A stretch of DNA of 39,166 nt, taken from positions 1 through 39,166 of the forward strand of contig JAKAUU010000032.1 of assembly GCA_021817505.1 (NCBI GenBank), given 5' to 3'. The notes below the pieces were generated by a model. That model was not told the origin of the DNA and made no database searches. It saw only the letters and a list, made by a program, of their open reading frames with translations. Made by a program: the position numbers and the translations under genes. Source of the stretch: Microcaldota archaeon. Its GTDB lineage: Archaea > Micrarchaeota > Micrarchaeia > Micrarchaeales > CABMGC01. Of the stretch, positions 1 to 39,166 are shown one piece after another. Position 1 is the stretch's first letter. Each line of letters starts with the position of its first letter.

Positions 1-184
1 CTATGCACAGAAGCTGAGTGGCACTCTCGGCATATATGAAGAAGAAAAGGGAAAGTTGAAGGCATTGCCAGTAAGCGGATTTAAGGATTATAGCACTGCA
101 GAATACACATATAATGTAAAATCAGTAATTATACATAAGGGGACAGTCAAGATAGGCACAGTTAAAGGAAATGAAAATAAATAA
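1..184 (+). CDS. C-terminal end of an unidentified protein (5' part outside window)
   Basis: An open frame enters from the left edge in the frame starting at base 2 and ends at TAA (182-184). It gives about 60 residues, including the stretches KLSGTLGIYEEEKG and KSVIIHKGTVKIGTVKG. The alternating hydrophobic and polar pattern looks like beta strands, and the end is hydrophilic with no membrane segment. The usable piece is too short to assign a family. It converges on the DNA polymerase D large-subunit gene, with a 47-base spacer holding an inverted repeat. That the frame is coding is inferred from its uninterrupted length to the edge and clean stop. Confidence 0.6.
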   Translation, partial: YAQKLSGTLGIYEEEKGKLKALPVSGFKDYSTAEYTYNVKSVIIHKGTVKIGTVKGNENK

Positions 185-186
185 AC

Positions 187-216
187 AACTATTGTTTTAC
201 ACTGTTGTCAATAGTT
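187..216. terminator. Inverted repeat between convergent genes, possible bidirectional terminator
   Basis: The 8-base arms AACTATTG (187-194) and CAATAGTT (209-216) are perfectly complementary around a 14-base loop. The loop carries a TTTT run on the + strand, and the repeat is followed by ATAAAAAT. It occupies the short gap between the stop codons of two convergent genes, where a two-way transcription stop would be useful. Archaeal termination mostly depends on T-rich tracts, so the role is inferred. Confidence 0.4.
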
Positions 217-231
217 ATAAAAATCGGGCGT

Positions 232-3200
232 TTATACATAGCTCAGCAGGCTGAATTGGCCTTCCGTGCCGTCCTTTGGTGGCTCCTCGCTCGCAAATAT
301 GCTGTTTATCTCTTCTTTTGTAAGATATAGCCTCTGCTTTATGTAGTCATCAAGATTGTATTTGTCTGCAAGGTTTATCGCCATCTCCAGGTATTTCTGT
401 ATTCCGCCCTTTGATACTGTTAGCAGCAGTTTTCCGCCGTCCTTAGTGCATTTCCCAGATAATGGAACCCTCCTGTACTTTGAGTTGCATGAGGAGCACC
501 TGAAGGTCTGCCTTGAGAATGAGTGGAGGTTGCCTATCAGATCGGGTATGAAGTGTCCGGTTATCACCTTCCTTGCCGCATTCCTCTTGTCCACGGCATG
601 TATCATGTCCATCAGGTCGAATTCCGCATCTAGCTTCTCGGCCATAGTCTTGAACTGGGTGTAGCTGGATCTCTTAGGAGACACACTCACTGCCATAGGG
701 GAGGAGTGCATCGTGAACATTATGTTCGAATATATTGATTTTGAATTCAGTCTGCTCTCGACTATCTCCAGTTTCACTTCTGAAGGGGATACTTTCTCGT
801 ATGCTTTCCTGTAGAATTCCAGAGGATAGCCTGGAACGCACTCCATCGCATGCACTTCATCATCAACCTCTTCCGGCTTTACATTCACGGTTAGAATTAT
901 TGGGATGTCCATAGTTCCGCCGGTGCTGCTTGGATGGTACTCCCTTGAGAAGTTTACAAGCGCATCAAGCAGGAGCATGGTCGAGTCTTCGTCTCCGTCG
1001 CAGTTCCTCCTTCTCGCGCAGATGACATACGGATGTGCAAAACCAACGTTTGCGTCTGTGAACCCTATTATCCTGTTTGTTACCCCGCACGAGGTGTGCG
1101 GCGACAATGTTATGGCCAGGTGCCCTATGAGATCGTTTATCGAGAGAGCGCTGTAGAACGGTTTCATTCCGTAGAACTTTTCGAGAAGCTCGTCTATGAA
1201 TCGCGAGGTCTTAAGAAGATAGTCTGCGCCTCTCCTGTTCAGAATTACATCCTGGTGCATCAGCTCTACAAGCTGATTCTCATCGACAAGCTCATTCCCC
1301 AGATAGTCAACGGTATATCCGAGCTTTCTCGCGGACTCTACGCTTAATCCTATCTCAACAGGATAGAAGTGGGTTATCGGCATGTCCGTGGCATCGAACC
1401 TTGATGTGCCGTCTTTGAATATGTAGATATTGTGGAATGCGCGCAGTATCCCCTTCTCCATAGGTTCTGTATACTTGTTGGCATTGACCATGCCCTTTAC
1501 TCCCTTGAGGACCTTGGGCATCCTGCTCATCCCCAGTTTTGACATTGCATTCGTAACAAGCCTTGTCAGGTCTATATCCCTTTGATAGTAGCCTGTGCCG
1601 TGGACCTCGCATTTCTTGCATACGTCTTCCACTACCGAAGAGCATATCGGGCAGACCTTCTCAACATCAGCATGCCTTGAACAGTCATAGCAATAGGGAG
1701 TGTCCACTATGCGCTTGCAGCTGCTGCACCTGTATCTTGCTATCTCCACCGACATCTGATGCTTGAACTTCTTCATATCGTTCGAATACGCGCTTGATAT
1801 GTTTCTGTCCCTTCCTCCGTACGAACCTAACGGGAATAGTATGTTGGGTGCAGGTTTCATGAGCCGTTCCTTCGCCTTCTCAGGCCTGCCTATCCTTGCC
1901 CCGACATAAGTAGACCTTTGGGGTATCCTGAACTCGCTGAGCGCATTTATGAATTCAAGCGGCGGGAGATCCTCGCTAGCGGTCTTTTCATTATCGATCC
2001 CTAATGAAGCCTTAAGAGCATTCCAGTAGTCTGTCTCGACTGCGATATTCTCTTGATTTACCCTGTGGGGGACGTTAAGCAGTTCTAGAGTTCTCTTTGC
2101 CTTTGCATCGTTCTTTATCTCATTGCAGCCGTTTGCAGCCGATTCCCTGTTGTTTTTTATGAAATATCTGAGATAGGATAGGTCCTGCACAGTTACTGAC
2201 TGGAATTCAAAGAGGAATTTGGGGTGTATCGGTATCGAGTATTTTGAGGAGAGAGATTGCGCTTGCTCAAATGAGATTTTTTTGTGGTCTATAATGTAAT
2301 CTGGAACCTTCTCATGAAGCTCAAGCTCCCATAATTCCTCGGTGTAGCTTGGTGGCTTTAGCGGAGTATTGGATTTTTTGAAATCCCCATATGTGACCAG
2401 TATGTCGCCCGCGTTTATTATCTCGGTTACTTGATCCTTTAGGCGCTCTGCAGTCTCGGCGTCGTTTATTCTCAATGCCGTTCCATCCTTTAGCGTTACG
2501 AATGGCCCTTCAAGAGAGTCTACAGGAGCTGCCACGCATCCTTTACCTGGGAATTCGACCTTCATCTGCGTGCCTGTTGCTATGAAGCCCTTCATTATTA
2601 TCATGGTTGCCGGGCTCACTCCTTTTGCAGCTATGCCTGTGAATCGCGATCTGCCATACCTTAACCTGAAGCCTCCAGGCATGCCAGGGTATGCCAGGAT
2701 AGGCCTTCCTGCAACAATCTCCTCGAGGAATACCGCCTTTGCATCCTTAGTATCGGCCGTCTTCTTTACCTCTACCCTGATTATGTTGTTTAGCCAGTCC
2801 CAGTCCAGGCCAACGCTCTTCGTCTCCTTTAGCATCTTCTTGGCCTTCTGGGCGATTCCCTCGCATACGACGAGAGGGACTCCTCCCCTCACCTTATTTG
2901 TTATCGGGACCTCCTTGCCGTTCGCAAGAGTCCTCTTCATGTTCGCATGCACTCCCACCTCAAGAATTCCGGGAGGCATCCCATCTATGCATACGGGGCA
3001 GTTTCTCAGTATCTCTCGTACATCCTGCTCCGGCGGCTTGTACTGCAGCCTTGCTATCCTGTCATGATATAGCTCTATCTCCTCCAGATACCGCTCTATC
3101 TCATCCTCTGTCGGCTTGTAATCCTTTATGCCGAATATCCTCCTGCAGTGGTCTGCCAATGCCACGGAGAGGGCAGCTGCGGTTCCGCCTGCACCCCTTA

Positions 3201-3621
3201 TGGGCCCCGCGTAGACAACGCACAGATAATCGGTTCCATCATTATTCTTGTATTTTGCGAAGCTGTTTATCCCTTCCGTAGGCGCCACAAGGATCCCTTC
3301 AGTAAGGACCGCCACTCCAACCCTTACTGCAAGGCCTATTCTTTTGATCTCTTCGTAATTGGAGAATCTGGAATTTGTGCATATCTCCTTTGCAACATCG
3401 AAGGCAAGCTTGTTGCGGGACTGACCTTTATCCACATTTCTTATGATGTCGGCAAGCCCTTCCAGGTTTATCAGTCCCTCTACCCTGCTTGCCAGGTCAG
3501 GGGCAGGCCTTATCTCGACGTAGGGCTTAGGGTCGTACCCCTTTGCACGCGCCTCTGAAGCTGTCGAGTAGGCTCTGTTGAAATCTTCCTGTATAGAGGC
3601 GAAATAAGAGTCGATGTCCAT
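232..3621 (-). CDS. polC: DNA polymerase D large (catalytic) subunit DP2
   Basis: This is the catalytic subunit of the heterodimeric archaeal replicative polymerase PolD. The 1129-residue product has the normal full length for DP2 without an intein. The active-site motif NCDGDED is at about 873-879, inside ARRRNCDGDEDSTMLLLDA. Paired CxxC zinc motifs lie at 632/635, 644/647, 657/660 and 668/671, and another cysteine cluster starts near 1042. The last eight residues, QFSLLSYV, resemble a PCNA-interacting peptide (Q-x-x-L-x-x-aromatic). The ATG lies two bases after the stop of the DP1 gene, so the two subunits are almost certainly co-transcribed and co-translated. Family assignment is secure; the PCNA peptide is inferred. 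Confidence 0.97.
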   Translation of the reverse strand: MDIDSYFASIQEDFNRAYSTASEARAKGYDPKPYVEIRPAPDLASRVEGLINLEGLADIIRNVDKGQSRNKLAFDVAKEICTNSRFSNYEEIKRIGLAVRVGVAVLTEGILVAPTEGINSFAKYKNNDGTDYLCVVYAGPIRGAGGTAAALSVALADHCRRIFGIKDYKPTEDEIERYLEEIELYHDRIARLQYKPPEQDVREILRNCPVCIDGMPPGILEVGVHANMKRTLANGKEVPITNKVRGGVPLVVCEGIAQKAKKMLKETKSVGLDWDWLNNIIRVEVKKTADTKDAKAVFLEEIVAGRPILAYPGMPGGFRLRYGRSRFTGIAAKGVSPATMIIMKGFIATGTQMKVEFPGKGCVAAPVDSLEGPFVTLKDGTALRINDAETAERLKDQVTEIINAGDILVTYGDFKKSNTPLKPPSYTEELWELELHEKVPDYIIDHKKISFEQAQSLSSKYSIPIHPKFLFEFQSVTVQDLSYLRYFIKNNRESAANGCNEIKNDAKAKRTLELLNVPHRVNQENIAVETDYWNALKASLGIDNEKTASEDLPPLEFINALSEFRIPQRSTYVGARIGRPEKAKERLMKPAPNILFPLGSYGGRDRNISSAYSNDMKKFKHQMSVEIARYRCSSCKRIVDTPYCYDCSRHADVEKVCPICSSVVEDVCKKCEVHGTGYYQRDIDLTRLVTNAMSKLGMSRMPKVLKGVKGMVNANKYTEPMEKGILRAFHNIYIFKDGTSRFDATDMPITHFYPVEIGLSVESARKLGYTVDYLGNELVDENQLVELMHQDVILNRRGADYLLKTSRFIDELLEKFYGMKPFYSALSINDLIGHLAITLSPHTSCGVTNRIIGFTDANVGFAHPYVICARRRNCDGDEDSTMLLLDALVNFSREYHPSSTGGTMDIPIILTVNVKPEEVDDEVHAMECVPGYPLEFYRKAYEKVSPSEVKLEIVESRLNSKSIYSNIMFTMHSSPMAVSVSPKRSSYTQFKTMAEKLDAEFDLMDMIHAVDKRNAARKVITGHFIPDLIGNLHSFSRQTFRCSSCNSKYRRVPLSGKCTKDGGKLLLTVSKGGIQKYLEMAINLADKYNLDDYIKQRLYLTKEEINSIFASEEPPKDGTEGQFSLLSYV

Positions 3622-3623
3622 GG

Positions 3624-5162
3624 TTAATCAGCCATTAGGTTAAAATCTATATTGCGCAGCTCCATGCTCTTCGTGTTGTATACAGGCATAACTGCAGGGG
3701 TGGGCATGTGCCCGAGCTTTATCTGGTATGAGGTCCTTGCCTGCCAGGTGCCGCTGTTCACTATGAGAGTGCCGTGGTAATCGGCGCTTCCGTTCTTGTG
3801 CAGATGCCCCATGTGCAGTATGTCTGGCACCTGGTCCATTATCATCTGGTCTGTAGAAGATGGGACTATCGGGTTGTGCCCGTAAACCGGGGAGAGATGC
3901 CTTCTCTTAAGCACTTCCTGCATCGCACCCTCGGGTTTCGAGTAGCTCAGCCCCTTTATCCCGTGTATTACCGAATCGAGTGATGTACCGTGATATGAGA
4001 GTATTTTTATGCCCTCGAGAGTGACATAGCCCGGATTCGAGACCATGTGGATGTTCTTGTACTTCATATCCTTAAGGAACTCTTCTGCAAGCGAAGGCTG
4101 CGGTTCTGCCCTCTGCATTGCGTCATGATTGCCAGGAAGCATGAATATCTCTATGTTTTCAGGCACCTCTGAGAAGAGCTCGAATAAGAAATTATACTGG
4201 CGATATATGCTCTCTATGGTAAGCTCCGATTCCTGGTTAGGGTATACCCCTATTCCATCGACGAGATCTCCGCTTATTACTATGTATTTTACCTTCTCTG
4301 CGGTTTCCTGGTTGTATTTTGTGGATAGGTTTATCCACTTAAGGAAGTTCCTGAACTGCTTCTCCATGAAGAGCTTTGAGCCTGCATGTATGTCCGACAT
4401 GAAAGCTATTGCCATGTCCTCTTCCGTTCTCTTCCTCTGCTTTATCGGTATGTCGGGCCTTATCAGCGCATTCGCCATTATGAAAGGGTTTGATATCCTG
4501 CCACGTATCCCCACTACCTCGTCAACTATGAGCCTGTCTGCCTCTGCAAATAGGCGCATCTGCTCCTTTGAGCTCTCCTTCGATGGCTTTAGGAAGAGCA
4601 CCTTTGCAGTGCCTGTCCCGTCTTCTATGGTCGCAAGTATATGCCCGTTCTTTGTTGTTATCTTGTCATAAACCATGCCTATTATCCCTATCTCCCTGCC
4701 GTTCATCAGCTGCTTGATGCTGTCGACGTTCTTCTGCAGCTCCATAAAATTGGCGTTCCTTCCGGATATTATTATTGACTTCAATCTCTCTAGCCTGTTG
4801 TTGAAGTATTCTGCGAAATCAGCAACTTTTGCTCCAGTCTTCCTTACTTCCAGATTCCTTATCGAGAAATTCGGCTGTATTGGATTCTGAGGACGCGGTT
4901 TCTGGATTGCAGGAGTGCGGATTATAGCTTCCTGCACGTGGCTCTGCATTATCTGGCCGAGCATTTGCTTATTCAGGATTTTTGGCCCTGGCGCATCCTT
5001 GAAGAAGTTGACTATGTAGGCGGTAACTGACTCTATATCGGTTCCTTCCAGGTCGCTCTCCTGAAGGTCTGAGCTGATGATTGCTATACCGTTCAGTCTT
5101 TTCGCGAGCTCCATTACTGCCTCAGGCATATTATCCCCTATGATTAGCAGTATAGATTGCAT
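3624..5162 (-). CDS. polB: DNA polymerase D small (proofreading) subunit DP1
   Basis: DP1 supplies the 3'-5' exonuclease of PolD and binds DP2. The 512 residues split into an N-terminal part with a proline-rich linker (about 85-100), an OB-like segment (about 155-235) and a calcineurin-type phosphoesterase domain. The metal-binding motifs are intact: SDIHAGS (256-262), SGDLVDG (about 297-303), PGNHDAMQ (343-350), SYHGTS and a late GHLHKNG. The exonuclease is therefore expected to be active. The gene directly precedes DP2. Upstream it is separated by 146 bases from the L14e gene; a TATA-like TATAAAAT lies just before the ATG, so the pair may have its own promoter besides readthrough from the ribosomal cluster. 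Confidence 0.96.
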   Translation of the reverse strand: MQSILLIIGDNMPEAVMELAKRLNGIAIISSDLQESDLEGTDIESVTAYIVNFFKDAPGPKILNKQMLGQIMQSHVQEAIIRTPAIQKPRPQNPIQPNFSIRNLEVRKTGAKVADFAEYFNNRLERLKSIIISGRNANFMELQKNVDSIKQLMNGREIGIIGMVYDKITTKNGHILATIEDGTGTAKVLFLKPSKESSKEQMRLFAEADRLIVDEVVGIRGRISNPFIMANALIRPDIPIKQRKRTEEDMAIAFMSDIHAGSKLFMEKQFRNFLKWINLSTKYNQETAEKVKYIVISGDLVDGIGVYPNQESELTIESIYRQYNFLFELFSEVPENIEIFMLPGNHDAMQRAEPQPSLAEEFLKDMKYKNIHMVSNPGYVTLEGIKILSYHGTSLDSVIHGIKGLSYSKPEGAMQEVLKRRHLSPVYGHNPIVPSSTDQMIMDQVPDILHMGHLHKNGSADYHGTLIVNSGTWQARTSYQIKLGHMPTPAVMPVYNTKSMELRNIDFNLMAD

Positions 5163-5308
5163 GGACTTTATTTTATACCTTTTGCAACGCGGACTTCATG
5201 CTTGTAAAAGAGCGTGTACATTTGCCCTATTTACCGCATAACCGCCGATCGGGACGAAGCCTGAATTATGGAGGATTAGCTGAGGGGCATAACTGCCAGG
5301 TTACGGGA

Positions 5309-5587
5309 TCACTTCTTCTCGGTCTTTGCCTTCTTCTCCGGTGCAGGCTTCTTGTCGAATTTCGCTTCTTCGATCTCAAGCGTCTTTGCAAGCTGTGCCC
5401 TGTTCTTTATGTCTATCTTGTCAGGAAGGAATTCCAGGTGGGAAACATTGCACTTCCTCTCCTTTGGCCTTATCCCTGTCACCACCATAACAAACTTGGA
5501 GTCTACTACCTTGGTTATTGCGGCCTTGCTCCCAGCATCTCTTCCGTTCTTCTTTATGCATATTCTTCCTTCTTCGATTAATGCCAT
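5309..5587 (-). CDS. rpl14e: Ribosomal protein L14e (eL14)
   Basis: This is a large-subunit ribosomal protein found only in archaea and eukaryotes. The 92-residue product starts with the KOW-type SH3-like fold signature: EEGRICIKKNGRDAGSKAAI, followed by VVDSKFVMVVTG and RKCNVSHLEFLP. A lysine-rich tail ends it. It sits after the cytidylate kinase gene, as in many archaea where L34e-Cmk-L14e are neighbours. The spacing to the cmk stop is 51 bases and includes an AT-rich stretch that could hold an internal promoter. The usual next gene, the pseudouridine synthase Cbf5/TruB, is absent; the PolD genes follow instead. Confidence 0.93.
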   Translation of the reverse strand: MALIEEGRICIKKNGRDAGSKAAITKVVDSKFVMVVTGIRPKERKCNVSHLEFLPDKIDIKNRAQLAKTLEIEEAKFDKKPAPEKKAKTEKK

Positions 5588-5638
5588 GTTATCACTCTTT
5601 ATCTTAAAATGAGTATTTTTTTATGCCAGTTAACTCTT

Positions 5639-6199
5639 TTATTTGTTTGCTTTTTCGTATTCTGTTAATATGATTTCGGCTATCTGCCCGGGGGTTTTGT
5701 CTGATGTGTCGATTATAAGATGGAAAGGGCTGAGGTCCTTCCCGAATTCTATGTTGTAGAGCTCCTTGTATAACGAGTAGTTTTCCTTATCGCGAACATG
5801 CACCGCGTTCTCGCTCTCGTTATGTGTGGTATTGTCGCGTTTTGACATGCGCTCTGCCCTCTTTGCGGCGCTGCACTGCAGCCATACCTTGAAGCCTTTT
5901 TCAGATATCCATGGGGCAGTATAGCTGGTAAGCACTATGTTGCCTTCCTCTACCTTAGCCTTCATTATCTTGTCGGCTTTTATGTCAAATTCCGGGTCTA
6001 TCTCGCGCTTCTTGAGGAATTCTATGCCTTCCTTTGTATCCCACCAGTCATCTCCCGTAGGGGAGTAGCCGTGCTCCTTCGCGAGCTCCTTGAGTATGTC
6101 CCCTCCTCCCATTGTCTTTAGACTAAGCCTATCGGCCAGTATCCTTGCTACTGTTGTCTTGCCTGCCGCAGGCTCGCCTGATAGTATCAACGCTTCCAT
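5639..6199 (-). CDS. cmk: Cytidylate kinase, archaeal type
   Basis: The enzyme phosphorylates CMP and dCMP with ATP in pyrimidine nucleotide supply. The 186-residue protein begins with a P-loop, SGEPAAGKTT (about 7-16). It continues with the substrate-side elements GGGDILKELAKE and SYTAPWIS, and an arginine-rich lid near CSAAKRAERMSKRD. Length and motifs match the compact archaeal Cmk family rather than the longer bacterial one. It lies between L34e (21 bases away) and L14e in a conserved archaeal gene order, which supports the assignment. Confidence 0.93.
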   Translation of the reverse strand: MEALILSGEPAAGKTTVARILADRLSLKTMGGGDILKELAKEHGYSPTGDDWWDTKEGIEFLKKREIDPEFDIKADKIMKAKVEEGNIVLTSYTAPWISEKGFKVWLQCSAAKRAERMSKRDNTTHNESENAVHVRDKENYSLYKELYNIEFGKDLSPFHLIIDTSDKTPGQIAEIILTEYEKANK

Positions 6200-6220
6200 G
6201 AATATCCTCTGGATAAAAGA

Positions 6221-6547
6221 TCAGTGTGAGATCATCTGCAGTACGTAATTCTTCTCCCGCATGCCTATGTCGTTTATCTTCATCTCGCCGTGCTCTATCC
6301 TGCTTGCAAGCTTTATCACGTTGCTTGAGCATTTTGAGCAGAGGACTCCCCCGAAGAGCCTTGCATTTGTCTTTGCACTCTTCGATTTGCCGATATTTGA
6401 CCTTGGTATGCCGTTCAGCTCGTTCTTGCATATTGCACAATGAGGAAAAGAGCCTTCCTTTCTCTTGTAATGTATTACGTGCCTGTTCTTAGGGGTTACC
6501 CTGTCCAGGCGCCTGAAGCTTCTTGATCTGTGCATCGGTTTTGGCAT
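6221..6547 (-). CDS. rpl34e: Ribosomal protein L34e (eL34)
   Basis: This large-subunit ribosomal protein has 108 residues and a basic N-terminus, MPKPMHRSRSFRRLDR, typical of eL34. A zinc-binding set follows: CAIC near position 37 and CSKC near 86. Between them is the conserved basic segment with GIPR. It sits in the adk-EMC3-L34e-cmk-L14e order common in archaea. Note that the opposite strand and other frames here also stay open because the region is codon-biased; those frames match nothing recognisable. Confidence 0.94.
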   Translation of the reverse strand: MPKPMHRSRSFRRLDRVTPKNRHVIHYKRKEGSFPHCAICKNELNGIPRSNIGKSKSAKTNARLFGGVLCSKCSSNVIKLASRIEHGEMKINDIGMREKNYVLQMISH

Positions 6548-6580
6548 AGTATCACTGCTAAGTATGAATTATTAGGTAGA

Positions 6581-7069
6581 TTATTGAGTATAGTTAAGAT
6601 TATTATTGCTTTGCTCTTTCCTCTCTGCCATCTGCTTCTTGACTATCTTCTTATCCCTGCTTGACAGGCTTAGGGTCACTGCCATTCCTATTATGAAGAT
6701 GAGCGCTATGAAGAATTGCGAATATGTCAGCCCTATCGATAGTATTGTTATTGAGGGAGTGGTTGCCGCAAAGCCGCTGAAGAGATACGGTAATAGGAGA
6801 TAGTAGACTCCGAGGAACATTGGGAATGTCACTATCAGGGGCTTGAACTGGCCCTTCATGCTATCGGTCATCATCTTGGAGATCTCCTGCTGCTTCTTCA
6901 TGTACAGCTCCTTGTCCGTAGCTGCAAGGTCCTTTATCTCCTTGAGCTTCTCCTGCATGATAAGCTGCGTCTCTATCGATTTCAGAGGGTTCGCAAGCTT
7001 TCGCTGTATCACTATTGCCAGAAGGGCGTAGAAGACCCCTATTATTGCAAGATATAGAACTGCACTCAT
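6581..7069 (-). CDS. EMC3/TMCO1/YidC-related membrane insertase (DUF106)
   Basis: This is a small polytopic membrane protein of the archaeal DUF106 family, related to Oxa1/YidC and eukaryotic EMC3/TMCO1, which helps insert proteins into the membrane. The 162 residues show an N-terminal membrane segment (about 3-24) and then a charged helical hairpin (about 25-75, rich in K, E and Q). Two more hydrophobic stretches follow (about 77-96 and 113-136), and the tail is basic. The topology matches the family. The gene abuts adk directly (start 7069, adk stop 7070). The SecY gene that often precedes adk in archaea is not present here. Confidence 0.88.
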   Translation of the reverse strand: MSAVLYLAIIGVFYALLAIVIQRKLANPLKSIETQLIMQEKLKEIKDLAATDKELYMKKQQEISKMMTDSMKGQFKPLIVTFPMFLGVYYLLLPYLFSGFAATTPSITILSIGLTYSQFFIALIFIIGMAVTLSLSSRDKKIVKKQMAERKEQSNNNLNYTQ

Positions 7070-7645
7070 TTACTCGCCGAATACCTCCTTTGTTATTAGC
7101 TTTACCTGTTCTGCGACTTCCTTCGCCATACCTTCTCTGTTGTATAAGATATATATAGGTATGTCCAGATGCAGGGCTATTGTCGATATTATCGCAAGGT
7201 TTATGCTCCTCTGCTCGTCTATCTCCAGAGGGCCTTCTATCTCGCGCTTCCTAGAGCTGTCCGACATGCGCCTCTTGATTATATCGTCAGAGGATGCATC
7301 TATGTATATTATCGCATCGATGTCCATCTTGCCTAGCTCCTTCATGGAGAAGCCTGGCACATAGCGCCTTCCCTGCTTTACGGAAGAATGCGTATCGATT
7401 ATCGTATTTTTGCTACCGGACATTATCTTCGAGAGCGCCTTCTCCCTTACCTCTATTATGTCCTCATCGCTCATGTACCTTAACCTGTCCCTGTCCTTGA
7501 CGTTCTTGTGCTCCTCCTCGGCTGCCTTGAGCATCATTGTGCCGAGGTTCGTTATGGAGACTTCCTTGCTCTTCTTATTGTAGAGTGCGAGTATGGTGCT
7601 CTTTCCAGCGCCTGGTGTCCCTGTCATCAATATTCGTTTAGGCAT
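7070..7645 (-). CDS. adkA: Adenylate kinase, archaeal AdkA type
   Basis: The enzyme balances adenine nucleotides (2 ADP to ATP + AMP). The 191-residue product has the P-loop GTPGAGKST at about 9-17 and the archaeal-type segment IIDTHSSVKQGRRYVPGFS. An arginine-rich lid follows near RRMSDSSRKRE. The short trimeric archaeal form lacks the bacterial zinc lid, and none is visible here. It lies 23 bases after the thermosome gene and abuts the DUF106 gene, so it probably shares transcripts with both. Confidence 0.94.
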   Translation of the reverse strand: MPKRILMTGTPGAGKSTILALYNKKSKEVSITNLGTMMLKAAEEEHKNVKDRDRLRYMSDEDIIEVREKALSKIMSGSKNTIIDTHSSVKQGRRYVPGFSMKELGKMDIDAIIYIDASSDDIIKRRMSDSSRKREIEGPLEIDEQRSINLAIISTIALHLDIPIYILYNREGMAKEVAEQVKLITKEVFGE

Positions 7646-7668
7646 TGGAAAGCACTCTCCGGCGCTCT

Positions 7669-9324
7669 TTAATCGTCGCCGAATCCTCCGGCGCCCGGAG
7701 GCATCCCTCCGGCACCGCCAGCTGGCCTTGAGCCCTTGGAGCTAATCATGTCGTCTATCCTTAGAATCGATACGGTAGCCTCTGTTGCGCTCGCTATTGC
7801 CTGGAACTTCACCTTTGTAGGCTCTATCACTCCAAGCTGCTCCATATCGCTTATCTTGTTTGCGAATATGTCGACTCCGAAGCTTCTGCCTGATTTTCCC
7901 TTGTGCTTGCTTCTCAGCTGCACCAGGGTGTCAACAGGGTCCATCCCTGCACTGTCTGCGAGGGTCTTTGGTATGACTTCGGTAGCGTCTGCGAATGCCT
8001 GTATTGCAAGCTGCTCCCTTCCTCCTACATCCGTTGCCATCTCCCTGAGCTGCATCGCCACCTCTATCTCGGCGCTGCCTCCTCCGGTCACATACTTGCC
8101 TACCTCGATGGCGCTTGTTATTGCACCCATCACGTCTATCAGTGATCTCTCAACCTCGTCAGCCGTCTGCTTTGTAGAGCCCCTTATGAATATGGTTACG
8201 CTCTTAGGGTCCTTGCACTTCTCGACGAAGACCATCTGCTCTCCGCCGACCTTCCTCTCTTCCACGTCTCCAGCATGGCCCAGATCTGCAGCAGTAAGGT
8301 CGTCAAGGCTTGTTACGAGCCTTGCCCCTGTCGCTTTTGAGATCTTCTCCATGTCGGATTTCTTCACGCGTCTTATCGCCATTATGCCTGCCTTTGCAAG
8401 GTAGTGCTGTGCGACATCGTCTATCCCTTTCTGCACGAAGACGACGTTTGCCTTTGACTTCGCTACCTTTTCAACCATGTCCTTGAGCATCTTCTCCTCC
8501 TGTGCGAGGAAGGCCTGCATCTGCTCCGGAGAGGTTATCTCTATCTTTGCCTCTGTCTCGGTCTTCTCTATCTCAAGGGCTACGTCCAGAATGGCTATGT
8601 TTGCATTCTTAACGCTCTTTGGCATTCCAGGATGCGCTATCTCCTTGTCTATAAGGACGCCGTTTATCAGCTCCGTGTCTATTATGCTTCCCCCTTCCTT
8701 CTTCTCAAGCTTTATGAAGTCCTTGTCTATCTTTACCTTCTCGCCATCCTTAGTGGCAACCTGCTTTACCGCCTTGATCGCTATCTCGGTAAGATGCTTC
8801 ATGGTATTGTCATCGCCTATGTTCTTGGAGCCTATCGAGATGTTTGCGATCTTTTCGAGCTGCTTCTGGTCGTTTATCGTCACGTTGCTGGATATCTCGG
8901 CCAGAATCTCCCTTGCCTTTGCCGCTGCCATCCCATAGCCTCTTATTATTGCCGCAGGAGGTACGCCCTGGTCCAGGAGGTTTCCTGCATTCCTTAGAAG
9001 GTCTCCTGCCATTATCACTGCCGTTGTTGTCCCGTCTCCGACCTCCTTGTCCTGCGTCTTTGCTACGTCGACAAGTATCTTTGCTATAGGGTGCTCAACA
9101 TTCATCTCTTCGAGAATTGTAGCGCCGTCGTTTGTTATCACTATGTCTCCGAGTTCGCTAACCAGCATCTTGTCCATTCCCTTTGGACCCAGAGTGGTCT
9201 TTACTATGCTTGCAACTGCATAACCTACAGCTATGTTAGTTCGCTGTGCCTCCTTCCCTAGAAGCCTGTTTGCTCCTTCCGGCAAAACAAGATACTGTTG
9301 TCCGCCTAATTGATTTTCAGCCAT
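7669..9324 (-). CDS. thsA: Thermosome (group II chaperonin) subunit
   Basis: This is an ATP-driven protein-folding chamber subunit. The 551 residues contain the family signatures [23 protein letters not shown] and [13 protein letters not shown] (ATP-binding and catalytic aspartate). The C-terminus is glycine- and methionine-rich ([16 protein letters not shown]), as in many thermosome subunits. The start is set at ATG 9324 because AGGTGA lies five bases upstream; an in-frame GTG at 9333 overlaps that ribosome-binding site. It is probably the first gene of a transcript continuing into adkA. Confidence 0.97.
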
Positions 9325-9337
9325 ATATTTCACCTTA

Positions 9338-9400
9338 TATAAGTAGAATTTATAGAATATAATGAATATAATTAAGAGCCAAAGCTGATAATTTATATTG
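9338..9400 (-). promoter_or_regulatory. AT-rich thermosome promoter region with Shine-Dalgarno
   Basis: Read on the minus strand, this stretch holds several TATA-like elements: AATATAAATTATC (near 9390), TTCTATAAATTC (near 9350) and CTTATATAAGG. The last is too close to the ATG to be the promoter of a led mRNA. AGGTGA just before the start at 9324 is the ribosome-binding site. Which TATA element is used cannot be decided from the sequence alone. Confidence 0.45.
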
Positions 9401-9430
9401 CAATATTATAAGCCTGATAAGATTTTTATA

Positions 9431-9448
9431 GGTTTCTTTAAGGAAACC
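9431..9448. repeat. 18-base inverted repeat upstream of the thermosome gene
   Basis: GGTTTC (9431-9436) and GAAACC (9443-9448) are perfect inverted arms around TTTAAG, and the loop itself is nearly self-complementary. The element lies between the stop of the 58-residue membrane protein gene (9472) and the thermosome promoter. It could be a regulator-binding site for the chaperonin gene or a terminator for the upstream gene. The sequence does not distinguish these. Confidence 0.35.
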
Positions 9449-9471
9449 GTGGTTTTTAATTGCCGCTCGGG

Positions 9472-9648
9472 CTAGTTCTTGCCAAGCATGTAGCTGATGA
9501 ACAACGTTGCTATTATTCCGACAAACGCAAGGACCGCGGTGAAGGCGAAGTTGTCATAGGTGCTGCCTATTATCAGGGTCGCTATATATGTCAGGACGGT
9601 GCCTATAGCAAATACGGTGAGGTCAAGTCTCTTCTGTTTTGTCTCCAT
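9472..9648 (-). CDS. 58-residue membrane protein with two hydrophobic segments
   Basis: This short gene reads METKQKRLDLTVFAIGT at the start and ends SYMLGKN before TAG (9472-9474). Two hydrophobic segments are evident (about 11-27 and 36-54), separated by a short polar turn with GSTYDNF. The N-terminus is basic, which favours a cytoplasmic location. A Shine-Dalgarno-like GAGGAATGAT lies before the ATG at 9648, supporting translation. It is 61 bases from the stop of the glycosyltransferase gene and on the same strand, so it may be the last gene of the glycosylation locus. The family is not recognised. Confidence 0.7.
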   Translation of the reverse strand: METKQKRLDLTVFAIGTVLTYIATLIIGSTYDNFAFTAVLAFVGIIATLFISYMLGKN

Positions 9649-9709
9649 GCGATCATTCCTCTTTTACAATTTATAATCCTTGCGTATTCTTCGTTTTGGT
9701 AAAGGCGTG

Positions 9710-10837
9710 CTATTTTTTGCATTTGTCAGCCAGTTTGTCGAATTCCCTGAAGAAGGCATCCCATGAGTAGTTTTTAATTATCCTGGACCTTCCTGCCTTT
9801 CCCATCTGCTTGGCCATGGCCGGGTCCTCTGACACCTCCTTCATGCGCTCGGCCATCTCCTTGTATGAGTTTACCAGGAAGCCGGTCTTTTTGTTGATGA
9901 CAGTCTCCTTTGGCCCTCCCTCGTTTACAGAGATGACGGGCTTTGAGCTTGCCATGCCTTCAAGAGGGACTATACCGAAATCCTCGTTTATCGCTGCGAA
10001 TAGGACCGCTGTGCTCCTTGAATATAAGTCTGCAAGCTTTTTGTCGCTTGGATTAGGCACGAATTTGATCTTTGCACTGCCTGCAAGGGTCTTGAGCCTC
10101 CGCATGTACCTTATATGCTCAGGGTCCTTCGAGAGCGTACCTGCCAGGACAAGGGTATGGTTGCCCCTATGCCTCTTCGCATACTCCTTGAATGCGTTTA
10201 TCACGTATTCCTGGCGCTTGTTTACGACAAACCTTGATGGATAAAGGAAGAATTTGTCGTCGCCGTTGTCCTTGAATTTCTCGTAGTCTATCCCCGGATT
10301 TATCACTGTGGATTCCTTTGAATAGTATTTTTTAATGCGCTCCTGGGTAACTCTGCTGTTGGCCGCGACCTGCTCTATGTTCTTCACTATATTCTTCGCG
10401 ATTATCTTGTATGCGCCGGTCATCGCGGCATAGAGCATCTTCTCCTTGTATGACCTCTGCATCATCCTTACAGAATAAAGGTCGTAAACCTCCCTTGGCG
10501 GAGTATGGCAGTACCACAGCACCCTTTCGTTCTTGTGCCTTATCCATTCACTGGGAGAGATGTGCGGGTTTGCCACATCGTAGTCGTCCTTTATCTTGAG
10601 ATTATAGAAATTGTAGCCGTACCTTAGCCCTTGGGATGCCCTGTAAGGCAGCCTCTCGGCAAGCGGCACATCCTTCCCCACTATCTTTATGTCTATCTCC
10701 TTGAAGCCCTCGAAGGTTGCCGCTTTATCGTACTCCATGGTATAGATGGTTGCATCGTAGTGCTTCGCTATCTCCAGAATTACCCTTTCCACTCCCCCTC
10801 TGATGTTCAGGTAAGGCTGGATTATCAATAGTTTCAT
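9710..10837 (-). CDS. Glycosyltransferase, GT4 family (GT-B fold)
   Basis: This is a retaining glycosyltransferase using a nucleotide sugar. The 375 residues begin with IIQPYLNIRGGVERV, the glycine loop of the first Rossmann domain. Later comes the GT4 E-x7-E motif, NEDFGIVPLEGMASSKP, with the acidic residues at about 285 and 293, followed by NEGGPKETV. Overall it resembles mannosyltransferases of the ALG2/ALG11 type. It follows aglB by 13 bases, so a role in building the lipid-linked glycan that AglB transfers is likely. Donor and acceptor cannot be read from sequence. No membrane segment is obvious. Confidence 0.9.
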   Translation of the reverse strand: MKLLIIQPYLNIRGGVERVILEIAKHYDATIYTMEYDKAATFEGFKEIDIKIVGKDVPLAERLPYRASQGLRYGYNFYNLKIKDDYDVANPHISPSEWIRHKNERVLWYCHTPPREVYDLYSVRMMQRSYKEKMLYAAMTGAYKIIAKNIVKNIEQVAANSRVTQERIKKYYSKESTVINPGIDYEKFKDNGDDKFFLYPSRFVVNKRQEYVINAFKEYAKRHRGNHTLVLAGTLSKDPEHIRYMRRLKTLAGSAKIKFVPNPSDKKLADLYSRSTAVLFAAINEDFGIVPLEGMASSKPVISVNEGGPKETVINKKTGFLVNSYKEMAERMKEVSEDPAMAKQMGKAGRSRIIKNYSWDAFFREFDKLADKCKK

Positions 10838-10850
10838 CTAAATACCGTAA

Positions 10851-13800
10851 TCAGCCCGGCATGGTGAGGTTGTTGTGCACCCATGACGCCTTTGGAGTCA
10901 CATTCGGAAGCGAGCCGGTGAAGTTGTTCAGCTTATAAATCATTATCTCATTTGTCGAATTGACATAGTTTATTCCGCTGAAGCTTGAAGGGTATGCGAG
11001 TGAGAATCCATTCAGGTGTCCGAGGAAGAAGCCCTTGTAATAGTTTGACTCGTAGAAGAGCGAGAGCGGGTTCTTTACAGTGTCGTTGGGTCCGTTCGGA
11101 GCCATCAGCACCATGAAGCTTATGAAGGTCTGTCCGCTTATGTTTGTCTCTCCTCCGAAGAGCACGGGCTGCGATGAGAGGAGCATATCGGTCTTTGTGC
11201 CGTTTGAATTGTAAACGTATGTTGCGTTTCCGCTCTGCAGGAACCTTAGGGGCACGCAGTAGGTGCTGTTAAGCGGGTTGTTGCCAACTACGAGGAAGCC
11301 CTTCAGCGCTACATTCGTCGAATTTCCGTACTGGCAGTAGTTGTTCACGTTCTGGCTTATCGCTATGTACATGAATGCTGGGTCGTGCGAGAGTTCGCAT
11401 GGAGAGGTTCCGAGAAGATAAGGAGCTCCGCTCGACACTCCCTGGCTCTGCGCATATGCCATGCTCGTCTGGTTCGTGTCTATGCATGCGAGGAAGTCGA
11501 GAGCGCCCCACTTAGGCACAAGCTCATTGTCCATGAGTATGTATCCTGCCTGGTTGTTGTTCATGAATGTCTGAAGTTCGGTCGTGTTGTAGCCGTCCTT
11601 TGGACCGAGCACGTACTGCGCTGCCGTCTGGTAGTCAAGCTGCGGCACTGCGTTGTCTCCTCTCAATACCGCATTGCTGTTGCCGAACCAGTTGATCCAG
11701 TCTCCGTAATCCCACCACGCGAGTATCCTTGGTCCGTAAGGGCCTACGTTCTGCTTCATCCAGTTTGTTGCATTGATCCAGTATCCGGACACCTGGTTGC
11801 AGTACATGTCTGCGGCTATTGCATTGCCCTGGGTGTTTATCGTCGTGCAGTTTGGACTGATGAGCGCTCCGAAGGTCGGCGCGGTCACTGCGAATTCCAC
11901 AATGAATATTATCAGTGCGATTATAAGTATCGGGTTGGTGTAGCTGATTCTCCTGTATTCCGGAAGTATTATCATTAGTTCGCCGAGTATCGCGCATACT
12001 GCTATTATGTATGCCACTCCGAAATGAGGGAGGTATTTTACCTCTGACATTCCGGCGACTGCAAGAGGCCAGACCATTGCAAGCGACAGTACGCTTGATC
12101 TGGAGTCTCTTGTATATATCGCATAGAACATCAGGGCGGTAAATGCGACCATCACACCCCATAAGAGCAGGGGCGCCCCTGCCACCGTCTCGCCTATCAG
12201 GCCGAAACCGAATGCACCGAAGTTATAATTGAATCCAGTCGGAGCGTACTCCTGCACGGTCATGAAGAGAGGGCTTGACGGGGTAGTGAAGTGTTCGCTC
12301 AGTGCTATGTACTTGTCAAAAGGCTTGCCTACTGGGGTGAATGCTATCAACAGCACTGAGATTATCATCAGGGCTGCCAGCAGTTCCACATATGTCAAGG
12401 TGTTCACCTTGCTAAGATAGCCTCTCTGCTTCAGGATCCTTGGCAGGTATTCCAGGACTGCTACGAATGCGAGAGCAAGCAGAGGCATCGATATCACTAT
12501 AGGTATGCCGAGTATGCTTGGTGTCCTTGAAGTAAGGGTTGCGCCATATACTGCATAGACAGAGTAGCTCACCGCTATAATCAGTATCAGCAGTCCGTTC
12601 ATCTTGTAGAAGTCAAGGTTGTCGTTGTTCTTTAGGACGTTTATGATTCCCTGCAGAAGTATGTAGAATGCGAGGACGCCGGCAGTGACTGTGAAGTAGT
12701 GCGCTCCGAGGAAGTTTGATGCGAATGCTATTCCCGCCAATATGGTGTATCTGTACTCCTTCGGATTATTTACAGCAAGCAGGTAGGTCGCATAGAAGAA
12801 GAACATTGCGAATATTCCCCATGGCTCGAGCAACTGCTCACCTGCTATGAAGGTAGTTACTAAGGCAGGCATGAATGTTGCAATACCTGCACCGAGAAGC
12901 GCAGGCATCTTCCCGTATTCATAATAGAGGAAGATGAATATGGATAGCACAAGCAGAGCTGCGGTTATCGGAGGATAATAGCTGCTTACGAGGCTAAGAA
13001 GGCCCGTGTTGACTGAGGTTGCAGCTGCGCCTGCCGTATTTGATATCGAGTACCAGTATGCCTGCAGATAAGGCACCAGGGGCTGTATCCTGTGTATTGA
13101 GTTTGAAAGGAAGCCGGGCCACGCTGCATTGTCATACATCAGCTGGTATCCGTGTACAAGTATGTACTCGGTGCTAATCATGTCGTAATAAGGGTCGAAC
13201 TCGAAGTATGTTGGAGAGACGCCTATGTTGGCTATCCTTGTGAGGAATGTTATTAGCATGAGCACTATCAGGCCGACGTATACGAGATTGACGGTCATGC
13301 CGTGTTCTTCAGGTTTTGGCTTTCCTCCTATCAGATTGAGCTCCTCGTCTTCATGCTCCTGATAAAGCTTCTTCTCTTCCTTTGCATGCTTCTCCTCTAT
13401 GCTTCTCCTCTCCTCGGGACCGATATCCTTCAGGGCTGAGAGCTCCTCCGCATGCCTATGGACCAGATACTCCTCGTCCTTCTCGTGGGCCTTTATTACC
13501 TTGAGCACCGCGCTGTTGGTTGCTGCGCGCTCCCTCAGGTTTTGTATTCTCTTTTTGTAATCGTGCTCTATCTCCTCCTTTACGGAGTGCCTTGCTGCCT
13601 TGGGTTTCTTTGAAGTGAGCGCATTGACGTCTATCGCACCCTCCCTGACCGAGAGTATGAGTCCGATTATTGAAAGTATTACTATGTTTATGTTATATAG
13701 GCCGGCAGAGAAGGCGAATATTGGCGAGACAGGTATGAGATACGACTCTAGCCATATCATGGTAGGGGGAAAGATCAGACCGAAGGCTATCCCTATCATG

Positions 13801-13910
13801 AATATGAACAGCTTGTTCATCCCCGTTTTATTGAGCAGGGCAAGCGCAAGAAGATAGCCTGGGACCACTACCCCTATTATACCTATTAGAAGTGCTTCTA
13901 TAAACAGCAT
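10851..13910 (-). CDS. aglB: Oligosaccharyltransferase AglB/STT3 with an extra N-terminal membrane and charged helical module
   Basis: AglB transfers a lipid-linked glycan to asparagine in N-x-S/T outside the cell. In 1019 residues I see the catalytic WWDYG (732-736), the acidic first-loop motif FDPYYD (238-243) and a TIXE-like TVQE (551-554). Many membrane helices span about 205-675, and a C-terminal globular domain contains several sequons of its own. The first 205 residues are unusual. Three hydrophobic segments (about 3-26, 31-57, 65-88) are followed by a highly charged, probably coiled-coil stretch (about 105-195, rich in E, K, H). Only then does the normal STT3 first helix begin. The ATG at 13910 gives this long form. 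The neighbouring GT4 gene supports an N-glycosylation locus. Confidence 0.95.
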   Translation of the reverse strand: MLFIEALLIGIIGVVVPGYLLALALLNKTGMNKLFIFMIGIAFGLIFPPTMIWLESYLIPVSPIFAFSAGLYNINIVILSIIGLILSVREGAIDVNALTSKKPKAARHSVKEEIEHDYKKRIQNLRERAATNSAVLKVIKAHEKDEEYLVHRHAEELSALKDIGPEERRSIEEKHAKEEKKLYQEHEDEELNLIGGKPKPEEHGMTVNLVYVGLIVLMLITFLTRIANIGVSPTYFEFDPYYDMISTEYILVHGYQLMYDNAAWPGFLSNSIHRIQPLVPYLQAYWYSISNTAGAAATSVNTGLLSLVSSYYPPITAALLVLSIFIFLYYEYGKMPALLGAGIATFMPALVTTFIAGEQLLEPWGIFAMFFFYATYLLAVNNPKEYRYTILAGIAFASNFLGAHYFTVTAGVLAFYILLQGIINVLKNNDNLDFYKMNGLLILIIAVSYSVYAVYGATLTSRTPSILGIPIVISMPLLALAFVAVLEYLPRILKQRGYLSKVNTLTYVELLAALMIISVLLIAFTPVGKPFDKYIALSEHFTTPSSPLFMTVQEYAPTGFNYNFGAFGFGLIGETVAGAPLLLWGVMVAFTALMFYAIYTRDSRSSVLSLAMVWPLAVAGMSEVKYLPHFGVAYIIAVCAILGELMIILPEYRRISYTNPILIIALIIFIVEFAVTAPTFGALISPNCTTINTQGNAIAADMYCNQVSGYWINATNWMKQNVGPYGPRILAWWDYGDWINWFGNSNAVLRGDNAVPQLDYQTAAQYVLGPKDGYNTTELQTFMNNNQAGYILMDNELVPKWGALDFLACIDTNQTSMAYAQSQGVSSGAPYLLGTSPCELSHDPAFMYIAISQNVNNYCQYGNSTNVALKGFLVVGNNPLNSTYCVPLRFLQSGNATYVYNSNGTKTDMLLSSQPVLFGGETNISGQTFISFMVLMAPNGPNDTVKNPLSLFYESNYYKGFFLGHLNGFSLAYPSSFSGINYVNSTNEIMIYKLNNFTGSLPNVTPKASWVHNNLTMPG

Positions 13911-14020
13911 ATGACCATTCTTTGATAATTTGCATTATTAAAGGTAAATGTTTAGTTTACAACATAAAGATTAATTAGTTGCATTAATAAAAGTTTATGT
14001 TACGTTTAGGTAGTTCTGAT
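13911..14020. promoter_or_regulatory. Divergent promoter region, aglB / geranylgeranyl reductase
   Basis: This AT-rich spacer separates divergently transcribed genes. On the + strand GCATTAATAAAAG (13981-13993) is a good TATA-like element. Placed 26-28 bases before a start site, it would begin the mRNA near 14015-14021, at or just before the ATG at 14021, suggesting a leaderless transcript. For aglB the A/T-rich stretch near 13938-13945 (minus TTTAATAATG) is the best candidate. Confidence 0.4.
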
Positions 14021-15121
14021 ATGCGCACCAAGGTTTCGATAATAGGAGCAGGCACTGCTGGACTGATAGCAGGCAGGGAGCTGGCCGCCAAAGGCATATC
14101 CACCTCAATATATGACCAGAAGAAGGAACTTGGGGTTCCTGTAAGGGCCTCCGGGATAATATCCATAAACGGACTGCGAATGTCAGGAATCTCATACCAC
14201 AACGCAGTCACCAATACGCTCCGTGGTGCTCGCATACATGCAGGCAGCAGGGTCATGAAGATATCCGCAAGGGAACCTGTTGCAAAGGTCCTTGACAGGA
14301 AGAAGCTGGCTGACATATGCGCCTTTGAGGCGGAGCATGAAGGTGCGAAGGTAGTGAAGGGGAGAAGGGTTACTGAAGGCGATATTAAAAAACTGCACAA
14401 GAATTCAATAATAATAGGGGCTGACGGAGCGGTCTCTACGGTTGCCAGGCATTTCGGCATGGGAAACATGGGCAGGTATGTGCTGACTTACAAGGCGGAA
14501 TTTAATCTGGATATAGCCGATCCTGAATCCGTCGATCTTTTCTTTGACAACAAAGCATTCCCGGGGCTTTTCGCATGGCTGTGCCCGAATGCAAAGGACA
14601 TCCTTGAGGTAGGTGTGGGCATAGATTCCACAGGGGGCAATTCGAAAAAGGCACTGGAGAGGTTCCTTGCAGTTAAAGAGGTAAGAGAGGTTGTAGGGGA
14701 TGCTAAGATGATAGATAACGGTGCAAGCATAATACCGCTGCAGATGCGCAGGAAGATAGTCGATCCTGAGAGGAGAGTTCTTCTCGTAGGGGATGCTGCA
14801 GGCCAGGTTAAGAGCACTACGGGAGGCGGCATTGTCTACGGCTCAGCGGCTGCGATAATGGCGGCAAACGCGATATCTGACAATATATCTGATGGGAAGA
14901 GCCTGCTCAGATATCAGGAGATGTTCATCAAGAAATATGGGAGGGACCTGAAGCTGCACAGGTACATAAACAGCTTCTATTCCGCGTTGGAAAAGAACAG
15001 GATAGGGAGCATGATAGGAGTCATGAACTTCCTGGGGATGGACTCATTCATATCCAAATACGGGGACATGGATCATCCTTCATTATTGATAAAGAGATTC
15101 TTCACAAGGAGGGCAGGCTGA
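14021..15121 (+). CDS. Geranylgeranyl reductase family FAD-dependent oxidoreductase
   Basis: Proteins of this family saturate the isoprenoid chains of archaeal lipids. The product (366 residues from ATG 14021) opens with a dinucleotide-binding fold, VSIIGAGTAGLIAGREL, and an acidic end of strand two near SIYDQKK. A PxxYxWxFP-like element appears as FPGLFAWLCPNA. The second FAD motif, LLVGDAAGQVKSTTGGGIVYG, is clear. The alternative ATG at 13997 would add eight residues with no family counterpart, and the TATA position favours 14021. It converges on the next gene with no gap (15121/15122). Exact substrate is not provable from sequence. Confidence 0.88.
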   Translation: MRTKVSIIGAGTAGLIAGRELAAKGISTSIYDQKKELGVPVRASGIISINGLRMSGISYHNAVTNTLRGARIHAGSRVMKISAREPVAKVLDRKKLADICAFEAEHEGAKVVKGRRVTEGDIKKLHKNSIIIGADGAVSTVARHFGMGNMGRYVLTYKAEFNLDIADPESVDLFFDNKAFPGLFAWLCPNAKDILEVGVGIDSTGGNSKKALERFLAVKEVREVVGDAKMIDNGASIIPLQMRRKIVDPERRVLLVGDAAGQVKSTTGGGIVYGSAAAIMAANAISDNISDGKSLLRYQEMFIKKYGRDLKLHRYINSFYSALEKNRIGSMIGVMNFLGMDSFISKYGDMDHPSLLIKRFFTRRAG

Positions 15122-15622
15122 TCACTCCTTCTTGTTGTCTTCTATAATCTTCTTCCCGAGCTCTTCCCTTCTGGATATATCCTTCTTTACCTTCTCGTAA
15201 TCCTCTTTGGAGAGAACCTTGCTTAGCACGTACTCGGAGAACTGTGCGGATATCTGCGCCATGTTTATCATTATCGCCTGGAGGTCATTGTGCTTCAGGT
15301 AATACTCCTTCTCTGGCTTCAGCACCTCTATGCCGGCAGGCACGAAGGTGAATGCTATGTTGATCAGGGTCCATAGATCCTTTACAAGCAGCGTTACTAC
15401 CGCATTTGTTGCATAGAGGTCGTCCACCTTTAGGGGCGTGTCTATCTCACCGGCGCAGTAGACCACTCCGGGAAACTTCAGCAGCCTGTTGCTTATCAGG
15501 TCGGTCATGAGCGGCTGCAGGTCGTCTTCCTTCTCGCTGTGCATGTCGAAATACACCTTTGCGAGTATGCCCCCTGCCTCTATTGTCTTGCGCGTTACTT
15601 CCTCGAATTCTGATTTCGTCAT
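15122..15622 (-). CDS. Conserved-looking protein of unknown function, 166 residues
   Basis: I do not recognise the family. The protein is soluble, mixed alpha/beta, with a central hydrophobic part (AVVTLLVKDLWTLINIAFTF, about 74-93) and a strongly charged helical C-terminus (about 135-166, many K and E). It starts one base after the hisS stop, with CAGGTACTT upstream of the ATG, so it is translationally coupled to histidyl-tRNA synthetase. There is no cysteine motif and no nucleotide-binding loop. Coupling to hisS hints at a translation-related role, which is only inference. Confidence 0.8.
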   Translation of the reverse strand: MTKSEFEEVTRKTIEAGGILAKVYFDMHSEKEDDLQPLMTDLISNRLLKFPGVVYCAGEIDTPLKVDDLYATNAVVTLLVKDLWTLINIAFTFVPAGIEVLKPEKEYYLKHNDLQAIMINMAQISAQFSEYVLSKVLSKEDYEKVKKDISRREELGKKIIEDNKKE

Positions 15623-15623
15623 T

Positions 15624-16904
15624 TTAAGTACCTGATCTTATTTTTGATGCCGCTTCTTCCGGGCTCATCCTCGACTCCTCTCCTTTGTACATATTTTTAA
15701 GCGTCACGATACCGCCCTGCATCTCCGAAGGGCCTATTATGCAGACATATTTTATCTCTAGCGAGTTTGCATATTCGAGCTGTTTGCCTACGTTCCTCTG
15801 TGTCATGTTCAGATCGGCATTGATCCCGGAATTGCGGAAGAGATTTGCAACATCCATCGCATACTTCATCGTCTCCTTACCCAGATAGGAGACGTAGACA
15901 TCGGCATATGTTACGGTTCCTGATTTCGCTTCCAGGAATTCGGCAACTCTCGTTATGCCTATGGAAGAGCCTACTGCCGGAGTCTTTGTATTAGAGTACT
16001 TCTCTATGAGCCTGTCATACCTTCCTCCCGAGGCTATTGCAAGCGTCTTCTTCCCGGCTGCAGCTGCAGTTATCTCCCATATTGCACCTGTGTAGTAGTC
16101 AAGGCCCCTGATTATTGAGAGATCTACGGAGATCTTGCCTTTTATCTTGTATATTTCAAGAAGGGATATGAGCTCCCGCATATCTGCAACTACTGCTTTG
16201 GCCGAGTCTATGTTCGCTTCGACCCTGGTGAGCTTCTCTTCGTATCCTTCCTCGACCTTTATGAAGTTGAGCATCTGCTCCGCGGTGTCCTTGCCTACGC
16301 CGAGGTCGGAAAGCTGCTTTATTATCTCCTCTGCGCTGATCTTTGCAAGCTTGTCAAGTATGCGCATCGTATGCGTCTGCTTCTCTGCAGGTATGCCGAA
16401 CTTGTTCATTATCGCGTTGAGCAGCATGCGGTTGTTGAGCATTATCGTATAGTCGACTATTCCAAGGCTTTCCAGGGCAAGGGCCGATGCGGCTATCACC
16501 TCGGCTTCTGCAGATATCTCTGCACTTCCTATCACGTCAAGGTCCGCCTGTATGAACTCGCGTGCACGCATGAATTGGGGTTCGTCCCTTCTCCATGCTT
16601 CTGCTATCATGTACCTCTTGAAAGGGGTAGGGGTGCCTTTGTTCATTGCAAAGTACCTCGCAGTAGGAACCGTAAGATCGTACCTTAGGCCGGAGTCCTT
16701 GCCGTCAAGCAGGAAGATCTCGTTATTTGCATCGCTGCCGTATATCTTTGAGCTGAGCACCTCTGCCTTCTCGATAGCAGGCGTCATTATCGGGTAGAAG
16801 CCGAACCTCCTGAAGATAGTCTCTACCCTGGATATGATGCTCTGCATCCTTATACTATCCTTTGGACCGTAGTCCCTCGTTCCTCGCGGAAGTTCAAGCG
16901 CCAT
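15624..16904 (-). CDS. hisS: Histidyl-tRNA synthetase
   Basis: This class II synthetase charges tRNA-His. The 426 residues begin with PRGTRDYGPKD, the family N-terminal signature. Class II motif 2 appears as YMIAEAWRRDEPQFMRAREF (about 113-132). The HisRS-specific motifs are IRGLDYYTG and SGGRYDRLI (about 264-305). A C-terminal anticodon-binding domain follows, with DVYVSYLG and the ending EEAASKIRS. The length is normal. It precedes the 166-residue unknown gene by one base and follows thioredoxin on the same strand by 19 bases. Confidence 0.96.
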   Translation of the reverse strand: MALELPRGTRDYGPKDSIRMQSIISRVETIFRRFGFYPIMTPAIEKAEVLSSKIYGSDANNEIFLLDGKDSGLRYDLTVPTARYFAMNKGTPTPFKRYMIAEAWRRDEPQFMRAREFIQADLDVIGSAEISAEAEVIAASALALESLGIVDYTIMLNNRMLLNAIMNKFGIPAEKQTHTMRILDKLAKISAEEIIKQLSDLGVGKDTAEQMLNFIKVEEGYEEKLTRVEANIDSAKAVVADMRELISLLEIYKIKGKISVDLSIIRGLDYYTGAIWEITAAAAGKKTLAIASGGRYDRLIEKYSNTKTPAVGSSIGITRVAEFLEAKSGTVTYADVYVSYLGKETMKYAMDVANLFRNSGINADLNMTQRNVGKQLEYANSLEIKYVCIIGPSEMQGGIVTLKNMYKGEESRMSPEEAASKIRSGT

Positions 16905-16923
16905 CTCTATCCTTCGTTTAGTT

Positions 16924-17241
16924 TTACAGGTTGTTCATTACCCATTTCTTGAATGCCTCCTTGGGAAGAGCCCCTACTGACATTGCCTTTACCGTTCCCT
17001 TCTCGAAGAGAAGCACTGTCGGAATGCCCATTATATCATATCTCTGGACGATCTGCTGGTTCTGGTCTGCATCAAGCTTGTAGAATGTTGCCTTGCTCGC
17101 GAACTCCTTTGATATCTCTTCTATCACTGGAGAGAATATCCTGCATGGTCCGCACCATGTGGCCCAAACGTCTATTATCACAGGCTTGCTTGACTTCATT
17201 ACCTTCTGCTCAAAGTCCGCTCCATCTAGATCTTCTATCAT
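16924..17241 (-). CDS. Thioredoxin
   Basis: This is a small thiol-disulfide oxidoreductase in the cytoplasm. The 105-residue product has the active site WATWCGPC and the cis-proline loop MGIPTVLLF, with KLDADQN in the central strand region. The ATG at 17241 is preferred because GGTG lies about six bases upstream. Starting farther upstream, up to 17313, would add a stretch that overlaps the likely promoter (ACGTTTATAATCATT on the minus strand). It is divergent from the sRNA-histone unit and upstream of hisS. No reductase gene is nearby. Confidence 0.94.
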   Translation of the reverse strand: MIEDLDGADFEQKVMKSSKPVIIDVWATWCGPCRIFSPVIEEISKEFASKATFYKLDADQNQQIVQRYDIMGIPTVLLFEKGTVKAMSVGALPKEAFKKWVMNNL

Positions 17242-17310
17242 ATATATCACCATGAATAGCATACAATAATAGCTGTCAATGATTATAAACGTTCGGATTT
17301 TTACCTTTGG

Positions 17311-17321
17311 CAATTATATAC
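17311..17321 (+). promoter_or_regulatory. TATA box for the C/D sRNA and histone transcript
   Basis: CAATTATATAC lies 20-30 bases upstream of 17341, the point where a C/D sRNA 5' end is expected just before its C box. A purine-containing BRE-like ACCTTTGG precedes it. The spacing fits archaeal TATA/start-site geometry. A second AT-rich element, CATATAATTAAG (17327-17338), is too close to drive the sRNA but could drive a shorter histone mRNA. Confidence 0.5.
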
Positions 17322-17340
17322 TTTTACATATAATTAAGAG

Positions 17341-17391
17341 CAGATGATGAGCTAAAGGTCTGAATCGTGATGACGATCTTGAGTGCTGATT
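17341..17391 (+). ncRNA. C/D box sRNA guiding 2'-O-methylation, predicted target wobble C34 of tRNA-Leu(CAA)
   Basis: All four boxes are perfect and in order: C box ATGATGA (17344-17350), D' box CTGA (17360-17363), C' box GTGATGA (17367-17373) and D box CTGA (17386-17389). The guides are GCTAAAGGT (9 bases) and CGATCTTGAGTG (12 bases), with a 3-base D'-C' spacer, as in compact archaeal sRNAs. The D guide is complementary to CACUCAAGAUCG, which contains a canonical seven-base anticodon loop CUCAAGA (U33, anticodon CAA, G37). The fifth base from the D box pairs with the C at position 34. The D' guide targets ACCUUUAGC, fifth base U; I cannot name that site. Boxes are seen directly; the target is inferred. 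The RNA ends two to four bases before the histone ATG. Confidence 0.88.
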
Positions 17392-17393
17392 AA

Positions 17394-17609
17394 ATGGCAA
17401 AATTATCCAGGAAGGCTATAAAGGAGCTTGTCAAGAGCCATTTCAAGGCAAGGATAACCGATAGCGGAGCGGATGAGATTGCTGCAATACTTGAGAAGGA
17501 AGCTGCAAGGATATCCGCATTTGCCGTGCAGAATGCGAAACACTCGAAAAGGGAGAAGATCACTAAGGAGGATATCGAGAAATATGTTTTGAAGAAGGGT
17601 AGTTCATGA
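17394..17609 (+). CDS. Archaeal histone
   Basis: This is a histone-fold DNA-packaging protein of 71 residues, the single-fold archaeal size. Visible family features are a short first helix, the central RITDSGADEIAAILEKEAAR stretch, then AKHSKREKITKEDIEKYVLK, which matches the loop and last helix of HMf-type histones. The C-terminus adds KGSS only. The gene starts four bases after the D box of the sRNA and overlaps the next gene by ATGA (17606-17609). There is no strong Shine-Dalgarno, so initiation may depend on transcript processing. Confidence 0.95.
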   Translation: MAKLSRKAIKELVKSHFKARITDSGADEIAAILEKEAARISAFAVQNAKHSKREKITKEDIEKYVLKKGSS

Positions 17610-18130
17610 AGTTCTACAGAAGCAGCGATACGCGTCTGAAGAGCGATTTTTATAATGTAAATGGGGAAGAGATATGCTGCCTTGTGGAGAAGACGCAGGG
17701 CGGGATGCTGGTCACGGAATTTAACAGGCGCGGCATTGTCGAGAGACAGGCACACCTTAAGCCGGAGGACTCTGATTACAAGAGCATGTATGAGAGCATG
17801 GAGATAGCAGATTCCGGGGAGTACAGGCTGATTGCAGTAGATGCCAGATGCGCGGCATGCGGCGGAGAGATTTCAAGGGAGCTTGACCTGGTGCATCCCT
17901 CAGTGATAAATGCCGTGCCGGTAGTGCCGATGTATGTCTGCAGGAAGTGCGGAAAACGCCATTATTCGATGACAGAATCATATCTCAGAGATCTGGTTAA
18001 GAGCAAGAAGGAGCTCTTTGAGGAGAGGGACCTTAAGGAACTTTCTGAAGACGAGGGCGCGTTCCTTGGCACTTTGCAGGAATACATAATAAGAATTTTT
18101 GCATCCAAGAAGATTAGCAGGATAAGATGA
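17606..18130 (+). CDS. Zinc-ribbon protein of unknown function co-translated with histone
   Basis: I do not recognise the family. The 174 residues comprise an N-terminal part (1-78), then a four-cysteine zinc site: C82-x2-C85 (DARCAACGGE) and C112-x2-C115 (VCRKCGKRH). A charged helical C-terminus follows (about 124-174) with many K and E. The zinc site resembles ribbons in transcription or translation factors. Its ATG overlaps the histone stop (ATGA), so production is tied to histone, and four bases separate it from the PRC-barrel gene. A chromatin or RNA-related function is inference from context alone. Confidence 0.85.
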   Translation: MKFYRSSDTRLKSDFYNVNGEEICCLVEKTQGGMLVTEFNRRGIVERQAHLKPEDSDYKSMYESMEIADSGEYRLIAVDARCAACGGEISRELDLVHPSVINAVPVVPMYVCRKCGKRHYSMTESYLRDLVKSKKELFEERDLKELSEDEGAFLGTLQEYIIRIFASKKISRIR

Positions 18131-18134
18131 TCTA

Positions 18135-18374
18135 ATGGTTATGATATCTGATTTCTATGGGAAAAAGGTTCTTTCGGTTTCAGGAAAGATGCTCGGGGAG
18201 GTGAAGCAGGTGATAGTCGATATAGATAATGCTTCAGTATCGCACCTGCTTCTTAGCGAGATGAGCAGGCTCACCAAGAGCAGCGACCTGCGCTCCGATT
18301 TCCTCAAGAACAGCATAGAGTATAAGAGAGTAAAGAAGGTTGCAGAGCTCGTGATAGTTGGGGACAGGGCGTAA
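18135..18374 (+). CDS. PRC-barrel domain protein
   Basis: The 79-residue product is a single PRC-barrel, a small beta-barrel found in photosynthetic reaction centre H subunits, RimM and many archaeal stand-alone proteins. The pattern DFYGKKVLSVSGKMLGEVKQV followed by a VDIDNAS turn is typical. It ends with VAELVIVGDRA. The second half holds a basic insert. The gene is the last of the histone unit; ATG 18135 and ATG 18141 are both possible starts. Archaeal single PRC-barrel proteins are implicated in RNA metabolism or, as CdpB-type proteins, in cell division. Which applies here is not visible. Confidence 0.85.
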   Translation: MVMISDFYGKKVLSVSGKMLGEVKQVIVDIDNASVSHLLLSEMSRLTKSSDLRSDFLKNSIEYKRVKKVAELVIVGDRA

Positions 18375-18402
18375 TGCCTTGCCTGTATCCCATCCTCAGG
18401 AT

Positions 18403-18534
18403 TTAATCTGTAGAGACCTCCCTTACTATCGTAGACCTTTTCTTTGCAAGTACCCTGTATCCGCAGTAGGGGCATCTTACGAACTTGTCTATCGACTTTA
18501 TCTCTTTTCCACAATGCATGCATATGTATGCCAT
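18403..18534 (-). CDS. rpoP: RNA polymerase subunit P (Rpo12), zinc ribbon
   Basis: This 43-residue protein begins MAYICMHCGKEI and continues RCPYCGYRVLAKKR, a four-cysteine zinc ribbon (C5, C8, C21, C24) that exactly matches archaeal Rpo12/RpoP (eukaryotic RPB12). It ends REVSTD before TAA (18403-18405). It is the distal gene of the exosome/L37Ae operon, five bases after the 121-residue unknown gene. Neighbourhood with L37Ae is standard in archaea, though usually with no gene in between. Confidence 0.92.
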   Translation of the reverse strand: MAYICMHCGKEIKSIDKFVRCPYCGYRVLAKKRSTIVREVSTD

Positions 18535-18539
18535 AAATA

Positions 18540-18905
18540 TCACTTCTTCTTTGTCATCGACTTGAGCCATTTTACGAAATCCTTGTGCAGCTGCGATATG
18601 CTGGTGTCCATGACCCTTATCTTGAGCTCTGCCTTATACTCCTCTTCATTCAATGAGAGCACAGGCTCGTACTTCTCCTGCCTTGCGAACTGCACCTCTG
18701 CCCAGTGTATCCTTCCCTTGAGATAATCCTTGACCACTTCGTCAGACATAGGCAGCGATGAAAAGCTGTACAGGAAGCCGTCGCACCAGTATAGAGGCAT
18801 CGTGCCTGCAGGTGTGACCCTGCCGCGCATGATTGACTCCTTGTCGAGCTCCAGCACATCGTGCACAACGAGAGACTGGAGAGGGGAGTAGGTTATCTCA
18901 ACCAT
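18540..18905 (-). CDS. Unknown 121-residue protein inserted between L37Ae and RpoP genes
   Basis: I do not recognise this protein. From ATG 18905 it starts MVEITYSPLQSLVVHDVLE and ends KWLKSMTKKK. The first half looks beta-rich (VVHDVLELD, MPLYWCDGFLYSFSSLP), the second half helical and charged. A GGTGCTG element lies six bases before ATG 18905, supporting that start over a GTG at 18914. The gene overlaps the L37Ae end by 8 bases and is followed by rpoP after 5 bases, so it is firmly in the operon. Pcc1 of KEOPS often lies nearby in archaea, but the sequence does not visibly resemble it. Confidence 0.8.
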   Translation of the reverse strand: MVEITYSPLQSLVVHDVLELDKESIMRGRVTPAGTMPLYWCDGFLYSFSSLPMSDEVVKDYLKGRIHWAEVQFARQEKYEPVLSLNEEEYKAELKIRVMDTSISQLHKDFVKWLKSMTKKK

Positions 18906-19149
18906 TTGCAGCACCGGATTTTATCCTCTGCAGTATGTGGGTGGCATTCTCTCCCGAAGGGGTCTTGAGCGTGTATGCTCCTCCGGCAAACACTGCGTTG
19001 CAGTGCCTGCACTTCCATATTGCATTGCTCTCTCTCTTTACGGCAGTCTTTCCGCAGACCTCGCAAGGGTACCTTGCGCCCTTGTCTGCCTGGACAGAAG
19101 CCTTTCTCTTTCTCAATACTACTCCATATCTTATGCTGCTGTTGGACAT
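18898..19149 (-). CDS. rpl37ae: Ribosomal protein L37Ae (eL43)
   Basis: This is a zinc-binding large-subunit protein of 83 residues. The C-x2-C plus C-x2-C site is clear: YPCEVCGKTAVKRES then WKCRHCNAVFAGGAY. The ending TPSGENATHILQRIK is typical of the family. ATG 19149 is chosen because AGGTGA lies five bases upstream and it immediately follows the rrp42 stop. A GTG at 19158 would overlap rrp42. The position between rrp42 and rpoP is conserved in archaea. Confidence 0.94.
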   Translation of the reverse strand: MSNSSIRYGVVLRKRKASVQADKGARYPCEVCGKTAVKRESNAIWKCRHCNAVFAGGAYTLKTPSGENATHILQRIKSGAANG

Positions 19150-19150
19150 A

Positions 19151-19936
19151 TCATTCACCTAATGCTCTTTCCATCAATGATTTAAGCTCATTGTGCTTCT
19201 CAAAAGAAATTTCAACCGCTTCGTTCAGCTCCGGGAGCGTAAAGCCGCCCGCAAGCCCTTTCTGCATTGCGCGTATCTCCTTGCCGTCGTTTGCTATCGT
19301 TATCCTTGAATCCATGAACTTCTCCTCGTTGCCATCCGGGTCTATGAATATCTTGCCTGATGCCTTGGCAAACGTGCATGATGTTATTATGCCGTTTGTC
19401 TTCAGCTTATCTGTCACGCCTTCGCTTATAACCTTATCCCCTTCGAGCTTAGGCATCCTTGCGCTCAGCAGTGCAACTGTTGCCGCCATCGTACCTGCAT
19501 CGAAGAGATTTCCGTCGTAATTCAATACGTATATATCCACGAAGATGTCCCAGACCTTGCCCTCCTCTATAAAGAGAGCTGCCGTATCGATTATCCCTGC
19601 TGCGCGTATTCCCCTGTCTATGACGCGTGCCACCTCTATCGCTTCAGGCGAAGGTGGGCCCATTTCATACTCTGCAGATGCCATCGGCAGAAGTTCCGCT
19701 CCTGTTATCAGGTTGCCCTCATTAGGCTTGTCATGCATAGGCTCTCCGACTGTTATCTTGACGCCTGCAAGCACCTTCGTATTCCCGAAGGTAACCTGTG
19801 CGGATCCCTCCGCATGCTCTATGACTCCTTTTTTAATCTCTATATTCCTGTACTCGTTCAGGGTTCGCCCGAATTCGCGCTTGTTGTTCGCTATCAATTC
19901 CTGTATGAATTCCTTAGTTGCCGATTGTATGTACAT
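19151..19936 (-). CDS. rrp42: Exosome complex component Rrp42
   Basis: This is the inactive RNase PH-type partner in the archaeal exosome hexamer. The 261 residues include the RNase PH-fold segments EIKKGVIEHAEGSAQVTFGN and NYDGNLFDAGTMAA, with the expected length. Rrp42 helps bind RNA while Rrp41 does catalysis. The gene begins four bases after rrp41 and ends one base before the L37Ae start, so the exosome core is tightly coupled. Confidence 0.95.
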   Translation of the reverse strand: MYIQSATKEFIQELIANNKREFGRTLNEYRNIEIKKGVIEHAEGSAQVTFGNTKVLAGVKITVGEPMHDKPNEGNLITGAELLPMASAEYEMGPPSPEAIEVARVIDRGIRAAGIIDTAALFIEEGKVWDIFVDIYVLNYDGNLFDAGTMAATVALLSARMPKLEGDKVISEGVTDKLKTNGIITSCTFAKASGKIFIDPDGNEEKFMDSRITIANDGKEIRAMQKGLAGGFTLPELNEAVEISFEKHNELKSLMERALGE

Positions 19937-19940
19937 AGTA

Positions 19941-20681
19941 TCATTTCTCGTATTTGTCCATTATCTCCTTGTATGGACGCTTTATTGCCTCTTCCTGTGC
20001 CTGATGTATCTCTTTGCCTGATTCTATTATAAGGTTCATCGCTTCCTTGAACTGCTCTTTTGTGAAAGAACCGTCCATCTGGAGCAGCAGGGCCTCATTG
20101 GTCAGCGGCTTCACCGCGACAGGCATATCCGCATCGGAATAATTATCCTCTATCATGTTCAGGTCGAGCACCACCATCTCGCCTATCTTTCCGGCTGAGA
20201 CGGCATACGGGACATCGCGCATAGGTATTCCGGATAGCGCCATGGCGACAGCCGCGGCCGTTATCCCTGCTGCGCGTGTGCCTCCGTCACCCTGCAGCAC
20301 CTCGACGTATATGTCGATCTCGGTGCCTGGGAAGAGTTCAAGCATTACCACGTTCTCGAATACCTCCTTCGTAACCTTTGATATCTCTATCGAACGTCTG
20401 TTAGGGCCCGTCCTTCCGTGCCCTTCCAACGATGAGAACGGCGCCATCATGTATCTGCATTTTATTACAGCCTTTTCAGGATCCGATGTATGCTTTGGCA
20501 GCGCCTCCTTTGGCCCGTGGACAGCGGCTATTATCTTGTTGTTGCCCCACTCCACATATGCCGAACCCGCTGCGTTCTTCACTACGTTCGGCTCTATCTT
20601 TATCGGGCGCAGGTCCGCAGGTCCTCTCCCGTCAAGCCTCTTTCCGTTTATTATTAGTTCTGGTTTTTCTCCTCCTGCCAT
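19941..20681 (-). CDS. rrp41: Exosome complex component Rrp41 (catalytic)
   Basis: This phosphorolytic 3'-5' exoribonuclease also adds tails to RNA. From ATG 20681 the product has 246 residues, the usual length. Motifs: RLDGRGPADLRPIKIEP, GSAYVEWGNNKIIAAVHGP, the arginine-rich GRTGPNRRSIEIS involved in RNA and phosphate binding, and GDGGTRAAGITAAAVAM. The in-frame extension to 20801 overlaps the rrp4 gene and is rejected. The gene follows rrp4 by five bases. Confidence 0.95.
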   Translation of the reverse strand: MAGGEKPELIINGKRLDGRGPADLRPIKIEPNVVKNAAGSAYVEWGNNKIIAAVHGPKEALPKHTSDPEKAVIKCRYMMAPFSSLEGHGRTGPNRRSIEISKVTKEVFENVVMLELFPGTEIDIYVEVLQGDGGTRAAGITAAAVAMALSGIPMRDVPYAVSAGKIGEMVVLDLNMIEDNYSDADMPVAVKPLTNEALLLQMDGSFTKEQFKEAMNLIIESGKEIHQAQEEAIKRPYKEIMDKYEK

Positions 20682-20686
20682 TTTGA

Positions 20687-21283
20687 TTACCCTTTTGATA
20701 GCATTTCCTTTATCCTGTCCGTCAACCCGGATGTATGGGCCTCTTCCTGTATTCTCAGTATGGCATCCATCGCGAGCTGCATGTTTCCTCCCTTGATCCA
20801 CACGACACCGTTATTCCCGACGATTATGTTGCATTTAGTGCTTGTAGTAAGCTCCTTTATCATGTTGTTGCCCTTCCCGAGCACTCTGGGCACCTTCGAA
20901 GGCGTTATCATGAAGACCTTGCCCCCTGTTAGCTTCCTTGGGCGCATAAGGACTACTGTCTGGGTCTTGTCCAGCTCCTTTACCGAAGCCTCTACAAGAT
21001 CGCCCTTATTCAGCTGCTCCTGAACGAATTTCGATATAAGAAGCCCTTTGTAAGGGGAGTTGAGGTTTACGTTGTAGGTGTTGAGCCTGTCTTCCTCTAT
21101 GACTCCGACTACCGTATCTCCGTATGCAGGATGCCAAAGTCCCTCCATAGGTATCAGAATATTCTTTTCGTCGTTGTAAAGCCCTACTATTGTAGAGTAG
21201 GTCTTGCCTTGGTGTACCAGCGTGTTGTGCATTCTGACTGCAGTGTCGCTGAGCTTTTCTCCAGGTATCACTATTCTTTGCAT
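20687..21283 (-). CDS. rrp4: Exosome RNA-binding cap subunit Rrp4
   Basis: Rrp4 caps the exosome ring and feeds in RNA. The 198 residues contain an N-terminal strand domain (IVIPGEKLSD), an S1-like domain (about 60-125, from VVGVIEEDRLNTYNVNL) and a KH-type domain carrying GKGNNMIKELT (about 136-146). It is slightly shorter than many archaeal homologues. It lies between SBDS and rrp41 with gaps of 9 and 5 bases. Confidence 0.94.
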   Translation of the reverse strand: MQRIVIPGEKLSDTAVRMHNTLVHQGKTYSTIVGLYNDEKNILIPMEGLWHPAYGDTVVGVIEEDRLNTYNVNLNSPYKGLLISKFVQEQLNKGDLVEASVKELDKTQTVVLMRPRKLTGGKVFMITPSKVPRVLGKGNNMIKELTTSTKCNIIVGNNGVVWIKGGNMQLAMDAILRIQEEAHTSGLTDRIKEMLSKG

Positions 21284-21292
21284 GTTTTCACT

Positions 21293-21976
21293 TTATTCAA
21301 GATTCTTTGTTGTCACATTTCCTTTTGTAGCGTTGTTTATCTTCTCGAAGAACTCTCCTTGAAGCCCTGCAGGGAATTCCAGCACGCATTTGAGCGAGCC
21401 GTTAGGCTGCCATTCCTCCGATTTGAGCCCGTACTGCTTGAGCGTCCCATAGCACCTGTTAGTATACTCGGCAGGTATGAGGACTTCGACCTTCATTACT
21501 GCAAACTTTATGGGCAGCTTCATGGATAGCTTCTTGACTATGTCATCGACCTGTTCCGCAGCGCCCTTGAACGGGTCTATCGCTATCCTGGCCTCGTTCA
21601 TCGCATTCTCTATTCTCTGGGGAGGATGCGGTGCTTTTGTCCTTGGATCTATCGAATTCCTTGCTATTATGTTGATTATCTGCTTCTTCTTCTCTTCCAG
21701 AAGCTTGTTCTTCTGCTCCGTCGTTATAGGCACGTTTCCGTGCTTCAGTATGAATTCCGCTACCTTTGCGATGTCCGTTGTGTTGAATATCTTCTTTATC
21801 TTATCCTGGGACTGGCGCTCTCCCTTGTTAGCGTCGGAGAAAACCTCCTCTGCTTCAAGTACCTTGATCGGATCGTTAAGCTTTCCGGTTATGAAGTCGT
21901 AGGCTTTGTCCGAGTCGACGAAGATCTCGAAGTTCTCTCCAGAATGAGAGTATTTTGCTATTACTGTTTTGGACAT
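21293..21976 (-). CDS. Ribosome maturation factor SBDS (Sdo1)
   Basis: SBDS releases the anti-association factor eIF6 from the large ribosomal subunit in eukaryotes, and archaeal homologues are assumed to act in ribosome maturation. The 227 residues match the three-domain architecture, with [20 protein letters not shown] at the front, helical parts with [20 protein letters not shown], and a ferredoxin-like last domain with [15 protein letters not shown]. The gene is 10 bases after psmA and precedes rrp4, the classical archaeal order. Confidence 0.95.
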
Positions 21977-21986
21977 GCTGTCACTG

Positions 21987-22685
21987 TCATATGTATTCTT
22001 TTGTCTTCTCCTTTGAAAGAAGCGTAAACCCGTCCTTGGCGCTCACATAGCCTATGTCCAGGTTATCCTCTGTAAGCTTGCCTTCGCTTACCTTCTTGAT
22101 TACCTTGACTCCAAGGCTGATTGATTTGTCAATAGGCATGTTCTCCTCATATTCCTTTATGAGCATCTCCGTGGCCACCTTCTTTCCTGAGCCTATTGCC
22201 TGGGCCTTGTACCCTAGGAATGATGCTCCAGGTTCTATCTCGAAGAGCCTTGGCCCCGAATCATCTATCCCGCCTAGCAGGAGAGATACCGCATAAGGTC
22301 GCATGCCCCCGTATTGGGTGGCCTGCATCATGTAAGCGGATACGTTCTTTGAGAGTGATTCAATTGATTTAATATCGTCGAAAAGCATCCTGTGGTTCTG
22401 CGTGTTTGACCTGGCAGTGTCTATGAGGTGCAACCCATCGGATACCATTCCGGAGTATGTCGCACAGATGTGCGAGTCTATCCTGAATACCTTCTGTATG
22501 GTGCTCGGGACCGCCAAAGGATCGCTTATGTTCTTGTGTGCGACAAGAACCACGTTATCCTTTCCGACTATCCCTATGGAGGTAGCGCCCTTTCTTACCG
22601 CCTCCTTGGCGTACTCTACCTGGAAGAGCCTTCCGTCAGGATTGAACATCACTCCTCGGTCATAAGCTTGCACGTTTGGGTACAT
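21987..22685 (-). CDS. psmA: Proteasome alpha subunit
   Basis: This forms the outer rings of the 20S proteasome. The 232 residues start with the diagnostic [20 protein letters not shown], the alpha-subunit N-terminal helix signature, followed by [20 protein letters not shown]. The C-terminus KTKEYI ends with a hydrophobic-tyrosine-x type tail like that used to dock ATPases. AGGTG lies upstream of ATG 22685. It is the first gene of the operon that runs to rpoP. No beta subunit is in the window. Confidence 0.96.
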
Positions 22686-22914
22686 ATATTACACCTATAT
22701 ACTTTGCATATATAATTAGCAATTTAGTATAAAATAGCACTCTTATTTAGGGGTTTACCCTTAAATACCTTTTGATATGCTTGTAGCAGCCTTCAATATC
22801 CTATCCTTGCCCGGAGCCTGCCTTCCGGTTTTAATGCGCGTATCGCTTTCCCTCACTTATTTTATATATTATTTGTTAGCATAATATGCATGATTGAATC
22901 CTCTGGGGAAATAT
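22686..22914. promoter_or_regulatory. 229-base divergent intergenic region between psmA and the mrp-cdc6-mre11 operon
   Basis: This is the longest gene-free stretch. It holds TATA-like elements for psmA (AATTATATATGC, minus, near 22715) and for the + operon (TTTATATATTATT, 22860-22872). It also has a short palindrome GGGTTTACCC (22751-22760), a TTAAATA box (22761-22767) and a GC-rich hairpin. No tRNA or C/D boxes are present. Being close to cdc6 it could contain origin sequence, but I see no clear ORB repeats. Confidence 0.4.
22811..22828 (+). terminator. GC-rich hairpin followed by TTTT
   Basis: CCGGA (22811-22815) pairs with TCCGG (22824-22828), and TTTTAA follows. It looks like an intrinsic terminator on the + strand, although no annotated + strand gene precedes it. 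With the TTAAATA box at 22761 it could delimit a short unannotated RNA of about 40-50 bases. This is speculative. Confidence 0.25.
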
Positions 22915-23721
22915 ATGACCGACACTGAACATGCTCATGGAGCAGGAACTAACATGATGCACCCTTCCATACTCAGGGTGATAGAGGACAAAAAGGCCAT
23001 CAACCAGAAGCTCTCCAACATAAGGCACAAGATAGGAATTTACAGCGCGAAGGGAGGAGTAGGAAAGACCACTGTTGCAGTAAACACTGCCTTTACTCTT
23101 AGCAGTATGGGATATAAAGTAGGGCTGATAGACGCGGATATAGACTGCCCCAATACGCTCATGTTTCTCGGCATACAGGGCACCTTCTCTGATGAGTATC
23201 CGCTGAAGCCGGCTGAGAAGGATGGCGTCAAGGTAGTATCGACTGCGATGTTCGTCGATGATGCGAAGAAACCAATCATATGGAGAGGGCCGATAGTCGC
23301 AAAGATGATACGCGAGTTCCTTGACAGTACCGACTGGGGAGCTCTTGATTATCTGATAATAGACCTGCCTCCAGGAACGAGCGATGCCCCGTTATCCATA
23401 ATACAGCTCCTTTCTCTTGACGGTTTTATCCTTGTCACGACCCCGAGGCATATCTCTGCCATAAATACCATAAGGTCCGGGATGATGGCCAAGAGGCTTA
23501 ACGTGGCCCTGCTGGGAGTTGTTGAAACTATGTCGGACGGCAGTGGAAACGGCGGGGAGGAGGTGGCGAAGGAGCTGGGATGTGAGCTCATAGGGAGGAT
23601 AATGGCAGATAAAAGATTCGGCGAACTGAGCGATGCTGGAAAGATACCTGTCCTCAATGATGAGGGCATAAGACTGCAGTTTGAGAGCATGATTAAAAAG
23701 ACAGGTTTGGTGGATGGATGA
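22915..23721 (+). CDS. Mrp/NBP35-family P-loop ATPase lacking the C-terminal CxxC
   Basis: Proteins of this MinD-like family carry iron-sulfur clusters to target proteins. The 268 residues contain the deviant Walker A KGGVGKTT (46-53), GLIDADIDCPN (70-80) and the Mrp signature DLPPGTSDAP (150-159). However, the region where Mrp/NBP35 normally carries CxxC reads VETMSDGSGNGGEEVAKELG. Only two cysteines exist (78 and 223) and they are far apart. The ATPase is probably intact, but the usual cluster scaffold is missing. The start at ATG 22915, after GGGG, is preferred over a TTG at 22894. It overlaps cdc6 by ATG(A). Confidence 0.88.
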   Translation: MTDTEHAHGAGTNMMHPSILRVIEDKKAINQKLSNIRHKIGIYSAKGGVGKTTVAVNTAFTLSSMGYKVGLIDADIDCPNTLMFLGIQGTFSDEYPLKPAEKDGVKVVSTAMFVDDAKKPIIWRGPIVAKMIREFLDSTDWGALDYLIIDLPPGTSDAPLSIIQLLSLDGFILVTTPRHISAINTIRSGMMAKRLNVALLGVVETMSDGSGNGGEEVAKELGCELIGRIMADKRFGELSDAGKIPVLNDEGIRLQFESMIKKTGLVDG

Positions 23722-24923
23722 AGGAGCCTTTCTCGGATTTGTTCAAGGATTCAAATGTGTTTGCGAACCGTGAGGTCCTTTCACCGCATTATATGCCGGA
23801 TAATCTTCCATTCAGGGAGAAGCAGATTGAGAGCATAGTCAAGTACATGACGCCTTCGCTCAGGGGCGAGCGCGGAAGGAATCTGTTTGTCTATGGCAAG
23901 ACGGGAACGGGAAAGACCTCATGCGTCAAGCATGTTGTTGATAAGATAAAGGACCTGCCTACAAAGGCAAGAGTCTCCTACATAAACTGCAGGATATACA
24001 ATTCAAGGTACAGGGTCCTCTACAAAATAACAAGCGATTACCTGCCGGTATATGCGAAGCGCGGTTACGGGCTCGTGGACATTTACGAACGCATAATAAA
24101 CTGGGTTGAAGAGGATGGAAAGATACTCATAGTGGTTCTTGACGAGATAGACGTAGTCAAGGATCTTGATGATCTCATTTATACGCTAACGAGGGCGAAC
24201 AGCGACATAAAATCCGGTGGCATAATGATAGTCGGCGTGTCGAACAAGATCTCCTTCAAGGAGGACCTTGACCCAAGAAGCTTATCAACTCTTTACGAGA
24301 ATGAGCTTGTCTTCCCCCCTTATAATTCGAATGAGTTGTCAGCCATTCTTAAAGAGCGTGCGGATAAAGGCTTCAAGAAAGGGGCGATAGACCAGGCGGT
24401 GATAAACCTTGCAGCTGCGATATCCGCAAAGGACAGCGGAGACGCAAGGCTTGCGCTGAAGGTCCTTTCGAAGGCAGGGGAGCTTGCTGATGAGAGGGGA
24501 GATGGTGCAGTAACCGTAAACGATGTCAACAACGCTTCCGAAGCTGCGGAGGAGGAGCTGGTATATGAGCTTGTAAATACCCTGCCGGAGCACCAGCGGC
24601 TTATAATATATGCAATTTCACTTCTGTCCATACAGGGAAGCAAGTATAAGAGATTGAGCGGGGACAGCGACACCTATCTATTCAGCGGGGACATATACAA
24701 CAAATATGCTGCTATATCAAAGAGCATGAACAAGGGGCCTAAGAGCTCGAGATGGTACAGGAAGTATATCTTCGATCTTGAGATGCAGGGGCTCATCTCC
24801 GCTTACGAATCAGGGAAGGGCATACGCGGGCATACTAAGCTGATAAAGCTTGCTTACTCTCCTGAGAGAATGAAGGAGACTATAGAGAAGACCCTTGTCA
24901 CTGAAGTTGAGGAGAGCGTATGA
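23718..24923 (+). CDS. cdc6: Orc1/Cdc6 replication initiator
   Basis: This AAA+ protein binds replication origins and loads the MCM helicase. The 401 residues show Walker A YGKTGTGKTS (59-68), Walker B ILIVVLDEIDVV (136-147), a sensor region with DPRSLSTLYENELVFPPY, and a C-terminal winged-helix domain (about 310-395) with RWYRKYIFDLEMQGLI. The gene overlaps the Mrp-like ATPase gene upstream and Mre11 downstream by four bases each. An origin may lie nearby, as archaeal cdc6 genes are often next to one. Confidence 0.95.
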   Translation: MKEPFSDLFKDSNVFANREVLSPHYMPDNLPFREKQIESIVKYMTPSLRGERGRNLFVYGKTGTGKTSCVKHVVDKIKDLPTKARVSYINCRIYNSRYRVLYKITSDYLPVYAKRGYGLVDIYERIINWVEEDGKILIVVLDEIDVVKDLDDLIYTLTRANSDIKSGGIMIVGVSNKISFKEDLDPRSLSTLYENELVFPPYNSNELSAILKERADKGFKKGAIDQAVINLAAAISAKDSGDARLALKVLSKAGELADERGDGAVTVNDVNNASEAAEEELVYELVNTLPEHQRLIIYAISLLSIQGSKYKRLSGDSDTYLFSGDIYNKYAAISKSMNKGPKSSRWYRKYIFDLEMQGLISAYESGKGIRGHTKLIKLAYSPERMKETIEKTLVTEVEESV

Positions 24924-26113
24924 GGATAGCCATAGTCTCTGATCTGCACATAGGCTATGAGCGCTTCAGGAAGGATGCGTATGAACAGGCGAAGCAGGCA
25001 TTGACAATGGCTGCGCAGCGGGCAGATGCGATAATCATACCTGGAGACATCTTTGATACAAGATTCCCTAAACCCGATGTCATTGCAGAGGCGATAAACA
25101 TCTTCAGGGAGCTGCCTAAAGACAGACTCGGCGCCAGGATAGTTGAATTTAACGGCGTTGGGAAGGTATACACTGACAAGCCTGTTCTTGCCATTCCTGG
25201 TACGCATGAGAGAAGAACAAGTGATGTTGAAGACCCTGTAGACCTGCTTAACCTCACATCGCTTCTTGCGGATATAGGCATGGGAGTCGCGGTTCTTGAA
25301 AAAGACGGGGAGAAGGTAGCGGTGACTGGGATAGCGGGCGTTGTTGAAGAGAGGTTTGGTGATGCGCTTAAGGAGCACGCGTCAAAGACCGTCGGAGGCG
25401 CATTCAATATACTGATGTTCCACCAGTCGCTCTACGAGCTTCTTCCGTTTAACGACTCGTTTCTGAGGATGGAGCAGCTGCCTGAAGGGTTCGACCTGTA
25501 CGTAAACGGGCATATACACAGCAGGTTCGAGTCCAATGTGCACGGCAAGCCGTTCCTCATACCGGGAAGCACCGTACTTACGCAGTTGAAAGACGGAGAG
25601 ACGGATAGGAAGGGATTCTTCGTCTATGATACGCTGGCAAAAACTTACGAATACATCCATATAGAATCCAGGGGCTTCGAATCGATAAAGATAGATGTTG
25701 ATTCTGCAGACGAGAGCGCATTGCTCAGGAGCATGGAGGAAAAGATAAATGATGCCGTGTTGAAGCATGGGCAGGGATGCGTAATCAGGATAGAGATAAA
25801 CGGCAACGGTAAAGAGGTCAAGAAGGCAGGCATAGGCATACAGGAGATAGTGAAGAGATTCAAAAATGATGCAGTAATAGAAATCGCGAAGAAGGGTTTT
25901 GAGAGCGTCTCCGATGATGAGAAGCGTACTGAGATATCCTCTGATATTAATAACGCGTCTGTCAAGGACCTCGGAATCGGCATACTCATGTCTGAGCTGA
26001 AGAAGAACGGCTATGATCTTGGCATTGGCCCTGCCGAACTCTTTGAAAGACTGAGCTCCGGCGAGAAGAAGGAGAAGGTGCTATCGGATATGATGAGTGA
26101 ACTGCTTTCCTGA
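24920..26113 (+). CDS. mre11: Mre11-like DNA repair nuclease
   Basis: This is a metallophosphoesterase nuclease for DNA double-strand break processing. In 397 residues I see SDLHIG (7-12), PGDIFD (41-46), PGTHERR (93-99), FHQS (167-170) and NGHIHSRF (196-203). The third motif is normally GNHD/E; here it is GTHE, with threonine in place of the asparagine. The rest of the metal site is intact. No Rad50, HerA or NurA gene is in the window, unlike many archaea. It overlaps cdc6 by ATGA and converges with the acetyl-CoA synthetase genes, four bases apart. Confidence 0.88.
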   Translation: MRIAIVSDLHIGYERFRKDAYEQAKQALTMAAQRADAIIIPGDIFDTRFPKPDVIAEAINIFRELPKDRLGARIVEFNGVGKVYTDKPVLAIPGTHERRTSDVEDPVDLLNLTSLLADIGMGVAVLEKDGEKVAVTGIAGVVEERFGDALKEHASKTVGGAFNILMFHQSLYELLPFNDSFLRMEQLPEGFDLYVNGHIHSRFESNVHGKPFLIPGSTVLTQLKDGETDRKGFFVYDTLAKTYEYIHIESRGFESIKIDVDSADESALLRSMEEKINDAVLKHGQGCVIRIEINGNGKEVKKAGIGIQEIVKRFKNDAVIEIAKKGFESVSDDEKRTEISSDINNASVKDLGIGILMSELKKNGYDLGIGPAELFERLSSGEKKEKVLSDMMSELLS

Positions 26114-26117
26114 TAAG

Positions 26118-27506
26118 TCATTTCCTGCCCTTATAATTATAATATTTGTAAAGTTCCGCAAGGGCTTTTACTGCAGCAGAAGGCGAGTCGTAAACAGGAA
26201 GGCCTGATTCCTCCATCATGCGGTTGTGTATTTGGGTGTACTCGGCGCCTATGCTGATTACTATCATTGGCTTCTCGATATCTGCCTTGAAGTGGACAAG
26301 CTTTGCCACTACTCCGGAATCGGCTCCTGGTGTCTGGAATAAGGCTATCACTATTATCATGTCTATGTTCGGATCGTCGCGCATGGCCGCAACTGCCGTT
26401 TCATATCTGTCGCCTCCCGCATCGCCTGCAAGGTCCAGAGGTATCCTTATGTTTACAAGCGGAGGCATCTTCTTCCTGAGAAGCTGTTTGCTTTTATCGC
26501 TTAATTCTGCTAGCTTCAGCTCCCTTGTATATCCGACTGCATCTGTCGTTATCACTCCTGCTCCGCCACCGTTTGTGATTATGCCTATCCTATTTCCTTT
26601 GGGCGCTGGTTCCGATACTAAGGTCTTTGCATAGTAGAGAAGGTCGTTAAGGTCGTTTGCAATTGTGAAGCCGAACTGCTGGAAGATGCCTTCGTAAACC
26701 TGATAATCCCCTGCGAGAGAGGCCGTGTGCGACAGAGTGGCCTGCTGGCCTACTGAAGTCCTTCCTCCTTTGAGCACGACTACAGGCTTCTTCTTCGTGA
26801 CCTTCCTGGCAACCTCGATGAACTTCTTGCCGTTCTTTATGCCCTCTATATACATTATGATTACTTTTGTATCATCGTCATTCATCAGGTATTCTAGTAT
26901 GTCGGACTCGTCGATATACGCGGCGTTTCCATATGAGATGAATTTTGAAAGTCCGAAGCCCTCTCCTGCTATGAGGTCGAGAATCGTGCTGCCTGCCGCG
27001 CCGCTCTGCGATATGAAACTCACATAACCTACGCCAGGCTTGCTCAGCTTGTATGTAGGAAGGAAGAGCGTATCTGTCCTTGCCCGCGTATCTATGACTC
27101 CAAGGCAGTTTGGACCGAGCATCGGCATCTTGTACCTCTCCGAGATCTCCACTATCTGATCCTGCAGTTCCTTCTGCCCTATCTCTTCGAAGCCTGCAGT
27201 AACCACTATCGTGCTTCTTACGCCTGCTTTGCCGCATTCTTCCAGAACCTGGGGGACGAAAGGAGCAGGTATTGCTATTACCGCAAGGTCAAGTCTCTCC
27301 TTTATCTCCCCTATGTGCCTGTATGCCTTGACTCCGAGTATTGATTCCGCATCTTTGTTTATCGCGAAGAGTTTGCCGGCATATCCTGAATTGATGTAAT
27401 TCTGCAGTATTATGTGCCCGACCTTTTCAGGGTTCTGCGATGCACCTATTATCGCTACCGATTTCGGGTTCAGCATAGATCTCAGGTCAACTCCCATTTC
27501 CAACAC
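26118..27506 (-). CDS. acdA: Acetyl-CoA synthetase (ADP-forming) alpha subunit
   Basis: The enzyme converts acetyl-CoA (or other acyl-CoA), ADP and phosphate to the acid, CoA and ATP. The 462 residues contain the CoA-binding domain (SVAIIGASQNPEKVG), GPNCLGVIDT, and the phosphohistidine motif ATLSHTASLAGD, where the histidine carries the phosphoryl group. It is encoded separately from the beta subunit, as in Pyrococcus. GTG 27506 and ATG 27497 are both possible starts. The gene lies one base after acdB. Confidence 0.94.
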   Translation of the reverse strand: MLEMGVDLRSMLNPKSVAIIGASQNPEKVGHIILQNYINSGYAGKLFAINKDAESILGVKAYRHIGEIKERLDLAVIAIPAPFVPQVLEECGKAGVRSTIVVTAGFEEIGQKELQDQIVEISERYKMPMLGPNCLGVIDTRARTDTLFLPTYKLSKPGVGYVSFISQSGAAGSTILDLIAGEGFGLSKFISYGNAAYIDESDILEYLMNDDDTKVIIMYIEGIKNGKKFIEVARKVTKKKPVVVLKGGRTSVGQQATLSHTASLAGDYQVYEGIFQQFGFTIANDLNDLLYYAKTLVSEPAPKGNRIGIITNGGGAGVITTDAVGYTRELKLAELSDKSKQLLRKKMPPLVNIRIPLDLAGDAGGDRYETAVAAMRDDPNIDMIIVIALFQTPGADSGVVAKLVHFKADIEKPMIVISIGAEYTQIHNRMMEESGLPVYDSPSAAVKALAELYKYYNYKGRK

Positions 27507-27507
27507 G

Positions 27508-28122
27508 CTATTTCAGAATTCTTATATCTACTACGTCGTATCCGTCCTTTCTAAGTATCACAGGGTTAAGGTCGAGCTCCTTAAGATCCGTGCCGTTGAG
27601 CATCTTCGAGACCTTTACCAGAAGCTCTCCGAGCATTCTTTTATTCTCTGAATTGTAGGTAATTACCTCTGCGGATCTGAGACTGTCTATCATGCTTCCT
27701 GCGTCTTTGTCATCTATCGGGCAGACGCGTATTGCGAAGTCCTTGAATGCCTCGACGTAGATCCCGCCCAATCCCAGAAGTATTACCTTGCCGAATTGGG
27801 GATCGGTCTTTCCGCCTATTATGACCTCTATTCCCCCCTTGGACATCTCCTGGACTATGACCTTGTATGGCTTGAGCGTCTGCGCTTTTGCCGTGAGGGA
27901 TTTGAATGCCGAGCTTATCTCCTTATCCGTCTTAAGGTCCAGTGCGACAAGGCCGCTCTTTGATTTGTGAAGCGCTTTATCCGATATTACCTTCATGACT
28001 ATCGGATTACCATCAGCCCTCTTTATCGCTTCTTCTGCCGAGCTGACATACCAGCTCCTTATGCTGCTGATACCATACTTCTTCAGAAGCTTCTCCCCTT
28101 CGAAATAGTCTGATAATGTCAT
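27508..28122 (-). CDS. acdB: Acetyl-CoA synthetase (ADP-forming) beta subunit
   Basis: This ATP-grasp subunit carries the ADP/ATP-binding part. The 204 residues show KYGISSIRSW at the front, the nucleotide-binding stretch NPIVMKVISDKALHKSKSG, and GGKTDPQFGKVILLGLGG. It ends with LDLNPVILRKDGYDVVDIRI, an acid-substrate-binding signature of the family. It overlaps the upstream winged-helix gene by ATGA, so translation is coupled. With acdA it gives substrate-level ATP from acyl-CoA, a fermentative trait. Confidence 0.93.
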   Translation of the reverse strand: MTLSDYFEGEKLLKKYGISSIRSWYVSSAEEAIKRADGNPIVMKVISDKALHKSKSGLVALDLKTDKEISSAFKSLTAKAQTLKPYKVIVQEMSKGGIEVIIGGKTDPQFGKVILLGLGGIYVEAFKDFAIRVCPIDDKDAGSMIDSLRSAEVITYNSENKRMLGELLVKVSKMLNGTDLKELDLNPVILRKDGYDVVDIRILK

Positions 28123-28820
28123 ATTATCTTCATCGATAATAGATATGCGACTGCTATTATAATTATTATTGCCACAGCTGCTGCTATGATCTTCTTGTTC
28201 ATCGGTTTGCCGTGCAGATGTATCTCCTGAGGGGCACTTGGCTGGGCAGTTTGATTCGGAACCTGCTGGTCCGCCTGCTGCTGCGAGTCTGCATCGGGAA
28301 CTTGGGGCTGCGGCATCTGGAAGCTTGTCTGCGTCTGCATTGCACGCATTGGCTGCATGGGCTGCTGCTGCGGAGAGGCTTTAAGGAAGCCCTGCTCAGT
28401 AAGGAGTATCTCAACATTTCCGCTCTTGAGCTCGTATGTCAGTAGGCTCTGCTTGCTCAGCTTATACAGGCGCATCGCAAGGTCCCTTGAGTTAAGGCTT
28501 ATCGAACTTTGTATGTCCTTGGGAGAGCTCCTGCCGTTTGATATCTGTGTGAGTATGCTCTTGTCAAGATTGTCGAATGGCGTGGCTGACCGCTGGTCGG
28601 CCTCCCTGAGAACCGTTTTGCCGTTCTCTGTTACGGCTATCGAGTTAGGGCCTGGAAATATGGAGGTAAAGTCTATCAGGTCCTTCTGCTTTAAGGTCCC
28701 GGCAATGTTGGAAGCATCGAATATGCTTGCATTTATTGCGCTTCCGAATCTCTCCAGAGTAGTATCATCGGATATCTTCATAAGGCACGCAAGGTCAAGG
28801 AAGGTTACATCTTCAGCCAT
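28119..28820 (-). CDS. Tail-anchored membrane protein with winged-helix domains
   Basis: I do not recognise the family. The 233 residues (ATG 28820) include two predicted winged-helix-like parts (about 3-75 and 80-150, the second with LDKSILTQISNGRSSPKDIQ). A Q- and P-rich linker follows (about 152-200, SPQQQPMQPMRAM onward), then a last hydrophobic segment IIAAAVAIIIIIAVAYLL. This is a tail anchor placing the helices in the cytoplasm. The upstream GTG at 28856 lies on the TATA region (AATATATTTAAG) and is unlikely to be the start. It overlaps acdB by ATGA. A sensor or membrane-bound regulator of the acetyl-CoA synthetase operon is a reasonable guess. Confidence 0.75.
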   Translation of the reverse strand: MAEDVTFLDLACLMKISDDTTLERFGSAINASIFDASNIAGTLKQKDLIDFTSIFPGPNSIAVTENGKTVLREADQRSATPFDNLDKSILTQISNGRSSPKDIQSSISLNSRDLAMRLYKLSKQSLLTYELKSGNVEILLTEQGFLKASPQQQPMQPMRAMQTQTSFQMPQPQVPDADSQQQADQQVPNQTAQPSAPQEIHLHGKPMNKKIIAAAVAIIIIIAVAYLLSMKII

Positions 28821-28902
28821 TTCACCACAGGTCGCTATCTTATTCTTTGAGAACACTTAAATATATTAATGGATACAATCTCCATGTTTCTGTTTTAGCA
28901 AT

Positions 28903-30162
28903 GTGATTTATTTGAGGATGCGTTTTCTAGGCGGGGCCGGGGAGGTTGGCAGGTCTGCGTTTGTCATAGAGGATGAGAAGAACATACTGCTCGATTGCGG
29001 ACTGAAGGTTGAGAACATAGCAGAGTATCCGCTTGAGATAGGAAAGGTGGACGCATGCATACTCAGCCATGCGCATCTCGACCACAGCGGCTATCTCCCT
29101 ACCATATACAGGGATGCAAGCCCGCCCACATTCACCACTCAGCCTACTATGGAGCTCGTAGGGCTTCTCATAGAGGATGCGATGAAGATAGCAAAACGCA
29201 GGCATGACAAGCCAATATACTCGAGGGCTGATTTCAATGAAATGCTGTCGAAGTATGTGCCGTGCGAATACGGCCTTGAGAATGAATTTGACGATTATAC
29301 GATAACGATGCGTGATGCAGGGCACATACTGGGCAGCGCAGTATCCTCAATAGAAAAGGCAAGAAGCGGGAGGACTCTTGCATATACCGGGGATTTCAAA
29401 TTATGGGAGCAGACTTTGCAGAAAGGGGCCGACCCTGTAAAATGCGATATACTGGTGATGGAAGCGACCTATGGGAGCGGTGACCACCCTGATAGGGATA
29501 ACCTGGTAAAGGGGTTCATAGAGGACATAAAGAGCGTCGTTGATAACGGAGGGACGGCACTAGTTCCGGTCTTTGCAGTAGGCAGGAGCCAGGAGGTCCT
29601 TGCGATACTTGAAGAGCATGGGCTTGCCGACCGGACCTATCTTGACGGGATGGCGAGGGCAGCTACCGAGATAGCGCTTGCCCATAAGCGCTTCCTGAAA
29701 AACGGCAGGCTTCTTGCCGAGGGTGTGAACAAGGCTTCTGTTGTGGAGATGCAGCATGCAAGGAGGAACGCGGTTAAAGGAGGCAAGATAATACTTACAA
29801 CATCAGGTATGCTGACAGGGGGCCCTGTGCTTAATTATATAACGCAGCTTAACAGGAATTCAAAGATATTCCTTACAGGCTTCCAGGTAGAAGGCACTAA
29901 CGGGCATAAGCTGCTGCAGGGTAAGCCGTTGATCATAGACGGGAAGAAGTTCAGCGTGAAGAATGAGGTTGGATTTTACGATCTGTCAGCACATGCAGGG
30001 AAGACAGAACTGAAGGAGTATGCAAGGCTATGCTCTCCTGAAGAGATAGTACTGGTTCATGGCAGCACCGAGAATATTGCCGCAGCGGCGGACAGCCTGT
30101 CAGCGGAAGGATTCAAAGTCCACACTCCGAAAGTAGGGGATACAATAGATTTTGAATTCTAA
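28903..30162 (+). CDS. Beta-CASP metallo-beta-lactamase ribonuclease (aCPSF2-like)
   Basis: Archaeal enzymes of this family cut or degrade RNA. The 419 residues have FLGGAGEVGRSAF at the front, the metal motif HAHLDHSG (56-63), GHILGSA, YTGDFK, the beta-CASP motifs EATYGSGDHPD and TTSGMLTGGPV, and SAHAGK and VLVHGS near the end. No KH domains precede the lactamase part, so it is the aCPSF2 form rather than the FttA/aCPSF1 terminator enzyme. The start could also be ATG 28918 within GAGGATG. The promoter TTAAATATATTAATG lies just upstream and is shared divergently with the tail-anchored protein gene. Confidence 0.93.
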   Translation: MIYLRMRFLGGAGEVGRSAFVIEDEKNILLDCGLKVENIAEYPLEIGKVDACILSHAHLDHSGYLPTIYRDASPPTFTTQPTMELVGLLIEDAMKIAKRRHDKPIYSRADFNEMLSKYVPCEYGLENEFDDYTITMRDAGHILGSAVSSIEKARSGRTLAYTGDFKLWEQTLQKGADPVKCDILVMEATYGSGDHPDRDNLVKGFIEDIKSVVDNGGTALVPVFAVGRSQEVLAILEEHGLADRTYLDGMARAATEIALAHKRFLKNGRLLAEGVNKASVVEMQHARRNAVKGGKIILTTSGMLTGGPVLNYITQLNRNSKIFLTGFQVEGTNGHKLLQGKPLIIDGKKFSVKNEVGFYDLSAHAGKTELKEYARLCSPEEIVLVHGSTENIAAAADSLSAEGFKVHTPKVGDTIDFEF

Positions 30163-30167
30163 AGGGA

Positions 30168-30521
30168 TTAGAACTCTTCTGAATCTGATCCGAAGTCCTC
30201 AGAACCGGAGCTTGCTGCGCTTCCCTCTCCTTTTTCCACTACCTCTATCTTTCCATACTTGCCTGCGGAGAGCTGTGGATTGCCCTTGTATTCGCTTACA
30301 TAGCCATTGGTCACCTTTATCTTGTCTCCAACGTCTATAGCGTCTGCATCCTTCTCCCATAGTGAGAGTGTTATGCTACCCGTGTCGTCCTTTATAGTGG
30401 CACTTGAGACGGTAAGCTGCTTTCCGTACTTTGTTACTACGGTTCTTGTGGGCTGCTTGTCAACTACAGTTGCTTCTATTTCTACGTTGCCCACTCCTCC
30501 TTTGAGCTCATTGATTTTCAT
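30168..30521 (-). CDS. ssb: Single-stranded DNA-binding protein, single OB-fold with acidic tail
   Basis: The 117 residues form one OB fold (about 1-95) beginning MKINELKGGVGNVEIEATVV, with conserved VTKYGKQLTVSSATIKDDTG and ITLSLWEKDAD. A short acidic, serine- and glycine-rich C-terminal tail follows (SEDFGSDSEEF). This architecture is the crenarchaeal SSB type rather than the multi-domain euryarchaeal RPA. The acidic tail typically docks partner proteins. The gene converges on the beta-CASP nuclease gene with a five-base gap. Confidence 0.9.
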   Translation of the reverse strand: MKINELKGGVGNVEIEATVVDKQPTRTVVTKYGKQLTVSSATIKDDTGSITLSLWEKDADAIDVGDKIKVTNGYVSEYKGNPQLSAGKYGKIEVVEKGEGSAASSGSEDFGSDSEEF

Positions 30522-30616
30522 AGCATCACTGAAATTAGTATTTGATATTCTTATAGATAGTTATATTAACCTTTTTGCTGCGACGACATTCTCCGAGCGG
30601 ATGCTTACGAGAGGTT

Positions 30617-31225
30617 TCAGATGGTGGTAAGGGCGCCGGTAGTCAGGTTTGTTCCAGGGGTCCCTATTGCCGCAGAGATTGCAGTCAGAATTGCTACTGT
30701 GAGTATGATGAGTATCACAACAGGGATTAGCCATGAGAGGACTGCTATTACTACTGAAACCTTCTGCATGCGCATCAGGCCTATTGTAAGAAGCACTATG
30801 CCCCATATCCCGAATATAAAACCTGCAGGGCCGATCAGTATAGAAAGCCAGGAGAATAGGATTGTTGGTATCGATGCTACTACCGCAGCAGTAAATGTCA
30901 CGGAATAATCCTTTGTAAACTTCCTGAATATGAATTTGCCGAATAAATGGTAAATTCCTGCTCCGAAGAACAGGCCTATCATCTCTAGTATGAATACCGC
31001 AGCAAAGGCGGAAATGGCCCCTATTGGTCCCACTGCCGCATATCCTATGATTATGGCAGCTATCCCTGGAAGCAGTGCGAATGAGTAATAGAATTTGACT
31101 CCTTCTTCTATGGTCATGGGCTTGGCTGTTGATGGATGTATTGCCAGATTCCATGCGCTCTTTATGGAATTTATCACGCTGTCGAATAGGTTGTTTTGCA
31201 TCCCGTTTTTCATACGAACCAACAT
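30617..31225 (-). CDS. YIP1-family integral membrane protein
   Basis: The 202-residue protein has five hydrophobic segments (about 45-65, 68-92, 108-132, 134-150, 158-190) and a soluble N-terminus ending in NLAIHPSTAKPMTIEEGVKF. That pattern is typical of archaeal YIP1-domain proteins. Their role in archaea is not established; eukaryotic Yip1 acts in vesicle trafficking. ATG 31225, 31213 and 31201 are all possible starts; a TATA-like TTATTAATT near 31246 makes a leaderless mRNA beginning near 31225 plausible. Confidence 0.8.
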   Translation of the reverse strand: MLVRMKNGMQNNLFDSVINSIKSAWNLAIHPSTAKPMTIEEGVKFYYSFALLPGIAAIIIGYAAVGPIGAISAFAAVFILEMIGLFFGAGIYHLFGKFIFRKFTKDYSVTFTAAVVASIPTILFSWLSILIGPAGFIFGIWGIVLLTIGLMRMQKVSVVIAVLSWLIPVVILIILTVAILTAISAAIGTPGTNLTTGALTTI

Positions 31226-31251
31226 ATCTTACATGGTATTCCAATTAATAA

Positions 31252-31298
31252 GGTTTAGCGTGGCAGCAAAGCTAACCGTTGCTTCTACTCTGAGTAGA
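31252..31298. repeat. Two adjacent inverted repeats between membrane protein genes
   Basis: GGTTTAGC (31252-31259) pairs with GCTAACC (31271-31277), with a one-base bulge. Just beyond, TCTACTC (31284-31290) and GAGTAGA (31292-31298) form a perfect 7-base palindrome with one central base. They lie between two minus-strand membrane protein genes. A terminator for the upstream gene (stop at 31309) or a dimeric regulator site for the downstream one are both possible. Confidence 0.35.
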
Positions 31299-31308
31299 TA
31301 GTTGGGGA

Positions 31309-31686
31309 TTATACTCCGAACCATGCCTTTACGTTAGGCCTGGTCATGTAGTAAATAAGCAGCACGTCCACTATCAGACCGACTATGCTGAATACCGAAC
31401 CTACCACTATGCTCGCCAAGCTCGATATGACTCCGAGTGCGTAGAGAATTATGCCTATCCACCATCCCCACTTGGCCCCTGTCCAGAAGCCGTATCCCAC
31501 TACAAGAGCTATCAGCCCGAGCACTATGAAAAATATGCCTAGTATCGAGCCCAGTCCTGCAAAGGATGCGCTGAGGAGACTTCCTGCAAGAGCGCCAAGG
31601 AGTATTGTTAATATGCCCCCTACAAATTCCAGAATCGCAATAAGCGATATCAGAAGCGGCCTGTTGCCTTTAGGTGTGTTTCCCAT
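31309..31686 (-). CDS. Small four-helix membrane protein (DUF4064-like)
   Basis: The 125-residue product starts MGNTPKGNRPLLISLIAIL. It has four hydrophobic segments (about 9-33, 38-60, 68-87, 90-112) with little else, and ends MTRPNVKAWFGV. Small tetraspan proteins of this kind occur widely in prokaryotes without a known function. ATG 31686 is preferred to a TTG at 31695. The TATA-like TTTATTAATTGC (around 31717-31728 on the minus strand) suits a short-leader transcript. Confidence 0.75.
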   Translation of the reverse strand: MGNTPKGNRPLLISLIAILEFVGGILTILLGALAGSLLSASFAGLGSILGIFFIVLGLIALVVGYGFWTGAKWGWWIGIILYALGVISSLASIVVGSVFSIVGLIVDVLLIYYMTRPNVKAWFGV

Positions 31687-31799
31687 GTCAACCAACTTTG
31701 ATTAATATCGGATTTGCAATTAATAAAGCTTGTTGTTTCTCCCGCGCTGTTTTTCCGCCATGTTTAAATATCATGTTGAATTCATCTTGTGGTGATAAA

Positions 31800-32189
31800 A
31801 TGACATACAAAAATTTGCAGAAGCTTAGCGGCAAGGAGGTATTAGAGTTTATCGAAAGAATACCTATGGAAAAATGGAATGGTATGATAACACCTGACAG
31901 AGAGCTGGGGTGCCATGCATACTATGAGATGAGCGGAACAGTCTTCCATGCTGAAATCTCAGGGATTAGCAGGAATCCTGATAGCCAGGCAAACCAATGT
32001 GGCGCAGAGATCTGGGTCGATGGATATAAGATAGGGGAATCGAGGAGCAAGGGATTGCAGGGCATATACAATGGAATAATGCAATGGAAAAGGGACAGGG
32101 ACGATAGGTTTGTGGAGCTGCTGAGATTGGACAGAAAAGCGGTGCATGCGGAAACTACGGAGAGTGTCAGGAAGATGATTGGGAAGTGA
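31800..32189 (+). CDS. Unknown small protein, first of a tandem paralogous pair
   Basis: I do not recognise the family. The 129 residues start MTYKNLQKLSGKEVLEFIER. The key segment, LSGKEVLEFIERIPMEKWNG, matches LDEKQVISMAQRVPITAWSG in the next gene. Both then have a beta-rich middle and a charged helix near the end. It is preceded by GGTGAT four bases before the ATG and a TTTAAATA box near 31764. It is separated from the second copy by 23 bases. Soluble, no cysteine motif. Confidence 0.75.
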   Translation: MTYKNLQKLSGKEVLEFIERIPMEKWNGMITPDRELGCHAYYEMSGTVFHAEISGISRNPDSQANQCGAEIWVDGYKIGESRSKGLQGIYNGIMQWKRDRDDRFVELLRLDRKAVHAETTESVRKMIGK

Positions 32190-32212
32190 TTTTGACAGAA
32201 TCAGGTGGAGAC

Positions 32213-32560
32213 ATGGCATATGTAGTGCAAAAAAGATTGGATGAGAAACAGGTAATAAGCATGGCGCAGAGGGTGCCGATAACCGCGTGGAGCGGGCAGG
32301 CCAAGTTTGCCGCATTTGAATCGTATAATGCATGCTTATCCGAGGCTGGAAATGATTTTGTGGTCCGGCTTACTAAAGAGACGCATGAGGAGAGGTCCTC
32401 TTCTAAAGGAGCGTACAGCCTGGCAGTGTATAAGATGCATATGCATGCAAACGGAGAGGTAGAGAATGTCTTTGCAGGCGGAGTGTTGAACAGCGATGCT
32501 GCAAAGAAGATCTTCAGTGACATTAGCATGCGGGATGCAAGAAGGCAGCTATTTGAGTAG
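32213..32560 (+). CDS. Unknown small protein, second of a tandem paralogous pair
   Basis: The 115 residues begin MAYVVQKRLDEKQVISMAQR and align with the preceding gene over the first 25 residues (pattern L-x-x-K-x-V, R-x-P, W-x-G) and less clearly at the C-terminus (FSDISMRDARRQLFE). The middle is a beta-rich stretch with SLAVYKMHMHANGEVENVFAG. A GGTGGAG ribosome-binding site precedes ATG 32213. The 3' end overlaps the convergent Pop5 gene by 12 bases. Function unknown. Confidence 0.75.
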   Translation: MAYVVQKRLDEKQVISMAQRVPITAWSGQAKFAAFESYNACLSEAGNDFVVRLTKETHEERSSSKGAYSLAVYKMHMHANGEVENVFAGGVLNSDAAKKIFSDISMRDARRQLFE

Positions 32561-32863
32561 GGCCTCTTTGAGCGACTTTATAGTGCCTGATGTCTTTATC
32601 GTGCATATGCCGAGCTTCCTGCCATTGATGCTTTTTATGAACGATAGCGCGAGCATTGTGCTCTCCTCGGAGCTTCTCTGCACTCTAAGTATGAACTGCT
32701 TCTCTCCTGCAAACATTATCTTCGGATTTGAATAGGAATAGCCGATAGTGCCTAGGACCTGCATTATCCTTGTTTGCAGCTCGGCCTGATTGACAATGTT
32801 TCCCATATCCAATGGTATGGATGTCTCCGCGAGTATGTACCTGTTCTTAATCCTTCTTGCCAT
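32549..32863 (-). CDS. rnp2: RNase P protein component 2 (Pop5)
   Basis: Pop5 pairs with Rpp30 to activate RNase P RNA for tRNA 5' maturation. The 104-residue protein starts RRIKNRYILAETSIP, the typical RYI-x-(F/A)E opening of Pop5. It has alternating strands and a helix (QAELQTRIMQVLGTIGYS), then KQFILRVQRSSEESTMLALS. It overlaps the Rpp30 gene by 17 bases, as in the Rpp30-Pop5 pairs of euryarchaeal superoperons. Confidence 0.85.
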   Translation of the reverse strand: MARRIKNRYILAETSIPLDMGNIVNQAELQTRIMQVLGTIGYSYSNPKIMFAGEKQFILRVQRSSEESTMLALSFIKSINGRKLGICTIKTSGTIKSLKEALLK

Positions 32864-33356
32864 AAAAAGAACCTAGCGTGCCCAGCGCTTTTTTTGCGTC
32901 TCCATCGAATCCGAGGAACTTTGCCAAGAGCATGAGCTGTTTTGCAGAAAGAAGCTGTTCGTCAGAAACTGCCAGGCTTATTGGACAGATATCCACCTTG
33001 AACTTCTTGCAGTAGTGCATCGTCTTCCTATAAAGGTATATCAGCTTCTGCTGCTGCTTCTGATCCGCATATATTACCGAATTGACATTGATGAAAAGCG
33101 TTTTGCTGTGCTCTGAAAGCATCGCTATGAGCTTGTTTGACGGCATGCCCTCCATCAGTATGCCAAGGGTATTCCTGTCCTTCAGGGATTTTATAAGAAG
33201 GCCTTCGTTGGATCCTGTGGCTATAGTCTTCCTTGTGAAGTTCTGCGCGGCAGGCTTCATCTCTATGTCACGGCCGCTTCTGAGCACCTTTGCAAAGCCC
33301 AGTCTCTTGGAAAGCTCTTCGCTCACTTCGATTCCTGCAATGTCATAGTACTTCAG
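32847..33356 (-). CDS. rnp3: RNase P protein component 3 (Rpp30), probable CTG start
   Basis: Rpp30 is a TIM-barrel-like RNase P subunit partnering Pop5. The C-terminal part, SDEQLLSAKQLMLLAKFLGF, resembles the Rpp30 ending that places a region before the last helix (usually SSAR-x-RSPRDL). The first ATG/GTG/TTG-type start is GTG 33326, but in-frame codons upstream encode LKYYDIAGIE, which looks like the first barrel strand (family K-F/Y-x-D). AAGGTG lies five bases before a CTG at 33356. I therefore annotate 169 residues from CTG. With the GTG start the length is 159. Both are shorter than the usual 200-230. Confidence 0.7.
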   Translation of the reverse strand: MKYYDIAGIEVSEELSKRLGFAKVLRSGRDIEMKPAAQNFTRKTIATGSNEGLLIKSLKDRNTLGILMEGMPSNKLIAMLSEHSKTLFINVNSVIYADQKQQQKLIYLYRKTMHYCKKFKVDICPISLAVSDEQLLSAKQLMLLAKFLGFDGDAKKALGTLGSFYGKKD

Positions 33357-33379
33357 GTGCCCACCTTATGAGAGAAGGG

Positions 33380-33730
33380 TTACTGCACGCCCTTGTATAT
33401 CTCAGTTATCTTATCGTTGAGGGTCTTCTCCTTGTTCCTCAGTTCCGTATACTGCTTGTTTATCGAGTTTAGCCTCGCTTTTGTCAGTTCCGCCTTGTCA
33501 TTGACGTCTGCAAGTGCCTTCTCCTTATCAGTCTCGACCATTATGCCGCCTATCGATGAATAGGTCTTGCCTGTTGCCTTCTCTAGCTGCTCCTTTGCTC
33601 CTGAGAGCTCGGCTTCCTGGGCCTTGAGCTGCTCGAGCTGCAGAGTGACTAACCGCAGCTGTTCCTGCGCTATCTGGTACTCCTTCGCAAGCTTCTCTAT
33701 CTCCTTTTGTGGATTGCTTTGTGGTTCCAT
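33380..33730 (-). CDS. pfdB: Prefoldin beta subunit
   Basis: Prefoldin captures unfolded proteins and passes them to the thermosome. The 116-residue protein is nearly all coiled coil: an N-terminal helix (EIEKLAKEYQIAQEQLRLV), a central beta hairpin with YSSIGGIMVETDKEKAL, and a C-terminal helix rich in K, E and N. This hairpin between helices is the beta subunit pattern. It precedes the Rpp30 gene by 23 bases. In other archaea pfdB belongs to the rpoP-Pcc1 end of the exosome superoperon. The partner chaperonin is at 7669-9324. Confidence 0.9.
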   Translation of the reverse strand: MEPQSNPQKEIEKLAKEYQIAQEQLRLVTLQLEQLKAQEAELSGAKEQLEKATGKTYSSIGGIMVETDKEKALADVNDKAELTKARLNSINKQYTELRNKEKTLNDKITEIYKGVQ

Positions 33731-33822
33731 GCTTTCATCCTGTTAAAATGAGTACTATTATATCATAGCAAAATTATATAAGACATTATATCCAATCCTT
33801 ACTGTTTGGCCTTGGCGATTGT

Positions 33823-34284
33823 TTGGAACTCAATGAGAGCAACCTGATAGAAGGAGAGCTTACCCTTAGGAAGATGCGCCTTACGAAGGAGGTGCTTGAG
33901 ACAAAACGCTCTGCACTAAGGTGGCTTGCGCTCTCCCTCGGGATAATAAACCCTGGCGAGTCCAGGCTTTCCGCAGTAGCTGTTCTCGACGCAATGCTTA
34001 ACTTCCAGTTCAACAGAAGAGAAGACCCGAAGGTTCCGGATCTGCTTGAATACATAAGCGTGAAGTGGGAGCCTATGAACGAGAAGACATTAAGATACCA
34101 TCTCCTGCGCATGAAGAAGATGGGGCTTGTTGACAATTCAGAAGGCCGCTTTTACTTCAAGAGGAGTGCGGCTGCTCCCGGGATGGCCCATGAACCTTGG
34201 AACTTCAACATTTTCGAAAGCTATTATAAAGATGTATTCAGCAACATAAAAGAAGTATTGAAAGATATAAGCAGCAAGAACTAG
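33823..34284 (+). CDS. Winged-helix DNA-binding protein of unknown role
   Basis: The 153 residues carry a winged-helix domain (about 65-112), with the probable recognition part MNEKTLRYHLLRMKKMGLVDN and then a wing strand, RFYFKR. The N-terminal part (1-60) is helical and charged. The start is TTG 33823, with GGCGAT just upstream; no ATG is better placed. A TATA-like TTATATAAGAC lies near 33772. It precedes the sequon-rich surface protein by 14 bases and so could regulate or be co-regulated with it. Not assigned to a known family. Confidence 0.72.
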   Translation: MELNESNLIEGELTLRKMRLTKEVLETKRSALRWLALSLGIINPGESRLSAVAVLDAMLNFQFNRREDPKVPDLLEYISVKWEPMNEKTLRYHLLRMKKMGLVDNSEGRFYFKRSAAAPGMAHEPWNFNIFESYYKDVFSNIKEVLKDISSKN

Positions 34285-34298
34285 CAGAGGCTACTTCT

Positions 34299-35936
34299 AT
34301 GAAGAATGAGATATATTTATGGATTGCACTTTTCGTGATCATAGCAGTTGCAGCGCTATGGTACAGGTTCTACTACACCGCTTCGTACCAGCTCACGGTC
34401 TCTTTCAATAGAACATCATTGTCAAACAGCATTTACCCTTACCAGAATGTGGTTATGCCCATAGTGGTCAGCAATACCGGGGGCTCCGCCATATCTAACC
34501 TTGATTTTGGACTTTACATGAATGGAAGCCTGAAGAATACGTATAAGTTGGATATACCTGTAGGCAAGAGCGCGGTCATTCCTTTCAATTACACCCCTAC
34601 GACTGCAGGAACTTACAATGTCTTGGTAGTTGCAGACCCTGGGAAGGTCTTTGATATAAGCGACAGGCAGCAGGCACAGGCTAATGCAAGCTTCACCGTG
34701 CTAAACAGCGAGGCACCGGCCCCTTACGAGTATATCAACGGCAACGGGCTTGTTTCTGGATCATATTCAACTCTTGGCACTACAGGGATCATAACCGACT
34801 CGTATCTTTACACAAACTATACCTTCTCCAAAGCCGCTTTCTCCAACATAAGCGCGCTTAACAATCTGCTTTATCCCATTACCGACATAGCAGGCGCATA
34901 CATAAATGAGATGGCATATTCCAATGGATATTACGGGGGGGACAATTCCATATCCTCAATATGGATAAAGAGCTATATCGAGCCTTCGGCTTTCGCTTAC
35001 GCGGTGAGCTATAAGGGCCTGCAGCACCATAACTTCAGCGTCAACGGAACCTCGGTGCTCTTTGCAAAGCTGAGCAACAGTTCAACGATGTGCAGCTGGT
35101 ACAGCGGCGGATGGATAAAGATAATCGGTACGAACGGGACAGCTAACTGCACATCTGTAGTAAAGAGTCCTGCTTCTTTGCATTATGAACCAGTACTAAG
35201 CGGCATGGCATTTGCCAACAACACGATTGCATCAAATGCCACAAGCATAGGCAACTACTCGGAGTTCGTAGGCAATGTTTTCACGCAGGGCAGAATGCTC
35301 GAGCTTAACGACAGCGTGGACTATATACAGGTATCGACCAATCTCACCAATCCTTTCCTTGTATGCTATGGTGCCATTTACAACATATCTGACGTCTATC
35401 TCTGCTCCACATACAACCTTAATAGCGCAGGTAAGATAGGTAATTACTCTTTCGTTACGACACGCGCTTATCTAGGTAGCCTGAACTACACCGCATACTC
35501 GCTCTCTGCAACCTCTGACATATTGCGTTCCGTGCCAGAAGCCATCAGCATAATACAGGCAGCATCTTACAAAAACAGGGCTAAATCGTTGCAGTTCCTT
35601 CCTGGGATAAACAGCAACTGCGGTTTTGTCGAAGGTTTCAATTGCACAGACATCTCATTCATCAACAGCACGGTTCATTTCAAGATAAGGAACCTGTATA
35701 ACAGCAGTGTTTCGCTCACTTCGGGGAGCTGCTTTGCTGAGGCGCCTTCCCATCTCTTCCAGAATATGAGTTATGTCCTTGGGCACAATGAATCGGCTAA
35801 CGTAAGCATAGGATGCAGCTACTACAACGGGACAAGGATATACGGGGTCCCATTCAACCTCTATCTCGGGCTTACCGTCAATTACACCCTGAATAAGACA
35901 AGGTCGCAGGCGAATGGAAGCGCCTACATAGTCTAA
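34299..35936 (+). CDS. Membrane-anchored surface protein rich in N-glycosylation sites
   Basis: The 545 residues begin with an N-terminal membrane segment (YLWIALFVIIAVAALWY, about 6-22), then a CARDB/immunoglobulin-like domain (about 30-135, with VSNTGGSAISNLDFGLYMNG). A long extracellular part without a recognised domain follows. I count about 29 N-x-S/T sequons, mostly in aromatic- and serine-rich stretches, and several cysteines. The topology puts nearly all of it outside the cell. It is an obvious candidate substrate of AglB at 10851-13910. It is followed by the Lhr gene with a two-base gap. Confidence 0.8.
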   Translation: MKNEIYLWIALFVIIAVAALWYRFYYTASYQLTVSFNRTSLSNSIYPYQNVVMPIVVSNTGGSAISNLDFGLYMNGSLKNTYKLDIPVGKSAVIPFNYTPTTAGTYNVLVVADPGKVFDISDRQQAQANASFTVLNSEAPAPYEYINGNGLVSGSYSTLGTTGIITDSYLYTNYTFSKAAFSNISALNNLLYPITDIAGAYINEMAYSNGYYGGDNSISSIWIKSYIEPSAFAYAVSYKGLQHHNFSVNGTSVLFAKLSNSSTMCSWYSGGWIKIIGTNGTANCTSVVKSPASLHYEPVLSGMAFANNTIASNATSIGNYSEFVGNVFTQGRMLELNDSVDYIQVSTNLTNPFLVCYGAIYNISDVYLCSTYNLNSAGKIGNYSFVTTRAYLGSLNYTAYSLSATSDILRSVPEAISIIQAASYKNRAKSLQFLPGINSNCGFVEGFNCTDISFINSTVHFKIRNLYNSSVSLTSGSCFAEAPSHLFQNMSYVLGHNESANVSIGCSYYNGTRIYGVPFNLYLGLTVNYTLNKTRSQANGSAYIV

Positions 35937-35938
35937 TC

Positions 35939-38689
35939 ATGATGGATCCATTCTCAATCTTCCTGGAGAAGTACGGGACATTTACGGATATCCAGAAGAG
36001 CTCTTTCAAGGAAATAGAAGGCAAAAAGAACTGCATAATAGCTGCGCCTACTGGAAGCGGAAAGACGGAAGCTGTCTTCTTGCCGATACTAAGAATGGCC
36101 CAGGGCAGGGGCAGCGGCATCTTCGCGCTTTATATTACGCCGTTAAAATCATTGAACAGGGACCTGCTCAACAGGCTCTCAGCACTCTCTTCCGAATCTG
36201 GCGTGAGGATGGCCGTGAGGCATGGGGATACCTCATTGAAGGAGCGCGGAGAGCAGGCAAGGAATCCGCCCATGATAATGGTCACGACCCCTGAGACGCT
36301 GCAGAATCTCTTTTTGTCAAAGAGACTGCGTGATTCGCTGAAGAATCTGCAGGTGGTTGTAGTAGATGAATTGCATGAACTCTATTACAACAAGAGGGGG
36401 GCGCAGCTCTCGGTAGCCCTTGAGAGGCTTGAGGCGCTCGCCCCTGGTTTCCAGCGCATAGGCATAAGTGCGACGATAGGCAATGTTGATGAAGCGTGCA
36501 GGTTTATCTTTTCCGAAAGGGAGCGCGTAGTAATCTCTTCTTCCAAGGAGAAGTCCTTTGAAATAAGTATAGAGATGCCTGCAAGGTCAGGTGATCCTGA
36601 GGGCATCAAGGAGTTCTTCAGCATAGACGATGCCGCAGCTGCAAGGATATACCGTATTGCCGCGATAATAAAGGATTCCGAGGCCACGATAGTATTCGCG
36701 AACACCAGGCAGGCTGTAGAGGCTCTTGGAAGAAAGCTTCTTTATCTTGATAAAAAGATGGGCTTTGGCCCTCTGAGCGTCCACCACGGTTCGATAGAGA
36801 AGGATGAGAGGATATCTACAGAATCAGGGTTCAAGGAGGGAAGGTTCAGGGCGATCGTAGCCACAAGCTCCCTCGAGCTGGGAATAGACGTCGGAGCTGT
36901 CAACTTTGTAGTACAGTACGGCTCTCCCAGGAGGGCCACAAGGCTTATACAGAGGATAGGCAGGGGAGGGCATAAGGAAGGGAGAGTGTCAAGGGGAGAG
37001 GTCATCGTCTCTGGAAATCTTGAAGCCCTTGAATCTGCGGCCATACTGGAAAATGCGCTTAACAACAGGTTTGAGAGGAGCTCGATAGAGGAGAATCCTT
37101 ATGACGTTCTTGTAAATCAGATCAGCGGGCTTGCCCTTGAATACGGCGAGATAGATTCTGATGCTGCCTTCAGGATCATTTCAGGCGCATCGAGTTTCAG
37201 GAATCTGGAGAGGAAAAAATTTGACCAGATAGTCGCTTTTGCGGAGAGTATTGGGTTGATCAATCTGCGTGAGGGCAGGATCTCCATTGGAAAGAGAAGC
37301 CGCAGGTATTTCTATAAGAACATTAGCGTGATACCCGAGGTCTCGCGTTACCCCGTCAAGAATGCAGTTACTAACAGGATAATATCATACCTTGATGAGA
37401 AATTCGTCTATTCCAACATAGATGAAGGTTCTTATTTCATAAGCAAGGGCATGCCGTGGAAGGTAATCAGCATAGAAGATGGAAGCATCTTTGTGGAGCC
37501 TGGGGAGAAGGTCGAAGCTACTATCCCGGACTGGGAGGGAGAGGACATACCTGTATCTAAGGAGGTTGCCTCTAGGACATATGAATTCATTGAAGACGGA
37601 GTAGGAAGGTCTTCAGCATTCTTCTCAAAAGAGGCCTTTGCAAAGGTAAGAGAGTTCATAGAAAAGCAGCGCTCCTTCTTCGTCCCCGGAGAGAAGAGAA
37701 TTGTCATAGAGGAGCTTGAGGATTATGCGATTGTATACGTAGCTCTTGGGAAACTGGGCAACGAGCTGCTTGCAAGGCTCCTTTCGTATGTCTGCTCTTA
37801 TTCGTCGGGAGGGAGGGTTAGCGCAAAGGCAACGCCTTATGCGATCGTGCTCGAATTCGGGCTTAACTTCAGGAAACCGGATATAAAGAATGCGCTTGAG
37901 GAGATTGCGCAGATGGAAAGGCTTGACTCTTTTGAATTCATAAGAGGCTCTGACCTTTTCAGGTACAGGTTTGTCAAGATAGCAACTCTGTTCGGGATAA
38001 TAGACAAGGGGGCGAAGGTCGGGAGGGGAGCGATTGACAGGGTGATGAACTTCTATGAGGGCTCGGTTGTGATTGAGGAGGTTGTCAGGGAACTCGGTAA
38101 GAATTATTTTGATCTTGAGGCAGTCCAGGGCCTTATAGACGGGCTAAGGTCCGGCAGGGTGAGCATGATGCTCAAGTATTCGACTGGATCTCCGCTTACG
38201 CGCGAGATAATACAATCCGCATACAGCTATTCGGAGCTGCTCTCGCCCGAATTCGGGAAGGAAAATGCTGTAGACAGGCTCAAGGAGAAGCTTGCGAAGG
38301 AGAGCCTGCTTATGCTCTGCAGCTTCTGCGGCTATGCATTTGAAGAGAAGATGGACTTTGACAGTGATAAGGAGATACGGTGCACACGCTGTGGCAGCCC
38401 GATGGTAGTGATATATGGAGATGATAAAGCTGCTGTCATAAAGAAACGGATTGAGGGCAAGCCGTTGAACAGAGGTGAAGCGAAGCTCTATTCCAGTATA
38501 GTCAAGGAAGCCGGTCTTATCGGGGAGTATGGCAATAGGGCAACGATAGCCCTTTCGGTCTACGGCATAGGGGTGGATACTGCCGCGCGGGTCCTCAGGA
38601 TGCTTAGAAAGGATTACAAGGAGTTCTTTGTAGACGTGCTTGAAGAGCAGAGGAAGTTCATAAAGAACAGGAAGTTCTGGAACGGCTAG
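35939..38689 (+). CDS. lhr: Lhr-family ATP-dependent helicase
   Basis: This superfamily 2 helicase acts in DNA repair or recombination. The 916 residues include Walker A APTGSGKTEA (35-44), Walker B VVVVDELHEL (the DEIH variant), SATIGN (motif III), TSSLELGIDVG and motif VI QRIGRGGHKEGR. A long C-terminal part of Lhr type follows, ending in a four-cysteine zinc site (CSFCGYAFEE and RCTRCGSPM) and a helical tail. This is the typical archaeal aLhr architecture. The stop overlaps that of gyrA by four bases (convergent). Confidence 0.93.
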   Translation: MMDPFSIFLEKYGTFTDIQKSSFKEIEGKKNCIIAAPTGSGKTEAVFLPILRMAQGRGSGIFALYITPLKSLNRDLLNRLSALSSESGVRMAVRHGDTSLKERGEQARNPPMIMVTTPETLQNLFLSKRLRDSLKNLQVVVVDELHELYYNKRGAQLSVALERLEALAPGFQRIGISATIGNVDEACRFIFSERERVVISSSKEKSFEISIEMPARSGDPEGIKEFFSIDDAAAARIYRIAAIIKDSEATIVFANTRQAVEALGRKLLYLDKKMGFGPLSVHHGSIEKDERISTESGFKEGRFRAIVATSSLELGIDVGAVNFVVQYGSPRRATRLIQRIGRGGHKEGRVSRGEVIVSGNLEALESAAILENALNNRFERSSIEENPYDVLVNQISGLALEYGEIDSDAAFRIISGASSFRNLERKKFDQIVAFAESIGLINLREGRISIGKRSRRYFYKNISVIPEVSRYPVKNAVTNRIISYLDEKFVYSNIDEGSYFISKGMPWKVISIEDGSIFVEPGEKVEATIPDWEGEDIPVSKEVASRTYEFIEDGVGRSSAFFSKEAFAKVREFIEKQRSFFVPGEKRIVIEELEDYAIVYVALGKLGNELLARLLSYVCSYSSGGRVSAKATPYAIVLEFGLNFRKPDIKNALEEIAQMERLDSFEFIRGSDLFRYRFVKIATLFGIIDKGAKVGRGAIDRVMNFYEGSVVIEEVVRELGKNYFDLEAVQGLIDGLRSGRVSMMLKYSTGSPLTREIIQSAYSYSELLSPEFGKENAVDRLKEKLAKESLLMLCSFCGYAFEEKMDFDSDKEIRCTRCGSPMVVIYGDDKAAVIKKRIEGKPLNRGEAKLYSSIVKEAGLIGEYGNRATIALSVYGIGVDTAARVLRMLRKDYKEFFVDVLEEQRKFIKNRKFWNG

Positions 38690-39166
38690 GCCTCTGCCTG
38701 CGGAGCCGGTTCATTCTGATGCTCCTCGTTCAGTATGATGCAGTCTATTATCCTTGTTCCTGATTCCGTCTTCATCAGTCTGACTCCTGAGGCTGCCCTG
38801 CCGGTGACCCTTATTGAAGACGTGGGTATGGTTATGCTGATTCCTTTGGAGTTTATCAGTATTGCCTGCTGCTCATGAGCCATATACAGCGCCTTTGAGA
38901 CATCGCCGGTCTTATCGGATATCTTCAGGTTTATGATCCCTTTGCCTCCCCTGTTCTGGGTCCTGTACCTTTCTATCTCAGTGATCTTCCCATATCCTTT
39001 TTCGGCGATGGTGAAGACGCTGCCGAATTCGCTCGCCGCTATGATGTTTGTTACCGTATCGTTCTGCCTGAGTTTTATTCCGCGCACGCCGATTCCCGTC
39101 CTGCCTATCGTTCGTAGCTTGCTCTCTTCGAATTTGATGATCTTTCCTTTCTTTGTGGATATGAGT
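38686..39166 (-). CDS. gyrA: DNA gyrase subunit A, C-terminal beta-pinwheel (5' part outside window)
   Basis: The open frame runs on past the right edge; the fragment starts ISTKKGKIIKFEESKLR. Two pinwheel blades are visible: GRTGIGVRGIKLRQ, and EIERYRTQNRGGKGIINLKI, where NRGGKG matches the GyrA-box (consensus QRRGGKG) needed to wrap DNA. It ends EEHQNEPAPQAEA. Gyrase is bacterial in origin but common in euryarchaea and found in some DPANN. Only the last 160 or so residues are present, so GyrB and the catalytic tyrosine cannot be checked. Confidence 0.92.
   Translation of the reverse strand, partial: LISTKKGKIIKFEESKLRTIGRTGIGVRGIKLRQNDTVTNIIAASEFGSVFTIAEKGYGKITEIERYRTQNRGGKGIINLKISDKTGDVSKALYMAHEQQAILINSKGISITIPTSSIRVTGRAASGVRLMKTESGTRIIDCIILNEEHQNEPAPQAEA

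Follow-up and report, generated by a model that had tools for sequence, protein, structure and literature searches.

We consider it very probable that a box C/D sRNA encoded in the Micrarchaeota genome analysed here (G000; 839 kb, 34 contigs, 84% complete) guides modification of the wobble base C34 of tRNA-Leu(CAA), and that it is made as the start of a histone transcript from a single TATA promoter. In what follows, the window is the whole stretch of DNA analysed, 39,166 nt in length. The sRNA locus and the genes downstream of it comprise the following features:

17314..17320 (+): TATA box (TTATATA), located 24-30 nt 5′ of box C; predicted to be the only promoter serving the sRNA and the histone gene
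17344..17350 (+): box C (ATGATGA), with the predicted transcript 5′ end within a few nt
17351..17359 (+): D′ guide (GCTAAAGGT), 9 nt; an apparent orphan, not conserved
17360..17363 (+): box D′ (CTGA)
17364-17366: D′-C′ spacer (ATC)
17367..17373 (+): box C′ (GTGATGA), which holds an ATG in the histone frame, followed by TAA in this genome
17374..17385 (+): D guide (CGATCTTGAGTG), 12 nt; forms base pairs through positions -2 to -11 with the tRNA-Leu(CAA) anticodon arm, placing -5 (G) opposite C34
17386..17389 (+): box D (CTGA)
17394..17609 (+): archaeal histone gene, 71 amino acids, with its start codon 4 nt after box D
17606..18130 (+): protein bearing paired Cys motifs, without a match in Pfam, overlapping the histone stop codon and kept downstream in the order
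18135..18374 (+): PRC-barrel protein, the next gene in the same direction

The sRNA (17344-17389, plus strand) is complete, with perfect C, D′, C′ and D boxes in order. The spaced box pattern, allowing up to three mismatches, occurs only once in the window and in none of 100 dinucleotide shuffles, which bears out the boxes and spacings that the initial annotation had listed for a complete C/D sRNA. A search of the window against Rfam returned no model matching the sRNA. Two proteins of the C/D RNP are encoded in the genome, namely fibrillarin (e-value: 5.9e-78) and Nop5 (e-value: 8.9e-53). The single-strand fold of the sRNA is no better than that of shuffled sequences. A terminal stem closing the C/D k-turn was rejected, as the flanks of boxes C and D neither co-vary nor show complementarity across 87 loci, and 427 of 500 shuffles are equally good. 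The terminal stem is an accessory feature, which is short and often poor in archaeal sRNAs.

The tRNA-Leu(CAA) gene, one of the 38 tRNA genes found, is located elsewhere in the assembly (G000:C2:3645-3742). Within its anticodon arm (G-ACUCAAGAUC-U), the ten contiguous bases ACUCAAGAUC pair with the D guide without a gap, and guide position -5 faces C34 in agreement with the N+5 rule, so that the target base proposed in the initial annotation holds for the tRNA of the same genome. A non-pairing tRNA-Leu(CAA) arm had been named beforehand as refuting this proposal, and it is against this check that the ten-base duplex was obtained. The core of the guide scores 10/10 against tRNA-Leu(CAA), a score reached by none of 150 shuffled guides when compared with the rRNAs and the tRNAs found. 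The pairing of all 12 guide bases, as it had also been put forward, needs trimming: ten bases pair, but the two outer bases of the target (5′ C and 3′ G) mismatch the tRNA. The exact 12-nt target (CACUCAAGAUCG) is absent from the genome apart from the complement of the sRNA itself, and the pairing is therefore read as 10 bp. On the basis of this complementarity, the sRNA should guide the 2′-O-methylation of the wobble base C34 in tRNA-Leu(CAA). In bacteria, Cm34 is introduced at the same nucleotide of the same tRNA by the protein enzyme TrmL, which differs in that its recognition is protein-only, without a guide RNA.

Several irregular tRNA genes were observed in this genome. An insert in the T arm that looks like a non-canonical intron (L036, positions 101-198) causes ARAGORN to miss tRNA-Leu(CAA). 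Another gene missed by this program, which reads as tRNA-Arg(UCU) (L038 from position 101; G000:C7:33611 onward), also has a T-arm insert resembling a non-canonical intron. Furthermore, box-C-like motifs (ATGATGA/TGATGA) are found in the introns of tRNA-Met(CAU) and of an ARAGORN-called tRNA-Ala(UGC), the latter reading better as Ser(UGA), and these introns (L029 and L037) might themselves be guides.

The D′ guide varies between genera and ranges in length from 8 to 13 nt. Compared against the rRNAs and tRNAs it has no credible target, with the best score (8.0) being reached by 32 of 150 shuffles. A 23S rRNA site (GCCUUUGGC), which would involve two G-U pairs, has this score and was rejected as no better than shuffles. 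The rRNA search suggested in the initial annotation thus ended at chance level, leaving the D′ guide as an apparent orphan. C/D sRNAs that target tRNAs usually combine one tRNA guide with one orphan guide (PMC7994747).

A search pattern consisting of the boxes and a loose guide core matches 66 of the 79 genomes of the family, with no matches in the reversed control, and 122 of 301 genomes across the phylum. With a sequence model built from 32 of the pattern-matching genomes, the sRNA is found in 150 of the 164 genomes of the order, representing 51 of its 54 genera; seven genomes of the family lack a match to this model, two of which (G051 and G058) are >90% complete. Guide positions -2 to -11 are identical in 87/87 aligned loci, an invariance that is partly built in, as most of positions -3 to -9 were prescribed by the search pattern, with -2, -10 and -11 being free. 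Outside this core, both flanking positions vary: -12 between A, C and G, with a rare T, and -1 between G, A and T. A further 20 loci, detected by the model after the pattern had failed to match them, have the same ten guide bases; in most of them the C′ box is changed, and one, the locus of G055, combines an intact guide core with an altered box D. Much of the sister family has a degenerate C′ box together with an intact guide. On the target side, the tRNA arm ACTCAAGATC is found in 142/164 genomes of the order and in all 51 of the good ones. The predicted guide-target pairing is strongly supported by this conservation, and the invariant 10-base core with its free ends reads as an evolutionary echo of the limit of 10 substrate bases reported for C/D guides (Yang 2016, as cited in PMC7089733).

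A single real alteration of the core was seen, in genus g16 (G027 and G028), in which the guide reads GATCTTTAGT and a U faces C34. The tRNA is unchanged and the boxes and histone linkage are kept, and the guide may be dead in this genus. The two loci (G027:C32:1114-1162 and G028:C25:10307-10357; L159 and L160) represent natural variants with U at position -5.

The gene downstream of the sRNA encodes a protein that, when searched alone, scores 20.8 bits, just below the Pfam PF00808 cut-off of 21.4, while a profile of 12 relatives matches the HmvA, HMfA, HPhA and HMfB histone structures with e-values down to 9e-11. Two other histone-fold genes are found in the genome, and the leader-bearing histone is therefore one paralogue. 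The histone gene lies directly 3′ of the sRNA in all 68 pattern-found loci of the family, with the contig ending inside the histone in two of these, and in 37/37 loci examined in the second (sister) family of the order. In G050 and G055 this histone gene is present without the sRNA in front of it. The sRNA appears to constitute the 5′ leader of the histone gene throughout the order. By contrast, the histone follows the sRNA at none of 31 loci outside the order, several of which have this guide within a C/D frame next to different genes. The guide thus extends more widely than the histone linkage, which is order-specific. Loci in other families of the class (L112-L141 and L186), several with full C/D frames, were observed to have the tRNA-Leu(CAA) guide core next to unrelated genes. 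The gene order 3′ of the histone, comprising the Cys-rich and PRC-barrel protein genes, is also conserved; linkage alone is therefore no proof of coupling, and the association of sRNA and histone may simply be an old operon. Elsewhere in the window (19151-21283), three minus-strand open reading frames resemble archaeal exosome subunits (two RNase PH-like proteins and Rrp4), as judged from their translations only.

An alignment of 87 related loci, anchored at box C, shows an A/T content of 97-100% at positions -29 to -25. A BRE-like, A-rich (purine) signal precedes this at -34/-33, and a further block of A/T spans positions -11 to -7. The TATA box keeps a constant position with respect to box C rather than to the histone start, and its spacing places the predicted transcription start at box C or within a few bases of it. 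The distance from box D to the histone start codon is 0-19 nt (83 loci), which leaves no room for a second promoter. Given the upstream TATA box and the absence of space for another promoter, the sRNA and the histone gene are predicted to share a transcript. The sRNA would then represent the first ~46 nt of the histone transcript, initiated from the TATA promoter just 5′ of box C. Its D guide would form a 10-bp duplex with tRNA-Leu(CAA), in which fibrillarin would 2′-O-methylate the wobble C34. Each primary transcript would have one of two fates, namely C/D RNP assembly with trimming to the sRNA, or translation as histone mRNA. As a further and weaker inference, C/D RNP assembly on the leader may limit histone translation.

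The ATG within box C′ raises the alternative that the conserved element is protein-coding and specifies an N-terminal extension of the histone (M-x-I-L-S-A-E/D). At 36 of 83 loci, this ATG shares the reading frame of the histone and no stop codon intervenes. Furthermore, in three genomes (G202, G214 and G215) no ATG, GTG or TTG from which a full-length protein could be made lies 3′ of box D and ahead of the histone fold. Their only usable full-length starts are the C′ ATG or a TTG in the guide, and in these genomes the RNA predicted to act as the guide would also be translated. Histone frames whose sole full-length start codons fall within the C/D sRNA are found at loci L173, L175 and L176. 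However, the C′ ATG is out of frame in 40 of the 83 loci and stopped in seven, including the present genome (MTILSAD*), so coding is not what keeps the guide constant. Positions that would be synonymous never vary, and box D and the match to the tRNA are left unexplained. The peptide-coding reading was rejected on the frame counts, the stop in this genome and the invariant synonymous positions, and we consider it extremely unlikely.

A second alternative is that the element acts mainly in cis, with L7Ae, or a C/D RNP, bound to the k-turns repressing histone translation, and the guide being secondary or lost in places. The short distance between box D and the start codon, the shared transcript predicted from the promoter position and the retention of the boxes in G027 and G028, although their guide mismatches C34, would all agree with such a role. 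There is also a precedent in Sulfolobus, where a 5′-UTR k-turn mediates the repression of the L7Ae mRNA by its own product (Daume 2017, PMC5539422). The two systems are alike in having a k-turn in an archaeal mRNA leader near the start codon, but in Micrarchaeota the leader consists of an entire C/D sRNA with two guides, the tRNA guide being conserved, and is located before a histone gene. The match of ten invariant guide bases to the arm of one tRNA is not accounted for by a k-turn, and neither are the presence of this guide next to different genes outside the order and its persistence in the sister family where C′ has degenerated. A mainly cis-acting leader is in our view improbable.

The remaining alternative accepts the RNA and its target as set out above and differs solely in denying any coupling: an ordinary tRNA-Leu(CAA) guide borrows the promoter of the histone operon, and the linkage is inherited without regulatory meaning. 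Archaeal C/D genes are often located at the ends of open reading frames and mature wherever they are transcribed (PMC7994747), the genes 3′ of the histone are conserved as well, and in the other families of the class the guide has unrelated genes as its neighbours. Overlaps at the 5′ end are, however, reported as rare (7%) and as lowering downstream expression (PMC7994747), yet here the arrangement is kept in approximately 50 genera before a gene for a chromatin protein. We regard this account as being about as likely to be right as wrong. The stronger proposal of a bifunctional transcript, serving as either guide or histone mRNA, in which RNP assembly would gate histone synthesis and couple wobble modification to chromatin across the order, is put forward tentatively, as a possibility that we consider somewhat doubtful.

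The preferred reading, of a C34 guide made at the start of the histone transcript, has partial parallels in other archaea. A C/D sRNA for C34 of tRNA-Leu(CAA) has been predicted in Pyrococcus (Omer/Gaspin 2000, as reviewed in PMC7994747); the P. furiosus prediction is also listed in PMC7668247, where Cm34 is described as seen in some tRNAs, those named being tRNA-Met-i and tRNA-Trp. The Pyrococcus and Micrarchaeota sRNAs share their class, the target base by the N+5 rule and the combination of one tRNA guide with one orphan guide, but differ in that the latter forms the leader of a histone gene. C/D sRNAs that overlap the 5′ ends of open reading frames have also been described (Tripp 2017, as summarized in PMC7994747), and 11 C/D sRNAs are located in 5′-UTRs in T. 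kodakarensis (PMC4247193). As predicted for Micrarchaeota, sRNA and mRNA lie on one transcript, but these are described as scattered cases in single species, whereas the Micrarchaeota pairing is kept through an order. A search of open-access titles and abstracts for histones together with box sRNAs yielded no report of a histone gene with a C/D sRNA leader, and no open-access paper was found that treats Micrarchaeota together with box sRNAs. The guide class and its target are thus known, while the conserved histone leader, with its putative regulatory coupling, is new.

The locus adds to a poorly studied archaeal phylum an RNA gene that has no Rfam match and has a matched target in the same genome, and the guide RNA is kept as a histone leader through some fifty genera. 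It raises the testable question of whether RNP assembly on the leader chooses between the coding and non-coding use of one transcript. We suggest that the histone-leader arrangement could link tRNA modification to histone production in these archaea.
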